From the NCBI RefSeq assembly GCF_013285555.1, contig NZ_JAAXLT010000092.1, positions 1 to 64,000 of the forward strand: a DNA stretch of 64,000 nt, written 5' to 3'. The first letter of the stretch is position 1; each line of letters opens with the position of its first letter. The stretch comes from Candidatus Cyanaurora vandensis (lineage in GTDB: Bacteria > Cyanobacteriota > Cyanobacteriia > Gloeobacterales > Anthocerotibacteraceae). The notes under the pieces were generated by a model, which made no database searches, was not told the DNA's origin, and saw nothing but the letters and a program-made list of their open reading frames with translations. Below, piece after piece: positions 1-64,000 of the stretch. Both the position numbers and the translations under genes were made by a program.

Positions 1-2961
1 GGCTTTTTGGCGTTCGGGTAGGGCTTTTTGAATCAGGGCTTCACGCTGCTGGCTGGCTTGTTGTTGCAGGGTCTGGTCTTCCGTGCGGTCAAAATACTTG
101 CGGCCTTCAATCCAGGTCTCCTCGGTGCGGCTATAGCTCGATAGCGGTGAACCTGTCCAGAGGACGAAATCCGCATCCTTGCCGGGTTCCAACGAACCCA
201 CGTAACGGTCAATCCGCAACTGTTGCGCTGGGTTAAGGGTAACGAATTTGAGGGCTTCCTCTTCGCTGACCCCGCCGTACTTGACCGCTTTGGCAGCCTC
301 GGTGTTGAGGCGACGGGCCAATTCGTTGCTATCAGAATTGAAGGAGACCAGGACCCCGGCCTGTTTCATCAAAGCCCCGTTGGTCGGCACGGCGTCGTAG
401 ACCTCAAACTTGAAGCCCCACCAATCACTGAAGGATGAACCCCCGGCTTTAATCTGGGCGATGGCATCGGCAACTTTGTACCCTTCTAAGACGTGCTGAA
501 ATGTGGCGACTGGGAGCTTGAATTCCTGGGCCAAGCGCACAAACATTAGGATTTCATCCTGGCGGTAGGAATGGATGTGGACCCAGCGTTGACCCCGCAG
601 GATCTCCAGGACGGCCTCTAGGCGGAGGTCACGGCGGGGCGGGATGGCCTTGGTGGACTGGCTCCAAGCCCGTTCGTAGTCCTGGGCCGCCATGAAGGTA
701 TCGCGCAGTAGCTGTTCTACGCCCATGCGGGTCTGGGGGTAACGGGTGGTATATTTTTCGCCCCAGTTGCTCTGCTTGACGTTCTCTCCCAGGGCAAACT
801 TTACCCCGGCGGGAGCCTGGGTAAACTTGAGTCCCTCGGCGTGTTCGCCCCACCGCAACTTAATCACTTGGTTCTGACCGCCCATCGGGTTAGCGGAGCC
901 GTGGAGGAGGTTGGCAACGGTCAAGCCCCCGGCGAGTTCCCGGTACATGGCAATATCCGTGGGGTCGAGCACGTCCCCGATGCGGACCTCAGTGGTGACG
1001 GCGTGGGTGCCTTCGTTGACCCCGCGACTGATGGCGGTGTGGGAATGGCAGTCAATCAGACCGGGAGTGACGTGTTTACCCTGGGCATTGATGATGATGG
1101 CCCCGGCGGGGGCGGTGAGATTGGGTCCGACTTGGCTGATTTTGCCCCGCTGGATGAGCAGGTCGCCCAGGAAACGGCCCTGGGGTCCTGAGGTCCAAAT
1201 TGTCGCGCCCTTGACCAGTAACCACTCGGGTTGATTGGGTTTCCCCGTCCGTCCAAAGGCTCCGGCGGGGTAGGTGGTGGGCGTGGTGAGGGCTTGGTCG
1301 CTGGGTTCCGCCGGGGTAGGTGTGGCAGCGGCGGGTTGGGTACGGCGGGCTTGCCAGGAGAAGGCTTGACCGTCGGGGAGTTGCCCAGTCCCCTGCATCT
1401 GGTCGCCATTTATACTTGCGGTTAATCGCACCGTACCTTGACCCGGCCCAAAGCCTTGGGCCGGGGGAAACAGTAAGAGTTGACTGCCCTGGAGGACGGC
1501 GGGGGTATCTTTGCCGCCCAGGGTGGCCTTAGGTTTGGGGTCGCCGCTCAGGACGAGGTTGGTATCGGCTTGAACGCCTTGCCAAGTCACCGTCCAAGTC
1601 CCACGGGGGTCCACTTCACGGCCCTTGTCAGTCTCATAAATTTGCCCGTCCACCCAGACCGAGAGGATATTGGCCTTGCTGGTGAAAAGGTCCCCGTCAC
1701 TGATGACGAGGTTAGCGACTTTGCCCGGTTCCAAGGTGCCATAACGACCGGAGACCCCCAGGAATTTAGCCGGGGTGGTGGTGAGACTGGCGAGGGCTTG
1801 GTCCACGGTCAAACCCCGACGCACCGACTGGCGGACCCGAGGCCAGAACTGCTCTTCGGGTTTCTTGAGTTGGCTCGTCGTCAAGGCAAACATAACCCCG
1901 GCTTGGGCGAGCCGCGCTGGGTTACTCGGGGCTTGCTCCCAGTGTTGGAGGACTTCAAGGTCCACATCAAGAGCTTTCTCCGGGGTCTCGACCTCTGGAG
2001 CTTCGGGGAAATCCAAGGGCAAGATTAGCGGTATTTTCCGGGCGGCGAGTTGGGGCAAGACCCGGTACTCGTAGCCCGTCCCCAGGACCCAAGACTGGGT
2101 AGTTTTAAATTCCTCAGCAACCCGCAACACGCGCAACAGGTCTAGTTCGTCCTCCGCCTTGAAGACCACGGGCAACTCCCCGGTGACTACAGGGGCGAGG
2201 GCAGCCAGGGCACTATTCGTCTCGGGCCGCTCTAACCCCTGGGGGGCTTGGGCATAATTCGTCTGGGCGCGGTTATACCAATCGGCATCTAGAAAGGTCT
2301 GCCGGATTAGCGCAATACTCCCCATCAGCGAATCGGGGTACTGGGCTTCGCGGAAACCACTCTGCTCAAAAGCGACGTGCTGGGCTACCTGACGACGAAC
2401 GATACTCTTGTTCGCATCATTACCACTGAGGTTGATGAGCGTACTCGTTCCCCGAAAAACCCCCCGCGCTGGAGCAACCAGGGCCACAGTGAAGCCCAAC
2501 CCCCGCACTTTCTCCGTCTGTTTGGGGTCCACGGTCAGATTATCGGCAGCATCGCGCTGGGGCGTGACGCGGGGATTCCAGGCCCGTGAGCCGTTTTTAG
2601 CCAGTTCGGGAGGTTTATTCTCCTCTCCCGGTTGCGGTGCTTGCCACTCTTTGGGCAAGTCCAAACTAGAGTAGCTGTCTATGAAACCGGGGTAGACTGT
2701 GCGCCCCGCCAGATCCCAGACTCGTGCTTCAGTAGGGGCCGCCATCGTCCCGACCTGACTGATAACCCCGTTACGGATAACGAGGGTGCCTTTGGGAATA
2801 ACCTGACCGGGAGCCACCACAATCCGGGCATTAACAAGTGCATGGACGCGGGGACTATTATCACGGAGGCCCTCCACGGGGGCGGTGGGGACCTGAGCGA
2901 GGATGGGTAGGCCCCAGAGACAGACCAATAAGCTCGGGAACAGACGGGGTTGGCGCGGCAT
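1..2961 (-). CDS. Exported tandem-domain amidohydrolase (3' end outside window)
   Basis: The reading frame is open from the ATG at 2961 to the window edge: 987 codons with no stop. A signal peptide (MPRQPRLFPSLLVCLWG..ILAQ) opens the protein, so it probably acts in the periplasm. Two amidohydrolase-like halves follow. The first has the usual metal-dependent hydrolase lead-in, but the position of the HxH metal motif reads GFIDSYSS near residues 92-99. The second half carries a normal motif, PGLIDCHSHTA (His639, His641), and later a typical amidohydrolase C-terminal stretch (GSLEPGKDADFVLW). The arrangement matches the roughly 1000-residue amidohydrolase family found in several phyla, in which usually only one half looks catalytic. 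The substrate cannot be read from sequence. It is transcribed divergently from the MFS gene. The end of the protein lies beyond position 1. Confidence 0.85.
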   Translation of the reverse strand, partial: MPRQPRLFPSLLVCLWGLPILAQVPTAPVEGLRDNSPRVHALVNARIVVAPGQVIPKGTLVIRNGVISQVGTMAAPTEARVWDLAGRTVYPGFIDSYSSLDLPKEWQAPQPGEENKPPELAKNGSRAWNPRVTPQRDAADNLTVDPKQTEKVRGLGFTVALVAPARGVFRGTSTLINLSGNDANKSIVRRQVAQHVAFEQSGFREAQYPDSLMGSIALIRQTFLDADWYNRAQTNYAQAPQGLERPETNSALAALAPVVTGELPVVFKAEDELDLLRVLRVAEEFKTTQSWVLGTGYEYRVLPQLAARKIPLILPLDFPEAPEVETPEKALDVDLEVLQHWEQAPSNPARLAQAGVMFALTTSQLKKPEEQFWPRVRQSVRRGLTVDQALASLTTTPAKFLGVSGRYGTLEPGKVANLVISDGDLFTSKANILSVWVDGQIYETDKGREVDPRGTWTVTWQGVQADTNLVLSGDPKPKATLGGKDTPAVLQGSQLLLFPPAQGFGPGQGTVRLTASINGDQMQGTGQLPDGQAFSWQARRTQPAAATPTPAEPSDQALTTPTTYPAGAFGRTGKPNQPEWLLVKGATIWTSGPQGRFLGDLLIQRGKISQVGPNLTAPAGAIIINAQGKHVTPGLIDCHSHTAISRGVNEGTHAVTTEVRIGDVLDPTDIAMYRELAGGLTVANLLHGSANPMGGQNQVIKLRWGEHAEGLKFTQAPAGVKFALGENVKQSNWGEKYTTRYPQTRMGVEQLLRDTFMAAQDYERAWSQSTKAIPPRRDLRLEAVLEILRGQRWVHIHSYRQDEILMFVRLAQEFKLPVATFQHVLEGYKVADAIAQIKAGGSSFSDWWGFKFEVYDAVPTNGALMKQAGVLVSFNSDSNELARRLNTEAAKAVKYGGVSEEEALKFVTLNPAQQLRIDRYVGSLEPGKDADFVLWTGSPLSSYSRTEETWIEGRKYFDRTEDQTLQQQASQQREALIQKALPERQKA

Positions 2962-3163
2962 TAGGGCGGGACGGTAGAGTATTCAACATAATAGGACCCT
3001 CCCCGACTCACCCTAGGACCCAAGTGAATTAAGAATCTGGACGAATCTTTAAGTTTTGTCAGCTCACTGCTGGGAATCTAACCCAGGGGAGTAGCACAGT
3101 GCGATTTGACCGCTATCCTTAAAGCATGAAGTTTTGTTATCAAGAGTGGGTGGGGAGGAAAGG

Positions 3164-4342
3164 GTGAAGCAGTTCCGGCCCTCGCCGATTGTATTTATCT
3201 TTTTGACTATTTTTATTGAGTTCATGGGGGCAAGTCTGCTCGTCCCGCTCATTCCTTATATCGTTGGTCGTTACCAGAGCGATGCTTTCACGATTGGCCT
3301 CTTGGTCTCTAGTTTTTCCTTAGCCCAATTTTTCGCCGCACCGACCCTGGGGGCTCTATCGGATCGTTTTGGTCGCCGTCCGATCCTGCTGATGAGCTTA
3401 GTGGGGACAGGACTAGGCTTTATCGTTTTTGGGCTAGCGAACTCTTTACCTTTATTATTCCTGGGCCGGATTATCGGCGGGGCTTCGGGGGGAGCGGTGG
3501 CAACAGCCCAAGCCTATATTGCGGACATCTCTAAACCCGAGGACCGGACTAAGAATTTTGGCTTGGTGGGGGCGGCCTTTGGGCTGGGTTTTATTATGGG
3601 ACCCGCGATTGGCGGCTTTTTAGGCCAGTACAGTTTACAGTTACCCGTTTTTCTAGCGGCAGCTTTAGCGATTGCCAACGCGGGTCTGGGCTATTTCACC
3701 GTGGCGGAGTCCCTACCTCCAGAGAAACGTCAAGCGACACCCTGGCGTCAGGTCAATCCTTTCACCCAACTCAAGGCCCTAGTTAGTAATCCCGCTGTCC
3801 GGCCCCTCTTGCTAGGGTTTTTCCTCTTCAACTTTGCCTTTGCTGGGTTCCAGAGTAACTTTGCGGTCTATACGCGAGACCGTTTTGAATGGGGACCCCA
3901 GGAGAATGCTTGGTTATTTGCCTACATCGGGCTGGTCTCATCTTTGGTGCAGGGGGTTTTCATCCGCACTTTGATCCCGCGTTTTGGGGATGCTAATTTA
4001 GCGCGGTGGGGACTGGCCTTGGCGGGTCTGGCAGTGACAGGCGTAGCCTTGGTGCCCAGTGGGAACTGGCTTTACGTTACCCAGGGCGTATTTGCCCTCG
4101 GGGTGGGGCTGTGCTTGCCGACCTTGCGGGGTTTATTGTCGGAGCGGGCTTCGGCTCAGGAGCAGGGCCGGGTCATTGGCGGTTCCCAGTCGCTGGCGAG
4201 TCTTGCCATGGTCATCGGTCCGCTCTGGGCGGGAACGATTTTTGACCGGATTGGGTACACCGCCCCTTATTGGAGTGCGGGACTGTGGATCTTAGTCGCG
4301 CTACTCCTCATTAATGCCGCCCTGCCCAAAACTAAGGCTTGA
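3164..4342 (+). CDS. MFS multidrug/tetracycline-type efflux transporter
   Basis: A 392-residue inner-membrane protein with about 12 hydrophobic segments. The loop after helix 2 carries the MFS motif A (GALSDRFGRRP), as in TetA-like drug:proton antiporters. I place the start at GTG 3164 because GGAGG lies five bases upstream. A TTG at 3134 in the same frame would add ten residues without a comparable ribosome-binding site. The family exports small molecules using the proton gradient; the substrate is unknown. The 3' end overlaps the convergent rpsT gene by 11 bases. The neighbouring genes give no hint of a dedicated role. Confidence 0.88.
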   Translation: MKQFRPSPIVFIFLTIFIEFMGASLLVPLIPYIVGRYQSDAFTIGLLVSSFSLAQFFAAPTLGALSDRFGRRPILLMSLVGTGLGFIVFGLANSLPLLFLGRIIGGASGGAVATAQAYIADISKPEDRTKNFGLVGAAFGLGFIMGPAIGGFLGQYSLQLPVFLAAALAIANAGLGYFTVAESLPPEKRQATPWRQVNPFTQLKALVSNPAVRPLLLGFFLFNFAFAGFQSNFAVYTRDRFEWGPQENAWLFAYIGLVSSLVQGVFIRTLIPRFGDANLARWGLALAGLAVTGVALVPSGNWLYVTQGVFALGVGLCLPTLRGLLSERASAQEQGRVIGGSQSLASLAMVIGPLWAGTIFDRIGYTAPYWSAGLWILVALLLINAALPKTKA

Positions 4343-4625
4343 GGACAATTTTGTTGAGCATGAGCTTGAGACGGGCTTTGCGGCGGTTGGCATTATTCTT
4401 GTGGATGATCCCGGAACGTACGGCCCGGTCAATCTTGCTGTAAGCCGCAGAGAGGGCGGTCTCACTGGTGGCGAGGGCTTCGGGGGTCCGCGCCTGGGTG
4501 AAGGTCCGCAGACTGTTGACGTACTGCTTGACTAAGCTACGGATGGCGGAGCGATAGGCTAGGTTGTGCTGGCGATTGCGCTCAGCCACATCAACCCGCT
4601 TGATGGCAGATTTAATGTTGGGCAC
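4332..4625 (-). CDS. rpsT: 30S ribosomal protein S20 (stand-alone copy)
   Basis: Encodes 97 residues, the normal size for S20, rich in Lys and Arg. It begins MPNIKSAIKRVDVAERN and contains the conserved HKNNANRRKARL segment, which binds 16S rRNA in the 30S subunit. The start codon is GTG. It is the last gene of a three-gene minus-strand set: S20-antitoxin fusion (5930), RES toxin (5263), then this copy, which starts 41 bases after the toxin stop. About 40 bases upstream of its start closely match the leader of the fused copy, so it probably keeps its own promoter. By eye it differs from the S20 part of the fusion at six of the first 91 residues. Because it ends normally (NKIVLKP), I take it to be the housekeeping copy. 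Confidence 0.95.
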   Translation of the reverse strand: MPNIKSAIKRVDVAERNRQHNLAYRSAIRSLVKQYVNSLRTFTQARTPEALATSETALSAAYSKIDRAVRSGIIHKNNANRRKARLKLMLNKIVLKP

Positions 4626-4668
4626 GGTTACTCCAATTTGGCAACAATCTCTAATAATACCGCATTCT
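4626..4668 (-). repeat. Duplicated rpsT leader, copy 1
   Basis: This stretch (on the plus strand ggttactccaatttggcaac and onward to aataataccgcatt) matches 5931-5973 with few changes and then stops matching at the RES toxin stop codon (4667-4669). It is the upstream edge of the duplicated rpsT block and probably holds the leader and -10 region. Confidence 0.75.
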
Positions 4669-5263
4669 AAGGAGCGAGGCCGGGATTATTGGACTCAGGC
4701 CGCTGGAAAATCCATAGGTAGTCTCCAGGAACGTGCCTATCGAAAATGACCAAATTACAGAAGTCGGGGTCTTTGAACGACGGGTATCTTAATCCTGAAA
4801 TATTTCCTTGCTGATAAGCAATATAGCCCAAGACTTGCGTAGGAGCAGCTTTACCTTCCCCATTAAGCCTAAGCCAATGGGTTTCTAACTCATTAGGAGT
4901 CAGTGTTAACGAGTCTCGGACACTATCCTCAGTCAAATCAATCACAGCACTCAGTCTATACTCAATTGAGAAGATGACCCTTGGAATGCTTGGTACGCCC
5001 TCGTCGTATCCTGTTGCTCCCCTAACAACAATATCTGCTTCAGTAAGTGCTGTCATAAGACCTTCGGCTACATATAATGCCTCGAATTCCTGACCGGGAT
5101 GGTAAATCGCGCCATAGTTGAACCTGCCGCCATGTTTCAATGCACCTGCTCCTGAGAGAGGGGAGTCTGCGTAACGTAGATTAATAACACGATAGCCTGT
5201 TCCTGCCAAAGAGTTAGGGGAGAGGGCGGCAAAGGCCGACATAAGTTCTTCACCAAAGAGCAT
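4667..5263 (-). CDS. RES-domain toxin (NAD+-consuming type)
   Basis: A 198-residue protein with the RES-domain core: an Arg/Tyr-containing start (GTGYRVINLRYADSP), the GGRFNYGA segment, and the acidic and Ser positions downstream (ALYVAEGLMTALTEA). RES toxins of Xre/MbcA-ParS modules deplete NAD+ in the cell, and the partner antitoxin carries a DUF2384 domain. Such a domain is encoded directly upstream, 22 bases away, in an unusual fusion with S20. The start is ATG 5263; a second ATG at 5242 is possible. The gene is visibly more AT-rich than its neighbours, which suggests transfer. Its stop codon lies exactly at the border of the duplicated rpsT leader. Function is inferred from domain and context only. 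Confidence 0.85.
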   Translation of the reverse strand: MLFGEELMSAFAALSPNSLAGTGYRVINLRYADSPLSGAGALKHGGRFNYGAIYHPGQEFEALYVAEGLMTALTEADIVVRGATGYDEGVPSIPRVIFSIEYRLSAVIDLTEDSVRDSLTLTPNELETHWLRLNGEGKAAPTQVLGYIAYQQGNISGLRYPSFKDPDFCNLVIFDRHVPGDYLWIFQRPESNNPGLAP

Positions 5264-5285
5264 CGGGAATTCTCAATGATAGGGG

Positions 5286-5930
5286 TTAGCCCGGTTGTCC
5301 GACTTCAATCATGTAGATAAGGGTATCTACTACTTCAAGCTGACCCTTATCAATGTAGGACTGAGGGGTAAGACCGCCAAGCTCGGGGTTCTGTGAGGTT
5401 AGCCACTTGTTAACCAACTCTGTCTTGCCACTCAGCAAGTAACTAAGTCGTTCTCTTAAGTCCTCCACGCTTTTTTTATCAATCACAGGTACGGTTGCTC
5501 CTGAATTCTTGCCTTTAACATTACCAAAGTTCTGATGATGAAGATCATCGCCAATTAAAACCTTATCGTTTTCTCTAGGAATAGTCCGAGTTCCAGCGTT
5601 AATCTTGCTCTGCTTACTCACGGTGTTAATGTTTAGTTCAAACGAACCTTGTGCCTTGTTCAGCATCTTTTTAAGACGAGCTTTACGACGGTTGGCATTA
5701 TTCTTATGGATAATCCCGGAACGCACGGCCCGGTCAATCTTGCTATAGGCCGCAGAGAGGGCGGTCTCGGTAATGAGGAGGGCTTCGGGGGTCCGCGCTT
5801 GGGTGAAGGTCCGCAGACTGTTGGTGTACTGTTTGACCAAGCTACGGATAGACGAACGATAGGCTAGGTTGTGCTGGCGATTGCGCTCAGCCACATCCAC
5901 CCGCTTAATGGCAGATTTAATGTTGGGCAT
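5286..5930 (-). CDS. S20-antitoxin fusion: ribosomal protein S20 joined to a DUF2384 (MbcA/ParS) toxin-binding domain
   Basis: The 214-residue product starts at the normal S20 start (ATG 5930). An ATG further upstream in frame lies in the duplicated leader and is unlikely. Residues 1-92 are a complete S20, including HKNNANRRKARLKKMLNK. Residues about 93-150 are a polar linker (KQSKINAGTRTIPREND..) with no clear helix-turn-helix. Residues about 155-214 match the antitoxin DUF2384/ParS toxin-binding domain: LLSGKTELVNKWLTSQNPEL, then GGLTPQSYID and the ending IYMIEVGQPG. RES antitoxins normally have an N-terminal Xre DNA-binding domain; here S20 takes that position. The RES toxin follows 22 bases later. 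The 3' portion is AT-rich compared with the S20 part. I infer that the antitoxin gene became joined to a duplicated rpsT. Whether the product enters ribosomes is unknown. Confidence 0.85.
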   Translation of the reverse strand: MPNIKSAIKRVDVAERNRQHNLAYRSSIRSLVKQYTNSLRTFTQARTPEALLITETALSAAYSKIDRAVRSGIIHKNNANRRKARLKKMLNKAQGSFELNINTVSKQSKINAGTRTIPRENDKVLIGDDLHHQNFGNVKGKNSGATVPVIDKKSVEDLRERLSYLLSGKTELVNKWLTSQNPELGGLTPQSYIDKGQLEVVDTLIYMIEVGQPG

Positions 5931-5973
5931 GGTTGATCCAGTTTGGCGACAATCTTTAATAATACCGTATTTC
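5931..5973 (-). repeat. Duplicated rpsT leader, copy 2
   Basis: The counterpart of 4626-4668. The match runs through the S20 coding parts (about 4338-4625 and 5655-5930) and continues about 40 bases upstream of both starts. Nucleotide divergence between the copies is about one base in nine by eye, so the duplication is not recent or has diverged quickly. Confidence 0.75.
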
Positions 5974-6121
5974 ACGAATCAAGGCTGCTGGGTGTTGAGC
6001 AAGTGGGGTTTGCCTTAGATTTTTGGGTCTTGTTGATTTATCTTTCGCACTGCTTGCAATATCCCCAACAGCCCGCGAGGACAGGCATCTAAGGTTCCGC
6101 TCTCGCTCTTCCCTCTTCTGC

Positions 6122-6158
6122 CTTGGTCCCCTATTAGTGGGGCGGAGGGGCCTCTTAA
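6122..6158 (-). repeat. Dispersed GC-rich hairpin repeat, copy A
   Basis: Plus-strand cttggtcccc, a short loop (tattagt), then ggggcggaggggcctcttaa. The same flanks recur at 10198-10235 and 48850-48904 with different loops. The CCCC/GGGG arms form a hairpin. This copy lies in the divergent gap between the S20-antitoxin fusion and the DUF3370 gene. Confidence 0.7.
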
Positions 6159-6200
6159 TTCGTGGAGCGGCGAATTTTTTTGTTAAACTCTTGAAACTTT

Positions 6201-7538
6201 GTGCGGTTGCCCATGCTTCCTCTTTGGCCTTTACTTTTGCTGGCACAGGCCCAAACCCCGCCTGTGGGTATCCTTGAACTCCAGTCGGTGCGGGCTCTGC
6301 CTGGTCGTTTGGACCAGATACCTACCTTTAATAGCAACAGCCCGGAATTGGTGACGGGGAATGGGATTTTACTCTCAACTTTTCCGCCATCCTATGGACA
6401 GAATCCCCAAGCTCATCTCGATTTTGCACTGAAGGGTCGGTTTGACCTGTTTGCTCATCACATTGCGAAGACGCCTGACGGACGGACGCTCTACCTGGGA
6501 TTGTTGTTACACAATCCGGGGTTGCAGCCCGTCACCGTGGATATCCTCCAGGCTGCCAGCCATCTGACGCAACCGGACGCGCCTTTCCTTGATCTGCCGC
6601 CCCTCGTGGATAACTTGTTGGGGAATGTGTTTGCGGGGCCGGGGAGTCGGGTGACGAATGATATTTTGCGGAACGTGCGACAAGCGGATTGGCCCGGTCA
6701 GGTTATCCTCGCGCCTCGAACCAGTCAAATGCTCACGGTCTTACCCATCTACGGTTACAACGGACGCTCTACCCTGGCTCGCCTCAGAAGCTCAGGCCCC
6801 ATTTACGCCGCAAGTCTGGCTCTGGTGGCTCCGACTGACTTCACCGGACAGGAATTCTTGCCTACCCTGACTGATTGGGAAAACCTGCTCACGACCGGAA
6901 CCTTGGCGGCTCCCCGTGACTTGGCTCCGACCCCGCCGGGGAGTACGGGGAACTTCATTTATGGGCGAGTGGCGGGCGTGGCCTTGGGTTCGCGCTGGCA
7001 GGCGGAGTTGAGCGATAGTCCTCAGGCTCGTTTTTTGACCATCCCCACACCGGGCTCTGCCATCTCCTATGTCCTTAGTACCGCGAGTTTCGGGACGCTA
7101 GGGACCCAACAGGTCCAGAGTGCGCCCATGCAGGTCCGCTACCCCGACACGGCTTACCTCGCCCATGGCAATTACGGGATTGAGTACAACCTCAGTTTCA
7201 CCCTCGCCAACTCTACAGCTCAGCCCCAGACCGTGACCCTGAGTTTGCAGTCCCCCCGCAAGCCTCTACAAGATGTCCCCGAGAACGCCCTGCGCTTCAG
7301 TGACCCTCCAGATAACCAAGTCACCTTCCGGGGTACGGTCCGGGTCCGCTACAACGACGAGGCCGACCTGCCCCAGACCCGCTATGCCCACTTGGTCCTG
7401 CGGCGCGGTCAACAGGGTAGCCCCTTATTCACCCTTATTCTGCCCGCCACGAGTCAACGCTTGGTCTATGTGGATTATCTCTATCCTCCCGATAGTACGC
7501 CCCCCCAAGTGCTGACCCTGCGGACCTCGGCTCCGTAA
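6201..7538 (+). CDS. DUF3370 exported protein
   Basis: A protein of 445 residues from GTG 6201, or 441 from ATG 6213; either start gives a short hydrophobic signal peptide (LPLWPLLLLAQAQ). The body matches the cyanobacterial DUF3370 family: the early ALPGRLDQIP segment, an internal TGNFIYGRVAG and a late YDYLYPP-type ending (VYVDYLYPPDSTPP). The family is probably periplasmic or outer-membrane associated and has no known reaction. It is rich in beta-type sequence, with no membrane segment after the signal. The next gene (thf1) follows 68 bases later on the same strand, but no functional link is evident. Confidence 0.8.
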   Translation: MRLPMLPLWPLLLLAQAQTPPVGILELQSVRALPGRLDQIPTFNSNSPELVTGNGILLSTFPPSYGQNPQAHLDFALKGRFDLFAHHIAKTPDGRTLYLGLLLHNPGLQPVTVDILQAASHLTQPDAPFLDLPPLVDNLLGNVFAGPGSRVTNDILRNVRQADWPGQVILAPRTSQMLTVLPIYGYNGRSTLARLRSSGPIYAASLALVAPTDFTGQEFLPTLTDWENLLTTGTLAAPRDLAPTPPGSTGNFIYGRVAGVALGSRWQAELSDSPQARFLTIPTPGSAISYVLSTASFGTLGTQQVQSAPMQVRYPDTAYLAHGNYGIEYNLSFTLANSTAQPQTVTLSLQSPRKPLQDVPENALRFSDPPDNQVTFRGTVRVRYNDEADLPQTRYAHLVLRRGQQGSPLFTLILPATSQRLVYVDYLYPPDSTPPQVLTLRTSAP

Positions 7539-7606
7539 TTCAAGTAAACTATCCCTTTAGACCAGGGTGGATGGCAAAATGAGAATACAGTACCTTGTGT
7601 TGACTC

Positions 7607-8242
7607 GTGGTTAAGACCGTCGCCGATACCAAACAGGCATTTTTTGCCCTTTTTACCCGCCCTTTGAACTCCGTTTATCGGCGCGTCATTGATGAACTAC
7701 TCGTAGAAGTCCATCTCTTGACCGTCCATCACCAGTTTCGTTATGACCCGTTTTTTGGCCTGGGCTTGGTCACACTCTATGAACGTTTCCTGGACGGTTA
7801 CTTTCCCAAGGAAGATAAGGCACCCATCTTCGCGGCTTTGGCAGGAGCCTTGGGTTTCACGGATGGGCAGTTGCAGCGGGATGCCCAAGCAGTGCAGCAG
7901 ACTTCAGCCCCGGTCCTCCTTGCTGCACTGCAAGAGGGAAACATCCTGCCGACCCTACCTGAAGCAGTTCAATCCTTAGTTCAAGCTCCTCTGTCTAAGT
8001 ACAGCCGGATCTTTGCCCTGGGTCTGACCACTGCCCTCGAACCCCATCTCCAGACCCAACTGGAGGCCAAACGGACAGAGATTTTCGACCAAATCTGTAC
8101 GCGCTTGGGGCTAAATGCCACCCGCGTCCGCAAAGACCTGGATTTCTATTCCCAGGCCTTGGACCAAGTACGGAAGTCAAAAGAAGCCATGGAAGAAGCC
8201 AACGAGTCGGTCCGCAAAAAACGGCAACCCGCCTCGCCCTAG
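7607..8242 (+). CDS. thf1: Thf1/Psb29 photosystem II biogenesis protein
   Basis: A 211-residue soluble protein starting at GTG 7607 (VKTVADTKQAF). It has the family hallmarks TRPLNSVYRRVIDELLVE and FRYDPFFGLGLVTLYERF, and ends in a charged coiled-coil tail (KSKEAMEEANESVRKK). Thf1/Psb29 is conserved in oxygenic phototrophs and is needed for PSII assembly, repair and FtsH protease homeostasis. Its length is normal. The stop codon shares a CTAG with the stop of the convergent flavodiiron gene. Confidence 0.93.
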   Translation: MVKTVADTKQAFFALFTRPLNSVYRRVIDELLVEVHLLTVHHQFRYDPFFGLGLVTLYERFLDGYFPKEDKAPIFAALAGALGFTDGQLQRDAQAVQQTSAPVLLAALQEGNILPTLPEAVQSLVQAPLSKYSRIFALGLTTALEPHLQTQLEAKRTEIFDQICTRLGLNATRVRKDLDFYSQALDQVRKSKEAMEEANESVRKKRQPASP

Positions 8243-9947
8243 TAGTGGTTGCCGACTTTGCGGTAGTGGACGGCGGTGAGCCCTTCACTATCGGAGACAT
8301 CCCCAGACTCCACTACCCCGTAGACGAGCCAGTGGTCATTGGTCTCCATCCGACTGACCACCCGGCACTCAAGGTAAGCCAGGGCATCCGCCAAAATCGG
8401 AGCACCGTGGGTCGCCGTATAGGTCTTAACCCCAGCGAAACGGTCCTCACCGGGCTTGAACCGCTTCAAAAAGTGGCGCATCAAGGGCGGATAGGTGGCC
8501 TCCGCGAGGACATTGAGCACAAAAGAATCCCCAGGGTGCATCAGGGACTCAATCGCCCGGTCCTTCGCCACGGCAATCGAGATCCCTGGCGGGTTGAAGC
8601 TGGCTTGGTTGACCCAGGAGGCAAGCATGGCGGTCTGGATGTCGCCCCGACGGGCGGTGATGATATAAAGCCCGCCCACCAAAGTCCCCATCGCTTTGTC
8701 AAGGTCCGGGGCGACGGCTTTGGACTTCTGGATCGTCTGTTTGAGCATGAGGACTTGGGCCAAGTCTGTGCCCGATTCTTCACAGGTCTGGTAGAGCGCG
8801 GGGGTGGGGTCCTGGGTGACTTTCAGCGTGGGGAAGGCTAGGGTCAAGCCTAGGTCTACCAGTTGATTAACCAAGATCTGGCTGGGACTCTCTTGGTTGC
8901 CGTAGGACTCAAAGATCCCGATCCGCTGCTTGTCTTGGACGGCGGCGAAGATGGACCCAAGGACGGCTTGGCTATGGGTTGATTCCGTGGGCGGGGGGCA
9001 CAGGACGAGACCTTGGACGCGTTGGACAGTTTCTTGTACTTCCAGGAGGTCGGCTGTCCGTAAGTCCAACATCTCCACCGCCACCCCGCCTTTAGTCAAG
9101 CCATGGGCGATAGCTTGGGCAATGCGGTCACTGTAGCCGTAGTCCGAGACATAGAAGACCACCACGGCGGCTTCAGCTTGGGCTTGTTTCTGGCTCCAAG
9201 TGTCATAGCGGCGCGTGACCTCAGGGATATTAAAACGCAGTAGGGGACCGTGACCCGTCGCCAGGGTTTCTAATGTGAAGGGTGTGATGCGTTTGAGGGC
9301 GGTCAGCACCGACCGGGCATTAGGAGCCATCAGGCATTCATAATAAAATCGGAAGTCCGGGGCGATCGCCTCAAAATCCTCATCAAAGGTCCGCTCATCA
9401 CAAAAATGCATTCCGAAGGCATCACAAGTGTAAAGGACCTGAGTGCCATGGTCATAGGTAAACATCGTGTCGGGCCAATGCAAATTAGGGGCTTGGACAA
9501 ACTCCAAACGGTGGCCTCCGCCTAGGTCCAAGACATCCCCAGTCTTGACCAAACGACGGGCATAGGGCGCGTGGATCATATTATCCAGGAATTGCGCCGC
9601 GACATTAGAACAGACGAAACCGCCTGGGGAGCCAACTTCAACACTAAGGGAATGAGGGCACTATGGTCCGGTTCGGTATGGCTGACGATGAGGTAATCGA
9701 GTTTACTCAGGTCAATCTGTTCACGTAAAGCGGTTAGGTATAGCTCTGTGAATTTCTCATGGGAGGTATCCACCAGCGCGGTCTTTTCACCTTGGATAAT
9801 GAAAGAATTGTAGGTCGTCCCATTCTGGAGCCCGAACTCAATATCGAAACGGTCTCGGTCCCAGTCCAGAGAACGAATCGTAACAGTATCACGGGCAATG
9901 GTCTGGACTTGGATGGTTTTGCGGGCGGGCGTGACAAGGGTGACCAT
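8239..9947 (-). pseudogene. Flavodiiron protein (Flv3-type), interrupted by a one-base frameshift
   Basis: From ATG 9947, preceded by GGGAGGAAGCC, the N-terminal part has HTEPDH (His90, Glu92, Asp94, His95). After APQAV the frame closes at TGA. One base later the protein continues (VCSNVAAQFLDNMIHAP..) through NLHWPD, CDAFGMHF and TGHGPLL, then a flavodoxin domain and a C-terminal flavin-reductase domain, ending at 8239. One missing base near 9615-9620, at a short T run on the coding strand, explains the break. The restored product is about 569 residues, normal for cyanobacterial Flv proteins. All six diiron ligands are present, which points to the Flv3/Flv4 type rather than Flv1/Flv2. These proteins reduce O2 to water downstream of PSI. 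The break may be a sequencing error, a real mutation or programmed frameshifting. Confidence 0.85.
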
Positions 9948-9999
9948 GGCTTCCTCCCTCAAGGCGTACGTACTGTCAGTATAATCCGCAAAGCTCTGC

Positions 10000-10137
10000 T
10001 TACTGGGGCCTATGCCCAACCCCTGCAAGAGGCAGGGGTCATGGTCAGCGGGAATGGCCTGCACCTCCCCCAAACGGGCACAACCCTCCGCCTGCAAGAT
10101 GGGCAACGCCAGATCCAGGACGGACCCTACCCCCAGC
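10000..10137 (+). pseudogene. Fragment of a YCII-related/DGPF-domain protein
   Basis: The plus-strand frame reads AYAQPLQEAGVMVSGNGL, then a TGTTLRLQDG segment and IQDGPYPQPLP. This matches the middle of the YCII-related (DGPF) family, including the DGP(F/Y) signature. No start or upstream part fits the family. The similarity ends at the strong hairpin at 10137-10163. It looks like a remnant lying in the upstream region of the flavodiiron gene. Confidence 0.5.
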
Positions 10138-10163
10138 CCCTACCCCACGTGGTGGGGTAGGGG
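10137..10163. repeat. Perfect 12-bp inverted repeat (hairpin)
   Basis: CCCCTACCCCAC and GTGGGGTAGGGG flank a GTG loop. No T run follows on either strand, so it is not a standard terminator. It sits between the DGPF remnant and dispersed repeat copy B. Confidence 0.85.
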
Positions 10164-10197
10164 AGCGAGAATAAGAACTTTCTTCTATATACGTGGT

Positions 10198-10235
10198 CTT
10201 GGTCCCCCACCATGTGGGGCGGAGGGGCCTCTTAA
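10198..10235 (-). repeat. Dispersed GC-rich hairpin repeat, copy B
   Basis: Plus-strand cttggtcccc, cacc/atgtgggg, gcggaggggcctcttaa. The final tta is the stop codon of the gene ending at 10232, so in the direction of that gene the repeat begins at the stop and forms a CCCCAC/GTGGGG hairpin. Confidence 0.75.
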
Positions 10236-10765
10236 GACCCCGGACTCCCGACCAGACCCCGCGCTTCATAGAGGTTGCCGACGATGCCACGCACGGGATG
10301 GAGGACTCGTTGGTGGGCACCGGGAGTAGCGTAAATCAAGACGAGGTAGCTGCCCTGATGGATATCGCGCCAAAAAGGTTGGACCAAGGCGCGGGGTCGT
10401 TTCACGCCCACCTGCCAACCCACCACTGCGCCGAGGATGCCCCAAGCCAACGTCCCCAAGAGACCAAGGATAAGCCCCGCTCCTAAAACCCAACCCAAGA
10501 CCCCAATCCCTAAGCCCAACCCCAGTCCCAGCAACAAACCGGGCATTGCCAACGTCATCGGAGCCCAGTTGACGGGGGGTAGTGAGCCGGGAGGGTCACT
10601 GGTCAGAACCAAGATATCCGAGGGGCGGATGTTGAGGCTCTCCAGCAGCGCGATGGTCTCCAGCGTTTTTTTGGCATTAAGAAAAAGCCCCAGGGTCCGC
10701 CAGCGACAACGGTTGCTCGCCGGATCAACCCCCTGCCCCAGGGAAGACCAGTCTTGATTTCGCAT
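10232..10765 (-). CDS. Glycine-zipper membrane protein, general-stress-17M-like
   Basis: A 177-residue protein. The N-terminal third (LGLFLNAKKTLETIALLES..ILVLTSD) resembles the beta-alpha-beta pattern of general stress protein 17M-like domains. The middle (about residues 70-120) is almost entirely Gly, Leu, Ala and Val (GLLLGLGLGLGIGVLGWVLG) and forms two or three membrane helices with glycine-zipper spacing. A short soluble tail follows. Function is unknown; the similarity is weak and based on pattern, not on catalytic residues. It starts at ATG 10765, about 50 bases after the aroA stop on the same strand, so it may be the last gene of the M32 peptidase-aroA transcript. Confidence 0.65.
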   Translation of the reverse strand: MRNQDWSSLGQGVDPASNRCRWRTLGLFLNAKKTLETIALLESLNIRPSDILVLTSDPPGSLPPVNWAPMTLAMPGLLLGLGLGLGIGVLGWVLGAGLILGLLGTLAWGILGAVVGWQVGVKRPRALVQPFWRDIHQGSYLVLIYATPGAHQRVLHPVRGIVGNLYEARGLVGSPGS

Positions 10766-10816
10766 CAGAAGCTACAAACTTTCTCCCCTAACCATAGCAG
10801 AGGTTAGGGATCGCGC

Positions 10817-12118
10817 TCATTGCCCATTTCTCAGTTCTTTTAACACTTTGAAAAAATTAGGATAGGACACTTGGGCACACTGCGCGTCCTCAATTTCCAC
10901 CGCACCCCGACCTACCAAACCCGCTACGGCTAGGGCCATTGCCATCCGGTGATCGCCTAGACTCCTGACTGCACCCCCTCGTAACTCAGTCTTGCCCCGA
11001 ATCACCAGACCGTCGGGGTACTCCGTAATATCGGCACCTAGGATGCCTAGCTGTTGGGCCACAGCCTGGAGACGGTCGGACTCTTTGACCCGCAGCTCCT
11101 GAGCATCGCGGATGGTGGTTGTGCCTGTGGCTTGGGTTGCCGCTACAGCTAGCACCGGGATCTCATCAACTAACCGGGGGATGAGTGCGCCCTCAAGCAC
11201 GGCCCCAGTCAACTGGGCCGAGCGGACCCTGAGATCCGCCACGGGTTCCCCGCCTGCCTCACGGCAGTTGAGGATGGTGATATCGGCCCCCATCTGTTGC
11301 AGGACTTCTAAAGCTCCGGTGCGGCTCGGGTTGAGACCAACATTAAGTAGGGTCAATTCACTATCGGGCGTAATTGTGGCAGCGACTAGCCAGAACACCG
11401 CTGAACTAATGTCCCCCGGCACAATGATGTTCTGGGCCGTCAGGGCAGCGGGTCCCATAACACTTACGGTCGTCCCCTTGACCGTGACCGGACAACCAAA
11501 AGCCCTGAGCATCCGTTCAGTGTGGTCCCGTGAGGGGTGGGGTTCCGTAACCAAAGTCTCACCTTCACTCAAAAGTCCCGCCAGTAACAGGGCGGATTTA
11601 ACCTGGGCTGAGGCCACGGGGCTGACATAGTGGAGCGGTTGTAACGCCGTCCCCTGGACCGCCAAGGGCGCGAACTTACCGGCCGCGCGTCCCCAGATTT
11701 TGGCTCCCATCTGGGTCAAGGGCTGGACGACGCGGCCCATGGGCCGCCGGGTGAGGGAACTATCCCCGGTCCAAGTCGTAAAAAGTCCGGGCTGGGCCGC
11801 CGTCACCCCTAGCAACAAACGCAGCGTTGTCCCAGAATTGCCGCTATCGAGGACCCCCAAGGGTTCCTGGAGTCCACCTAAGCCTACGCCCGTAACTAAG
11901 ACCTCCGGGGCGGTTAAATCGGTAATCTCCACTCCCAAAGCCCGCAAACACCGCGCCGTACTCTGGGGGTCCTCCCCTGCCAGGAGGCCCTGAATCCGGG
12001 TGGTGCCCTGAGCCAAGGCCCCAAACATCAAGGCCCGGTGGGAAATTGATTTGTCGCCGGGGACCTGGACCGTACCGCGCAAACGGTCACAGCCGGTAAT
12101 GACTAGGCTAGAGGTCAT
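10817..12118 (-). CDS. aroA: 3-phosphoshikimate 1-carboxyvinyltransferase (EPSP synthase)
   Basis: A 433-residue enzyme of the shikimate pathway that joins shikimate-3-phosphate and phosphoenolpyruvate. Recognised by the N-terminal [18 protein letters not shown], the [15 protein letters not shown] segment that binds PEP, the RDHTERML stretch and the late [13 protein letters not shown] chose ATG 12118, which has GGTGA five bases upstream; an ATG at 12130 would add four residues. It overlaps the end of the upstream carboxypeptidase gene by 11 bases, so the two are probably co-translated. Length is normal. Confidence 0.95.
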
Positions 12119-13631
12119 AGAGTTCACCATATTTGCGGCGGATATAGCGCAGGTAGGGCTGGATGGTCAGGGGTTGCCCCGTGGCCTGTTCCACGACTTC
12201 GGCGGCATTATATTTGCGTCCGTGCTGATAAATATGCTGCCGCAACCAGCCATGCAGACGGTCAAAACGGCCCTGGCTCATCTCAGCGGGGATCTCGGGA
12301 TAGGCGAATTGGGCTGCTTCATAAAATTGGGCACTCATCAGGTTGCCCAGGGTATAGCCTTGGAAGGCCCCGCCGATGGTTCCGCCGTGCCAGTGGACAT
12401 CCTGCAATACGCCTTCACTGAGGGTCGTGGGCACTAACCCTAGGTTTGCGCGATAGGCTTCGTTCCACGCCTCGGGGAGGTCTTTCACCGCAAGCTTCCC
12501 TTCCAAGAGGGCAAGCTCTAGCTCAAAACGAATCATCACGTGGAGGTTATAGGTTAATTCATCAGCATCGGTACGGATTAGGGACCGCTCGACCCGGTTA
12601 ATCGCCCGATAAAAAGTCTCTAACTCGACCGCCCCCAACTGACCAGGGAAACACTGCTGGAGCCGGGGATAAAAGAATTGCCAAAACTCCCGCGAACGAC
12701 CCACGAGGTTTTCCCACAACCGGGACTGGCTCTCATGGACCCCCGCTGAAGTCCCCGAGGCTAGAGGCGTGCCTTCATAACTGGGGTTGATGCCCTGTTC
12801 ATAGAGGGCGTGGCCCGCCTCATGGAGGGTACTGAAAACCGCTTCTGTCAAGTCATGCTCCCGGACACGGGTGGTAATCCGCACATCCCCCAGCGAAAAC
12901 TTAGTCATGAAGGGATGGTGGGTCTTGTCTTGCCGTCCCCGCGTGAAGTCATAGCCAAACTCCCGGATTACTGCCAAGCCAAAGGCCAGTTGGTCCGCCT
13001 CTGGAAAATATTGTTGCAGACAGGAACGGTCGGTCAGGGGTTGGCTGGTTACTTGCTGAACCAAGGGCACCAACTGATTCCGCAACTCGGCAAACAGGGC
13101 GCGGGTGGTGCTGGTTTTCATCCCGTAGTCCGCAAACCCAATCAAGGGATCGGCAATATGTTCGTAGCCAGGGAAGAATTGGGCCATTTCCTGACTGAAA
13201 GCGAGGGTCTTTTCAAGGTAGGGCTGGACCAGGGTGAAATCATTGGCGGGGCGGGCACGGGTCCAGACTTCATAAGTAGTAGCCACATGGTTAGAGAGTC
13301 GCGCCATGAACTGGGCCGGAATTTGACAGGCTTCTTGATAATCGTGGCGGGTGACGCGCAATAGACTGGCGGCATCATCATCCACGGGTAGACTCGCCTC
13401 GTAGTCCCCCAAGTCCGCGAGCAATTGCCCAATCTGAGGCGCGATGAATTTTTCGTGGGCGAGTTGTTGGAGCGTTGCCATTTGACGGGCGCGGGCGGGT
13501 CCCCCACCGACGGGCATATAGGTGGATTGGTCCCACTGGAGTAAGGAAGCCGCCGCACTGAGGTCATTGACCTCGACCAAGCGGGTCTTGAGTTCAGTAA
13601 ATTTCTGTTCAGTCTTGCTCAATGTCTGCAT
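12108..13631 (-). CDS. M32 family (carboxypeptidase Taq) metallopeptidase
   Basis: A 507-residue cytoplasmic zinc carboxypeptidase. The [11 protein letters not shown] sequence contains the HExxH zinc motif, and other family blocks are visible ([10 protein letters not shown] near the start, [12 protein letters not shown] and DELTYNLHV further on). The family trims C-terminal residues from peptides. The start is set at ATG 13631 ([11 protein letters not shown]), which has GGTGGG upstream; an ATG at 13649 in the same frame is possible. It is the first gene of a run with aroA. No link between peptide turnover and the shikimate pathway is evident beyond the shared transcript. Confidence 0.92.
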
Positions 13632-13649
13632 CAATATCCCACCGCGCAT

Positions 13650-14044
13650 CGGCCTCTCATTTTAGGACATTGTTCATAAATAAATACGCGGTGCTAAACC
13701 GCCGGGGTCAGCACCGCACATCTATATTTCATTCGCGCCTGAAGCTACAGTGTGTTGGTTCTCAGGACAGTTCTGACGGATGGTTTAACATCCCCAAAGA
13801 GACCACAAAGCAAGGGAAACGGCAAAAACCCTGCACCACGTTTGAACTCGGACTTTAGTTTTTACCACTCACCGCCCTGGCAAGCCGTTCTCCTTCGGGC
13901 GAGTGATGAGCAGGTCAGACTGTAAAACCCCTGCGGTGGTTTGGACAATCAAGCAGTGGGTGTGCTGCTTTGTGTTCCATGAATTCATTGTGCCGTTTCC
14001 AATCCGAGCGGTATTCTCCCCCTAGGCATAACTCACGCTCAGTC
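13650..14044. other. Intergenic region with several hairpins, no supported protein gene
   Basis: About 395 bases with no reading frame I can defend. It contains an 8-bp hairpin (gcggtgct 13688-13695 with agcaccgc 13710-13717), a ggatg..catcc hairpin near 13780, and a bulged stem near 13868-13905 (cactcaccgccc with gggcgagtg). This could be a structured RNA or the end of a lost IS200/IS605-type element. I cannot assign a known RNA family. Confidence 0.4.
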
Positions 14045-14695
14045 TCAGGGAGAGTTATTAAACGCAGTTTCGCCCTGTTGGGGTAGACGCATATCCCATT
14101 GGCATTCACTCAACAAGAAGAGACTGCCCGCTTGAACTAACCCGGCACCAAGGAATTGCCAGTCCGTGAAGAAAAAGAAGACTAGGGCACTCAGCCCATG
14201 CACGACCGCCGTCAGCACTAAGGCTCTTGACCGCAGCGTAGTTCCCGTCACGAGATAACCCACGCCCATCAAACCCAGCCAGAGGGGACCCAAATGCAAC
14301 AACACATCTCCCCAAACATAAAAAATGCTCAAGTCCGTCACTGCCAAACCGAGGACCACCAGCCCCACCCAAGCCCCCAAAAGCCACGCCACCCGCTCTA
14401 CCACCACCCAGAACCAACTCAAAATAACCATCGCCCCCGCCCCGACCAGGGATAACCCCGTCCAGAGCATCGCCTGGAGTGCCCAATCCAAGGGCAAGAA
14501 CTGAGCCGTCCCAAAAATAACCAGCGTCAGGAGTCCCCAGACCACAAAAACTTGGTCAATCCGGGTATAAAACGAGTCCAGCAAAGTAATGTAGCCCACC
14601 CGCCACTGGAGGTGTAGACAACCCTCAGCGTCCTGAAAAGCAAGTTCGTGTTGTTTACAACGCAGGACTGGTTCAACTGGGTTGAAAAATGTCAT
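14045..14695 (-). CDS. Hypothetical six-helix membrane protein
   Basis: A 216-residue protein starting MTFFNPVEPVLRCKQHEL. It has a soluble N-terminal segment of about 45 residues and then about six hydrophobic helices with many Trp, Gly and Leu (WGLLTLVIFGTAQFLPL, WFWVVVERVAWLLGAWVGL). I do not recognise a family. The N-terminal part contains two Cys residues (Cys12, Cys26) that could form a small site. It stands alone between two intergenic gaps. Codon use looks like that of the neighbours. Confidence 0.6.
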   Translation of the reverse strand: MTFFNPVEPVLRCKQHELAFQDAEGCLHLQWRVGYITLLDSFYTRIDQVFVVWGLLTLVIFGTAQFLPLDWALQAMLWTGLSLVGAGAMVILSWFWVVVERVAWLLGAWVGLVVLGLAVTDLSIFYVWGDVLLHLGPLWLGLMGVGYLVTGTTLRSRALVLTAVVHGLSALVFFFFTDWQFLGAGLVQAGSLFLLSECQWDMRLPQQGETAFNNSP

Positions 14696-15019
14696 CTGCC
14701 ATCAGAGGTATTAATACTCATATCTTAACAAAAAGTTACGGTTGTTTGTTAAGCAGTTCCACTTGAAGGCGTTGTCCATATACCCTCCGCCGTGCGCATC
14801 CATCGTCATGCTCAACCCCACGCCTGGATTATGCTCTGGCTCGGGACCTGTGCCATCAACGTGCCCGGTGTCATGCTGAGGGTAACTGATAGAGAGAACG
14901 AACCCCATGCTCTCTTGCGCCTGTAGTACGGCTAGCCGGGATGATTACAGGAGAGCCCCCCAGAACTGCCCTAGACTTCTGTAGCATTAAGGACTGTTTA
15001 GGGCTCTGGGTGGTGGGAT
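14696..15019. other. Intergenic region, no supported gene
   Basis: About 320 bases. A 65-codon minus-strand frame (14711-14908) reads like random or decayed sequence and has no family match I can see. The region probably holds the promoters of the genes at 14695 (minus) and 15020 (plus). Confidence 0.5.
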
Positions 15020-16288
15020 ATGCTGGGGCATCTTGATGGTGCAACGCCCTTGGTTTACACCCGTCGTCACTGGCTCAAGACTATTCTGGGAGCCACCCTG
15101 AGCATTCCTGTCGGAGCCTTGACTGAATCGCCTCGCTCCGATGTCCTCACCATCGTCCGCGACCCCCAGCAAGCCATCAAGTTCATCCACGCCCGTCATC
15201 AAAACACGGATTTACTCTATAGCGTGGACTATCAGTTCTTGAGCTTCTTCACAACGATCAGTCGGGCAGATCTGACAGCGATGGCAGATCTCGTCAAGCT
15301 CAACCCCCTACGCCGGGACCCCAATTTACAGGCTTGTTTAGCATTTTGTGAACAGACGGACTTGGACCGGGAGTTGGCCTTATTAAAAGATTTCCCCAAT
15401 GGACGGCGACCGGGGAGTGTGTTTTTAGAGTCGCGGGGACAGAACAGCGACGAACGCAACGCCAGTATTGACCGCTTTGGTGAATTGCTCCTCCCTCAAC
15501 GCCAGCCCGTCACCCTCGCCCCCCTTTTGCAGGGCAGTGATGTAGTGTTTCTCGGGGAGACCCATGACCAACTGAGTACCCATCAGTTTTTAGACCAGCA
15601 GTTAGCGTTGCTCAAACTAAAGGGCTTTATGCACTTTGGTTGTGAATTTGTATCTGCCGATGACCAAGCTTTTTTAGACCAGTACCAACCCAGCCAGCGT
15701 CCCTTACTGGTTGAGAAGTTGCTCTGGAGTAATCCTTCTCTATATGCAGACTTAATTGAACGGCTCAAAAGCCTGGGCATCCGGCCCTTGGCCCTCGGTC
15801 AGGCCGACAGGACTTTACCCCAGGATGGCGGCTATATCACCGAGAACCGTAACTTCCAGTTGGCCCATCATGTCTTAGCCTTTTTACGTCAACATCTCAG
15901 CCAAAAGTTAGTGGTCCTAATCGGAGCTAACCATGCCGGATATTCCCATGACACGTTTCAAGGCTTACGGCTATTACCGCGCACCCATCCTGTCCCCGAT
16001 ATCCCCACCCTCATCCATAAGTACCTGCCCCGACGCAAGGTAGTGACGGCGATGTTTGAGTCCAACCGTCCGGTCCCCGCCCCTATTCCCAATGTCCCCG
16101 CGAGTTATGGTTGGCGATATATTCGTACTGAATTGGTGCGGAGAGGAGTGACTACCGAAGCCTTTATGATCGCTCTCCCCCCTGTCCTTGAAGACCGCCT
16201 CCTCACGTCTTGGGAACGTCGCTATGACTACTACTTCTATCTGCCCCCAGTGATAGAAACGAGTATTGCCAGCAATGACTGGGACTGA
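15020..16288 (+). CDS. Exported ChaN/EreA-fold protein with GETHD motif
   Basis: A 422-residue protein. Its N-terminus (TRRHWLKTILGATLSIPVGALT) looks like a Tat-type signal. Residues about 60-150 form an N-terminal domain I do not recognise. From about residue 175 it matches the ChaN/erythromycin-esterase fold: VVFLGETHDQLSTH, then CEFVSADD, and later VVLIGANHAGYSHDTF. These proteins use His and Glu residues in a TIKI-like fold, and some bind haem. The start has a G-rich stretch upstream (ggtggtggga). The exact role and ligand are unknown. Confidence 0.65.
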   Translation: MLGHLDGATPLVYTRRHWLKTILGATLSIPVGALTESPRSDVLTIVRDPQQAIKFIHARHQNTDLLYSVDYQFLSFFTTISRADLTAMADLVKLNPLRRDPNLQACLAFCEQTDLDRELALLKDFPNGRRPGSVFLESRGQNSDERNASIDRFGELLLPQRQPVTLAPLLQGSDVVFLGETHDQLSTHQFLDQQLALLKLKGFMHFGCEFVSADDQAFLDQYQPSQRPLLVEKLLWSNPSLYADLIERLKSLGIRPLALGQADRTLPQDGGYITENRNFQLAHHVLAFLRQHLSQKLVVLIGANHAGYSHDTFQGLRLLPRTHPVPDIPTLIHKYLPRRKVVTAMFESNRPVPAPIPNVPASYGWRYIRTELVRRGVTTEAFMIALPPVLEDRLLTSWERRYDYYFYLPPVIETSIASNDWD

Positions 16289-16491
16289 GGTATAGTCACT
16301 ATCCAACGGTTTAATCCAGGTCCGTGTCATCGGCACGATAGTCACACGCATTAATACCGTTGACGAGTGCGCCATGGGGTATGGTCACTAGCCTGAAGCT
16401 ATATCAGTGTTTGTGTTTCTAGGATGTGGGGGCTAGGGAGCTTCTTTCGCGCCCATCTGGGTTATTAATGATGGAAGGCAAAGGATGAGTC

Positions 16492-19400
16492 ATGATCCCA
16501 CTACAACTAACCCTGACCAACTTCTTGAGCTATGGGCACGGTCAGGTGGATTTCACCAGTCTGCACACGGCCTGTATCTGTGGGGACAATGGCGCGGGTA
16601 AGTCGGCTCTGCTTGAGGCCATGGGCTGGGCCTTGTGGGGGAAAAGTCGGGCCACCAATGAAGAGGACCTGATCCGCAGTGGTACCACCGAAGCCCAAGT
16701 AGATTTTACGTTTCGGTGTGAGGGGACGGTATACCGGGTGTTGCGGATTCGGGTCAAGGGCAAAGCGGGGACCCTGGAGTTTCAAGTCTCCCCGGATGGT
16801 GGGCAGCAGTTTCGAGTCGTGACCAGCCGCACCAACCGCCAGACTCAGGACCTGATTATTCAAGCCCTTAAAATGGACTACGAGACCTTTATTAATTCGG
16901 CCTACTTAAGACAGGGCCACGCCGATGAATTTACGATTAAAAAACCCACAGAACGCAAAGAAGTCCTGACGGAGATCCTGGGTCTCAATCGCTACGACCA
17001 ACTCGCTGAAAAAGCTAAGGAAAAAGCCCGCGAGTTCAAGACCCAAATTGACCTACTTAAAGAGCAACTTCAGAAAATTGATACCTTACTCCTCACCCGT
17101 CCCCAGATTGAGGAACAACAGACCCAACTTGCAGCCCAACTCCAACAGCTAAGCACACAACAAACCCAGCTTGAAACCCAGATTCAACTATTACAACAAC
17201 AGGTCCAACTCGCTGAAGCCCAAAAACAACAATGTCAACTCCTCCACCAACAGATTGAAACCATTACCCGTACTCAATTGCGGATTCAAGATGAACAACA
17301 CCGCCAACAACAACTTATCCTACACCTCACCCAGATTTTGGACCAACAGGCCACGATTGAAGCGAATTATCAGCAATACCAGCAACTCCTCGCCCAGGCC
17401 GCCCAGCTAGACCAACATCAAGACCAATATCAACAACTGAGCGAAACTCGTCAACAACTAGAGCGCGAGATTGACCAGGAACGCAACCGACTCAGCGTCC
17501 ACCTCCAAGCCTTTTTGACTAAACTTGAAGGCTTGCAGGAACAACAGCGCAAGTATCGTGAACAGTTAAACGAACAACCCACGGTCAATAAAGGACTAGA
17601 AGCCCTACGTCAAGCCCGTGCCAACCTCAAAGCCTACGAAGAACGCCAAGCCATCGCCCAGCCCCAAATGCAACAACGGCAACAACTCACCCAGCAACTC
17701 ATGAGTGAACGTTTAGAACTCGAAGCCCGTTACAAAGATGTCCGCTACCAGACCACTAGTTTAGGCAGTGAGCTATCTAAACGGGTTCTCCTAGAAAAAC
17801 AACTGGAGCAACTAAGCCAACAAAACGAAAAACTACAACGCCAAGCTGTCTACAAAGAGCGGGTCAAAGAGAAAGGTTACGAACGCAAAGCCGAGAAACA
17901 ACGCCTCGAACGTCTACTCACTGACTGTGAGGAACGTCTGAGCGGGCTCAGCGACAAAGACCGACTTATGCATCAATCCTTAACCAACTGTCCGCTGTGT
18001 AATCAAGAACTAGATGATAATCACCGTCAACAGATCCAGACCCAACACCAACAGGAAGCCCAGCAACTAGAGGACGAGCGGACCCTGCTCCAACACCAAA
18101 TTAGCTACGCTGAACAAGAGATAAAACTCCTCCGCAGCACCTGGGCTGAGCTAAATCTGGAACTAGACGGGCTAGACAGTCAACTCCAAAAACAGGGCCG
18201 TCTCCACCAACAGCTCGAAGCCTACCGTGAAAAAGAAGCCGCCTTCAAAGAACTTAAAATTCAAGAACGTACCCTCAAACACCAACTTGAAGAAGAAAGT
18301 TTTGGTCCAGAGATCCGTCAGCAATTGCAGTTGATTGATCTGGAACTCAAACGGCTAGACTTCAACGAGAACGACTATCCCCTACATCACGCCGAAGTAG
18401 ACCGTCACCGTTGGGCTGAATCTCGCCACCAACTCCTGCAAGAAGCCCAGCACGAACTTAACCGCCTAGACCAGGAAATCCCTACCCTCCAGCAACGGTG
18501 CAGCAACGGTAAACAACTGATTGATGAACAGCAGTTCTGTCCCCTGCAACAGACCCAATTGCAAGCGGTCCAACAACAACTCCACCAACTCCAATACGAC
18601 CATCCCCACCACCAACAGGTCAAGCAACAGGTCCAACAACAACGCCCCCTCCTCCACCGCTACGAAGAACTCCAACGCGCCTTGGCCCAAATCCGCCCCG
18701 AACAGGAACGCCTGACCCAGATCCAACACGAGGCCCAAGCCCTCACCACCGAAGTCCACCAACTCACCCAGCAACTCACCCACCTGCAACATCAACTAGC
18801 CCAAACCCCAGACCCCGCCCCGGCCCTAGTTGACCACCAGACCCAACTCAAACTCAACCGCATTCACCAAGACCAGCACCGGGCAAACCTCGGGGCCACC
18901 TGTCAACAACTGGCCTTCCTCGACAATCTCCAGACCCAGCGTGTCCAAGACCAACAACAACTCGACCATAGCCACTATCAACACACCCTCTACAAAGAAC
19001 TCGTCACCGCTTTCGGCAAAAACGGCATCCAAGCCCTAATTATCGAGAGCGTCCTCCCGGAACTCGAAGCCGAGGCCAACCAACTGCTAGCCCGCCTCAG
19101 CGATAATCAGCTCCACGTCCGCTTCCAGACCCAGAAGACCACCAAGACAACCGCCAAACTCATCGAAACCTTGGATATCTTAATTGGCGACAATCGCGGT
19201 ACCCGCCCCTACGAGACCTATTCCGGCGGAGAAGCCTTCCGGGTCAACTTTGCCATCCGGCTTGCCCTCTCTCGCCTACTGGCCCGCCGCGCCGGGGCCG
19301 CCCTCCAGACTCTAATTATTGATGAGGGCTTTGGTTCCCAGGACCGCGAAGGGCGCGAACGCCTGATTGAAGCGATCAATCTCGTCGCCGCTGATTTCGC

Positions 19401-19506
19401 CTGTATCCTCGTCATTACCCATATCACCGACCTCAAAGAAGTCTTTCCGGCCCGCATTGAGGTCGAGAAGGGCGACCGGGGCTCCCACTTGAGTGTGGTA
19501 GTATAA
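16492..19506 (+). CDS. sbcC: SbcC/Rad50-type nuclease subunit
   Basis: A 1004-residue ABC-type ATPase of the SbcCD (Mre11-Rad50) complex, which opens DNA hairpins and processes double-strand ends. Walker A is at residues 31-38 (GDNGAGKS). A very long coiled coil follows, with the zinc hook CPLC at residues 500-503. Near the C-terminus lie the ABC signature YSGGEAFRVNF and the Walker B/D-loop IIDEGFGSQD. The coiled coil is unusually rich in Gln, with runs such as QQQVQLAEAQKQQ and many CAA/CAG codons. No sbcD lies beside it. The length is normal for SbcC. Confidence 0.93.
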   Translation: MIPLQLTLTNFLSYGHGQVDFTSLHTACICGDNGAGKSALLEAMGWALWGKSRATNEEDLIRSGTTEAQVDFTFRCEGTVYRVLRIRVKGKAGTLEFQVSPDGGQQFRVVTSRTNRQTQDLIIQALKMDYETFINSAYLRQGHADEFTIKKPTERKEVLTEILGLNRYDQLAEKAKEKAREFKTQIDLLKEQLQKIDTLLLTRPQIEEQQTQLAAQLQQLSTQQTQLETQIQLLQQQVQLAEAQKQQCQLLHQQIETITRTQLRIQDEQHRQQQLILHLTQILDQQATIEANYQQYQQLLAQAAQLDQHQDQYQQLSETRQQLEREIDQERNRLSVHLQAFLTKLEGLQEQQRKYREQLNEQPTVNKGLEALRQARANLKAYEERQAIAQPQMQQRQQLTQQLMSERLELEARYKDVRYQTTSLGSELSKRVLLEKQLEQLSQQNEKLQRQAVYKERVKEKGYERKAEKQRLERLLTDCEERLSGLSDKDRLMHQSLTNCPLCNQELDDNHRQQIQTQHQQEAQQLEDERTLLQHQISYAEQEIKLLRSTWAELNLELDGLDSQLQKQGRLHQQLEAYREKEAAFKELKIQERTLKHQLEEESFGPEIRQQLQLIDLELKRLDFNENDYPLHHAEVDRHRWAESRHQLLQEAQHELNRLDQEIPTLQQRCSNGKQLIDEQQFCPLQQTQLQAVQQQLHQLQYDHPHHQQVKQQVQQQRPLLHRYEELQRALAQIRPEQERLTQIQHEAQALTTEVHQLTQQLTHLQHQLAQTPDPAPALVDHQTQLKLNRIHQDQHRANLGATCQQLAFLDNLQTQRVQDQQQLDHSHYQHTLYKELVTAFGKNGIQALIIESVLPELEAEANQLLARLSDNQLHVRFQTQKTTKTTAKLIETLDILIGDNRGTRPYETYSGGEAFRVNFAIRLALSRLLARRAGAALQTLIIDEGFGSQDREGRERLIEAINLVAADFACILVITHITDLKEVFPARIEVEKGDRGSHLSVVV

Positions 19507-19532
19507 ATTCGTGTACTAATGTGGGACGCAGT

Positions 19533-19928
19533 ATGGGAGTTGACCATCCCGAGGACCGCCCAGTTTATATCATCTCCGTGGCTGCTGAGCTAGTCGGGAT
19601 GCATCCTCAGACCTTGCGGTTGTACGAGAAACTGGGTCTCATCAAACCCCACCGCCAACCCGGTCAAGGCCAAGGTAAGACCCGGCGCGAACGGGAGACC
19701 CGGCTTTATTCGGCGCGGGATGTCGAGCGTCTCCTCTACATCAAGCACCTGACCCAGGAACTCAAGGTCAATCTCGAAGGTGTGAAGCACATCACCGAGC
19801 TTCAGTTACAACTTGACCGCCAGCAGCAAGACCTAGAGATGCACAAGCTCCGGCTCCAACGCGAGATTGACCTCCTGTCGGTCCAGTTGGACCATCTCCA
19901 GGCCCAAGCCCCCCCCAGCCAGGGATGA
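19533..19928 (+). CDS. MerR-family regulator (HspR-like)
   Basis: A 131-residue DNA-binding protein. The N-terminal winged helix-turn-helix reads VYIISVAAELVGMHPQTLRL and YEKLGLIKP, followed by RLYSARDVERLLYIKHL, as in HspR repressors of heat-shock genes. A C-terminal coiled coil (about residues 75-125) would mediate dimerisation. There are no Cys residues, so metal sensing is unlikely. The start is placed at ATG 19533; GTG 19521 is possible but has no ribosome-binding site. Its stop overlaps the next start (ATGA), so it is coupled to the DUF2064 gene. No chaperone gene lies nearby, so the target is unknown. Confidence 0.82.
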   Translation: MGVDHPEDRPVYIISVAAELVGMHPQTLRLYEKLGLIKPHRQPGQGQGKTRRERETRLYSARDVERLLYIKHLTQELKVNLEGVKHITELQLQLDRQQQDLEMHKLRLQREIDLLSVQLDHLQAQAPPSQG

Positions 19929-20560
19929 CCGCCGTTTTGCTAATGGCGAAAGCCCCCGAGGTGGGTCAAGTCAAGACTCGGCTTTGCCCGCCCCTCGACC
20001 TCGCCCAAGCTTGTCTTTTCCATGAAGCCCTGCTTAGGGATACCCTTAATCTTTTGCGGGCTGTGAGTTCTAGTCGTTACTTGGCTTACAGTGGCTCCCG
20101 TGACTGGTTCGACTACCACAGCCCGGATTTTTATTTGTTCCGCCAGCAGGGTGAAGACTTGGGGGTGCGTCTCCACCACAGCCTCCAGTTCATGCTCCGT
20201 TGGCACGAGCCCGTCCTCTGCATCGGCTCCGATAGCCCCCACCTGCCTCCCGCTTACCTCCAGCAAGCCGCCCAATTACTCGAACAGTACCCGGTCGTCC
20301 TCGGTCCAGCTCTAGACGGAGGCTACTACCTAATCGGTCTTAACCGTTTCGAGCCGTTATTTCTGGGGATGCCGATGGGGACAGACCAGCTATTTACCGC
20401 AACCCAGACCCGTTGTCAGGAACTCGGACTCGGGGTCGGGCTACTTCCCCCCTTGGGCGATCTCGACTACTGGTCCGATGTCCAAAGCCAACGTCCGCAC
20501 TTACCCCAGGGCCACACCACCCGCCTACTTGCTCAGTGGGAAGGTCATTTACCGCCGTAA
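19925..20560 (+). CDS. DUF2064/TIGR04282-family glycosyltransferase-like protein
   Basis: A 211-residue protein with a nucleotide-sugar-transferase-like fold. It has the family signature at the start (VLLMAKAPEVGQVKTRLCPPL), the middle motif CIGSDSPHLPP (DxD-like SDSP) and GPALDGGYYLIGL. The TIGR04282 family has been linked to arsenosugar-type and other small-molecule glycosyl transfers, but most members have no proven reaction. It overlaps the MerR gene by four bases. The 3' end overlaps the convergent small gene by 16 bases. Confidence 0.82.
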   Translation: MTAVLLMAKAPEVGQVKTRLCPPLDLAQACLFHEALLRDTLNLLRAVSSSRYLAYSGSRDWFDYHSPDFYLFRQQGEDLGVRLHHSLQFMLRWHEPVLCIGSDSPHLPPAYLQQAAQLLEQYPVVLGPALDGGYYLIGLNRFEPLFLGMPMGTDQLFTATQTRCQELGLGVGLLPPLGDLDYWSDVQSQRPHLPQGHTTRLLAQWEGHLPP

Positions 20561-20826
20561 TAGAAGGTCACTTCTTTATCTTTGAGGGGCGCGAAGCCTG
20601 CCGCAATCAGCATGGGGTCTAGATCGGCTTGAGGGAGATGCTTAACGCCAATCCGCACAATCCGCGAACGCATGGTATTACTTACGCCACTGCGCTGACG
20701 GTCTGTTTCCATTGCCATTACTTGCTGATAGAGGTCAAGTTTTGCTTGGGGAATTGCTGTGCCGTCGAAGTCTAGACCTCGGGCGATGGCAATATCCACC
20801 GCATCGGCACCAGTGGTATCGGGCAT
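20545..20826 (-). CDS. Conserved small cyanobacterial protein (DUF4090-like)
   Basis: A 93-residue protein from ATG 20826, which has AGGA seven bases upstream; in-frame ATGs at 20832 and 20853 are less likely. Conserved-looking blocks are AVDIAIARGLDFDGTAIP, SGVSNTMRSRIVRIG and the C-terminal FYYGGK. I recall this pattern from a small family conserved in cyanobacteria (DUF4090), with no known function. It is soluble and mostly helical, without a membrane segment. Confidence 0.65.
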   Translation of the reverse strand: MPDTTGADAVDIAIARGLDFDGTAIPQAKLDLYQQVMAMETDRQRSGVSNTMRSRIVRIGVKHLPQADLDPMLIAAGFAPLKDKEVTFYYGGK

Positions 20827-20953
20827 GGTCATCCTGGGTGAGTACAGGGGCATTTTACCTTACTCATGTTTACTACAGAACAATGGGGAAGTGTTACCAT
20901 AATGTCCACATCTCGTCATCCCGAGCAAGGTAGACGAGACGGCGTGAGTAACC

Positions 20954-21202
20954 ATGTATTTTGGAGAACGCACCGTGGCCACTGAAACCTTAAAGAAGGG
21001 GACTTTTTACTATCACCCCGATACCCTTTGCATCTGGGAATACTGCGGGTTTACTGGGATCTGTTTCAAATTCAAGTTAATTTATTCTCAGAAATATGAT
21101 TTGGTGGATGACTGTGACCGCAACTCTTACATCAGTTACCGCAATGTGACGGCAGACCCCTGGTTTGCGAAATTGGTCGAGTACAAACTGCCAGTGGTTT
21201 AA
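20954..21202 (+). CDS. Hypothetical small protein
   Basis: 82 codons from ATG 20954, or 75 from GTG 20975, which has GGAG eight bases upstream and is a good alternative start. It is rich in aromatic residues and Cys (YYHPDTLCIWEYCGFTGICF). The spaced Cys residues might bind a metal or form disulfides. I do not recognise a family. It lies 40 bases before menG on the same strand and may be co-transcribed. Confidence 0.5.
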   Translation: MYFGERTVATETLKKGTFYYHPDTLCIWEYCGFTGICFKFKLIYSQKYDLVDDCDRNSYISYRNVTADPWFAKLVEYKLPVV

Positions 21203-21242
21203 GCCGGTAAGCTAGGCTGAGTCGGCCCTGTGGTTTTTGAAA

Positions 21243-21932
21243 ATGACCCCTACGCCTAATCCCACGCTGGTGCGCGACCTATTTGACCAGATTGCGCCCC
21301 GGTACAACCAGATCAATACGCTGATGAGTTGGGGCCGTCACTTGGCCTGGAAGAGATTAGCGGCCCAGTGGTGTTTCCCGGCTCAACCCCTGGGTGAAGT
21401 GGTGGACCTCTGCTGCGGGACCGGGGACCTGACTCGGCAGTTAGCCCGTGTGGTCCCCCGGGCTGAAGTGATCTGGGGCGTGGATTTTGCGGAGGGAATG
21501 TTGCGTCAGGCCCGGCAGCGCGTCGGATTGGACCGTCGGATTCGTTGGTTACAGGCGGATGTGTTGGACTTGCCTTTTGCAGCGGGTCAGATGGACGGGG
21601 TGACGATGGCTTTTGGGTTACGTAATGTCGGGGATATTCCCCAGTGTCTAGGGGAGATCGAGCGTATCCTCAAGCCGGGAGCGCGGGCCGTCATTCTGGA
21701 CTTATGTTTGCGTCAGGATGATGGGTTCCAGCGGTGGTATCTGACGGAGGTTGTGCCGAGACTCGGTGCCTGGTTTAACCTTGCGGACCAGTACGCCTAT
21801 CTCGCGCCCAGTCTAGAACGTTTCCCGGAGCCTCCGGCCTTGGCTCTCCTTGCTCGGCAAGTTGGATTTCGTACTGTGACCCACCGCAGCCTCGAAAATG
21901 GCGGTATCCACTTTCTCGTTTTACAAAAATGA
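21243..21932 (+). CDS. menG: 2-phytyl/demethylmenaquinone methyltransferase
   Basis: A 229-residue SAM-dependent methyltransferase of the UbiE/MenG family. Motif I is VVDLCCGTGDLTRQLA; the family block DLPFAAGQMDGVTMAFGLRN follows, and then LKPGARAVILDL. It carries out the last methylation of phylloquinone or menaquinone, the PSI A1 cofactor in cyanobacteria. The start is ATG 21243. Its stop overlaps the start of menA by four bases (ATGA), so two steps of one pathway are translationally coupled. This supports the quinone role rather than a generic methyltransferase. Confidence 0.93.
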   Translation: MTPTPNPTLVRDLFDQIAPRYNQINTLMSWGRHLAWKRLAAQWCFPAQPLGEVVDLCCGTGDLTRQLARVVPRAEVIWGVDFAEGMLRQARQRVGLDRRIRWLQADVLDLPFAAGQMDGVTMAFGLRNVGDIPQCLGEIERILKPGARAVILDLCLRQDDGFQRWYLTEVVPRLGAWFNLADQYAYLAPSLERFPEPPALALLARQVGFRTVTHRSLENGGIHFLVLQK

Positions 21933-22807
21933 CACCCTGGCAAGCCGCACTCAATCCCGCTATCTACTCCGCCGCTGTGGTCCCTGTCTTGGTGGGGACG
22001 GCGGTGGCTTTTGCCCAGACGGGTACGATTGATCTAGTCCGGTTTGGGCTGGCCTTAGTCGGTCTGGTCTTGATTCAAGCCTGGATTAACCTGACCAATG
22101 ATGTCTTCGATGCTGAGACGGGCGTGGACCGCAATAAGCCCTGGTCTCTGGTCAATTTGACGGGGCAACCGGGATTCATTCTCGCGGTCGGGAATCTTTT
22201 TTTAGTCCTGGGGGTGGTGAGTTTCGCGCTCCTGGCTTGGTTGCAGCAGGACTGGACGATTGCCGGGGCGAGTTTGGTGGGTTGTCTGTTGGGCTATAGC
22301 TACCAGGGTCCGCCCTTGCGCTTTTCTTACCGGGGTTGGGGGGAGGTCATTTCCTTTACTTGTTTCGGCCCGATTGCGGTGATGGTCAGTAGCTATGCCC
22401 AGACCCAGCAGTGGTCCTGGCTGAGTTTTGCTGCTTCCCTGTTGGTGGGAACGATTACCAGTTTGATTTTGTATACCCATCACTTCCCGCAGATGGAGGA
22501 CGACCGTACTTTTGGTAAACAAACACCGATTGTGCAATGGGGGACGCAACTGGCAGCCCAACGGTTCCTCTGGCTCTTCGTGATGCTCTACGGGTTATTG
22601 AGTGTGTTTGTCTTGTTGGGAATTCTACCCTGGACTACGCTGGGGCTCTTCTTCACCCTGCCCTTGGGCCGTCAACTCTACCAGTGGGTCAATCTCTTCC
22701 ACGACAAACCCGAACAAGTGGGCCAAGCGATGCCGCTGGTGATCCAGCTTCACTTCTGGAGTGGGGTAGCCCTGGTTGTGGGCTTGGTGGCGAGTCGCTG
22801 GGTTTAG
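21929..22807 (+). CDS. menA: 1,4-dihydroxy-2-naphthoate polyprenyl/phytyltransferase
   Basis: A 292-residue UbiA-superfamily membrane enzyme with about eight or nine helices. The first Asp-rich motif is NLTNDVFDAETGVD near residue 55, and a second acidic loop contains HHFPQMEDDRTFGK. It attaches the isoprenoid tail to DHNA to give demethyl-phylloquinone or demethylmenaquinone, the substrate of MenG encoded directly upstream. The tail length (phytyl or geranylgeranyl) cannot be read from sequence. The 3' end is followed 14 bases later by the convergent pyrR gene. Confidence 0.92.
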   Translation: MTPWQAALNPAIYSAAVVPVLVGTAVAFAQTGTIDLVRFGLALVGLVLIQAWINLTNDVFDAETGVDRNKPWSLVNLTGQPGFILAVGNLFLVLGVVSFALLAWLQQDWTIAGASLVGCLLGYSYQGPPLRFSYRGWGEVISFTCFGPIAVMVSSYAQTQQWSWLSFAASLLVGTITSLILYTHHFPQMEDDRTFGKQTPIVQWGTQLAAQRFLWLFVMLYGLLSVFVLLGILPWTTLGLFFTLPLGRQLYQWVNLFHDKPEQVGQAMPLVIQLHFWSGVALVVGLVASRWV

Positions 22808-22821
22808 GTTCATTCTCGCGT

Positions 22822-23349
22822 TCAAGAAAATAGTATCGCTCCGTCTTGACCGTCCGTCTCCCTGACCATCACTTTCACGCTCTCGTGGCGGGCGGTGGGG
22901 ACGATGCGACCTACATAGTCGGGGTGGATTGGGAGTTCGCGGTGGCCCCGGTCAAGGAGGGTGACGAGTCGGATCACGCGGGGTCGTCCGTAGTCGTTGA
23001 GCGCGTCGAGGGCGGCGCGGATGGTGCGGCCTTTGTAAATTACATCATCTACTAGATAGACCACGCGCTGGTCGAGGTCGGCGGGGAGGTCCGTGGGATG
23101 GGTGGCGCGGACGCCCATGTCACGCAGGTCATCGCGGTACAAGGTCACATCCAGAACCCCCACGGGTACGATGGCCCCTTCCTGTTCGAGGATAATTTGG
23201 GCCAGACGATACGCGAGCGGTACGCCACGGGTGTGGATACCCACGAGGACCAAATCCTGGACGCCCCGGTTGGCTTCGAGGATCTGGAGGGCCAGACGGC
23301 GTAACATCAAGTGCATTTCTAGGGCATTCAACAGTTCGACTTGGTTCAT
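22822..23349 (-). CDS. pyrR: PyrR bifunctional regulator / uracil phosphoribosyltransferase
   Basis: A 175-residue type I phosphoribosyltransferase. The PRPP-binding loop reads VYLVDDVIYKGRTIRAAL, and the N-terminal VGIHTRGVPLA is typical of PyrR. In Firmicutes PyrR binds pyr mRNA; in cyanobacteria it is usually away from pyr genes, as here, so its regulatory role is uncertain. The start codon overlaps the stop of csaB by four bases, so both are read from one transcript. Confidence 0.92.
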   Translation of the reverse strand: MNQVELLNALEMHLMLRRLALQILEANRGVQDLVLVGIHTRGVPLAYRLAQIILEQEGAIVPVGVLDVTLYRDDLRDMGVRATHPTDLPADLDQRVVYLVDDVIYKGRTIRAALDALNDYGRPRVIRLVTLLDRGHRELPIHPDYVGRIVPTARHESVKVMVRETDGQDGAILFS

Positions 23350-24377
23350 GGGCGGAGGTCTTTGAGGATGTGCTGGTTAATCTGGGCGCGGTCTAGCCAC
23401 CAGGCCCGCTGGGTTTCACTTAGACCCTCGCCGTTGGCGTAATGTTCCAACCAAAGTTGGGTAAGTCTGCCAGCATTGGGTAAATCCATAAGGTCCAGAC
23501 CGGGGGCATCGAGTTCCTGGAGCAATTGTTTTACCTTGGGGTCATAGCTCAGTCCCCACACCGGACACCCCGCCCCCGCTGCCATCAAAACCCCATGGAA
23601 ACGCATCGCTAAGGTCCATTCCACGGTGTCGAATAGTCCCCGTAACTGGCGCGGATCGCTGAGTTCGAGGACCACACTGGGACCGGGAAGTTGTTGTTGG
23701 ACTTGCTGGGCCAAAGCGAGGTCTCCGGGCAACTGAAAGGGTACCAACAATAAACAAATTTCCGTCGCCCGTTGGAACTGTCCTAGGGCTTCCATCAGGA
23801 CGCTCAGCCGCTCGGGGGTGAGGTCCGGGTGGGGGCGGAGGACCACAGCACCGCGAGGCCGGGGGAGGTCTGGTAGATGGGCGACTTTGCCGGTCAAGGC
23901 CCACACGGGGTCTACGGTCTGAGTATAGAGCAGAGACCAAGAGGCCAGGAGTTGGGCAGAGTTGCGGTCGCGCACACTTAGGTGATCACAGCCCTGCAAA
24001 AGATGGCGCACTAAGCGGCGGGACCAGCTTTTATTCAAGGGCCCGAGGCCCTGGGACCAAGCCACAGTTTTGAGACCCAGCCGCTGCGCTAACCAGAGTA
24101 AACCACTGTAATAGAGCAAGCTGCGGGGACTGGTCACGTCCTGGAGGATACTGCCGCCCCCCAGGATGAAATAATCGCTGGAGCGCATGGCCTGGATGAC
24201 TGCCGGGGTGTCCCAACGGTCTACCGCCCTGACTTGATAAGTGGTCTCTGTCAATTTGGGGGTATGGGAAAGGACGATGGGGGTCAGGTCGGGCGGGAGC
24301 ATCTGGAGCAGGGACGCAAGCAACGCCTCATCCCCCCCATTCCCGAACCCGTAATACCCACACAACACGGCTTGCAT
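23346..24377 (-). CDS. csaB: Polysaccharide pyruvyl transferase CsaB
   Basis: A 343-residue enzyme starting MQAVLCGYYGFGNGGDEALL, the hallmark of CsaB, with FILGGGSILQD and VAWSQGLGPL further on. Near the end a PRQLRGLFDTVEWTLAMRFH block gives the GT-B-like C-terminal half. CsaB adds pyruvate ketals to cell-wall polysaccharide, which anchors S-layer proteins with SLH domains. No SLH gene is in the window. It is coupled to pyrR by a four-base overlap. Confidence 0.9.
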   Translation of the reverse strand: MQAVLCGYYGFGNGGDEALLASLLQMLPPDLTPIVLSHTPKLTETTYQVRAVDRWDTPAVIQAMRSSDYFILGGGSILQDVTSPRSLLYYSGLLWLAQRLGLKTVAWSQGLGPLNKSWSRRLVRHLLQGCDHLSVRDRNSAQLLASWSLLYTQTVDPVWALTGKVAHLPDLPRPRGAVVLRPHPDLTPERLSVLMEALGQFQRATEICLLLVPFQLPGDLALAQQVQQQLPGPSVVLELSDPRQLRGLFDTVEWTLAMRFHGVLMAAGAGCPVWGLSYDPKVKQLLQELDAPGLDLMDLPNAGRLTQLWLEHYANGEGLSETQRAWWLDRAQINQHILKDLRP

Positions 24378-24434
24378 GAACTCAGTGTACTAGCTGTCCA
24401 TCCTTGCGCTACGGTAAATGCAGTGCAGATTTAG

Positions 24435-25301
24435 ATGATGGAAGTCTTCGCTCAGCTATGGCAGCAGTACCGGCAGGCGGTGCCCCAAGTCCCGCTCATT
24501 GAGGATGTCCTCCGCGCTGAGGGGGAGCTTTGGGTGGAGGACCATGTGGCCCTGCGGACCCTCCCCGGCCCCGAAACCGGAGCGCACATCCTGCAAGCGA
24601 TGTTTGCGTTGTTGGGTTATCGGCGGCGCGATGACCTGTACTTTGCCGATAAACAATTGCGGGCGTTTTGGCTGGAGCCGCCGATGGTATCGGGACTTGA
24701 TAGTTGCCAGACGGCCCCCAAGGTTTTTATTAGTGAACTCATCCCCGACCAATTCTCCCCGGCTTTCCAGGAAGTTTTGTATAAGTACACCAGCACGGTT
24801 CAAGCTACGCCCTTGGCCCAACTGCAATCCGCTGAGGATATAACCGAAACGCTCTTGATGTACTTGAGCGGTCGGCCCTGGCAACGGCCCCAGTATGCCG
24901 ACTACCAATTACTGTTGCGCGAGAGTGAATATGCGGCTTGGACCCTGGCTTTTGGGCATCGGGTGAATCATTTTACGGTCAGTGTGCATTTGATGAAACG
25001 GTTTGCCGGACTAGTGGATTTTAATAAATTCCTGACGGAACAATTGCAGATTCCGATGAATACCCAGGGCGGTCTGATTAAAGGTTCACCCCAGTGCGGG
25101 CTGGAGCAGAGTGCAACCCTAGGGGCGAAAAGTAGGGTGGAGTTCCAGGAGGGACTTTATGCGTTGCCCTACGCCTTTGTGGAATTTGCTTTTCGCCATC
25201 CCCTGCCTGAGAGGAAGCCCGATGGTCGTTGGGATTCCTATTACCAGGGGTTTGTGGTCAGTAATGCCGACCGGATTTTTGACTCCACCAATGTCCACTG
25301 A
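24435..25301 (+). CDS. DUF1338 (2-oxoadipate dioxygenase/decarboxylase-like) protein
   Basis: A 288-residue protein of the DUF1338 family. Likely metal ligands are visible: His in EDHVALRTL, His in HRVNHFTVSV and Glu in YAFVEFAFR. Characterised members (HglS, plant FLO7) are Fe(II) enzymes that convert 2-oxoadipate to 2-hydroxyglutarate in lysine breakdown. The cyanobacterial substrate is not established. ATG 24435 and ATG 24438 are both possible starts. The 3' end overlaps the next gene by 11 bases. Confidence 0.85.
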   Translation: MMEVFAQLWQQYRQAVPQVPLIEDVLRAEGELWVEDHVALRTLPGPETGAHILQAMFALLGYRRRDDLYFADKQLRAFWLEPPMVSGLDSCQTAPKVFISELIPDQFSPAFQEVLYKYTSTVQATPLAQLQSAEDITETLLMYLSGRPWQRPQYADYQLLLRESEYAAWTLAFGHRVNHFTVSVHLMKRFAGLVDFNKFLTEQLQIPMNTQGGLIKGSPQCGLEQSATLGAKSRVEFQEGLYALPYAFVEFAFRHPLPERKPDGRWDSYYQGFVVSNADRIFDSTNVH

Positions 25302-25965
25302 ACCTGTACCCTACCGGGTCCGCATCAGTAACCGTGCCCGCCATGTCAACCTGCGCCTCACGGTTCAAGAAGGCTTAGTTGTAGTGATTCCTAGGGGTTT
25401 TGACCTAAAACATATCCCCTCCATCCTCCAAAAGCGCAAGCAGTGGATCTTAGCTGGCCTGGGTCGTTTAGCCGTCCAAACTCCGCTGGGAAGCTGTCCC
25501 CTACCCGAGCAACTAGTTTTACCCTTGTTGGGAACTTGGACGGTGGTTTACGGTGAGCGCGGCGAAAAACCGAATCAACTCCTGATTCCGACCACTGAAC
25601 GTGCCCCTAGTATCGCCCACCTTAAATCTTGGTTGGCCCACCAAGGCCGTCTGCACCTTATCCCCCGGCTCCAACAAATCAGTCATGCCACCGGGTTAAC
25701 CTTCACCCAAGCCACGGTCAGGGGCCAGAAGACGCGCTGGGGTAGCTGTTCGCGCCAACACCACATCAGCCTCAACTACCAATTACTCTTCCTCACATCC
25801 GATCTAGTGCATTACGTCTTGGTCCACGAACTCTGTCACACCCATGAAATGAATCACTCCCCCCGCTTCTGGTCCCTGGTGGCAAGTTACCTGCCTGACC
25901 ACCAGGACTACAAGGCCCGACTACGCCAGTCTATTCACCTCATCCCCGGTTGGTTGCATGATTAG
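25291..25965 (+). CDS. YgjP/DUF45-type zinc metallopeptidase
   Basis: 224 residues from ATG 25291. The C-terminal half has the gluzincin-like signature VHELCHTHEMNHSPRFW (HExxH plus a downstream His), and before it QKTRWGSCS, both typical of the YgjP/M48-like DUF45 family. The N-terminal half (RISNRARHVNLRLTVQEG) is the usual beta-rich part. It starts inside the end of the DUF1338 gene, so the two are co-translated. The substrate is unknown. Confidence 0.87.
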   Translation: MSTEPVPYRVRISNRARHVNLRLTVQEGLVVVIPRGFDLKHIPSILQKRKQWILAGLGRLAVQTPLGSCPLPEQLVLPLLGTWTVVYGERGEKPNQLLIPTTERAPSIAHLKSWLAHQGRLHLIPRLQQISHATGLTFTQATVRGQKTRWGSCSRQHHISLNYQLLFLTSDLVHYVLVHELCHTHEMNHSPRFWSLVASYLPDHQDYKARLRQSIHLIPGWLHD

Positions 25966-26135
25966 CGTTATGGTGTTCGCCATAGTTGTTTCAAACAGTT
26001 ACAAAAACGCTAAAAAGTCTAAAGATTATTACACGAGTTCACGGAGGCTATTCACTGTGACCATAAGCTCTACCCACCTCGCTCATAAGCTACACTAAGC
26101 ACACTTGAACAGCAATGCTAGGAGAGTTGGTCATC

Positions 26136-26612
26136 ATGCCTGAACAAGAAACGGAAACTTTTACCTACTTTCCCCCTGATCTCACCGTGCAGGGAGCGGA
26201 CGGGACTATTGTTTTAGCCGTTAAGGTCAGAACGCGACTTATCCATAAAGAAGCTGAGGTCCTTGAACAGCTTGCTAGTTATTTACAATTTATGAAGGAG
26301 AAGCATAACAAAAATATCCCTTATGCTATGTTTGTAGACCGTCAAAAAATTAACATTTATTCCTGGAGTGAGGGACCACTCTCTGCTCCGTTACTCACAC
26401 TTGAAACGAGTGTTGTCTTGGGAGAATACGACCCGGAGTATAAACAAACAGACCAACAAATATCAGAGTATTATGCTGAGACCTTAATCGAAGCTTGGTT
26501 AAAAGATTTAATTGATGAATGGCAGTCAGAGAACCCTCCCTACAAAGTTGAACTTAAGGAGCAAGGCATTCTAAAAAGGCTGAAACAGTCCGTTGGGAGC
26601 GTGATTTTATGA
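26136..26612 (+). CDS. Nuclease-fold-like protein coupled to a PIN gene
   Basis: 158 residues from ATG 26136, which has AGGAGAG nine bases upstream; an in-frame ATG at 26115 lacks one. The early part (PPDLTVQGADGTIVLAVKVR) resembles the D..(E)xK core of the PD-(D/E)XK-type proteins common in cyanobacteria, but the Glu position is Val (AVKVR), so catalysis is doubtful. A C-terminal acidic helix follows (YYAETLIEAWLKDLIDEW). The gene is AT-rich, unlike its neighbours. The stop overlaps the ATG of a PIN-domain gene (ATGA at 26609). The pairing suggests a toxin-antitoxin-like or defence module, but this is inference. Confidence 0.55.
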   Translation: MPEQETETFTYFPPDLTVQGADGTIVLAVKVRTRLIHKEAEVLEQLASYLQFMKEKHNKNIPYAMFVDRQKINIYSWSEGPLSAPLLTLETSVVLGEYDPEYKQTDQQISEYYAETLIEAWLKDLIDEWQSENPPYKVELKEQGILKRLKQSVGSVIL

Positions 26613-27102
26613 TTTTTCTTTATGTCGAGACAAACTTCTTAATCGGTCATGCTAAATATCAAAAAGAAATGTAAAGTTTCAGCTTGACACTAATAACTTA
26701 GCTAAAGTAGTGAGCGGCATGAAACTTTCAGAACAAGCACAAAAAATTAGTACAGACTTAAATCTAGTTAATATTGAGAGCGGCAGGATTTTTGAAAATG
26801 TCCAAGAGCGATTAGATATAATTTTGAAATGGACTTTAGGTAACGCTATCGTGATTCCTTTCGATCCTCTTACTGCCACTAAAAGTCTTAATCAGCGTTA
26901 TATGAAAGAGCCGACGGATAACTTGATTTTACATACGATTTTAGCTCATGCTCGTACGAATCTATCAGAGAGGAAAGTTCTGTTAACGAATAATTACACC
27001 GACTTTTTTAAAGAACAAATAGTAACAGAGCAACTTGACTTGGTAGGCATTCGTAAATATGTAACTAAAATTGACCAATTTCTGAATTGGTCTAAGCTCT
27101 AA
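26609..27102 (+). pseudogene. PIN-domain ribonuclease gene, disrupted
   Basis: The start (MIFLYVETNFLIGHAKYQK) is a typical PIN N-terminus with the first acidic residue, but a stop follows at 26672-26674. In another frame, open from about 26660 and containing a usable start at 26710 or 26719, the protein resumes and ends with the PIN C-terminal block (KEPTDNLILHTILAHAR, then LLTNNYTDFF). The spacing is too short for a whole PIN domain, so an internal deletion with a frameshift is likely. PIN proteins cleave RNA and are often VapC-type toxins. AT-rich like its partner, which suggests a transferred and inactivated module. Confidence 0.7.
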
Positions 27103-27206
27103 CTGCAAGATGTAAAGGTTTAGCTGTAATGATCAGTTATCAGGATGCGGGGACTCAAGGACCCCTCTCCCCACTGTGGTAGGATGGCTCAAATTGGGTG
27201 AAGGGT

Positions 27207-28233
27207 ATGGAGATTCAGCAAAAATTGTTGGTGCTGGGAACGAATTGTCAGGACCTCTCGGCGGCGGTTTGGACTGAGCATCTCTGGCTGGCTTCCGATG
27301 AGACGATGAGCCTGGAACGGCTGTCCCCCTCACCCACGGGTTATGACCAGCCCCAACAATTTCCCTTGACTGAATATTTGGATTTGGTGGACGACACCAC
27401 CGGGGCGGGGGTGGAAGTAGATATTGAGGGATTGGACTACCAGGACCACTATTTATGGTTAGTCGGCTCCCATGCCACCAAGCGCAAACGAGTCCGCCCA
27501 GACCGCAGCGATCTGGAGAATATCCGTCGTCTTACCAAGATTGAAGCCGACCCCAACCGTTACCTGTTGGCCCGGATTCCTTTAGTTGACGGAATTTTGT
27601 ACAAAACCTGTCCCCACCCCAGCCAGTTAGGGGAACAACTCACCGCTGCTGCCATCGGACGGACCAAACTCCTCACCCTCTTGGAAGAAGACCCCCACCT
27701 CGGACCTTTTTTGACGGCTGGGATTCCTGGCAAGGATAACGGGTTTGATGTCGAGGGCTTGGCGGTAATGGGAAACAAAGTCTGGCTGGGGCTACGGGGT
27801 CCAGTGCTACGCGGTTGGGCCATCTTACTTGAACTGACCGTGGAAGCGCGGGGACCGGGGCTTTTACGCTTTCGGCGGGGTGCAGACGGACTCGCGTACC
27901 GTAAACATTTTCTAGACCTTGGCGGCTTGGGTATCCGTGAACTATGTCGCGACGGGGATGACCTCTTGATCCTGGCAGGACCCACGATGATCCTCCAGGG
28001 GGTTATTCGTGTCTTCCGGTTGGTCAAGGGTTTACTTTTGGCTGAACCCAGTCTTATTACTCAGCAACCGGGCCGACTAGAAGTCCTCTTTGAGACCCCC
28101 CCCTGCCGAAAAATACGACCGGGCCGAAGGCATTGCCCTGACCCCAGAGGGATTGCTCGTGGTCTACGATGGGCCTGCACCAAGCCGATTTAAGGCTGAG
28201 GGCCAAATATGGGCGGACCTATTTACGCTCTAG
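27207..28233 (+). pseudogene. DUF3616 protein, frameshifted at a C run near the 3' end
   Basis: From ATG 27207 the protein matches the cyanobacterial DUF3616 family: an N-terminal DLSAAVWTEHLWLASDE, then VDIEGLDYQDHYLWLVGSHA, and DVEGLAVMGNKVWLGLRGP. At the run of eight C residues (28096-28103) the frame changes. The read product ends at 28193 with unrelated residues. One base fewer gives the expected ending (PAEKYDRAEGIALTPEGLLV then DGPAPSR) to a TAG at 28231. The family has a beta-propeller-like pattern and no known reaction. The C run is a typical site for a sequencing slip or for phase variation. Confidence 0.82.
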
Positions 28234-28294
28234 GGGAAACTGGACCCAACTGTCTAAGCGTAGTTAAGATTAGACAGTCTCCTAGGCTACAGTT

Positions 28295-29929
28295 ATGAGT
28301 CAAGTGGGTCAATTGGTCTATAGTAAATTTCCAGATTTGGGCTTGCGTGTTCTGGCGAGCGTGCAGGTCCCAGTTGCAATCCGTCGGGCTTTTGTCTTCC
28401 AAGTGGTCAATAACCGTTGGTCCATGAGTCAACCCCCAGCGGTGGGCTACCGCGCTGTCTATTTATTGCAACTGGGTCCAGCGCAATACCTCTGGGGCTG
28501 GCTTTACAGCATGGCGCAAGATGGCGGACCTGTACCCTATTTCCTGTGCTATTACCGCAACAAACCTCTAGATGATGCAGCACGGCAGATCCTCTTGGCC
28601 TATCTCGAAAAAGGCCCTCCGACGTGGGTGGATACACCCCCCGCTGACCCTCTTCCCGCCGTGGACTTGCCAGAGCTAAGTAAATATACGCCAGTGCGTC
28701 CCGGATTACGGCTGACCCTTCCTGGTCAAGCCGCGCCTTCCCTTGATTTATTCACAGCCAACCAACAACCGTCGGACTTCCTGCCCGTGCCGACCTTAGC
28801 CCCGCTGCCGTCGCGATGGCCTTGGGGTTTGGGAGCCGTCGGGATTCTCCTCGGGGTGGCAATGGTCGGCTATAACCAGTGGGAGTCCACCCAACCCTCA
28901 GAACGCGACCGCACCCTCATCCAGACGGCGCGGGTCCTTGCCCGGGCCGGGGACTATGAGCAGTGCCGCTCCCAAGCCGCCGCTGTCGCGCCGGATTCTG
29001 CCCTCCGCGCTGAAGCTAGCGTGCTCCAAGGCGAATGCACGGTGAACCAACCCCCACTCACCCTCCAGGGACATCGTGATACCGTGTGGGCGGTCGCCAT
29101 TCATGAAAAAAAACTAGTCAGTGGCAGTGCCGACCAGTTAATTAAATTCTGGGACCTGGGTACGGGTACCCCCCGCTCGCCCCTGTTGGCCCATGGCGAT
29201 ATTGTCCGGGCACTGGTCCTCAGTCTTGACGGACAAACTTTAGTAAGTGGCAGTGGCGACCAGACGATTGGCGTTTGGGAGGTCTCCACAGGCCGCTTGG
29301 TGCGGACTTTGACGGGACATACCCAGCCTGTCTGGTCCCTAGCCCTTGGTGCTGAGGGAACGCTGGTTAGTGGGAGCGGGGACCGGACGATTAAAGTCTG
29401 GAAAGTGAGTACGGGTCGGTTACTGAAAACCCTAACTGGACATACTGATCGAGTTTACGCCGTCGCCCTCAGTCCTGACGGTCAGACCCTTGCGAGTGGG
29501 AGTGAGGACCGCACGATTAAAATTTGGGACCTCGCCACCGGACAACACCGGACACTCACTGGGCACCGGGAGGCTGTCCGTGCCCTAGCCTTCACCCCCG
29601 ATGGACACTTAATCAGTGGGAGTTGGGATAAAACCCTGCGCGTCTGGGACCTTGCCACTGGCGTAACCCGCCACACCCTAATTGGACACCAGGACCGGGT
29701 TTTGAGTCTGGCGGTCCAACCCGACGGCACGACCCTAGCCAGTGGTGGCCGTGACAATTTAATTAAGTTGTGGGACATCTCGACGGGTAGCCTGCTCAAG
29801 ACTTTGACCGGACATCAAGACTGGGTGGTTGCGGTAGCTTTCAGTCCTGATGGCAAGGTACTCAGCAGTGGCAGTAAGGACCGCACCCTCCGGGTCTGGC
29901 CTGCCACTAGCTGGGGGCCAACACCTTGA
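28295..29929 (+). CDS. Membrane-anchored WD40 repeat protein
   Basis: A 544-residue protein. Residues 1-150 form a domain I do not recognise, rich in aromatic residues. One membrane helix lies at about residues 175-194 (WGLGAVGILLGVAMVGYNQW). A short helical region with two Cys follows (YEQCRS, QGECTV). From about residue 250 there are seven WD repeats, recognised by GH..V.A...SPDG...SGS.D.TIK.WD, enough for a complete propeller. Such proteins are scaffolds, common in cyanobacteria. The gene starts 61 bases after the DUF3616 gene. Its 3' end overlaps the convergent ferredoxin gene by 23 bases. Confidence 0.88.
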   Translation: MSQVGQLVYSKFPDLGLRVLASVQVPVAIRRAFVFQVVNNRWSMSQPPAVGYRAVYLLQLGPAQYLWGWLYSMAQDGGPVPYFLCYYRNKPLDDAARQILLAYLEKGPPTWVDTPPADPLPAVDLPELSKYTPVRPGLRLTLPGQAAPSLDLFTANQQPSDFLPVPTLAPLPSRWPWGLGAVGILLGVAMVGYNQWESTQPSERDRTLIQTARVLARAGDYEQCRSQAAAVAPDSALRAEASVLQGECTVNQPPLTLQGHRDTVWAVAIHEKKLVSGSADQLIKFWDLGTGTPRSPLLAHGDIVRALVLSLDGQTLVSGSGDQTIGVWEVSTGRLVRTLTGHTQPVWSLALGAEGTLVSGSGDRTIKVWKVSTGRLLKTLTGHTDRVYAVALSPDGQTLASGSEDRTIKIWDLATGQHRTLTGHREAVRALAFTPDGHLISGSWDKTLRVWDLATGVTRHTLIGHQDRVLSLAVQPDGTTLASGGRDNLIKLWDISTGSLLKTLTGHQDWVVAVAFSPDGKVLSSGSKDRTLRVWPATSWGPTP

Positions 29930-30221
29930 CGGCAATCGAACCATTCACTACACACTGACAGGCCAGCCGCGCCTTGGGGTTGCCCTCCGCCAGGATCGAG
30001 AGCAGGACTTCTTCATCAGGGGTGATGGGAGTGAGGTTTTCCAGGCCAGCCGTAATCTCAACTAGGCAAGTAGCACAGGAAGCCGCCCGACAGCCAAAGA
30101 AAACCGGGCTGTCGTACTCATCACAAATTTCCATGAACCGGCGGCCCGACTCGACAGTTATCGTCTTGCTCGTATCTTCAAAATACAGATTCACCGTCAC
30201 CGCGTTATCCTCACGTTTCAT
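29907..30221 (-). CDS. [2Fe-2S] ferredoxin, likely partner of the adjacent diiron oxygenase
   Basis: 104 residues. The cluster ligands follow the plant-type spacing, CRAASCATC (CX4CX2C), with a fourth Cys in ARLACQCV. The preceding segment (VESGRRFMEICDEY) is the usual ferredoxin fold. The gene is read with, and 47 bases after, the AurF-like diiron oxygenase gene. Such oxygenases need electrons, so this ferredoxin is plausibly their donor. It differs from photosynthetic PetF in its shorter loop and lower acidity. Confidence 0.88.
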   Translation of the reverse strand: MKREDNAVTVNLYFEDTSKTITVESGRRFMEICDEYDSPVFFGCRAASCATCLVEITAGLENLTPITPDEEVLLSILAEGNPKARLACQCVVNGSIAVKVLAPS

Positions 30222-30268
30222 GAAAAAAGAGGGGAGACAAATCCCCCCTCCCAGTGTACCCAGGGTCC

Positions 30269-31432
30269 CTAGGACGCGAAGGTTAGAGCCTTCTGGTGAC
30301 GTTCGTAGTTGACCCCAATCTCATCGGCATCCAGTTTCAGCCCGAGCGCGTCAATCAGCCGCTCTATCTGTTGGGCCGCATAACGCCAACGCTTTTTGTT
30401 GATAGGACCGAGCTCCATCCCGACTTGCTTCTCATGCCAAGCACGGGTCAAGGTGCTAATCTCCACCGGGTGATCCTTGAAGGCGGGGTGGTTGAGGGCA
30501 ACCCGTAGGGCATTGAGACCAATTTTATAGGGCGTGCAGTAAACGCCTTGGGTCTCACCGAGGTGAATCATCTCGCCGTAGGTCACGTAGTAGGCCCGGA
30601 TGTAGTTTTGGAGCATCTCAGTGATCATCAGACGGATGAACTTTTTGGCCCAAGGGTCCGCCGCCCTGAATAACTCCATCCCCATATCGAGAGAAGTGGT
30701 GTAGTGACGGGCCTCATCGGTCAGGTGAGCATTGGTCAGTTCAACGGCTAGGGGATCATAGTTAAACTTCTCGGGGGATTCAAAGAAGAAAGCCTCAGTC
30801 TGCTTAAGCTGCACGTTGGCGATGTAGCGGTACAACAGCCACAGCGCACCCAACCCGGCCCCCTGGACGACCTCATTAGGCATATTCTGAACCGCGCTAC
30901 CGACCATGTAATGCATGAACTTGTACTCAGAACCGAGGAGGTCCTTGGTCTCGGGGGCAGCACCTACTTCGCCATCAAAGAAACCAATCTCGTCAAACTT
31001 CTCGTTGGGCAACTGAGCTTCACGGCAGACCATCTTGTGGATCGTGCGGAAGGACCAAATGTGGTCATATTCTTCATTAGTTTCTTGCTGTAAAACCATG
31101 TAGTCATCAGAGTATTGGTCGAATACACGTTCAGCGACATACATGTTAGAAGCAATCGTCTGCATTTCAGAACGGGCAATATACTTATAGGCGTGGGTCC
31201 AAGTCAGGGCTGAGAGGATCGAACGGTGCTCAGGTCCCAACTTAGACAGGTAATCACACATCATGATCGGTAGGGGAATCATCTCCGGGTGAGAATAGAG
31301 CTTCCCAGTTTGAATACCTTGCTTGCTCAGACCAATTGCAACGAACTTGAGTTCGCAGGGTTGGCTGTGGGCACGCTCGAAAAGCGCATTTTGGACCTTG
31401 GTAAATTTGGGGTCCATTTTGACAACAGACAT
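30269..31432 (-). CDS. AurF/CmlI-like non-haem diiron oxygenase
   Basis: A 387-residue all-helical ferritin-like protein. The diiron ligand pattern of AurF is visible: Glu89 (ARSEMQ), Glu121-x2-His124 (EEYDHIW), and His236-x3-Glu240-x2-His243 (HLTDEARH), with Glu213 as a candidate for the remaining carboxylate. AurF and CmlI oxidise aryl-amines to nitro groups. Cyanobacterial homologues have no proven substrate that I can name. A ferredoxin gene follows in the same transcript. No peptide-synthetase or polyketide genes are nearby, so a housekeeping or stress role is as likely as natural-product tailoring. Start ATG 31432; the upstream region contains an AT-rich stretch. Confidence 0.72.
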   Translation of the reverse strand: MSVVKMDPKFTKVQNALFERAHSQPCELKFVAIGLSKQGIQTGKLYSHPEMIPLPIMMCDYLSKLGPEHRSILSALTWTHAYKYIARSEMQTIASNMYVAERVFDQYSDDYMVLQQETNEEYDHIWSFRTIHKMVCREAQLPNEKFDEIGFFDGEVGAAPETKDLLGSEYKFMHYMVGSAVQNMPNEVVQGAGLGALWLLYRYIANVQLKQTEAFFFESPEKFNYDPLAVELTNAHLTDEARHYTTSLDMGMELFRAADPWAKKFIRLMITEMLQNYIRAYYVTYGEMIHLGETQGVYCTPYKIGLNALRVALNHPAFKDHPVEISTLTRAWHEKQVGMELGPINKKRWRYAAQQIERLIDALGLKLDADEIGVNYERHQKALTFAS

Positions 31433-31575
31433 AAATGCTCTCCATCGGGCTAGGTCACCTTTAGCATGTTATTCTAGAGAACAAAAAATAACTGCATTTC
31501 CTACAGAAGTTTCATAATTGTCGGGGCTGGAGAAGTAGCAGGTGATAATAGAAGAGTCAGGGGATTGGGGTCAGG

Positions 31576-32322
31576 ATGAGCCGTTATTACCGCGCTACGG
31601 GCATCAACCTCAAGCGTCAGCCTCTAGGCGAAGCGGATCTTTTATTAACTATTTTTACGCGCGAACAGGGCCTCCTCAAGGCGGTGGCGAAGGGAGCACG
31701 CAAGGCCCGCGCCAAAATGGGGGGCCGACTCGACCTTTTTGTAGTCAATGACCTACAACTCTATTCAGGCCGCAGCCTAGACCAAGTAGTCCAAGCTGAG
31801 ACTCTACACAGTTTCAATCGGCTCAGTCGAGACTTGGGTCGTCTGGGGAGTGCTCAATACTGGGCGGAAGCGGTACTGGCGGAGGCGGTGCCCGGTCAGG
31901 GACACCCAGAATTATTTGACCTATTCCTAGAACATCTTGGTCGTCTGGAGTCCTGTGCGACTCCAGAGATCATGGCCCAGCTAGTCCATGGGCTTTACCA
32001 ATTTCTCCAAGTGAGCGGAGTTGCCCCGGTCGTAGATTACTGTACCTCGACGGGCCGGGTCCTCAGTCAGGAAGCAGCGGGGTTTAGTCTGCCCCTCGGC
32101 GGGTTAGTGGCTACCGAATGCCTTAGTGACCTCACCCAAACCCAACCTGTCACCCAGGAACAGGTCAACGCCCTCCAGTGGCTCCCCCAACCCGTCCTGC
32201 CCCCAGAACTGCTAGTCCACCCGATTTGGTCTGATGTGGAGCGGCTGTTACGCCGCTACTTGGAATTTTATTTGCAACGCTCAGTCCGCTCTGCCGACCT
32301 CTTGGCGGTCTGTCTGGCCTAG
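31576..32322 (+). CDS. recO: DNA repair protein RecO
   Basis: A 248-residue protein with the N-terminal OB-fold (ATGINLKRQPLGEADLLLTI) and KGARKARAKMGGRLDLF, typical of RecO, which loads RecA at gaps with RecR. The C-terminal part is helical and lacks a full set of zinc-binding Cys residues. Length is normal. The stop shares a CTAG with the convergent DUF445 gene. Confidence 0.9.
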   Translation: MSRYYRATGINLKRQPLGEADLLLTIFTREQGLLKAVAKGARKARAKMGGRLDLFVVNDLQLYSGRSLDQVVQAETLHSFNRLSRDLGRLGSAQYWAEAVLAEAVPGQGHPELFDLFLEHLGRLESCATPEIMAQLVHGLYQFLQVSGVAPVVDYCTSTGRVLSQEAAGFSLPLGGLVATECLSDLTQTQPVTQEQVNALQWLPQPVLPPELLVHPIWSDVERLLRRYLEFYLQRSVRSADLLAVCLA

Positions 32323-33557
32323 AGATTGGGCAGGATATAGACCAGAAGGACCATCTCCAAGAACCCAGCGAAAAAACCCACGACGGCTCCCACATAGGGT
32401 AGAGCTTGTAGTTCGGAGCGGGCGACGGATTGGATGGCATCCTCTAGTTCCGCCGGGGAGGTCTGGTTAATCTTGGTGATTACAGCTTCCTCCAGACCCA
32501 GGGAGGGGAGGAGTTTTGTCACTAATTGCTCTAGTTCCTCACTGAGGTATTGGTCTAAAATCCGTGCGCCTTCTTCTGCCACCGGGTCAATCCATTCCAG
32601 GATGGTCTCGCTGGTAACAGCCCGGTTTAAAAGGGCCTCTGCCTGCTCCGTCCAGTTGATACTTTCACTGATCCGTTGGGAGAAGTCCGGGATGGTGGCG
32701 GTGAGGGCCTGCTCCAGGGCACCGACGAGCTGGGTCTTGGTGGCATCTAGAGTAGCAGGGGGAAGTTTTTGGAAGCTCGCGCTCACCAATATGTCCGTCA
32801 GTCGGTCCCGCAACCGGATGTTGCTCAATACATCTTTGAATAAAGCGCGGGCCTGTTCCGGTTGGTCGCGGCAGAAATCCTTGAGGCGACCGAGGGGACC
32901 CTTCACCCCAATCACATTCGCCAATAACCAATAGCCGCCCTGGGAGCGGTCGCGGGCCTGACGGTCGAGTTCATCAATTGTGGTGGCGGAGAGGCCATTC
33001 ACGAGGGCTTGACGCAACAGTTCGGGGGTGAGAACGCTCTCATTAATCCACCCAGCAATCGTCTCGCCCTGGGCGCGGCTGAGGGTGAAGGGCAACACCA
33101 TCCGGTCAAATACTTGGCCTAGGGCTTGGTCAGTGAAGGAGGAGCGGCCTAGTTCTGCTGTCCACTGGGGCAAGGAGTCCTCTAAGATGCGCTGTAACAA
33201 GCCCCCCAAGCCCTGGGCCAGCCGTTCCCGTTGCCGGGGGTCATTCAGTTGGCCCAAGCCGTAGAGTAGAACCCAACGGATACCTTGCGCCAACTGTTCG
33301 CGGCCCAAGAGCCGACGGGCGATGCGGTGGACTTCTTCTGGGGTCAGAAGTTTATCAGTCAGCGTCGTGGCGACTTTGCGGGCAAACCGTTCCTGGCCCC
33401 TGGGGAATAGTCCTGGGGTCAACGGGATTTGACGACCCAGAAAAAACAGGGGCCGATAGGGACGAAACAACATTTTGATGGCAATGGTATCGGCAGTAAA
33501 GCCAATCACCGAACCGACCACCGGGGGCAAAATGTAATGCCAAAAGGTAACTTCCAT
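32319..33557 (-). CDS. DUF445 membrane-associated protein
   Basis: A 412-residue protein with hydrophobic segments at the two ends: WHYILPPVVGSVIGFTADTI at the N-terminus and PYVGAVVGFFAGFLEMVLLV at the C-terminus. The long helical centre (about residues 70-370) and the block LFFLGRQIPLTPGLFPRG are hallmarks of the DUF445 family, which includes YheB of Bacillus. Function is unknown. The gene converges with recO, sharing stop bases. Confidence 0.87.
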   Translation of the reverse strand: MEVTFWHYILPPVVGSVIGFTADTIAIKMLFRPYRPLFFLGRQIPLTPGLFPRGQERFARKVATTLTDKLLTPEEVHRIARRLLGREQLAQGIRWVLLYGLGQLNDPRQRERLAQGLGGLLQRILEDSLPQWTAELGRSSFTDQALGQVFDRMVLPFTLSRAQGETIAGWINESVLTPELLRQALVNGLSATTIDELDRQARDRSQGGYWLLANVIGVKGPLGRLKDFCRDQPEQARALFKDVLSNIRLRDRLTDILVSASFQKLPPATLDATKTQLVGALEQALTATIPDFSQRISESINWTEQAEALLNRAVTSETILEWIDPVAEEGARILDQYLSEELEQLVTKLLPSLGLEEAVITKINQTSPAELEDAIQSVARSELQALPYVGAVVGFFAGFLEMVLLVYILPNL

Positions 33558-33618
33558 GATTTCGGGGCCGGGGTGTATTTAAATTATGGCTCTAGCTTTT
33601 GGGCAGCGGCAAACACCC

Positions 33619-35397
33619 CTAAATTGGATACCTCGCTTTTACATTTAGATACCAGTTCGTCCAATCAAGTAATAGGAAAAGACTGTTTTCTATATGGGCC
33701 TCTAAGCCACCCTGAGTATGTAATTCCTGGAGGGCTTGGGCCAACCGGGGCTGGTCCACGATTTCCGCTAGGGGCGGGCAGTCACGGACTTGCTGACAGA
33801 GCTCTCGGGCACATTCACTCAACAGACCCGAGCGGCGGAGGGGGTCGAAGTAATTGACCTTGGGCCGCCAGCGCACTTCCTCGGGTAAATAGCCCGCTGT
33901 CGCCTGTCGCAGAAAAATCTTGCGGTGCTGGGGGTCAATCTGGATTTGGGGCGGGATGGCAAGGATAAAGCGAATCAGCCGTTCATCGGCGAAGGGCGAG
34001 AGGGGTTCTAGTCCGTGTGCAGCATACAAAATATCCTGCTGGGGCGGTTGATTTAGCCCCCAGGTTAGGCCAGTCTGGAAATCCTGGGACCGAGAATTCT
34101 CTAGAGACTGACGATAGCTAGCTTGGACGAGGGGCTGGGCCACATAGCTGGGGTAAAACCAGGGGGGCAACGGGTCAGGCTGTGACCGCTTGAAGAGAAT
34201 CCACCGCCACTGCCAAGACTGGGGCAACCGGGGCATGACCCATTCTCGCCAGAGCCAAGCCGGGGCCTGTTGGCGCCCGAGCATCAACCTGAGAGCCAGC
34301 CCCCCCGCCCCCGCCCGAAATAACGCTGGGAAGTTCTCCCGAAAAATCTCGTCGCCCCACTCGCCGTCCAATAGGGTCCCCAACCCGAGAGCCCGGGCTT
34401 GGGCCATGGCTCGTAAATGCAGGGGCGTGGTACAGACTGGAATCGGATCGTCAGGAACGGGTAAGGTCGCCCAGGGGACTGCAAACCCGTGGGTGTCGTC
34501 GCTGGGGATAGGATGCCAACGGGTCTGCGGGTAATGGTCTAAAAAAGTCTGGATCGGCCCGCGCTCATCAAATTCAGGGTAGATCTCAGTGACGAAGGAG
34601 AGCGCGTCCACAGTCGGTAGATGCTTTAGGGTTGCCGCAGTAATCGTGGTGGAATCCAGGCCCCCACTGAGGGTGACCCCAGCAGGCCGGGGATGACGGA
34701 GGCGGTCACTAACTGCTCGTCCCAGCACCTCCCAAAAAGCTTCGTAATACTCACCTGGAGTCTGGTAGCGCACATCCAGCGGGGTGAGGGACCGGAACTG
34801 ACGGGTTAACTGACCGCGTTGCAGGACCAGAGTCTCCCCCAATCTGAGACGACGGATCGCTTTAAAAGGGGTACAACCCGGTGTTTGCTGCCACCACTCC
34901 CCGAAGGTATGGGCCAAATAGTCTTCGTCCAGTGCCCCGCTGACCTGGGGGTGATGCAACAGGGAGACCACCCGCGAACTCACTAAAAGCGTCTGACCAT
35001 CCCAGAAGTAGGCTAAGGGTTTACGCCGCATCAGGTCTCCACTCACTAGTAAGCGGTCAGCCCCTGGGTCCCACAGGACAAAAGCATAGTCCCCCACTAA
35101 ACTCGCCAGCCCCCCTGACCGATACGCGGTGATTAACCGTTGACCATCGGTGGTTTGACAGCCCGGTTCGCGCTGGTCCAGGCGGCCCGTCCAGACCAGC
35201 ACACAGCCTTGGTCGTGGAGAACCGGGGGTTCCTGTTGAGCTTGCCCGGTGTTGTAACGCTGGGTGCGCCCGAGACTCAGCCCACAGGGGTCATGCCAAT
35301 CCCCCTGGTCATCCCCGCCTAAGACCGCGAGATCCTGGAGCATCACGGACCAAGGGGTAGGCTGGCGGCTCTGCCAGACGGCTAAGATCCCGCTCAT
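33619..35397 (-). CDS. Asparagine-synthetase-like enzyme lacking the N-terminal Cys
   Basis: A 592-residue protein with an N-terminal Ntn-hydrolase-like (class II glutaminase) domain and a C-terminal ATP-PPi synthetase domain. The PP-loop is GVTLSGGLDSTTITA (about residues 245-260), with LLDGEWGDEIF further on. The start is MSGILAVW: the position after Met is Ser, not the catalytic Cys2 of AsnB, so glutamine hydrolysis is not expected. Such proteins resemble lasso-peptide cyclases and other amide-forming enzymes, which use ATP to activate a carboxylate. No precursor peptide or leader peptidase gene is visible nearby, so the product is unknown. Confidence 0.8.
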   Translation of the reverse strand: MSGILAVWQSRQPTPWSVMLQDLAVLGGDDQGDWHDPCGLSLGRTQRYNTGQAQQEPPVLHDQGCVLVWTGRLDQREPGCQTTDGQRLITAYRSGGLASLVGDYAFVLWDPGADRLLVSGDLMRRKPLAYFWDGQTLLVSSRVVSLLHHPQVSGALDEDYLAHTFGEWWQQTPGCTPFKAIRRLRLGETLVLQRGQLTRQFRSLTPLDVRYQTPGEYYEAFWEVLGRAVSDRLRHPRPAGVTLSGGLDSTTITAATLKHLPTVDALSFVTEIYPEFDERGPIQTFLDHYPQTRWHPIPSDDTHGFAVPWATLPVPDDPIPVCTTPLHLRAMAQARALGLGTLLDGEWGDEIFRENFPALFRAGAGGLALRLMLGRQQAPAWLWREWVMPRLPQSWQWRWILFKRSQPDPLPPWFYPSYVAQPLVQASYRQSLENSRSQDFQTGLTWGLNQPPQQDILYAAHGLEPLSPFADERLIRFILAIPPQIQIDPQHRKIFLRQATAGYLPEEVRWRPKVNYFDPLRRSGLLSECARELCQQVRDCPPLAEIVDQPRLAQALQELHTQGGLEAHIENSLFLLLDWTNWYLNVKARYPI

Positions 35398-35487
35398 GTC
35401 CTTGGTACCGATTGCAAATTCTTACGCCTAGGGTCGTTCCAGGGTGTATTTTGGCAAGAGAGTGTCACAGTCACTTAGGGGTATCTC

Positions 35488-35973
35488 ATGCTTGATGTCA
35501 TTGACCAAGTGATCAAAGAATACGATACCAAGGGTCAGTACTTGGATGGCGCGGCCCTAGAGCGGTTACGGTCCTACTACACCTCGGGGGAGCTGCGGGT
35601 CAAGGCGGCTCAGTCTATCACCGCTAACGCCGAGAATATCATCCGCGCCGCTGTCGCTCGGACCCTCCTCTATACGCCCGTGACCCGTCCGGGGGGCAAT
35701 ATGTACTATGCCCGCCGCTATGCCGCCTGTATCCGGGATATGGATTACTTCCTGCGCTACGCGACCTTTGCGATGTTGGCGGACAACACCTCACTCCTGG
35801 ATGAGTACGTGCTGAAGGGTTTGGTGGAGACTTACCGGGCCCTGGGCGTACCCCTGGATGCCACGGTGCGCTCAATCAATGCGCTCAAAGACGTAGTCAC
35901 GGGGCAGGTGGGCTCCCCCGCCGGTCAGGAGATGGCGAAACAGTTCGACCACCTAGCGCGTGGCCTGAGCTAG
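35488..35973 (+). CDS. Allophycocyanin beta-family subunit
   Basis: A 161-residue phycobiliprotein. The chromophore Cys lies in RRYAACIRDMDYFLRYATF, and PGGNMY carries the Asn that is methylated in beta subunits. Compared with ApcB and ApcF it shares ELRVKAAQSITANAENI with ApcB-like sequences. It stands alone rather than beside apcA, which is how apcF (the beta-18 core subunit) is usually placed. I cannot decide between ApcB and ApcF, so no symbol is given. Phycobilisome cores transfer energy to the photosystems. Confidence 0.88.
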   Translation: MLDVIDQVIKEYDTKGQYLDGAALERLRSYYTSGELRVKAAQSITANAENIIRAAVARTLLYTPVTRPGGNMYYARRYAACIRDMDYFLRYATFAMLADNTSLLDEYVLKGLVETYRALGVPLDATVRSINALKDVVTGQVGSPAGQEMAKQFDHLARGLS

Positions 35974-36010
35974 GAATTGGTACACTCTTGATCAATGCTG
36001 TTGCCCGCCC

Positions 36011-38344
36011 ATGCCCCATTCCCGTCTATGGTCCCTACTGGTCGTACTTACCCTGGCGGTGGCTGAGGTCCGAGCCGACGAATTGACCCAGGTTACGGGG
36101 CTAGCGGTTCGGGCTGAGCGAGGCCGATTGATCCTAGAGGTAGACCACCTCGGGTCGGTGATTGCACCCATTCGGTTTGAACAGGTACCGGGAACTAAGC
36201 GGTGGCGGACACTCCTGGCTCAAGCCAGTCTTGATGCGCCGATGAATACCAGTCGCGGGGAACTACTCGCCCGGTTATTTTCAGTAGCAAACGGTGTCAC
36301 CCTCGAAATCCAGAACGCAACACCGCCCGTAGCTCTGGGTTCAGAGGGTGGAGTTTTACGGTTTGACCTAGGACAAGTCCCTAAGCTAGCTGTCGCGCCA
36401 AGGGTTTCACCGCGCCTTGCCCCGTCGCCTAAACCCGCTGCCGCTCCGGCTCTCGTGGCCCGTCGGTTGGACTTAGACCCAGTTTCCTTTGATAGTTCGC
36501 TATTGGTCAGTGATACTCCACCGCCCTTAGATACCACCCAACTCACCCCGCCCACCGTAGTCGCCGCCCCGCCGACTTTCATACCCTCGGCCCTAGAGCG
36601 AGTGGCGGGGCGGACCCAGGGGCTAGAGAGCGGGGCTGTCCTCAATCCCGGCGAGTTCGTGGACAGTCAGACCCTGCGGGTTTACAACACGAATAGTACC
36701 AATGACGATACCTTCCAGAGCATTACCCAGTCCTATACCTATGGCCTCACCGACGGGGTAGAAGTCGCCTTGGCCCTCCAAGGCCAAGACAACAACAGCC
36801 CCGGCACGCTTGGCCCTTTCTTGGTGGACCGTTTCGCGCCGGTTGCTGGGAGTACTTCTAATACTTTTCAGGAGTTCACGGTCCAGGGGAAGTTCCGGTT
36901 AGTGGATACCCCGGATTTCAAGAGTGCTTTAATCCTCTCAGCGACAGCGGGAACGAGGGTTTTCCGGTTTAGTGCAGTGGATGGCAGTCGTCCGTCTTTT
37001 GAACAGGATTATGGCCTCTCGCCAATCCCCGTAATCGAGTTGCCCGTGACTTGGGCGGGGACGGATGTGAGTTTGACCTTTAACCCTAAATTGGCCTTTT
37101 TCCCGGCGGATAACGCAAGTTTTGTCGCGGTCAATCCCTTGCTGGGCGGGAGTTTTGGTACTTTGGGAGCGGTGGGAGCCGGGGCGACGGTGCGCCTGTC
37201 GGAACGCCTCCAGTTGCGGGGCGATTTCACCTCCATCCTCTTTGGGAACAACACCCTGGATGCCCAGGGGGTCCCCGCCGCCACACCGGTCTTCAATGCG
37301 GGCTTTCGCTATCTGATCAACCCGCGCTTGGGACTGGACCTCTATGCCACCAACAGCTACGCCACCACCGGGACTGGGGCCTTGGTGGGCCGTCAGGGGG
37401 ATACGGGGTTGGCGGTGGCCTTGACGTTTATGCCCAGTCGCTTTTTTATCCTGGACCTCCCGGAGAATAGCAAACTAGACCCCGCCTTTGACCTGACCGT
37501 GGATGCGGCACGGCGTAAGGCTTTTCTCAAGGGCGGGATTGGCTTTTTGGACGGGGGAACGATTCCTGAGGGGACCAGTTTTGTCCAACTTAAGGGCACC
37601 AGTAATGGCTTTTTAGCTAGTCTCCGCACCGGGGTACTGGATGACTTTGAGACGGGTTTTTATGTGAATTTTACGGGTAGTACGGTGGATGAATCCGAGG
37701 CGGGGACCAGTACCAAAATCCGCTTTATGAACCAAGCGGCAGGGGACCCCTTTACCTTGAGCGGGGTTTTCACCCTGGGGCGCACCAGTAACCGCTTCTT
37801 AAATTTTGTGCGTGAGGACCGCAACGCTTCCAATAACCATGAGGACCCCTTTAACGCTGGGGTCGGGGACCGGGGACCCCTGCCGCCCAACCTATTTGGT
37901 TTAGTCACGGAGCGGTTGGGGGAGTTTTTAATCCTCACCCTCTCGGCTCCTCTGCAACAGGCCGGGGATACCTTTACTTGGTGGCTCAATCCCAAGGTTT
38001 CCTACGTGCAACAGGCCAGTCGTTCCAATGCCTCGGCGGTGGCTTTGAGTGGCGTCTCCTTGGGTGGGGCGGTGCGCTTGAGTCCAGCCCTCGAAGTTTT
38101 GGGGGAGGTCACGCCTGTTGCTGGGGAAAACGTCCTCATCGGCAGCCAGCGGGGAAACACTTTGCCCTGGAACTTGGCGGCCCGGTTGACCCTGGATTCG
38201 CCCTTGGTCCCCCGCGCCGCCAGTCTTGACCTCTACTTGACCAATAGTCTCGGGCTCTCGCCCTATCAGAGTATGCGGGTCATTGCTGATAACGGTCTCG
38301 CTATCGGTCTGGGGCTTAATGTGCCCTTCACGTCGCCCTTTTGA
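36011..38344 (+). CDS. AMIN-domain and beta-barrel outer-membrane protein
   Basis: A 777-residue protein with a signal peptide (LLVVLTLAVAEVRA). The first 110 residues look like an AMIN domain (LAVRAERGRLILEVDHLG). A Pro/Ala-rich linker (about 125-210) follows, and then a long region of alternating short beta strands typical of an outer-membrane barrel (YTYGLTDGVEVALALQGQ, FRLVDTPDFKSALILSATAG). AMIN domains bind peptidoglycan or sit in the periplasm. The last strand ends in LGLNVPFTSPF, with Phe at the C-terminus as in many outer-membrane proteins. It is coupled to the next gene by TGATG. Confidence 0.7.
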   Translation: MPHSRLWSLLVVLTLAVAEVRADELTQVTGLAVRAERGRLILEVDHLGSVIAPIRFEQVPGTKRWRTLLAQASLDAPMNTSRGELLARLFSVANGVTLEIQNATPPVALGSEGGVLRFDLGQVPKLAVAPRVSPRLAPSPKPAAAPALVARRLDLDPVSFDSSLLVSDTPPPLDTTQLTPPTVVAAPPTFIPSALERVAGRTQGLESGAVLNPGEFVDSQTLRVYNTNSTNDDTFQSITQSYTYGLTDGVEVALALQGQDNNSPGTLGPFLVDRFAPVAGSTSNTFQEFTVQGKFRLVDTPDFKSALILSATAGTRVFRFSAVDGSRPSFEQDYGLSPIPVIELPVTWAGTDVSLTFNPKLAFFPADNASFVAVNPLLGGSFGTLGAVGAGATVRLSERLQLRGDFTSILFGNNTLDAQGVPAATPVFNAGFRYLINPRLGLDLYATNSYATTGTGALVGRQGDTGLAVALTFMPSRFFILDLPENSKLDPAFDLTVDAARRKAFLKGGIGFLDGGTIPEGTSFVQLKGTSNGFLASLRTGVLDDFETGFYVNFTGSTVDESEAGTSTKIRFMNQAAGDPFTLSGVFTLGRTSNRFLNFVREDRNASNNHEDPFNAGVGDRGPLPPNLFGLVTERLGEFLILTLSAPLQQAGDTFTWWLNPKVSYVQQASRSNASAVALSGVSLGGAVRLSPALEVLGEVTPVAGENVLIGSQRGNTLPWNLAARLTLDSPLVPRAASLDLYLTNSLGLSPYQSMRVIADNGLAIGLGLNVPFTSPF

Positions 38345-39492
38345 TGTTGACGCGCTCATCGGTCCTGGCGGAGGCTCCTCATATCTTCTTGCTCAGCAAT
38401 GGGAACGGTGAGGACTGGGTGGGGGTACAGGTCGCCTTGGCCCTCAAAAAACAATTCCCGGTCCATCTGTCAGCCCTGCCCTTGGTGGGCGAGGGCGAAC
38501 TCTACCAGCGTGAACAAATCCCGGTGGTGGGGGGGCGGTGGCTGCCCTCGGGAGGATTTACTTTTAAACACTTTCCGGCCCTCTGGCAAGACCTCCAGGG
38601 GGGGTTGGTCACCCATGGTTGGCACATGACCCAACGGGCCTTGAACTTGAAGCAGCAGGTAAGTCTAACCCTTGCCGTAGGCGATATTTTACCTTTGGCC
38701 CTGGCTTGGGGTTTGAAGCGGCCCTATATCTTTTTGGGCTGTACCAAGTCGGACTACTACTCGCCCGGTCGCAGTTGCTACTTTTGGCCGGAGCAGCGGT
38801 TGATGCGGACCCGTCGTTGTCTCCATAGTTTCGCCCGTGACCCCCAGACCGCCCATCGGCTCCAGCAGTCCGGGGTCCCCGCCAGTTACCTCGGCAATCC
38901 GATGATGGATGGTCTACCGGAGGTGGGTCCCCTAGTCCCGACAGGGGTAGGGTTACTACCGGGTTCCCGGCCCCAGGAGGCCCAAGCCAATTTCCTCTGT
39001 CTACTCACCTGTGCCCGAGCGATGACCGGGACCGAATTCATGGCAGCCCTTGCACCGGGCTTACCCCTGGCCTCTTTTGTAGAACCCGCGCTGAGTCAGG
39101 GCTGGCAGTGGCAGGAACCCTACTTGGTCCAGGGCCAGACCAAGGTGTGGTTGCGGACGGGGGCTTTTGGGCAGGTCCTCCAGGAGAGTCGGTTGTTTTT
39201 TGCCATGGCGGGGACGGCGACGGAGCAGGCCGTCGGACTCGGTCGGCCTGTAGTGACAATTCCCGGCGCGGGTCCTCAGTTCACCGCCCGTTTCGCCCAG
39301 CTTCAAGAACAGTTACTCGGTGAGTCGGTCTTACTATGCCAAACTCCCCAACAGGCCGCCCAGGTCGCCCAGCAAGTCCTCGCTGACCCCCAACGATTAG
39401 CGCGGATTCAGGCCAATGGTCTGACGCGCATGGGTCAACCGGGAGCGGCTCAAGATATTGCCCGATTTATCCAGCAGGCTTTGGTGCCTTAA
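38344..39492 (+). CDS. Lipid-A-disaccharide-synthase-related protein (TIGR03492)
   Basis: 382 residues from ATG 38344, overlapping the stop of the previous gene (TGATG). It begins with FLLSNGNGEDWVGVQVALAL and has GCTKSDYYSPGRSCYFWPEQ, as in the cyanobacterial LpxB-related family. A GT-B-like C-terminal half contains FFAMAGTATEQAVGLGRPVV. The role may be a cell-envelope glycolipid step, but no reaction is proven for the family. Coupling to an outer-membrane protein gene fits an envelope role. Confidence 0.82.
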   Translation: MLTRSSVLAEAPHIFLLSNGNGEDWVGVQVALALKKQFPVHLSALPLVGEGELYQREQIPVVGGRWLPSGGFTFKHFPALWQDLQGGLVTHGWHMTQRALNLKQQVSLTLAVGDILPLALAWGLKRPYIFLGCTKSDYYSPGRSCYFWPEQRLMRTRRCLHSFARDPQTAHRLQQSGVPASYLGNPMMDGLPEVGPLVPTGVGLLPGSRPQEAQANFLCLLTCARAMTGTEFMAALAPGLPLASFVEPALSQGWQWQEPYLVQGQTKVWLRTGAFGQVLQESRLFFAMAGTATEQAVGLGRPVVTIPGAGPQFTARFAQLQEQLLGESVLLCQTPQQAAQVAQQVLADPQRLARIQANGLTRMGQPGAAQDIARFIQQALVP

Positions 39493-39654
39493 GGTTCCCC
39501 TCGTATAGACGAGTGCCCAGATTCGATACGCCAAGCATTCAAAAAAAGCACCATTCCTCTGTTGGGGAACGGTGAGAGAATTTTCACTTGAGTAAAGAAA
39601 TCGCTACTGCTTAGCCACCTTGAAACTCACGGATTTGACTTGACCGCTCTCGAT
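39493..39654. other. Gap before IS remnant, no gene
   Basis: No coding frame supported. It contains a small hairpin (CTCGT..ACGAG near 39499-39512) and an imperfect stem near 39551-39574 (accattcc with ggaacggt). With the IS fragment it fills the gap to 39940. Confidence 0.5.
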
Positions 39655-39874
39655 AGACCTCTTGCATGAATCAGTATAGAAGTGGCAAGGCCAGTTCAAA
39701 ATTATAAATCCCTGCCAGCAGGCTCAGCCTTAGTCCAAAACGACGACGATTCCGGTAAGGGCTAGCCAGGATACAGAATACTTTTAGTACTCGATTTACA
39801 TGCTCCACGACTATCCTTTGTTGTGCTAAGCAGGTGGGAGGCTTAAACCGTCCATAGCTATATAGATTTTCCAT
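39655..39874 (-). mobile_element. Truncated IS5-like transposase remnant
   Basis: Minus-strand codons 39874-39671 read QRIVVEHVNRVLKVFCILAS and YRNRRRFGLRLSLLAGIYNFEL, the C-terminal end of an IS5/IS1182-like DDE transposase. The final Glu of the DDE triad fits EHVNR. The sequence agacctcttgcatga at 39655-39669 looks like a terminal inverted repeat. The other end and most of the transposase are missing, so this is a fossil. It starts with an ATG (39874) that is probably not functional. Confidence 0.75.
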
Positions 39875-39940
39875 CTAGGACTGGGTTTCAGAGCTTGGAC
39901 TTGATAAATAAATTACTTACCTGCTTACCACCATTGACCC

Positions 39941-40294
39941 ATGCCACGGTATTTATTCAAGAGGTCTAGTGACCTCCCTGGTTCTGCCGACATAGACCGT
40001 CAACTCAATACCCTCAAGTCAGCTTTGGACAAAGAGTTAATTACCGCGACTGAATTCACTACCTTGGGTCAGCGTTTACTCACCCAGGAAGCCCCGAAGA
40101 CCTGTCTCCTCCAGTCCACCTCATCGCTCATCACCCTACCCGAGGGCATTTCACCGTCCCAAGGCAAGTTCACTATTGAGTATCAGTTAAACCCGATGAC
40201 AATCCGTTACATGACCTTTAGAATTCATGCCAAAGGTAGTGAAAATTACGAAGCCCAACTCCTCAAAAAAGACCCTCTCAGCCGGACTTTCTAA
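39941..40294 (+). CDS. Hypothetical protein
   Basis: A 117-residue protein. The first half (SADIDRQLNTLKSALDKELI) is a charged helix; the second half looks beta-rich (GKFTIEYQLNPMTIRYMTFR). I recognise no family, but codon use fits the neighbourhood and the ATG sits after an AT-rich stretch. It follows the IS remnant and precedes a hairpin that may end its transcript. Confidence 0.5.
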   Translation: MPRYLFKRSSDLPGSADIDRQLNTLKSALDKELITATEFTTLGQRLLTQEAPKTCLLQSTSSLITLPEGISPSQGKFTIEYQLNPMTIRYMTFRIHAKGSENYEAQLLKKDPLSRTF

Positions 40295-40301
40295 GAGCCC
40301 C

Positions 40302-40328
40302 TAAATCCCCCTTAAAAAGGGGGACTTT
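40302..40328 (+). terminator. GC-rich hairpin downstream of 40294
   Basis: aaatccccc, a ttaaaaa loop, then gggggactttaa: a 5-bp perfect core extendable with one mismatch. It lies eight bases after the hypothetical gene. The same sequence style (ccctaaatccccc) recurs at 48803, so it may be a dispersed repeat acting as a terminator. Confidence 0.55.
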
Positions 40329-40384
40329 AAGAGCTTGTTGTGCCAGCGCAACTCAGATAGACGCTACGCCCCCTTTTTATCGGA

Positions 40385-40446
40385 CGATCCATGGCATTAA
40401 ATGCACAATCATTCATATTGATCGTGCGATCCGTGGTGTCAAATGC
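40385..40446. repeat. Imperfect 20-bp direct repeat
   Basis: cgatccatggcattaaatgc (40385-40404) and cgatccgtggtgtcaaatgc (40427-40446) are spaced by 22 bases. Both lie between the 3' ends of two convergent genes. No known operator matches. Confidence 0.6.
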
Positions 40447-40472
40447 CGGATCAATGGGATTTAAATGAGTTT

Positions 40473-41789
40473 TTACAAGGCACCAGCGGCGGTGCAATCA
40501 AAAATATTCCCCGTCAGGTGAGCCGTGTAATTGAGGCTCTGGAGAACACCGCGTCCGGTGATACCGTCGGGATAATCAATGACAGAGACCGCACCATTCC
40601 CCTGCTTAAACCGCCAAAAAGCCTCGGGTCCTAAGCCCAACACTTGACAGAGCAGAGCTTTATTGATCGCATCGTGGGCCGCTACTAAGGTAAGTCCGTT
40701 TACTTGCTGGAGGATCGCCGCCCAAGCTTGCGCCGAACGTGCCCAAATCTCTTGCAGACTCTCGCCAGCGGGCATCTGGACGGTCTCGGGTTGCTGGTTC
40801 CACACGGCAAGGAGACCGGGGTACTCGGCTTCCACCTCTGGGTGATATTTCCCTTCCCAAGTACCGTGGGCAATCTCCTGGAGGTCGTCCAGGATGGTCA
40901 AGGCCAAGTGGGGTTGGTGGGCGAGCAGGGCTTGGGCAGTCGTGTAGGCGCGTTGGAGGGGACTGACAAAAACCTGGGTAAAGGCGAGGTCCTTGAGGAG
41001 AGCCACCGTCTTCTGCGCTTGGTCTACGCCTGTGGCGTTGAGTGGGATATCCAGTTGACCCTGGAAACGGCCCGTCCGATTCCAGTCCGTCTCCCCATGG
41101 CGAATCAAAAGTAGACGAGTTACCCCTGGTTTGGGGGTGAAATTGGGGGTTTCGGTGAGGTGGGCGGTCTGGTTGAGGGATTCCAGTTGGACTTGGCCCT
41201 GGTCATCAAAGTTGAGGACACTGATCCCGCCGTTGTTCTGACCCAAAGCCCGGTAGCCCATGGGACCTAAACCAAGGGCCGTACTGATTAAAGCTTGGTT
41301 AATGGCGTTATGCGCCACCACCAAAACACAGTGACCAGGACTCGCCAGGATGACCTCCCAAGCAGCGCGGGCCTCCGCCCACAATTCCACCACTGGATAA
41401 CGACCAGCAATCTCAAACTCCGCTGGGTTAAGGCGATAAATCTGATGTTCTTGGGGAAAGCGTTGAGCCACTTCCTGAGCCGTCATCCCTTCCCAACGCG
41501 GGAGGTCAATCTCTTGGAGCGTCGCAAGCAAGGTAGGCGGGATGGGCGTAATCAGTGTGCAGGTATGCCGCGCCCGGTTCAGTGGACTGCTGAAAACTTG
41601 GTCAAACTGCACTGCCCCGAGGACTGTGCCACAACGACGGGCCTGCTCTATCCCTAATTCCGTCAAAACCGACTCGTCCGCGCGGCCTTGAATCCAACCT
41701 TTCACATTCCAACTACTCTGTCCATGACGGACCAAAACCACCCGTTTTGCCAGTGTCCTACTCCCTTGCCCCTGCGTATGATACCGCAA
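40473..41789 (-). CDS. Double-domain histidine phosphatase (phosphoglycerate-mutase-like)
   Basis: A 438-residue protein made of two tandem histidine-phosphatase domains. The first has RHGQSSWNVKGWIQGR (about residues 21-36) and the second RHGETDWNRTGRFQGQ (about 231-246), each with the catalytic RHG; later VVAHNAINQA and VAAHDAINKA supply the second His of each site. Two-domain members in phototrophs are related to plant 2-carboxy-D-arabinitol-1-phosphate phosphatase, which removes Rubisco inhibitors, and to cyanobacterial phosphatases. The substrate cannot be decided from sequence. Both domains look intact, which is notable because one is often degenerate. Confidence 0.85.
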   Translation of the reverse strand: MRYHTQGQGSRTLAKRVVLVRHGQSSWNVKGWIQGRADESVLTELGIEQARRCGTVLGAVQFDQVFSSPLNRARHTCTLITPIPPTLLATLQEIDLPRWEGMTAQEVAQRFPQEHQIYRLNPAEFEIAGRYPVVELWAEARAAWEVILASPGHCVLVVAHNAINQALISTALGLGPMGYRALGQNNGGISVLNFDDQGQVQLESLNQTAHLTETPNFTPKPGVTRLLLIRHGETDWNRTGRFQGQLDIPLNATGVDQAQKTVALLKDLAFTQVFVSPLQRAYTTAQALLAHQPHLALTILDDLQEIAHGTWEGKYHPEVEAEYPGLLAVWNQQPETVQMPAGESLQEIWARSAQAWAAILQQVNGLTLVAAHDAINKALLCQVLGLGPEAFWRFKQGNGAVSVIDYPDGITGRGVLQSLNYTAHLTGNIFDCTAAGAL

Positions 41790-41898
41790 GAGGACCCAGC
41801 AGAAGAGCGGGGACAGGGGCTAGTAAATAGTAGGGAGTCAAGATAGACCGTGGTTAGTAAGGAGTGGTCAGTGACAGCTAAAGTTCTTATTCTTGCTC

Positions 41899-41940
41899 CT
41901 CCTACCCTGCTTGCGGGGGAGGGGGCTGGGGGGTGGCTTT
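41899..41940. repeat. Cyanobacterial-style G/C-rich intergenic repeat
   Basis: ctcctcctaccctgcttgcg followed by ggggagggggctggggggtggc. Sequences of this style are frequent between genes in cyanobacteria. The segment can fold (cctcc with ggagg, ccc with ggg) and lies upstream of prfA, whose own ribosome-binding site (gggaggtggacc) is intact. Confidence 0.45.
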
Positions 41941-42047
41941 TGCGCTACGCTAATGGATGTCGCCTAGGAACCGCGCTGTGTCGCCCCTCCTGCCTTTCCA
42001 CTAGCAGCCCTGACTTTTGATAACCAATAACCCTAGGGAGGTGGACC

Positions 42048-43135
<1,088 letters not shown>

Positions 43136-43139
<4 letters not shown>

Positions 43140-44011
43140 ACTCGGGGTAACCACTCTAGTAAGTAGCGGTTCACTAACTCTGGGCGTTCATCGTGGGGGC
43201 AATGACCGGCTGGGATTGTAAAGAGTTGCGCCTGGGGATAGGCCGTGCGGAACTGCTCACCGCGACTGAGAGCCAGCAGGGGGTCCCATTCACCCCAGAG
43301 CAATAAAAGGGGCCGCCGCAGTTGGGCCAAAAGCGCATCGGCATAACGGCTCGGGTCTGCCTGGAAGGCCGAGCGAAAGACCTGAAAAGCCCCCGGTTCA
43401 CAGGAAGGGCGATGGATATCCTCAACTAGTTGTTCGGTCACCGCACTGGGATCATGGTAGACCTTGAGTAGGGTCCGCCGGATAAATGAAGGTTGGCGCA
43501 TCAGGTGGAACAGTAGCCGACTCACCACGGGATGACGGCACATATTTTTCCCAATCTGAGCAAAGAACTGTTTCCAGGAGTCCGGGCAGTAGTCCTCAGC
43601 AAAAAAACCCGCACTGTTGACTAGCACCAAGCCCTCTACCCACTCCGGGTAATCCGCCGCCAGAATTAAAGCTGCATACCCACCCAGAGAATGGCCCACT
43701 ACTACTGCTGGCCCACCAATTATTTGCTCACAAAATTCCCGGAGTTGGTCGCGCCATAATTCGCCGTTGTAGACCAAGTTAGGCTTAGCCGAGCGTCCAA
43801 AACCCAGGAGGTCTAGGGCAAAGACCGGGCGGTGAAGGGCGAGTTCGGTAATATTTTTTTGCCAGTGACTGCTGGACACGCCACAGCCATGGATAAGCAG
43901 GATAGGCGTACCTGAGTGCTCCAAGCCCGCTTGTAGATAGTGGATGTGATGACCCTGCCAAGTCCAGTTTTGGGCTGGTGTAACCGTGGGGCGAGGTAAG
44001 GTTAGAGCCAT
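43136..44011 (-). CDS. Alpha/beta hydrolase
   Basis: A 291-residue cytosolic hydrolase. The nucleophile Ser is in [13 protein letters not shown], the oxyanion region is [14 protein letters not shown], and the later [10 protein letters not shown] (Asp) and [12 protein letters not shown] (His) complete the triad. It resembles the MhpC-like hydrolases common in cyanobacteria and chloroplasts; the substrate is unknown. Start ATG 44011. Confidence 0.9.
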
Positions 44012-44163
44012 TGACCGTCTTGTAATTGAACTTAATCTGTCTTAAATCTAAGGACGGGCTCGGGTTAGTGCCTTGCTCTTGGGGAGGAACTAGCAGCAGT
44101 GGTTCTTCATCCAAGGGACTAGGGAACATCTAGGGGTTTAGGCCATCTTGGATAAGATGTGCT

Positions 44164-44928
44164 TTGGATTTATCCGTGTCCATCCGTCCGGCCTTGGCTT
44201 TATTGCTGGTCTGTCTGGGGAGTGCCCCCGCGACTGCTCAGATTTTTAACAATCTGCTTAGTCCTGTACTAGAGATCTGGGTGCGCTCTCAGGTCCAACA
44301 GGTCGAGGACCTGCGCGTGACTGTGCGCGGTCCCGACCGTGAGATTGCCAACGGACGGATTCAAGGCATCACTTTTAACGGACGCAACGTCCTCTACAAA
44401 GGCATCTCCGCGAGCCAAGTGAATCTAAGCGGTACCAATATTGCCCTTAACACTGCCGGAGCCTTGCGCGGCGAGGGCCTCAAGTTATTGCAGCCCGTGC
44501 GCACTGACCTCAGCTTACGCCTGACCCAACAGGACGTGAATGCCTATCTCGACTCTCCTGGTTTCCAAGAACAGATCCGGGACCTCTCCGTGCCATTACC
44601 CGCTACCCTCGGTGGCACGGGGCAATCCGTCCCTCTAGAGATCCGCCAACCCGATGCCCGTCTCGAACCGGGCCGTTTCGTGCTCATGGCCACCCTGCGC
44701 GTCAACCAGGGTGAACCGACGCGGACCCAACTGACCACGGGCATAGAACTGGTCTCCCCCAGACAATTGCGCTTGGTAAACCCCCGACTCCTGAGTTCCG
44801 GCGAACAGGTCTCTATCCCCGCCTTGGCTGGCCTCACCATCAATCTAGGCTCCGAAATGGAAGCCCGACGCATTGAGATCCAATCTGGCCTCCTTTTCCT
44901 TGAAGGGAGCTTCCGACTTGAGACCTAA
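44164..44928 (+). CDS. DUF2993 (LmeA-like) exported lipid-binding protein
   Basis: 254 residues with a signal peptide (RPALALLLVCLGSAPATAQ). The mature part has the DUF2993 pattern: NLLSPVLEIWVRSQV, GRIQGITFNGRNVLYKGI and LRLTQQDVNAYLDSP. This TULIP-like family includes mycobacterial LmeA and is thought to bind lipids in the periplasm. The start is uncertain: TTG 44164 (used here) or GTG 44176. It stands alone. Confidence 0.78.
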   Translation: MDLSVSIRPALALLLVCLGSAPATAQIFNNLLSPVLEIWVRSQVQQVEDLRVTVRGPDREIANGRIQGITFNGRNVLYKGISASQVNLSGTNIALNTAGALRGEGLKLLQPVRTDLSLRLTQQDVNAYLDSPGFQEQIRDLSVPLPATLGGTGQSVPLEIRQPDARLEPGRFVLMATLRVNQGEPTRTQLTTGIELVSPRQLRLVNPRLLSSGEQVSIPALAGLTINLGSEMEARRIEIQSGLLFLEGSFRLET

Positions 44929-45096
44929 GCGGATAAATTACGCCCTAACCGGCTAAAACGACTCGGCTACTAGCCTCTGCTGCCGCACTACCGGCGTGGA
45001 CTATCTTCAGCCTGAAATGGGGCTGAGTACACTGTCCCGGCCCGAACGTTAAAATAAAAGCAGGACCCACTGGGGTAGTCATTAGGGAGCAGACGG

Positions 45097-46263
45097 GTGA
45101 ATCAGGCGGAACCAGTGAATGGCTACAGTACCAAGCCCGGCTGGGAGCAATTGGGGGAGGTGCTCGCCCAACGTCGTCACCAACGACATCTCGTCTTATT
45201 GCAGGACTTCCCGGACCCGGATGCACTCTCAGCGGCCTGGGCTTGGCGATTGATCTGCCAGCCTTTTGAGATCACTGTGGATATTGTTTACGCCGGAGCT
45301 TTGAGCCATCAGGAGAACGTGGCCTTGGTCAAACTCACCAACCTCCCGCTCCAGCGTTGGCAAAAAGTCCAGGGCCAGTTGGGGAACTACCAAGGTGCTG
45401 TCCTACTCGATAGTCAGGGCACGACTTGTCAGGGCTTATCTACAATTCAACAGGCTAAAATTCCTCTCGTGGCGATTGTGGACCACCATCAACCCCAGGA
45501 AGATTTAACGGCAGAATTTGTAGATATCCGCCCGCAACAGGGAGCCACCGCCACGATGATTACCCAGTATCTCCTCAGTGGCGGGCTTGTCACCCTCAAC
45601 AACCAGCACGCTGAACATATTAAAGTTGCCACTGCCTTGATGCACGGGATTCGTTCGGAGACTTTAAATTTACTCTCAGCTAATGAGGATGATTTTCTTG
45701 CCGCCGCCTACCTAAGTCGATTTTATGACAACAAACTACTACAAACCATCCTTCAAACTTCTCGTTCACGCCAGGTGATGGAAGTCATTGAACGAGCCTT
45801 GGCAAACCGTGAAGTGATCAATAGTTTCTCTGTCGCTGGCGTTGGTTATCTGGCCTACACCGACCGTGATGCGATTCCCCAAGCGGCGGATTTTCTGTTG
45901 ACAGAGGAGAATGTCCATACCGCCTTAGTCTTTGGGATCATTAGCGGGGAGGACGAGCGTGAGGTGCTAACAGGTTCACTGCGGACCAATAAGTTGACCC
46001 TCGATCCCGATGAATTCCTCAAACAAACTCTAGGACAGGATGCTCAAGGAAGGTATTTCGGCGGGGGTAGGCAACGGGCTGGGGGATTTGAGATCCCAAT
46101 TGGGTTCTTGACAGGTTCGATTGAGGACAGTGAATATAGCTTGCATAAGTGGCAAGTATACGAGTTGCAGATCAAGCAGAAACTCGCTCGATTCATCCAG
46201 CCCGACATGGATAATAAAAAGAACAAGAGTAACGCTGAAAAAAGCAGTCTATTTAGTTACTGA
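45097..46263 (+). CDS. DHH/DHHA1 phosphoesterase (NrnA-like)
   Basis: A 388-residue protein of the DHH superfamily. The DxD-type motif (DFPDPDALSAAWAW) and the VDHHQPQED motif are metal sites; a DHHA1 part near the C-terminus contains RYFGGGRQRAGGFEIP. Such proteins degrade oligoribonucleotides (nanoRNA) or 3'-phosphoadenosine-5'-phosphate. The cyanobacterial form acts in the cytoplasm. Starts at GTG 45097. The neighbours give no further hint. Confidence 0.85.
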   Translation: MNQAEPVNGYSTKPGWEQLGEVLAQRRHQRHLVLLQDFPDPDALSAAWAWRLICQPFEITVDIVYAGALSHQENVALVKLTNLPLQRWQKVQGQLGNYQGAVLLDSQGTTCQGLSTIQQAKIPLVAIVDHHQPQEDLTAEFVDIRPQQGATATMITQYLLSGGLVTLNNQHAEHIKVATALMHGIRSETLNLLSANEDDFLAAAYLSRFYDNKLLQTILQTSRSRQVMEVIERALANREVINSFSVAGVGYLAYTDRDAIPQAADFLLTEENVHTALVFGIISGEDEREVLTGSLRTNKLTLDPDEFLKQTLGQDAQGRYFGGGRQRAGGFEIPIGFLTGSIEDSEYSLHKWQVYELQIKQKLARFIQPDMDNKKNKSNAEKSSLFSY

Positions 46264-46276
46264 CGCCCTGTTTCAG

Positions 46277-47098
46277 CTAGGCACCCTTCCTTAGCAAAGC
46301 CCGGTTAAACTGTTCTCCGAATAGAAGAGCGGCGGCACTGAGTTGTAGCCACAGGAGTAGGATAATCGCTGCCCCAATGCTGCCGTAGGTCTGGTTGTAA
46401 TCGCTGAAGTTCTGGATATAGAACTTGAACACTGCTGAAACACCCAACCACAAGACACTGGCAAGGAGGGCACCGGGCCAGAGTGGAGTTGCCGGGTCAC
46501 GCCGGGTCGGGCCGAAACGATAGAGCAGGGCACAGGCACCAATAATTAAAAGTAACGCTAAGGGCCATTGTAACCCCTCCCATAAAGTCAGTAATAAGGT
46601 GCTCTCTGGGAGACGATTACTCACCCAGGTCAGCACAGCACTCCCCAGGAATAACGTCAAACAGGCCGCCACTACCAGTAAAACCGTCCCGAACAACAGG
46701 GCAACTGCCACCAACCGGAGCAACCAAAAGGGCCGCCGTTCGTTGGGCGGGACTTCATGGGTGATATCTAAGGACTCCATCGCCGTCACCACCGCCCCGG
46801 AAGCAGCAAAGATACTACCCAGCAGACTCAGGGAGAATAGATTTCCTTCCTCGCTGTAAGCTACTTGACGCAGGGGGGCACGCAGGATTTCCATAACTTC
46901 TTGGGGCACAAAACGGCCCAGGTTAGTGATCAACCACTCGAAGGTCTCCCCAGCCGACCCACCAAACAGCCCAATCGCCGTCACGAGGACTAGCATTGTC
47001 GGCAGCAGTGCCAACATCAAGTTAAAAGCCATCTCCGCCGCTAAGTTGGGTAGACGGTCATCCACCGCCCGCCGGAACGCAATTACCAGAGACTCCAT
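46277..47098 (-). CDS. YihY/BrkB family inner-membrane protein
   Basis: 273 residues from ATG 47098 (MESLVIAFRRAVDDRLPNLA). An in-frame extension to 47398 would add a sequence that overlaps splB and does not fit the family. About six helices follow, with the hallmark LAAEMAFNLMLALLPTMLVL and a late SDYNQTYGSIGAAIILLLWL. The family is sometimes annotated as a ribonuclease BN or virulence factor, but its function is unknown. It is divergent from splB. Confidence 0.87.
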   Translation of the reverse strand: MESLVIAFRRAVDDRLPNLAAEMAFNLMLALLPTMLVLVTAIGLFGGSAGETFEWLITNLGRFVPQEVMEILRAPLRQVAYSEEGNLFSLSLLGSIFAASGAVVTAMESLDITHEVPPNERRPFWLLRLVAVALLFGTVLLVVAACLTLFLGSAVLTWVSNRLPESTLLLTLWEGLQWPLALLLIIGACALLYRFGPTRRDPATPLWPGALLASVLWLGVSAVFKFYIQNFSDYNQTYGSIGAAIILLLWLQLSAAALLFGEQFNRALLRKGA

Positions 47099-47272
47099 CA
47101 GGCACCCCGTACTTATCCTCTTATCTAAAGTGGTCTGAACCCTAAGCACGTCTATCCTGGGTTGAAAACTTATATTTGTTACAATAGATGAAGCGTGGGG
47201 ATGAGCCTCCCAATCCGCCAATAATCTTACCCAATTCAATTCCTGCTGCTGGGTTGTACCCATTGGAGTCCT

Positions 47273-48337
47273 ATGGCTACCTTTATTCCGGCCCCGACGC
47301 GGCCTATGCTCTGGCAACCGCAACAAGCTCTTTTTACCCCGGCGGCTCTCGCTGAGCCCGGGGGCCAACGTATCCTCAAACGGGTCCAGCAACTCCATAT
47401 CCCCGTGGTCGAACTTCCTCGTAATCGGCTTACAGGCTTACAAGGTGACGACGACCAAGCTACCTACCGCCAAGCCAAGCGGACCCTGGCGGTGGTGACG
47501 GCTCCGCCCGGTGACTTCAAACTCAGTCCGATCCCGCCCTCGGCTGATTGGCAGTTTCACTTAGCCCAGGGTTGCCCTGCCCATTGTCAATACTGTTATC
47601 TCGCTGGAAGTTTGTCGGGACCGCCGGTGATCCGGGCTTACGCCAACTTGCCCCAGCTCCTAGAAAACCTCAAAAGTTACGAACGACCCGGACAAGGGAC
47701 CAGTTTTGAGGTCAGTTGTTACACCGATCCCCTGGGGATTGAGCATCTGACGGGGAGTCTTGCCGAATGTATCCGTTACTTTGGGACGCGCCCGGATGGT
47801 CATTTACGTTGGGTCTCGAAGTTCGATGCAGTGGCAGATTTATTGGACCTCCCCCACAACGGGCGGACTCGCTGCCGTATGAGTGTCAATGCCCTGACCA
47901 TCTCTCGTCAATATGAGGGCGGCACTGCGTCGGTCCCCGCTCGACTAAATGCTTTACGCCGTCTGGCTTTATCCCCGGCTCAGGGCGGTGGGGGGTATCC
48001 GGTAGGGCTGGTAATTGCCCCGATTATGCCCGGTCCTGACTGGCCTACTCACTACGGGGAGCTATTGGACCTTGTGGCCCAGAGCCTAGATTTTGATTGT
48101 GACCTGACTTTTGAACTGATTTCTCACCGTTTTACCCCCGGCTCTAAGGAGGTCCTCCAGAGTTGGTATCCCCAGACGACCCTAGACCTAGATGAGACGA
48201 CCCGGACTACCAAGCGTAATAAGTTCGGTGGACTCAAGTACGTCTATCCAAAAGACGTGATGCGTGAATTGCGTTGCTATTTCGAGACTGAAATTGCCCG
48301 CCGTTTTCCCAAAGCTCAAGTCTTGTATTGGACTTAG
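47273..48337 (+). CDS. Spore photoproduct lyase-like radical SAM enzyme (SplB family)
   Basis: A 354-residue protein with the radical SAM cluster motif at Cys101, Cys105 and Cys108 (GCPAHCQYCYLAG; CX3CX2C). Cys149 in EVSCYTDPLGIEHLTG matches the position of the conserved Cys that quenches the radical in true spore photoproduct lyases, and the C-terminal FGGLKYVYP resembles SplB as well. The family reverses UV-induced thymine photoproducts in spore DNA. Cyanobacteria make no endospores, so its substrate may be another UV lesion. Start ATG 47273. Confidence 0.8.
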   Translation: MATFIPAPTRPMLWQPQQALFTPAALAEPGGQRILKRVQQLHIPVVELPRNRLTGLQGDDDQATYRQAKRTLAVVTAPPGDFKLSPIPPSADWQFHLAQGCPAHCQYCYLAGSLSGPPVIRAYANLPQLLENLKSYERPGQGTSFEVSCYTDPLGIEHLTGSLAECIRYFGTRPDGHLRWVSKFDAVADLLDLPHNGRTRCRMSVNALTISRQYEGGTASVPARLNALRRLALSPAQGGGGYPVGLVIAPIMPGPDWPTHYGELLDLVAQSLDFDCDLTFELISHRFTPGSKEVLQSWYPQTTLDLDETTRTTKRNKFGGLKYVYPKDVMRELRCYFETEIARRFPKAQVLYWT

Positions 48338-48395
48338 GGGTGACGTAGCTGCCGCCTTGCCACCGCTAGGGTGAAAAAGTCGCGATGGATGACCG

Positions 48396-48791
48396 ATGAA
48401 ATACGATGAATTCCTAGCTCAGGTGCGGCGGCGGGCAGATTTGGACCATCAAGAGGCAGTCTACGCGGTTCAGGCGGTCCTGGAGACTTTGAGTGAACAC
48501 ATGGCGGGGCGTGAGCCGCACAATCTCGCCTCCCAACTGCCTTTGGAGATCTCCCAATATCTCCACCATGACCCGGGGGAGCGGGCTGAGGCGCGTGGGG
48601 AACGGTTTTCGCTCACTGAGTTTTATGGGCGGGTCCGTGACCGTGAACAAGTTGACCTTGAGAAGGCCCAACATCATGCTCAAATCGTCATTGAGGTTTT
48701 GACGGAGGCGGTGACAGAGGGCCTGATGCGCGGGGTCCGTGCCCAGTTCCCGGCTGAGTATGAGGCTCTTTTTAAAGCTCCTGTGCGTTAA
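48396..48791 (+). CDS. DUF2267 protein
   Basis: 131 residues in two similar helical halves: YDEFLAQVRRRADLDHQEAV with VLETLSEHM, and FYGRVRDREQVDLEKAQHHA with VIEVLTEAV. This is the duplicated pattern of the DUF2267 family, in which each half begins with (F/Y)xxxVR. Each half also has a PxE/PxY near its end (QLPLEISQYL, QFPAEYEAL). Function unknown. It follows splB by about 60 bases and may be co-transcribed. Confidence 0.87.
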   Translation: MKYDEFLAQVRRRADLDHQEAVYAVQAVLETLSEHMAGREPHNLASQLPLEISQYLHHDPGERAEARGERFSLTEFYGRVRDREQVDLEKAQHHAQIVIEVLTEAVTEGLMRGVRAQFPAEYEALFKAPVR

Positions 48792-48802
48792 AACGAGAGA
48801 TC

Positions 48803-48848
48803 TCCCTAAATCCCCCTTTTCAAGAGGGGCTAAGGGGGGCCTCTTATG
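48803..48848. repeat. G/C-rich folding repeat in convergent gap
   Basis: ccctaaatccccc, ttttcaagagg, ggctaaggggggcctctta. It shares its first half with the hairpin at 40302 and its last bases (ggggcctctta) with the dispersed repeat that follows. It probably acts as a terminator for the DUF2267 gene. Confidence 0.5.
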
Positions 48849-48849
48849 C

Positions 48850-48904
48850 CTTGGTCCCCCACCACGCCTGTGCCCAGTAGGGTATGGGGCGGAGGGGCCT
48901 GTTA
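48850..48904 (-). repeat. Dispersed GC-rich hairpin repeat, copy C
   Basis: The same flanks as copies A and B (cttggtcccccacc and tggggcggaggggcct), with a longer insert (acgcctgtgcccagtagggt). Again the repeat ends in the stop codon (tta at 48902) of the minus-strand gene. Confidence 0.75.
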
Positions 48905-49624
48905 GGAAGCTTTAATGAAGATCATCAAGTGTTGGTAGGGTAAAAAGTCTTTGGTTTCCTGCCAGACTAGTCCGGCGGCAGTTAGTTCTAGGCGGACTTG
49001 CTGTTGGGTCATTTTGTGGACGGGCTTGATGGGGACATTGGCGTCTTCAGCACGGTATTCGATGAGAACGACCCGTCCACCCGGTTTGAGGGATTTGACG
49101 ATGGCGGACATCATCTCTTTGGGGTAGGAGAACTCGTGGTAGGTATCCACCATCAAAACTAGGTCCACGGGTTCGGGGAGTTTGGGGTCGGTGATGGTGC
49201 CGAGGACAGCTTGGACATTGGTAATCTTGCGGTCTTGGGCCAACCCAGTCAGGACGCGGACCATTTCGGGTTGGACATCCACGGCGAGGACCCGGCCTTG
49301 GGGGACTAGGGGGCTGAGTCGAAAACTGAAGTAGCCTGTACCTGCACCAATATCGGCAACGACAGCATCGGGTTTGAGGCCCAAGCTCTGGACAACACGG
49401 TCGGGTTGCTCGGTCACTTCACGGCTGGGCCGCTCCAGCCAAGCCGCACCGTCAAAGCCCATAACGTTGGCAATCTCGCGGCCCATGTAAAATTTACCAA
49501 TTCCGTCGGGGTCGTGGAGCGTCCGCTCTTCGTAAGTGGTATTGGTGGTCTGCGCTAGGGGAGCTTGGGCACAGGAGTTTAAGCCCAGGGTCAACAGCAA
49601 TAGATAGGGCAGCGTGTTCTTCAT
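48902..49624 (-). CDS. SAM-dependent methyltransferase with a lipoprotein signal
   Basis: A 240-residue protein. It begins with a lipoprotein signal peptide: MKNTLPYLLLLTLGLNSCAQ with the lipobox Cys at about residue 18. The mature part is a class I methyltransferase: motif I VVADIGAGTGYFSFRLSPL, then AVDVQPEMV and LVLMVDTYHEF, and GGRVVLIEY further on. SAM is normally absent from the periplasm, so an exported methyltransferase is puzzling; exported members are known in other phyla but lack proven substrates. An internal Met at about residue 47 could give a soluble form. Confidence 0.8.
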   Translation of the reverse strand: MKNTLPYLLLLTLGLNSCAQAPLAQTTNTTYEERTLHDPDGIGKFYMGREIANVMGFDGAAWLERPSREVTEQPDRVVQSLGLKPDAVVADIGAGTGYFSFRLSPLVPQGRVLAVDVQPEMVRVLTGLAQDRKITNVQAVLGTITDPKLPEPVDLVLMVDTYHEFSYPKEMMSAIVKSLKPGGRVVLIEYRAEDANVPIKPVHKMTQQQVRLELTAAGLVWQETKDFLPYQHLMIFIKAS

Positions 49625-49712
49625 ATTTTTATTTTATCCGGGCAAAAGATCGCACCAGAGACAAAATCAAGCGATGCACAACTGACACTTGGAGTTGGTA
49701 CACTTTAATCAA

Positions 49713-49756
49713 GGGGAACCCGTGATCTCCTTGCCGGGCTGAAAAAGGGGTTCCCC
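49713..49756. repeat. Inverted repeat in gap 49625-49808
   Basis: ggggaacc (49713-49720) pairs with ggttcccc (49749-49756) across a 28-base loop. Two similar 25-base stretches (cctattttcgggtcttccc and cctatttttcccgaattccc) follow toward 49809. It may end the PIG-L deacetylase transcript; no T run is present. Confidence 0.5.
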
Positions 49757-49808
49757 CCTATTTTCGGGTCTTCCCTGGTATAGCGTTCCCCTATTTTTCC
49801 CGAATTCC

Positions 49809-50558
49809 CTAACTAGACTCGGCATTGGGGAAGCAGTGTAAATGTAGGGGTGTCAATACTTTGAAGACTTCAGCCCGTGCATAGCCCTGAGGTCCACCCC
49901 AACTCCGCGCTTGAGTATCAAAAAAATCTTTGTACTCAGCCCACTGTGACCCGAACTGACTGTGGTGACATTGGATCGCTTGGAGCTTCTGTTCCCAAAC
50001 TGTGCTCACGTCCACCGTGGTATTGGGCCGCGCACTGAAGAAGAAACCGATGGCGCAGACGCGGTGCGGCGGTAGGCTAGAGGGCGCGATCCGGGGCGTA
50101 CTAGCGAACATAACCGCTTGGGCTGCCATCAGGCCCGTTACGGGATGGTCGTTGTGGGCTTCGTAGGGCAACCAAGGGTCCACGGTCAACACTAGGTCTG
50201 GTTGGTACTGACGGATGTAGTTGATTAATGTATCGCGGAGGGTCAGGCTAGGACTGAGATAGCCGTCTTGATAATCTAACCAAACTAATTCAGCGGGGAC
50301 ACCAAGGACATCGAGTGCTTTTTGCTGTTCCCCACGGCGTAATAATTTCAATTGATTGGGGTCTTGGTCCGGGTCATCACTGCCAGCGGTCCCATCGGTC
50401 ACAGTCAAATAGATGACCTCAGCCCCCCGCTCCACCAACCGTGCCAAGGTCCCGCCGGCTCCAATGTCCGCATCATCTGGGTGGGGTTGGATACAGAGGA
50501 CACGGCGCGACTCCAGTAGGTCAGGGATCATCAACACGGGCGGTACCGAAAACTGCAC
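49809..50558 (-). CDS. PIG-L family deacetylase
   Basis: A 249-residue zinc-dependent deacetylase of the PIG-L/LmbE type. The metal motif is CIQPHPDDADIGAGGTLARL, with a later EAHNDHPVTG supplying another His. The family removes N-acetyl groups from sugars or glycoconjugates. ATG 50558 is used; an internal ATG at 50531 is possible. It is the second minus-strand gene after the sigma factor (18-base gap), so they may share a transcript. Confidence 0.9.
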   Translation of the reverse strand: MQFSVPPVLMIPDLLESRRVLCIQPHPDDADIGAGGTLARLVERGAEVIYLTVTDGTAGSDDPDQDPNQLKLLRRGEQQKALDVLGVPAELVWLDYQDGYLSPSLTLRDTLINYIRQYQPDLVLTVDPWLPYEAHNDHPVTGLMAAQAVMFASTPRIAPSSLPPHRVCAIGFFFSARPNTTVDVSTVWEQKLQAIQCHHSQFGSQWAEYKDFFDTQARSWGGPQGYARAEVFKVLTPLHLHCFPNAESS

Positions 50559-50576
50559 TCATTATTAGGACGAATA

Positions 50577-51344
50577 CTACACGGGACTATTGAGTACGCC
50601 CCACAGTTCGCGTAGGCCCTTAGTGATGCGGCGCGAGACGGTCATGGGCGAGAGACCCAGGCGACGGGCGGTCTCGGTTTGGGTCAAGTCCTGGAAAAAG
50701 ACAAACTCGATAATCTGCCGGGTGGAATCCTCAAGGTGGGTGAGGGCCTGTTGTAGCCGTAAACGGTCTTCTTCAGCGAGACAAAAACTCTGGTAAGAAT
50801 AGTCGGGGAGGAGGTCGCCTAGACAGAAAGTCGCGTCTTCCTGAAGATTCACCGGGGCATCTAGACTGAGGGGGAGGCGGTTGGAACGCGCCAGCTTCAC
50901 CTGTCGCCACTCTTCAAAAGAGATCTCCAGTAGGTCCGCTAGTTCTTTTTCACCGGGAGTCCGGCCCAATGCCTGGGTCGCTTCTTGACCGGCGCGACGA
51001 CCGCGACGGGCTAATTCCTGGAGCCGACGGGGGATACGGACGGCTGAACTGCGGTCGCGTAAATAATGCTGCATCTCGCCCCGGATGTAGGGGACTGCGA
51101 AGGAACTAAAAGAATGGCCCCGGCTTACATCGAAGCGTTCGACTGCTCGGATTAGGCCCAAACATCCCACTTGAACTAGATCTTCATAGGGTTCACCACA
51201 GCGGCGGGAGACTTGGTGGGCTACTTTGCGGACTAGGCCCACATTGCGCCGGACTAGTTCGTTCCGTAGGCGAACCGAGGGCTTTTCGCGATAAGCTTGA
51301 AGCAGTTCTAGACTTTCAACTTTCTCACCTTGGGCATACACCAT
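50577..51344 (-). CDS. sigF: Alternative RNA polymerase sigma factor, SigF-like (group 3)
   Basis: A 255-residue sigma-70 family protein without region 1. Region 2 contains EDLVQVGCLGLIRAVERFDV and FSSFAVPYIRGEMQHYLRDR; region 3 includes RTPGEKELADLLEIS; region 4 has the helix-turn-helix LTQTETARRLGLSPMTVSRR. It belongs to the SigB/F/G type. In cyanobacteria SigF controls pilus and motility genes, and here the gene is divergent from pilB-pilT-pilC, which fits that role. Start ATG 51344, with a purine-rich gggagagg upstream. Confidence 0.88.
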   Translation of the reverse strand: MVYAQGEKVESLELLQAYREKPSVRLRNELVRRNVGLVRKVAHQVSRRCGEPYEDLVQVGCLGLIRAVERFDVSRGHSFSSFAVPYIRGEMQHYLRDRSSAVRIPRRLQELARRGRRAGQEATQALGRTPGEKELADLLEISFEEWRQVKLARSNRLPLSLDAPVNLQEDATFCLGDLLPDYSYQSFCLAEEDRLRLQQALTHLEDSTRQIIEFVFFQDLTQTETARRLGLSPMTVSRRITKGLRELWGVLNSPV

Positions 51345-51588
51345 GATCCTCTCCCCCCGTGTTCAATGTGTACTTAACCAAGCCCTGACTTAGTCTCGCT
51401 TGATCATCATGATGTCCAATTAAAGAATCAGTCACAAGGGGTATTTATAAAGATGTTGTGATATTACGGACCCACTTTTTGAACCATTTGAGCTGTAACA
51501 GCGAAACTACTAGGAGAGTCCCCGGAATCACCGATAGAGGTTTAGCTCCAAACGGGGCATCATAGGGAGAAAATAGGCATGTGTCGGC
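51345..51588. promoter_or_regulatory. Divergent sigF/pilB control region
   Basis: 244 bases holding both promoters. An AT-rich stretch (gtatttataaagatgttgtg near 51439) may belong to a promoter. No exact sigma consensus can be defended by eye. Confidence 0.5.
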
Positions 51589-51599
51589 ATGAACAATAA
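51579..51599 (+). CDS. Possible six-codon leader overlapping the pilB start
   Basis: An ATG at 51579 has AGGGAGA eight bases upstream, ideal spacing, and reads MCRHEQ then TAA, ending inside pilB. The pilB ATG at 51589 lies 18 bases from the same ribosome-binding site and has none of its own. This would suit translational coupling. No conservation is known. Confidence 0.35.
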   Translation: MCRHEQ

Positions 51600-53673
51600 C
51601 AACCTACCCGCCCCAGTCCCAGCGCGTGGTGACACCGGACGTACCCCCGGTGGATTACCCGCGCTCTCCGGCACTCGTCGGTCGCTGGCAACCCGTTCCG
51701 CCGTCACGCCTTTTCGCGAAAAACTGGTCCGCTTGAGTGTTGTTACGGATGAGGTTTACCAGAAGGCCCTGGAAGAACGCAAGAACACCCATGAACGCCA
51801 TGCTCGCTCCTTAGTAGAGATTTTAGAGGAGTTGACGGGGAACTCCCTGCCGCCTGAACTAGTGCAGGAATACAAAGAACAGCAACTTATGGAGCTCCAG
51901 TTGCTCTACGGGATTGAGTCCGTGGATGTGCAGCAGGACCGCTCCCTCTTTGATACCCAGCAGGTGCGCCACCTGTTGAGTGACTTGGGGATGCCTCTGG
52001 AGTTGTGTACTCGTTATCGGCTCTTGCCCATCCAGCAGGTCGAGTCCACAATGATTGTGGCAATGGTGGACCCGGAGAACCTTGAAGCCCTAGACGACCT
52101 CAACCGCCGGGTCAAGAGCCGGAGTCTGACCCTCCAACGCATTGCCATTACCCCAGAGGACTACCAAGTTTTCCTGGCTAAGTGTCTGGACTCCCAAGCC
52201 GTGGACCTCCCCACCGAAGTCCTGCCCGAGTCCGCCCAGGAAGTCGTGGAGTATATCGAGGGGCTTAATGATGAGACGCTTTTAGAAAGCGCGGATGAGT
52301 CAACCCAGGACCTCGCGGAAGTGGCTCGGGCAGCGGAAGACGCGCCGATTGTCAAACTCTCCAACTCAATTTTGCTCAGGGCTATCGAGCAGAAGGTTTC
52401 TGATATTCACATTGAGCCTCAGGAAGAAGAACTGCGGATTCGTTTTCGTAAGGATGGAGTGCTGCGTGAAGCCCCTCAGGGGATGGGCCGACTCCCGAAA
52501 AAAATTATTCCCGCCCTAGTCTCGCGCTTCAAGATCATGTCTGATTTGAATATCGCGGAACGTCGGCAACCTCAAGACGGACGTATCCGCCGGGTTTACC
52601 AGAACCGGACGATTGACTTTCGCGTGAGTACTCTGCCCTCTCGGTATGGCGAAAAGATTGTCCTGCGCCTGCTGGATAACTCCTCAACCAAGCTGGGGCT
52701 AGACCAACTGATTACGGACCCCGATACCCTGGCGATTGTGCGTGATATGGTCGCCAAACCCTATGGACTGATCCTGGTCACGGGACCGACGGGCTCTGGG
52801 AAGACGACGACCCTCTACTCGGCTCTAGCGGAGCGCAACGAGCCAGGCGTCAACATCACCACAGCGGAGGACCCGATTGAATACACGCTAGCGGGAATCT
52901 CCCAGGTCCAGGTCATCCGCGATAAGGGCATGGACTTTGCACGCATCCTGCGGGCCTTTTTGCGCCAAGATCCAGACATCATGCTAGTGGGGGAGACCCG
53001 TGACCTAGAGACGGCAAAATGTGCGGTGGAAGCGGCCCTCACCGGGCACTTAGTCTTGACGACCCTACACACCAACGACGCGCCTGGGGCGATTGTTCGC
53101 CTGTCGGAGATGGGCGTAGAGCCCTTCATGGTCTCCAGTTCCTTGATTGGGATTGTGGCCCAGCGGTTGATGCGGAAGGTCTGCGCGGAGTGCAAAGAGT
53201 CCTACAACCCCGACCCCGATCGTTTACGCCAGTTTGGGTTGGTCTCAGCCCGTGAAAGCGAAGTGATCTTCCACCGGGCCCGCACCTTTAGCCCCCAGCA
53301 GGTCGAGGAACGCCGTCAAAAAAATGAACCGATTTGTGGCACTTGTAATGGGGTGGGTTACAAGGGCCGGATTGGGGTCTACGAGGTGATGCGCGTGACG
53401 AACAAGCTGCGCGACATGATTAACCGGGAGGCTGATACGGAACTCTTACGGGAAACGGCAGTCGAAGAGGGCATGAACACCCTGTTGATGTATTCCTTGA
53501 ACCTAGTCCGCCGGGGTCAGACCACCTTGGAGGAAGTGGAGCGCGTCACGCTGTCAGATTCAGGGCTGGAGGCGGGCAAACGCCGGGTCCTGGTCTGCCG
53601 GACCTGTGAGGCGGAGTTACACCCCGAGTGGATTGACTGTCCCTATTGCACGACCCCTAGGATCAAAACCTGA
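51589..53673 (+). CDS. pilB: Type IV pilus assembly ATPase PilB
   Basis: A 694-residue GspE/PilB-family ATPase that powers pilus extension. The N-terminal MshEN-type region is at about residues 40-200. Walker A is VTGPTGSGKTTTLYSAL near residues 398-412, followed by the Asp box (EDPIEYTLAG), Walker B (DPDIMLVGETRDLET) and the His box. The internal zinc site is CAECKESYN plus CGTCNGVGYKGR. The C-terminus carries an extra Cys4 pair (CRTCEAELHP and CPYCTTPR), a second zinc ribbon not typical of PilB. First of the pilB-pilT-pilC operon. Confidence 0.94.
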   Translation: MNNNNLPAPVPARGDTGRTPGGLPALSGTRRSLATRSAVTPFREKLVRLSVVTDEVYQKALEERKNTHERHARSLVEILEELTGNSLPPELVQEYKEQQLMELQLLYGIESVDVQQDRSLFDTQQVRHLLSDLGMPLELCTRYRLLPIQQVESTMIVAMVDPENLEALDDLNRRVKSRSLTLQRIAITPEDYQVFLAKCLDSQAVDLPTEVLPESAQEVVEYIEGLNDETLLESADESTQDLAEVARAAEDAPIVKLSNSILLRAIEQKVSDIHIEPQEEELRIRFRKDGVLREAPQGMGRLPKKIIPALVSRFKIMSDLNIAERRQPQDGRIRRVYQNRTIDFRVSTLPSRYGEKIVLRLLDNSSTKLGLDQLITDPDTLAIVRDMVAKPYGLILVTGPTGSGKTTTLYSALAERNEPGVNITTAEDPIEYTLAGISQVQVIRDKGMDFARILRAFLRQDPDIMLVGETRDLETAKCAVEAALTGHLVLTTLHTNDAPGAIVRLSEMGVEPFMVSSSLIGIVAQRLMRKVCAECKESYNPDPDRLRQFGLVSARESEVIFHRARTFSPQQVEERRQKNEPICGTCNGVGYKGRIGVYEVMRVTNKLRDMINREADTELLRETAVEEGMNTLLMYSLNLVRRGQTTLEEVERVTLSDSGLEAGKRRVLVCRTCEAELHPEWIDCPYCTTPRIKT

Positions 53674-53689
53674 ACCTCACCCTGGAGCG

Positions 53690-54850
53690 ATGATGACGAC
53701 GACTTTGATGATTGAAGACCTGTTGCAAGAAGTAGTAGACCGCAGTGGTTCAGACCTGCACATCGCCGCCGGGTTGCCTCCCTGTATCCGGGCGGGCGGG
53801 AAACTAAACTACCTCGGCAAAGATTCCCTCTCCGCTGAAGATACCCAGCGCATGATCTTCTCGATGCTCAACAATAACCAGCGCAAACACCTGGAACAGA
53901 ACTGGGAACTGGACTGTTCCTACGGCGTCGTCGGTCTAGGGCGGTTTCGAGTCAATGTCTACAAGGATAAAGGCTCCTACGCCGCCGCCCTGCGCTCCTT
54001 GAGCAGTAAAATTCCGACGATGGAGCAGCTAAACCTGCCGCCCATTATGCGAGAGATTGCTGATAAGCCCCGGGGTCTAGTACTGGTGACGGGACCAACA
54101 GGTTCGGGGAAGACGACGACCCTCGCCGCGATGATGGACTACATCAACACGACTAAAGCTGAACATATCATCACCGTAGAGGACCCGATTGAGTACATCT
54201 ATAAGCCTGTTAAGTCTTTCATTAACCAGCGACAAATCGGGGAGGACACCAAGAGTTTCGCCAATGCCCTACGCGCCGCCATGCGCGAGGACCCCGATGT
54301 GATCTTGGTGGGGGAGATGCGTGACCTAGAGACCATCCAACTAGCGATTACCGCAGCGGAGACGGGCCACTTAGTCTTTGGTACGCTCCACACCAGCAGT
54401 GCCGCCCAGACCGTAGACCGGATGGTGGATGTATTCCCGCCGATCCAGCAACAGCAGATCCGTGTCCAACTCTCAAGCTCGCTGGTGGCGGTCTTCTCGC
54501 AAACTTTGGTCGCTCGCAAGGACCCCAAGCCCGGTGTGGGTTCGCGTTGTCTGGCCCAAGAGATCATGATTGTCACTCCGGCCATCGCCAACTTGATCCG
54601 CGAGGGAAAAACTGCCCAAATGTATTCAGCGATCCAGACCGGAGGCCAGTACTCAATGCGGACGATGGAGATGGCCCTGCGCGACCTATATCTCAATGAC
54701 AGCATCAGTTTCGACCAAGCCATGACCAAGACTTCCCGCCCTGAGGAGTTGTTGCGGATGATTGGCGGTCCTCCAGCCGCTAAACCGGGTATTCCGCCTA
54801 CGGGTCCCGCCCGCACCGCTCAAACCATTGTCCCCGGTCGCCGTCCTTAA
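53690..54850 (+). CDS. pilT: Type IV pilus retraction ATPase PilT
   Basis: 386 residues from ATG 53690 (GGAG just upstream); an in-frame extension upstream would lie inside pilB. It has the PilT signature: SDLHIAAGLPPCIRAGG at the start, Walker A TGPTGSGKTTTLAAMMDYI, the Asp box VEDPIEYIYKP, Walker B DPDVILVGEMRDLET and the retraction-specific AIRE-like segment near LVARKDPKPG. It powers pilus retraction, twitching and DNA uptake. It starts 16 bases after the pilB stop. Confidence 0.95.
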   Translation: MMTTTLMIEDLLQEVVDRSGSDLHIAAGLPPCIRAGGKLNYLGKDSLSAEDTQRMIFSMLNNNQRKHLEQNWELDCSYGVVGLGRFRVNVYKDKGSYAAALRSLSSKIPTMEQLNLPPIMREIADKPRGLVLVTGPTGSGKTTTLAAMMDYINTTKAEHIITVEDPIEYIYKPVKSFINQRQIGEDTKSFANALRAAMREDPDVILVGEMRDLETIQLAITAAETGHLVFGTLHTSSAAQTVDRMVDVFPPIQQQQIRVQLSSSLVAVFSQTLVARKDPKPGVGSRCLAQEIMIVTPAIANLIREGKTAQMYSAIQTGGQYSMRTMEMALRDLYLNDSISFDQAMTKTSRPEELLRMIGGPPAAKPGIPPTGPARTAQTIVPGRRP

Positions 54851-54879
54851 CTCCCCCTAACCCAACGAGGTTCTCCCCC

Positions 54880-56112
54880 ATGGCTCAGTTCAAGTACAAA
54901 GTCCGCAATGTCCAAGGTGTTGCCGTCGAGAAGACCGTCGAGGCCCGCGATGCGACAGTCCTCAGGAGTAGCCTACGCGAACAGGGCTATTACGTCCTCC
55001 AGATCCAGGAAGTCAAGGGCGGGTTACTGAGCCGGGACTTTGACCTGACTAGTATCAACAACGCCTTGACCCCGATTAAAATCCGTGACAAGTCAATTTT
55101 CTCGCGTCAGTTCTCGGCCTTGATCAACGCGGGGGTAAACCTTGTCCGTGCCCTCTCGGTCCTCCAGGAACAGACCAAGAACGTCCAGATGGCAAAATTT
55201 ATCGAACGCATCCGCTTGGATGTCGAGCAGGGTAGTTCCCTGGCTGATGCAATGCGTAAACACCCCAAGGCTTTTGATAATCTCTACGTCGCCATGGTCC
55301 AAGCCGGAGAAGTGGGGGGTTGTCTCGATGAGGTCCTTGAGCGACTGAGTAAACTCCTAGAAGACCAGGACCGCCTCAACCGCCAAATCAAAGCTGCCCT
55401 GTCCTACCCGACCACGGTGCTATTTTTGGCGGTGGGCTTGTTCTTGGCGATGGTGACCTTTATCCTGCCAGTATTCCGGGGGATCTTTAAGCAGTTGGGC
55501 GGCGAATTGCCTGCTTTCACGCTCTTCATGCTGGGGATCAGTGACGCGCTGCAATCGGTAGTGGGCTGGATTTTACTTTTTGTGATTGGTGGCGGGACGA
55601 TTTTTGGCTACCGCTACATTTACAAGACACGGGCGGGTCGTGAGGTCATTGACCGGATCAAACTCAAAATCCCGCTCTTCGGGGACCTGATTCAGAAGTC
55701 GTCCGTGGCTCGTTTCTGTCGGACTTTTGGAGCTTTGACCCGCTCGGGGGTACCGATTTTGACCTCCCTAGAGATCGTCCGTGACACCTCTGGCAACCAA
55801 GTCATCGCTAACGCTGTGGATAAGGCCCGCGCTGCGATCCGTGAGGGCGGTCAGATTGCCGTCACTATTCAAAAAGAACAGGTCTTCCCGCCCATGGCGA
55901 CCCAGATGATGAGCGTCGGCGAGGAGACCGGGGAGCTCGACACCATGCTGTTTAAAGTGGCGGAATACTACGAGATGGAAGTGGAGCTCTCCGTCAAGGC
56001 CCTGACCAGTCTGCTCGAACCGATCATGATTGTCGTCCTCGGCGGGATGGTCGGCTCCGTCATCCTTTCAATGTACCTGCCTATGTTCACCATCTTTGAC
56101 CAAGTGCGTTAG
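54880..56112 (+). CDS. pilC: Type IV pilus inner-membrane platform protein PilC
   Basis: A 410-residue GspF/PilC protein. The N-terminal soluble segment (YKVRNVQGVAVEKTVEARDA) is typical; two T2SSF domains follow, recognised by FSRQFSALINAGVNLVRALS and FCRTFGALTRSGVPILTSLE. Three membrane helices are visible (TTVLFLAVGLFLAMVTFILP, VVGWILLFVIGGGTIFGY, and the C-terminal MIVVLGGMVGSVILSMYLP). It anchors the PilB and PilT motors. It starts 29 bases after pilT. Confidence 0.95.
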   Translation: MAQFKYKVRNVQGVAVEKTVEARDATVLRSSLREQGYYVLQIQEVKGGLLSRDFDLTSINNALTPIKIRDKSIFSRQFSALINAGVNLVRALSVLQEQTKNVQMAKFIERIRLDVEQGSSLADAMRKHPKAFDNLYVAMVQAGEVGGCLDEVLERLSKLLEDQDRLNRQIKAALSYPTTVLFLAVGLFLAMVTFILPVFRGIFKQLGGELPAFTLFMLGISDALQSVVGWILLFVIGGGTIFGYRYIYKTRAGREVIDRIKLKIPLFGDLIQKSSVARFCRTFGALTRSGVPILTSLEIVRDTSGNQVIANAVDKARAAIREGGQIAVTIQKEQVFPPMATQMMSVGEETGELDTMLFKVAEYYEMEVELSVKALTSLLEPIMIVVLGGMVGSVILSMYLPMFTIFDQVR

Positions 56113-56116
56113 GCAA

Positions 56117-56440
56117 TTACTCCAGATCCCGACTGAAGGGCACGAGTTCGCCCTGGGTCGTCAGTCCTAGTAGGATCAGCTCTTGGGGGCGCAATAAGCG
56201 GCCTGTCAGGGCACAACGTTGTTCCTGTTGGGCCACCGCCGGGATACTCACCCGAATATCCGCTAAACCCAAGGGAGCTAAATTCGACCGCTGCCGTACG
56301 TATTCCCATAGGATGTCTCGGATCAATGCCTGATAGCCCTGGTTATTAGAAAGCTCCTTGAGTCTTTCTTTGAGTCCGCGTTCGAGGCGGATGCTAGTGA
56401 CTTCCATCTCAGTAGTCGGGGTCCTTGGGCTGACGGTCAT
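56117..56440 (-). CDS. Small ribbon-helix-helix-like protein
   Basis: 107 residues from ATG 56440, with AGGAG seven bases upstream; an in-frame ATG at 56473 is less likely. The N-terminal part (EVTSIRLERGLKERLKELSN) resembles a ribbon-helix-helix DNA-binding unit. The rest (CALTGRLLRPQELILLGLTT) includes one Cys and is unknown. It converges on pilC with four bases between the stops. I cannot name a regulated target, and a role in pilus control is only suggested by proximity. Confidence 0.6.
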   Translation of the reverse strand: MTVSPRTPTTEMEVTSIRLERGLKERLKELSNNQGYQALIRDILWEYVRQRSNLAPLGLADIRVSIPAVAQQEQRCALTGRLLRPQELILLGLTTQGELVPFSRDLE

Positions 56441-56473
56441 GTAGCGGCTCCTGTGGAATTTCGTAATATGCAT

Positions 56474-56806
56474 TGTAGTATACGCTGGGCGTCGCCTCCG
56501 GGATGATCAGTTATGCTATTTAGATAAGGGCTAGCTATGGCTGGACAGTTGAGTTGATACAACGGCCTACCCCCTAGGGATACCCGTCATGAATTATTTA
56601 ACACTGTGGATGGTCAAGTCCTGCGATTATCTTCCGGCTGGGGTTGGAGGCCAGTTTTTGGGGTAGACCCTAGACTAAAAAACTTAAGGAGAATTCCTTG
56701 GCGGCGGCTGATTGTCTGATGCTGACTGGGTTTCAGTCCTCAGGATACTTTAATATCTCAGAATGAAGGGATGTGCTTTACTGAAAGTATCCCACCAAGC
56801 AAGTCC
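56474..56806. other. Gap of about 330 bases, no gene recognised
   Basis: Mixed-composition sequence without a supported reading frame. An AT-rich start (gtatactac-type) at about 56462-56480 may be the promoter of the minus-strand gene, and a stretch near 56675-56700 (ctagactaaaaaacttaagg) may serve the plus-strand genes. Confidence 0.4.
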
Positions 56807-56944
56807 ATGCTCACGAAACAAGTCATTCTGCTGCTCACGGTTTTGTTTATTCCCACCTTGTTTTATTTCGCGACCAAGGAAGGGTTTTATAACACCAGCC
56901 AGTACACGGGCAATGGCTCCGCCCACGGTACCACTGAGGAGTAA
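56807..56944 (+). CDS. Possible single-helix small membrane protein
   Basis: 45 codons from ATG 56807 to TAA 56944; an in-frame ATG at 56771 would add 12. It begins MLTKQVILLLTVLFIPTLFY, one clean membrane helix, and then a short polar tail (NTSQYTGNGSAH..EE). The size and one-helix form resemble small photosystem or NDH subunits, but I do not recognise a family, and the ribosome-binding site is weak. It ends 39 bases before the next gene. Confidence 0.45.
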   Translation: MLTKQVILLLTVLFIPTLFYFATKEGFYNTSQYTGNGSAHGTTEE

Positions 56945-56983
56945 ACCCTCACGAGAGTTCCGGTTTTTGACCTGGAGCATGAT

Positions 56984-58189
56984 ATGGCTTCTGCCCGCCG
57001 TCTCCCTTTCCATCATCCCGTAGCTTGGTTGGTCGCTACTCTATTGCTGAGTAGTGGGTTGTATTGGGGCAGTAGTGCCCTCATCCCTAATCTGAATCCT
57101 CAGCAACCCTTAGTCCAGGAAGCCCAACAGCGATTAAAACTCTATCTAGCCGACTATGCTCAGCAACTCAATAGCTATAATGCGGCACTCCAGGCCGGGG
57201 ATGGACCGGCCCTGGCCCGGACTGATACTTTCTTGGGGGGACAGCGGCAACAGTTCGCCCTAGTTCTCGGTGGATATCTAGCGGTGTTGGCGAAACTGCC
57301 CCCCTCAGAACCCTTGGTCGTCAAGTTACAAGCCCTCGCCCCGGATGCGCAGTTTCAGTTTGCCTACACGAGCTTGGGTCCGCAGGGTAGCCTGATCCAA
57401 GTCAGCGTTACGGAGAATGAGTTCGACGTGCGTCATCTCGCTCTCTGGCAACGCGGGGAGCGCGTCTTGGCCCTCAACAACTACGAGACCGAATGGCAAG
57501 CCCAAGTCAATGCGGTACGCTACTTCACCCGTAATAAGCAACGGTTTCTCATTGCCAAGGGTCAGACCCGGCAACTGGAAGACACCGCTCCCTTCCTCAA
57601 GGTCTACCAGGAAGTCGGTGCGGACTTACTCGATAAGACCGCCGACTATTTACCCCTAGAATTACTGGATACTTTTGGTACTGGGGAGTTCTTGGGCCAG
57701 ACCGCTAACCTCAAGCTGGATACGGTATTGCTGGACCCCGAGCGAATCATGGCGGCCTGTGACAGTTGTGGTCTCGTCAGTCAGCGTGCCCTCTGGCAGT
57801 GGACGGACCAGGGCTACCAACTGGTGGACCGCCAGATCCTTAACCAACCCGAGAATGCTCTCTACGCCGCCCTCGTCACCCTAGTCAAACAACAAGCTGC
57901 CCCAGCTTGGACCCGCGCCTTCCTCACGTCCCGGGTCCGGGCGATGCTGCAACAGGCCCCCAGTTTCGAGGCACCCCGCTACACTCCGCTCGAACAAGGG
58001 CTAGCAGTAACCGATACCCAGCCCTGGCAAGAAAAAGGGTTCCAGTATACCGTGGAAGGTCCCTTTCAATTTAAAGTCCAGGTGCGCCAAGACCCGCAGG
58101 GCCAGTGGCAGACTATCCAGATCCGGGACCTCAAACGGCAGGCTCCGGGCTGGTCCATTCCCTACACCCGGCAACCCTTGGCGAGTTAA
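56984..58189 (+). CDS. Hypothetical anchored or exported protein
   Basis: A 401-residue protein from ATG 56984 (GGAG eight bases upstream). The N-terminal helix VAWLVATLLLSSGLYWGS is a signal anchor or signal peptide. The rest is soluble, rich in Gln (QAQVNAVRYFTRNKQRFLIA), with one CDSC motif at about residue 261. I do not recognise a family. Its stop overlaps the ATG of the next gene (TAATG), so it is coupled to a glycosyltransferase. Confidence 0.6.
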   Translation: MASARRLPFHHPVAWLVATLLLSSGLYWGSSALIPNLNPQQPLVQEAQQRLKLYLADYAQQLNSYNAALQAGDGPALARTDTFLGGQRQQFALVLGGYLAVLAKLPPSEPLVVKLQALAPDAQFQFAYTSLGPQGSLIQVSVTENEFDVRHLALWQRGERVLALNNYETEWQAQVNAVRYFTRNKQRFLIAKGQTRQLEDTAPFLKVYQEVGADLLDKTADYLPLELLDTFGTGEFLGQTANLKLDTVLLDPERIMAACDSCGLVSQRALWQWTDQGYQLVDRQILNQPENALYAALVTLVKQQAAPAWTRAFLTSRVRAMLQQAPSFEAPRYTPLEQGLAVTDTQPWQEKGFQYTVEGPFQFKVQVRQDPQGQWQTIQIRDLKRQAPGWSIPYTRQPLAS

Positions 58190-59232
58190 TGCGGCTTCTT
58201 TTTAACGGCAGTTACTTACAACTTCCCCAGACGGGGATCGCTACTTATTGCCGAAATTTATTGATGCAGTGGCAGAACAAGCCGGAATTAGTCGCCTACT
58301 TACCCCCAGCGTGGGCGGGGACGCTTGGTTTCCGAGCGATTCCACAGACGAATCATCTAACGCGCCTATTGTGGAATCAGTGGCACTGGAACCGCATGGC
58401 AGGGCGGGGGGACGTGGTTTTTCAGCCAGTGCCTGAGGGCGGCTGGGCTAGGGGTCCTCAGGTGAGTGTAGCCCATGATGTCATCCCTCTGCACTACCCG
58501 GAACTCTACCCGCGCAAGGTAGCGTACTTCCGTTACTGGGTACCGCTGTCCCTGCGTTCGGCTCGGCAGATTATCTGTATTTCCCAGCAGACCCAACGGG
58601 ACTTAGTGACTTTTTATAACTTGTCCCCTGAGAAGATAACGGTCATTCCCTTGGCCTGTGACCGGACCCACTTCATACCCGGTCCTAAGGCTACCCGAAC
58701 GCCCTACCTGTTGTACCTGGGTGCCCACGAGCCCCACAAAAATCTTGTGACGCTCCTTGATAGTTTCCGGGCATTGAGTCAAACTTGGGCGGGATCGCTC
58801 TGGGTGGGGGGTCGTTTTGACCCGCGTTACACCCCGCAATTGCAAGCACGGGTGGCGGACTTGGGGGCCAGGGTGCGCTGGTTGGGTTATGTGCCCTACG
58901 CGGACCTACCGGGACTCTATCAAAGCGCGACAGCGTTTGTTTTTCCCAGTCTCTACGAAGGATTTGGTCTGCCCGTCCTGGAAGCGATGGCCTGTGGTAC
59001 GCCCGTGGTCAGTGCTCATACTTCCTCCCTGCCCGAAGTAGGCGGACAGGCGGTGGCCTATTTTGAACCGCGTTCGGTGGCAGAACTAATGGGCGTTCTG
59101 GAGCGGGTGGTGGGGGACGCTGGGTACCGAGACCATTTGCGGAACCAGGGTTTGGCTCGCGCTGCTCAGTTCGACTGGTCAATCACGGCGGCGAAAACCT
59201 GGGCGGTTTGTCAAGCGGTCGCAGAGAAGTAG
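58189..59232 (+). CDS. GT4-family glycosyltransferase
   Basis: 347 residues from ATG 58189, which overlaps the previous stop. It begins MRLLFNGSYLQLPQTGIATY, has the donor-binding block LYLGAHEPHKNLVTLLDSF, and ends with FPSLYEGFGLPVLEAMACGT and PVVSAHTSSLPEV, the EX7E signature of GT4 retaining transferases. It would transfer a sugar in cell-envelope or exopolysaccharide synthesis. The 3' end overlaps the convergent PfpI-like gene by 22 bases. Confidence 0.9.
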   Translation: MRLLFNGSYLQLPQTGIATYCRNLLMQWQNKPELVAYLPPAWAGTLGFRAIPQTNHLTRLLWNQWHWNRMAGRGDVVFQPVPEGGWARGPQVSVAHDVIPLHYPELYPRKVAYFRYWVPLSLRSARQIICISQQTQRDLVTFYNLSPEKITVIPLACDRTHFIPGPKATRTPYLLYLGAHEPHKNLVTLLDSFRALSQTWAGSLWVGGRFDPRYTPQLQARVADLGARVRWLGYVPYADLPGLYQSATAFVFPSLYEGFGLPVLEAMACGTPVVSAHTSSLPEVGGQAVAYFEPRSVAELMGVLERVVGDAGYRDHLRNQGLARAAQFDWSITAAKTWAVCQAVAEK

Positions 59233-59807
59233 TTGTACTCCATGTACCGCGCCGTAGTCTGCGCCTGTGCTTCCCCCAAGAGCCGACCTACTAAATAGAG
59301 CGAAGCATCCAAACCCGCCGAAACCCCAGCCGAAGTAATAATCTGCCCATTGTCCACCCAACGTTCACCGGGCAAAATCTGGGTGTCTGGGGCGAGGGCT
59401 TGGAGATAGTCCAGGGCCAAATGGTGGGTCGTCGCCTGTAAACCCGTTAATAATCCGGCTTTAGCTAGCAAAAGTGAGCCCGTACAGACCGAGAGGATGA
59501 TTTCAACTTGGGGGGCTATCTGCTGGAGCCAGTCCAGAATCGTGGGGTTATTCACCAGTTGGCGGGTACCGTATCCGCCAGGGATGACGAGGATATCCAG
59601 GGCCGGACAGTCCGAGAAGGAATACTGGGGGTTCACACTCAAACCATTACGCGCCAGCACGGGACGCAACTGCTCAGCCACCGTGAAGACCTGAAGGGGC
59701 GGCTTATCCCAGCCCACCCCCGCTACCCCAAAAGCCTCGAAGGGACCCGCAAAGTCCAAGACCTCGACCGCATCAAAAATAAAAACCCCGACTTGACGGG
59801 TAGCCAT
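59211..59807 (-). CDS. DJ-1/PfpI (class I glutaminase-like) protein
   Basis: A 198-residue protein of the DJ-1/PfpI superfamily. The nucleophile Cys is in ILSVCTGSLLLAKAGLL, and the N-terminal FDAVEVLDFAGPFEAF and the ITSAGVSAGLDASLYLV segment are typical of isonitrile-hydratase or AraC-partner-like members. It starts inside the stop codon of atpH (TAATG on the minus strand), so it is translationally coupled to the ATP synthase cluster, at the place where atpA usually lies. A role in energy metabolism is not proven; the function is unknown. Confidence 0.85.
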   Translation of the reverse strand: MATRQVGVFIFDAVEVLDFAGPFEAFGVAGVGWDKPPLQVFTVAEQLRPVLARNGLSVNPQYSFSDCPALDILVIPGGYGTRQLVNNPTILDWLQQIAPQVEIILSVCTGSLLLAKAGLLTGLQATTHHLALDYLQALAPDTQILPGERWVDNGQIITSAGVSAGLDASLYLVGRLLGEAQAQTTARYMEYNYFSATA

Positions 59808-60364
59808 TAGGTCGCCAGGGACAATTGCAGAGCCAGACGGCGGAGTTGACCGCGTAGACTCACATCAATAATCTGGTCGCCAAATTTCACTACCAAGCCG
59901 CCCAACAACTCGGGGTCAATCCGCGTCTGTAACTGGATGTCTGTGGATTTTGTCAAGATGATGAGACGGGCCTTGAGTTGAGCTTCCTGGGCGGGGGTGA
60001 GGGCGACCGCTGAAGTGACCTCCGCTAGGGCCGTCTTCTTGAGATCCAGCAACAGGCGACGGAAAGCTTGACAGACCTCAACGAGGAACATACTGCGCCG
60101 GCGGTCCACCAGTAAGTTGATAAAGTTCATGGTGAAAGGATGGAGATCAGCCCCGAAAGCCTGTTGGAGGACCGCTTTTTTGGGGAGGATCTTGATTACC
60201 GGGCTAGCAAGTAGGTCCCGAAAAGAACGATTACGGGTCAATACCGCCTCCACGAGGTCCAAGTCTGCGCCGAAGCGGTCCAAGCTGTTTTCCTGTCTAC
60301 CCAGGTCAATCAGGGCCTCGGCGTAGCGTTGGGCTACTCGTTGGGCGAGTTTACTGTCCTGCAC
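59807..60364 (-). CDS. atpH: ATP synthase delta subunit
   Basis: A 185-residue F1 delta subunit that connects the b/b' stalk to F1. Recognised by the N-terminal QRYAEALIDLG, the middle VDRRRSMFLVEVCQAF and the C-terminal LGGLVVKFGDQIIDVSLRGQ. It overlaps the end of atpF by 14 bases. It is the last recognisable atp gene of the cluster here: atpA and atpC do not follow. Confidence 0.94.
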   Translation of the reverse strand: MQDSKLAQRVAQRYAEALIDLGRQENSLDRFGADLDLVEAVLTRNRSFRDLLASPVIKILPKKAVLQQAFGADLHPFTMNFINLLVDRRRSMFLVEVCQAFRRLLLDLKKTALAEVTSAVALTPAQEAQLKARLIILTKSTDIQLQTRIDPELLGGLVVKFGDQIIDVSLRGQLRRLALQLSLAT

Positions 60365-60905
60365 GGTCTAACCTCCCTTCAAGTAGGGAGAGTCCCTGGT
60401 CAATTAAACGGCCTTGGGCTTCGTCGTTGAGCATAGCGGGTAAGTCCGTCTCTACTTTTTGGAAGGTGCGCTCTAGGGTCAAGCGGCGCAACTGAGCCAC
60501 CACCCGTGCCCGGTCACTGTCGAGTTCACGCTGGGAGTCTTGGCGCATCTGGAGGATCTCGCGGTCCACTTGCTCCAGGATCTGGGTGCGGACCCGCTTG
60601 GCATTAGTGAGGGCATTGTTGCGAATGCTGACCGCCTCACTCTCGGCTTGGGCCAAATTCTTCTTCTGTTCGACTAAGGCGGCTTCAGCCTGTTTACGGC
60701 GGGTCTCCACCTCAGTAATTTCATTCTCGACCGCCTGACGACGGTCATTGAGGAGCTTGGTCAAAATCCCGCGACCCAGGTAAAACAGTAGGCCAGCAAT
60801 GATGGCGAAGTTGAGGAGGTTCTTCTCCGCAATGAACTCCAGGAATCCGCCCTCAGCTTCCGCCTCCGCTGTCTCCGCCGCTAGCAACCAAAGATTCAAC
60901 CACAT
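60351..60905 (-). CDS. atpF: ATP synthase b subunit
   Basis: 184 residues, one N-terminal membrane helix (NLLNFAIIAGLLFYLGRGIL) and a long charged helix (VENEITEVETRRKQAEAALV) that forms the peripheral stalk. Paired with the b' subunit encoded just upstream, as usual in cyanobacteria and plastids. Overlaps the start of atpH. Confidence 0.93.
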   Translation of the reverse strand: MWLNLWLLAAETAEAEAEGGFLEFIAEKNLLNFAIIAGLLFYLGRGILTKLLNDRRQAVENEITEVETRRKQAEAALVEQKKNLAQAESEAVSIRNNALTNAKRVRTQILEQVDREILQMRQDSQRELDSDRARVVAQLRRLTLERTFQKVETDLPAMLNDEAQGRLIDQGLSLLEGRLDRAGQ

Positions 60906-60914
60906 CGCGTCTAC

Positions 60915-61427
60915 CTATCGGGGGCTAGTCGCCAACAACTTGGCGGTGATCTGGGCACTCAACTTGACCACTTCCTGCTGCAATCCAGCGAGAGCCGTTT
61001 CCTTGGCTGCTTGGACCTCAAGGCGCGATTGCTCCAGACGGGCAGCAGCCTCCTGTTGGACTTCCGCAAGCTTCTGGGTGCGGATGGTCATGGCCTCAGC
61101 CTCAGCCTTGGCAATGATCTCCTGCGCTTCCCGGCGGGTGTCCACCAATTCGGCTTCGTACTGGTCCGCGAGTCGCTTGGCCTCAGCCAACCGTTGCTGG
61201 GCTTCATTGCGGTTGGTCAAGATGTAATTCTCGCGCTCCTCCGTCACCCGTTGGATGGGTTTGAGGAGGATGACATTGATGATGATGACAAAAACAAAAA
61301 AGTTAATGGCCTGAAAAAACAAGGTCCCATTAACACACAACAGACCACTTGGGCAAAGCGGACCGCGAGGGTAGACAGCCTCCCCCACGGTTTCCGCCGC
61401 CAGCAGCAAGAATCCTTCCAGTACCAT
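60915..61427 (-). CDS. atpG: ATP synthase b' subunit
   Basis: 170 residues. After a short leader with several Cys (RGPLCPSGLLCVNG) comes the membrane helix FFQAINFFVFVIIINVILLK and a long stalk helix (LAEAKRLADQYEAELVDTRR). It is the second stalk subunit found only in phototroph-type enzymes. Lies between atpE and atpF in the standard order. The symbol follows cyanobacterial usage (atpG, also atpF'). Confidence 0.92.
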   Translation of the reverse strand: MVLEGFLLLAAETVGEAVYPRGPLCPSGLLCVNGTLFFQAINFFVFVIIINVILLKPIQRVTEERENYILTNRNEAQQRLAEAKRLADQYEAELVDTRREAQEIIAKAEAEAMTIRTQKLAEVQQEAAARLEQSRLEVQAAKETALAGLQQEVVKLSAQITAKLLATSPR

Positions 61428-61445
61428 TTGCTGCTCCTACGGTGT

Positions 61446-61760
<315 letters not shown>

Positions 61761-62510
61761 TTAATCATGATGGGGTTCAACCGCGTGATGACCTTCTTCA
61801 ATGGCCTCACCGATGTAAGAAGCGGTAAGGGTGGCGAAGATCAAAGCTTGGATGGCACTGGTAAACAAAAACAGCACCATCAGGGGAATCGGCACGAAGA
61901 AAGGCACGAGTAAGATTAGCACGGCGACGACCAGTTCTTCAGCCAAGATATTCCCGAAAAGCCGGAAGGTCAGCGACATGATCCGCGCAAACACCTCCAG
62001 CACTTTGAGGGGTAAAAATAGCGGGTTAGGCATGATGAAAAACTTGAAAAAGCTAATCCCCGCTGTCTTGAAGCCCGCAAAGAAGAAGGCAAGAATTGCG
62101 ATTAGGGCCAGCCCCAGGGTGGTGTTGATGTCGTTGGAGGGGGTGAGGATCTCAGCCTCCGGTAGAGGAATCAGACGGGCCGGGATTTGCCCCAACCAGT
62201 TCGCCGCCAAGACAAAGAGGAAGATACCGGAGATGAGCGGCACATAGGGCTTGTAGTCCTTGGCCCCAATCTGCTCACGGGCGATATTGGCAGTAAAACT
62301 AGTGCCGTACTCCAAGAAACCCTGGAGTCCACTGGGGACGCGCTCTAGTTTACGAGTGCCCAGCCAGCCGATGATGATGATGATGCTCATCGCTAACCAA
62401 GTGGCAACGATGGTCTCGCCATGAATGGTGGCACCCGCGATATTCCAGTCCCAGTGCTTGCCTACTTCTAGGGAGGCCAGGGGTGTAAAGGAGAGGGAGA
62501 GGTTCAGCAT
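61761..62510 (-). CDS. atpB: ATP synthase a subunit
   Basis: 249 residues with about five to six helices. The channel Arg lies in LTFRLFGNILAEELVVAVLI, and the preceding SNDINTTLGLALI block is typical. Together with the c ring it forms the proton path. Starts at ATG 62510, and lies between atpI and atpE in the usual order. Confidence 0.95.
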   Translation of the reverse strand: MLNLSLSFTPLASLEVGKHWDWNIAGATIHGETIVATWLAMSIIIIIGWLGTRKLERVPSGLQGFLEYGTSFTANIAREQIGAKDYKPYVPLISGIFLFVLAANWLGQIPARLIPLPEAEILTPSNDINTTLGLALIAILAFFFAGFKTAGISFFKFFIMPNPLFLPLKVLEVFARIMSLTFRLFGNILAEELVVAVLILLVPFFVPIPLMVLFLFTSAIQALIFATLTASYIGEAIEEGHHAVEPHHD

Positions 62511-62527
62511 GGTTTTTGTCCCGACGG

Positions 62528-62917
62528 TTAACGAACGGTGTCTTGGTACATATCTCGAAAGACATCCACCAAAATGGCAACTTTGAAAGTCATGAAGCCA
62601 AGAAACGTAGGGACCACTTCTAACATCTCAAGTTTGATGGAGATGATAAAAGCTAGGACTACCAAGGGGAAGCGGAGGTTGGCAAAACGGTAAGGCTGCT
62701 TGCCCATACCCGCCACGGTCTTGCCTAATAAATGGAAGTACAACATCCCAGTGCCAGCCCCCAGGAGGTAACTCAAGGCGGTGTTGAACGAGTAGAACAG
62801 ATAGGTACTGACGAAAACGATAGCGACCAAGCCCGCGCCCAACTGCTGCAACCGCCTTTGCAGGGCGTAATACTCTGCCATGGCGTTGCTCGTTTGCTCT
62901 CGTTCTGTTTGCAACAT
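62528..62917 (-). CDS. atpI: ATP synthase subunit I (assembly factor)
   Basis: 129 residues with four hydrophobic segments, for example GLVAIVFVSTYLFYSF and FPLVVLAFIISIKL. It is the first gene of the cluster, 17 bases before atpB. AtpI is a small membrane protein thought to help c-ring assembly. Starts ATG 62917; an ATG at 62881 in the same frame is an alternative. Confidence 0.85.
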   Translation of the reverse strand: MLQTEREQTSNAMAEYYALQRRLQQLGAGLVAIVFVSTYLFYSFNTALSYLLGAGTGMLYFHLLGKTVAGMGKQPYRFANLRFPLVVLAFIISIKLEMLEVVPTFLGFMTFKVAILVDVFRDMYQDTVR

Positions 62918-63045
62918 GCCCGCACAAGCTTAATTCGTTTTTAAGATATCACAGGTTGCTGAAACATTCTGTAATAGTTTCTAGCTAGTGGGGGACGGGG
63001 GGACCACGGGCGTTAGGATGGTCATTATTCTGTCACCTGCTGCTG

Positions 63046-64000
63046 ATGTATCCTACCGATGACCTGCGTATCCAATGGACTAGGGTGGTCCATCCCCCGG
63101 CCTTTTTGCAGGAGGAGTTCCCGGTGAGTGAACGGGCTTCAGAGACAGTCCATCGTACCCGCAGTAGTATTCGTGCGATCTTGGCAGGGCGGGATGACCG
63201 GCTCTTAGTCGTAGTCGGTCCCTGCTCGATCCATGACCCCGTTGCCGCCCGTGAGTATGGGGCGCGGTTGGCGGGTTTGGTCACGCATTTGGCGGACCAG
63301 CTATGTATCGTGATGCGGGTCTATTTTGAGAAACCCCGGACGACGGTGGGTTGGAAGGGGCTAATTAATGACCCCTATCTGGATGGCAGTTTTAAGATTA
63401 ACGATGGCCTGCGTCTGGCTCGCCACCTCTTGATGGATCTAGCGGAACTAGGGGTCCCGGCGGGTACGGAATTCCTGGATCTCATCACTCCACAGTATTT
63501 GGCGGACCTAGTGAGTTGGGGGGCGGTGGGCGCACGGACGACCGAGAGTCAAGCCCACCGGGAATTGGCCTCGGGCCTCTCCTGTCCGGTTGGTTTTAAG
63601 AATGGGACTTCGGGGAACTTACAGATTGCGATTGATGCGGTCCAAGCCGCAACCCATCCCCATACCTTTCTCTCGCACTCCAAGCAGGGCCAGTCAGCTA
63701 TTTTTGCAACCACAGGCAACCCAGACTGTCACATTATTTTGCGGGGCGGGCGCGGGACGACTAATTACAGCCTGGAACATATTGCCCAAGCTACTGCCCA
63801 ACTGGAGAAAGCAGGGCTGGCTGGGCGAGTGATGGTGGACTGTAGCCACGCCAACAGTGGGAAGGACCATACTCGTCAACCTACGGTATTGAGGGAATTA
63901 GCCCAACAGATTGGGGCGGGGGAACGGCGGATTTTGGGGTTGATGTTGGAGAGTCATCTCATTGCGGGTCGTCAAGAAATCCAGTCTGACCAAGCTCTGT
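63046..64000 (+). CDS. DAHP synthase, class I AroF/AroG type (3' end outside window)
   Basis: 318 codons from ATG 63046 remain open at the window edge. The family blocks are VVVGPCSIHDPVAAREYGAR, MRVYFEKPRTTVGWKGLIND, GARTTESQAHRELASGLSC and PVGFKNGTSGNLQIAIDAVQ, with the metal-binding Cys (GPCS), His and Glu positions intact. It makes 3-deoxy-D-arabino-heptulosonate 7-phosphate, the first step of the shikimate pathway, whose later step (aroA) lies 51 kb away in this window. Transcribed divergently from the atp cluster. Confidence 0.93.
   Translation, partial: MYPTDDLRIQWTRVVHPPAFLQEEFPVSERASETVHRTRSSIRAILAGRDDRLLVVVGPCSIHDPVAAREYGARLAGLVTHLADQLCIVMRVYFEKPRTTVGWKGLINDPYLDGSFKINDGLRLARHLLMDLAELGVPAGTEFLDLITPQYLADLVSWGAVGARTTESQAHRELASGLSCPVGFKNGTSGNLQIAIDAVQAATHPHTFLSHSKQGQSAIFATTGNPDCHIILRGGRGTTNYSLEHIAQATAQLEKAGLAGRVMVDCSHANSGKDHTRQPTVLRELAQQIGAGERRILGLMLESHLIAGRQEIQSDQAL

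Follow-up and report, generated by a model that had tools for sequence, protein, structure and literature searches.

A 64,000-nt stretch of DNA (the window) carries, on its forward strand at 26136–27102, a gene for a protein with a degenerate nuclease motif and, overlapping it, a PIN ribonuclease gene that is broken by an internal deletion. In other genomes, the homologous genes lie side by side, and where the pair decays it is nearly always the PIN gene that is lost. The window copy is best explained, and probably so, as the decayed form of a VapBC-like module in which a PD-(D/E)XK-fold protein would be the likely antitoxin, the toxin is dead and its partner has been orphaned.

The gene pair and its surroundings

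The window is part of a 94-kb contig in an assembly of 3.07 Mb. The two genes occupy ~1 kb of AT-rich DNA between a gene for a YgjP-like metallopeptidase (25291–25965) upstream and a DUF3616 gene (27198–28193) downstream. The sequence-only reading had described the module as AT-rich compared with its flanks, and 26001–27000 indeed has the highest AT content of any kilobase in the window, its GC content of 39.0% being the minimum of the 64 one-kb bins and the next lowest value 47.8%. Searches for terminal inverted repeats around the AT-rich island and for a convincing promoter site ahead of the first gene found neither. In a genome of the same family (G001), the YgjP-like gene is present and a DUF3616 gene was not found, hence an empty site could not be read in relatives. 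The DUF3616 gene of the window appears to change frame close to its 3' end, where eight C stand in a row (28096–28103, within the region 28090–28233), with an apparent continuation, EKYDRAEGIALTPEGLLVVYD, in another frame, which is either a real break or an assembly indel error.

The first gene (gene 1; 26136..26612, + strand) is intact (open reading frame 26136–26609, stop codon 26610–26612). Its product, 158 aa long and with a likely PD-(D/E)XK fold, is probably the antitoxin or partner of the pair. The stop codon of gene 1 and the ATG of the PIN gene (26609–26611) share the sequence ATGA at 26609–26612 (+ strand), as had been claimed, and this 4-nt overlap, read from the sequence, is the geometry of translational coupling. 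The same overlap, listed as a gap of -3, is frequent among homologous pairs.

Interruption of the PIN gene

The PIN gene was said to be interrupted near its start, and this is the case. An N-terminal stub (26609..26674, + strand) of 21 codons, MIFLYVETNFLIGHAKYQKEM, ends at a TAA at 26672 and keeps the first catalytic acid (VETN), and the rest of the gene lies in another frame (26662..27102, + strand; 26662–27099 before the stop). This remainder, KRNVKFQLD...LNWSKL*, retains the Asn motif (TNN) and, in PTDNLIL, the third acid, and gives a profile match to positions 69–199 of 204 (E 3e-19). Against Pfam PIN_12, the window fragment gives E 0.002 and 18.9 bits, below the curated cut-off of 32 bits.

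The nearest intact PIN examined (L013) served as the reference for the break. The stub MIFLYVETNFLIGHAKYQ matches residues 1–18 of L013, and the remainder, from KRN onwards, matches L013 from residue 56 through to the C-terminus, in an alignment that runs gapless for ~90 residues. The window copy lacks residues 19–55, which amounts to a net ~112 nt, not a multiple of three, and the deletion junction with its change of frame is placed approximately at 26659..26668 (+ strand). A point frameshift as the cause was rejected, since the gapless downstream alignment leaves a gap of 37 residues relative to L013. Mapped onto an AlphaFold model of the intact homologue L119 (pLDDT 96.5), the missing part corresponds to a helix (19–26), a core strand (33–37) and the start of a long helix (39–70) that includes E43. 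This residue is the second catalytic acid and is deleted in the window copy. The PIN protein of the window cannot be an active PIN nuclease, and a profile search of the same genome found no second PIN of the family.

That the assembly produced the break as an artefact, and that this organism has an intact pair, is very improbable. This alternative could draw on the division of the assembly into 234 contigs and on the apparent DUF3616 frameshift, which hints at indel errors, but a loss of 112 nt inside a 94-kb contig is no homopolymer error, the genome holds no other copy of the PIN gene, and PIN genes have been lost in a comparable way elsewhere, in complete genomes among others.

Fold and motif of the upstream protein

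The match of the window gene 1 product to a Pfam family is weak (HSDR_N_2, E 0.048). The same family (PF13588) is matched by 23 of the 48 members of a set of gene 1 homologues, with a best E of 4e-7, and further restriction-type families are matched by others of this set. A match of the gene 1 profile to BpuSI, a restriction enzyme, has E 1e-3. An AlphaFold2 model of the window protein (pLDDT 88), set beside the strand-strand-strand-helix-strand core of the superfamily, has strands at 16–19 and 25–31, a helix at 39–57 and strands at 63–67 and 71–76, and its top match in a Foldseek search is a putative restriction endonuclease (E 4e-3) with a low TM of 0.31. As judged by the sequence matches, the order of elements in the model and the low-TM structural match taken together, a PD-(D/E)XK fold is likely. 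The resemblance to PD-(D/E)XK proteins that had been proposed agrees with the weak family matches and the restriction-endonuclease match, but the structure, at this TM, is no proof of it.

In a gapless alignment with its homologues, the window protein reads D15...K30-V-R32 where the relatives read D...E-V-K. The sequence-only reading had placed a Val at the Glu position, which fails, as it requires a shift of one residue; the position holds Lys (K30), and Arg (R32) stands at the Lys position. Its claim of an inactive nuclease site stands, with both Glu and Lys replaced (K-V-R for E-x-K), and the D...(E/D)xK residues of an active PD-(D/E)XK nuclease are not all present in the window protein. 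In a tree of gene 1 sequences, which was built without the motif columns and is poorly resolved in places, the window protein forms a long branch by itself; such a branch would fit relaxed constraint and alone is not evidence of it.

The pair in other genomes

Relatives were sought in a set of 390 cyanobacterial genomes and in a genome scan in which each species was represented once; the two are not independent, as their genomes overlap. Among the 390 genomes, 49 had matches to a gene 1 profile that included orphan copies, and 63 to an intact-PIN profile, the latter count including a more distant PIN clade. Every intact PIN in this set has gene 1 directly upstream, as do all 80 PIN relatives retained in the scan, which are mostly from cyanobacteria, with a few from Planctomycetota, Binatia, Methylococcaceae and Anaerolineae assemblies. 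Trichocoleus sp. FACHB-40 and Microcoleus are examples of organisms with an intact PIN of the family.

In a third, more distant PIN clade, a nuclease-fold gene was directly upstream in all 18 sampled loci, and L115 is another case. The 18 upstream proteins begin with a D..VE(V/I)(K/N) motif. This clade (L223–L240, L115) is present in many cyanobacteria; its PINs are ~212–235 aa, and the PD..EVK protein upstream is mostly well kept. The check that had been suggested, a search for homologous pairs, gave co-occurrence at 80 of 80 scan loci and 18 of 18 loci of the third clade, contrary to the outcome named as refuting, in which the homologues would never be found together.

Both genes are adjacent on a conjugative plasmid of Sphaerospermopsis kisseleviana NIES-73, the sole plasmid match, where they lie behind a transposase and are both annotated ‘hypothetical protein’. 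Phage or viral relatives of the pair were searched for and not found. In Rhizonema and Iningainema, two to three nuclease-fold/PIN modules form tandem arrays (L134:2465–4731; L153:2465–5515), the neighbours in which differ in the state of the motif, with QTQ next to EVK in one array and QAQ, EVK and KVQ in the other.

Conservation of the two proteins

Across 111 distinct PINs, the active-site positions are kept almost without exception (E7 in 111, E44 in 108, D147 in 110 and N172 in 110). The canonical ExK is kept in 88 of 131 gene 1 sequences, the others having D, K, Q or A at the Glu position or R, Q, T, E, N or G at the Lys position. On the gene 1 tree, the kept and lost states of the motif require 22 parsimony changes, and 24 of the 34 gene 1 rows that have lost the motif still adjoin an intact PIN. 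In the 48-member set, Y98 and W121 are invariant and D15, L95, G144, L145 and G152 nearly so; the E and K of the motif are not among them, and most of the conserved positions (L95, Y98, W121, G144, L145 and G152) fall in the C-terminal half. This pattern suggests that selection retains the catalysis of the PIN and the C-terminal half of the gene 1 product and, in this branch, not gene 1 catalysis. D..ExK is kept in two thirds of the gene 1 relatives and in nearly all members of two sister clades, and catalysis may therefore matter in those proteins.

The retention of the motif in most homologues is what would be expected of a two-effector defence pair, in which the product of gene 1 is, or once was, a nucleic-acid sensor or DNA nuclease, the PIN protein serves as an RNase, both strike invading nucleic acid, and the decay is the ordinary loss of defence genes. 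Both folds are common in defence, and the patchy spread (49 of 390 genomes) and the plasmid copy are also in keeping with such a role. Against this stand the several cases in which gene 1 has lost its motif and the adjoining PIN is intact, the strictly one-sided decay in the 390-genome set described below, the lack of phage or viral relatives, and the outcome of a PADLOC search, in which neither window protein had a match at E up to 1. On balance, a defence pair is unlikely.

One-sided loss of the PIN gene

In the 390-genome set, both genes are intact at 45 loci, gene 1 is intact with the PIN broken or absent at 16, and the reverse does not occur. A two-sided sign test of 16 against 0 gives 3e-5 if the kinship of the loci is ignored; as the loci are related, these are not 16 independent events and the test is a guide only. 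A further caveat on the count is that orphan copies were part of the gene 1 profile.

The PIN gene has been lost in several ways. In a relative of the same order (L003), an insertion sequence lies in the PIN gene and gene 1 is intact, the insertion of ~1.1 kb, with a transposase-like pair of open reading frames, splitting the PIN gene at L003:1932–3432 (G005:C1:4347067–4348785). A frameshift accounts for the loss at L017, internal deletions with both ends kept are found at L021, L045 and L108 as well as in the window, the PIN is truncated at L049 and L054, and it is absent behind gene 1 at L005, L023, L029, L034 and L042. Where a PIN was seen and gene 1 was not, the PIN is just a fragment (L103, L104 and L106) or lies at a contig end (L105). 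A possible exception is L194, where a frameshift lies in gene 1 and the PIN is intact; this locus belongs to a metagenome-assembled genome that was met in the genome scan and is outside the 390-genome set. L127 was considered as a second exception and rejected, since gene 1 reads as intact there and has a strongly diverged N-terminus.

In several genomes of one family (L023, L026, L028 and L029), an orphan gene 1 precedes the same ABC-transporter substrate-binding gene, and the copy at L026 already has a stop codon. The dN/dS value was 0.48 for L023–L029, both without a PIN, versus 0.26–0.45 against the PIN-bearing L037, a comparison with too few sites to give a conclusion.

PIN proteins may also be ordinary RNA-processing enzymes. 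A non-toxic pair of this kind, in which the gene 1 product guides the PIN RNase, as its adaptor, to the substrate and both genes are lost when unneeded, would account for the strict linkage and the conserved PIN acids, as these suit any pair of an enzyme and its partner. An adaptor should not persist without its enzyme, yet gene 1 stands alone at 16 loci and the PIN at none, and the patchy distribution and plasmid carriage also speak against this explanation, which we consider quite improbable. The one-sided decay and the drifting motif together argue against both the defence and the RNA-processing alternatives.

A proposed toxin-antitoxin module

The sequence-only reading had put forward a toxin-antitoxin or defence pair with a lost toxin. 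The favoured form of this, a VapBC-like module whose toxin has been lost, is supported by the linkage of the genes, their order and overlap, the one-sided decay, the conserved PIN acids set against the drifting gene 1 motif, and the presence of the pair on a conjugative plasmid. Under this proposal, the PIN protein, which belongs to the Pfam PIN_12 group, would be an RNase toxin, harmful unless bound by the gene 1 product. The latter most likely would bind and restrain the PIN protein, its own nuclease activity being dispensable, and its translation from the coupled mRNA would come first, the antidote being made before the toxin. The toxicity of the PIN protein, its binding and neutralisation and the direction of dependence are thus the proposed part of the model. 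Gene 1 could lose its active site because its job would be binding, and could outlive the toxin because losing gene 1 first would be lethal. In this genome, the internal frame-shifting deletion would have inactivated the toxin, and its partner would now be an orphan.

We regard it as a serious possibility, though one advanced tentatively, that the pair represents a widespread, undescribed class of PIN toxin-antitoxin modules, the antitoxin of which is a nuclease-fold protein that has repeatedly lost catalysis. A nuclease domain would then have been turned into a nuclease inhibitor, with cyanobacteria at all stages from an intact motif to none. If true, a nuclease-fold partner that is kept after the death of the toxin and whose active site can be lost freely would restrain a PIN RNase in a different way, and a function would be suggested for two protein sets, most members of which are annotated ‘hypothetical protein’. 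The natural pairs with intact and with degenerate motifs form a simple set for testing. The window copy itself is a relic and matters mainly as a further case of toxin loss.

Comparison with known systems

PIN toxins are among the commonest prokaryotic toxins, and the antitoxin is in most cases a small protein that binds DNA. The module resembles VapBC in having a PIN ribonuclease as the second gene with its partner directly upstream and overlapping, in its one-sided decay and in its carriage on a plasmid. The PIN model is closest to the VapC structures 3zvk and 5ecw, and the PINs of the family keep the conserved acids (108–111 of 111), the second of which is lost in the window copy. Unlike in VapBC, the partner, ~160 aa long, has a likely PD-(D/E)XK fold and is not an RHH, AbrB, Phd, HTH or DUF433 protein, and the PIN is ~200 aa with two long helices (39–70 and 76–113) and a starting E-T-N in place of the usual D. 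No Pfam antitoxin family was among the tabulated matches of the 48 gene 1 homologues; a single Arg_repressor row (E 0.07) is at chance level. A recognised DNA-binding domain of the VapB kind is lacking in gene 1, and on this defining point the module departs from VapBC.

With respect to Pfam families, all 38 intact PIN homologues scanned match PIN_12 (PF16289) at E <= 0.1, with a best E of 4.8e-18, and L119 scores 58.1 bits, above the curated cut-off of 32 bits. PIN_12 differs in being a domain family without a stated function or partner, and its linkage to gene 1 is an addition made here. HSDR_N_2 (PF13588), the N-terminus of type I restriction HsdR, is the closest sequence relative of gene 1. 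Gene 1 differs from it in that the protein is stand-alone and of 150–190 aa, its constant neighbour is a PIN gene and not restriction-modification subunits, and its motif is often lost.

Uma2/DUF820 (COG4636) and other cyanobacterial PD-(D/E)XK families share the predicted fold, and the DUF820 structure 3ot2 is a weak fourth in the Foldseek ranking (E 0.07). According to the part of a survey that concerns them, Uma2 proteins occur solo or in paralogous cassettes and are rarely linked to known antitoxins (PMC2701414). Gene 1 differs in being tied to PIN genes, and no Uma2 sequence match is among those listed. For PIN-associated antitoxins, section 9 of the same survey gives DUF433, COG2886, COG2880, COG1753 and MerR-like proteins and no nuclease fold, and in the sections bearing on this subject PD-(D/E)XK is mentioned solely for the solo Uma2 family (PMC2701414). 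A table for Synechocystis 6803 has several PIN genes beside ‘hypothetical’ partners (PMC4963859). A published description of a nuclease-fold/PIN pair was not found in the literature searched, which excluded reviews of the PIN and PD-(D/E)XK superfamilies. PIN toxin-antitoxin modules themselves are already known; what would be new, as far as that literature shows, is the linkage of a PIN gene to a nuclease-fold partner.
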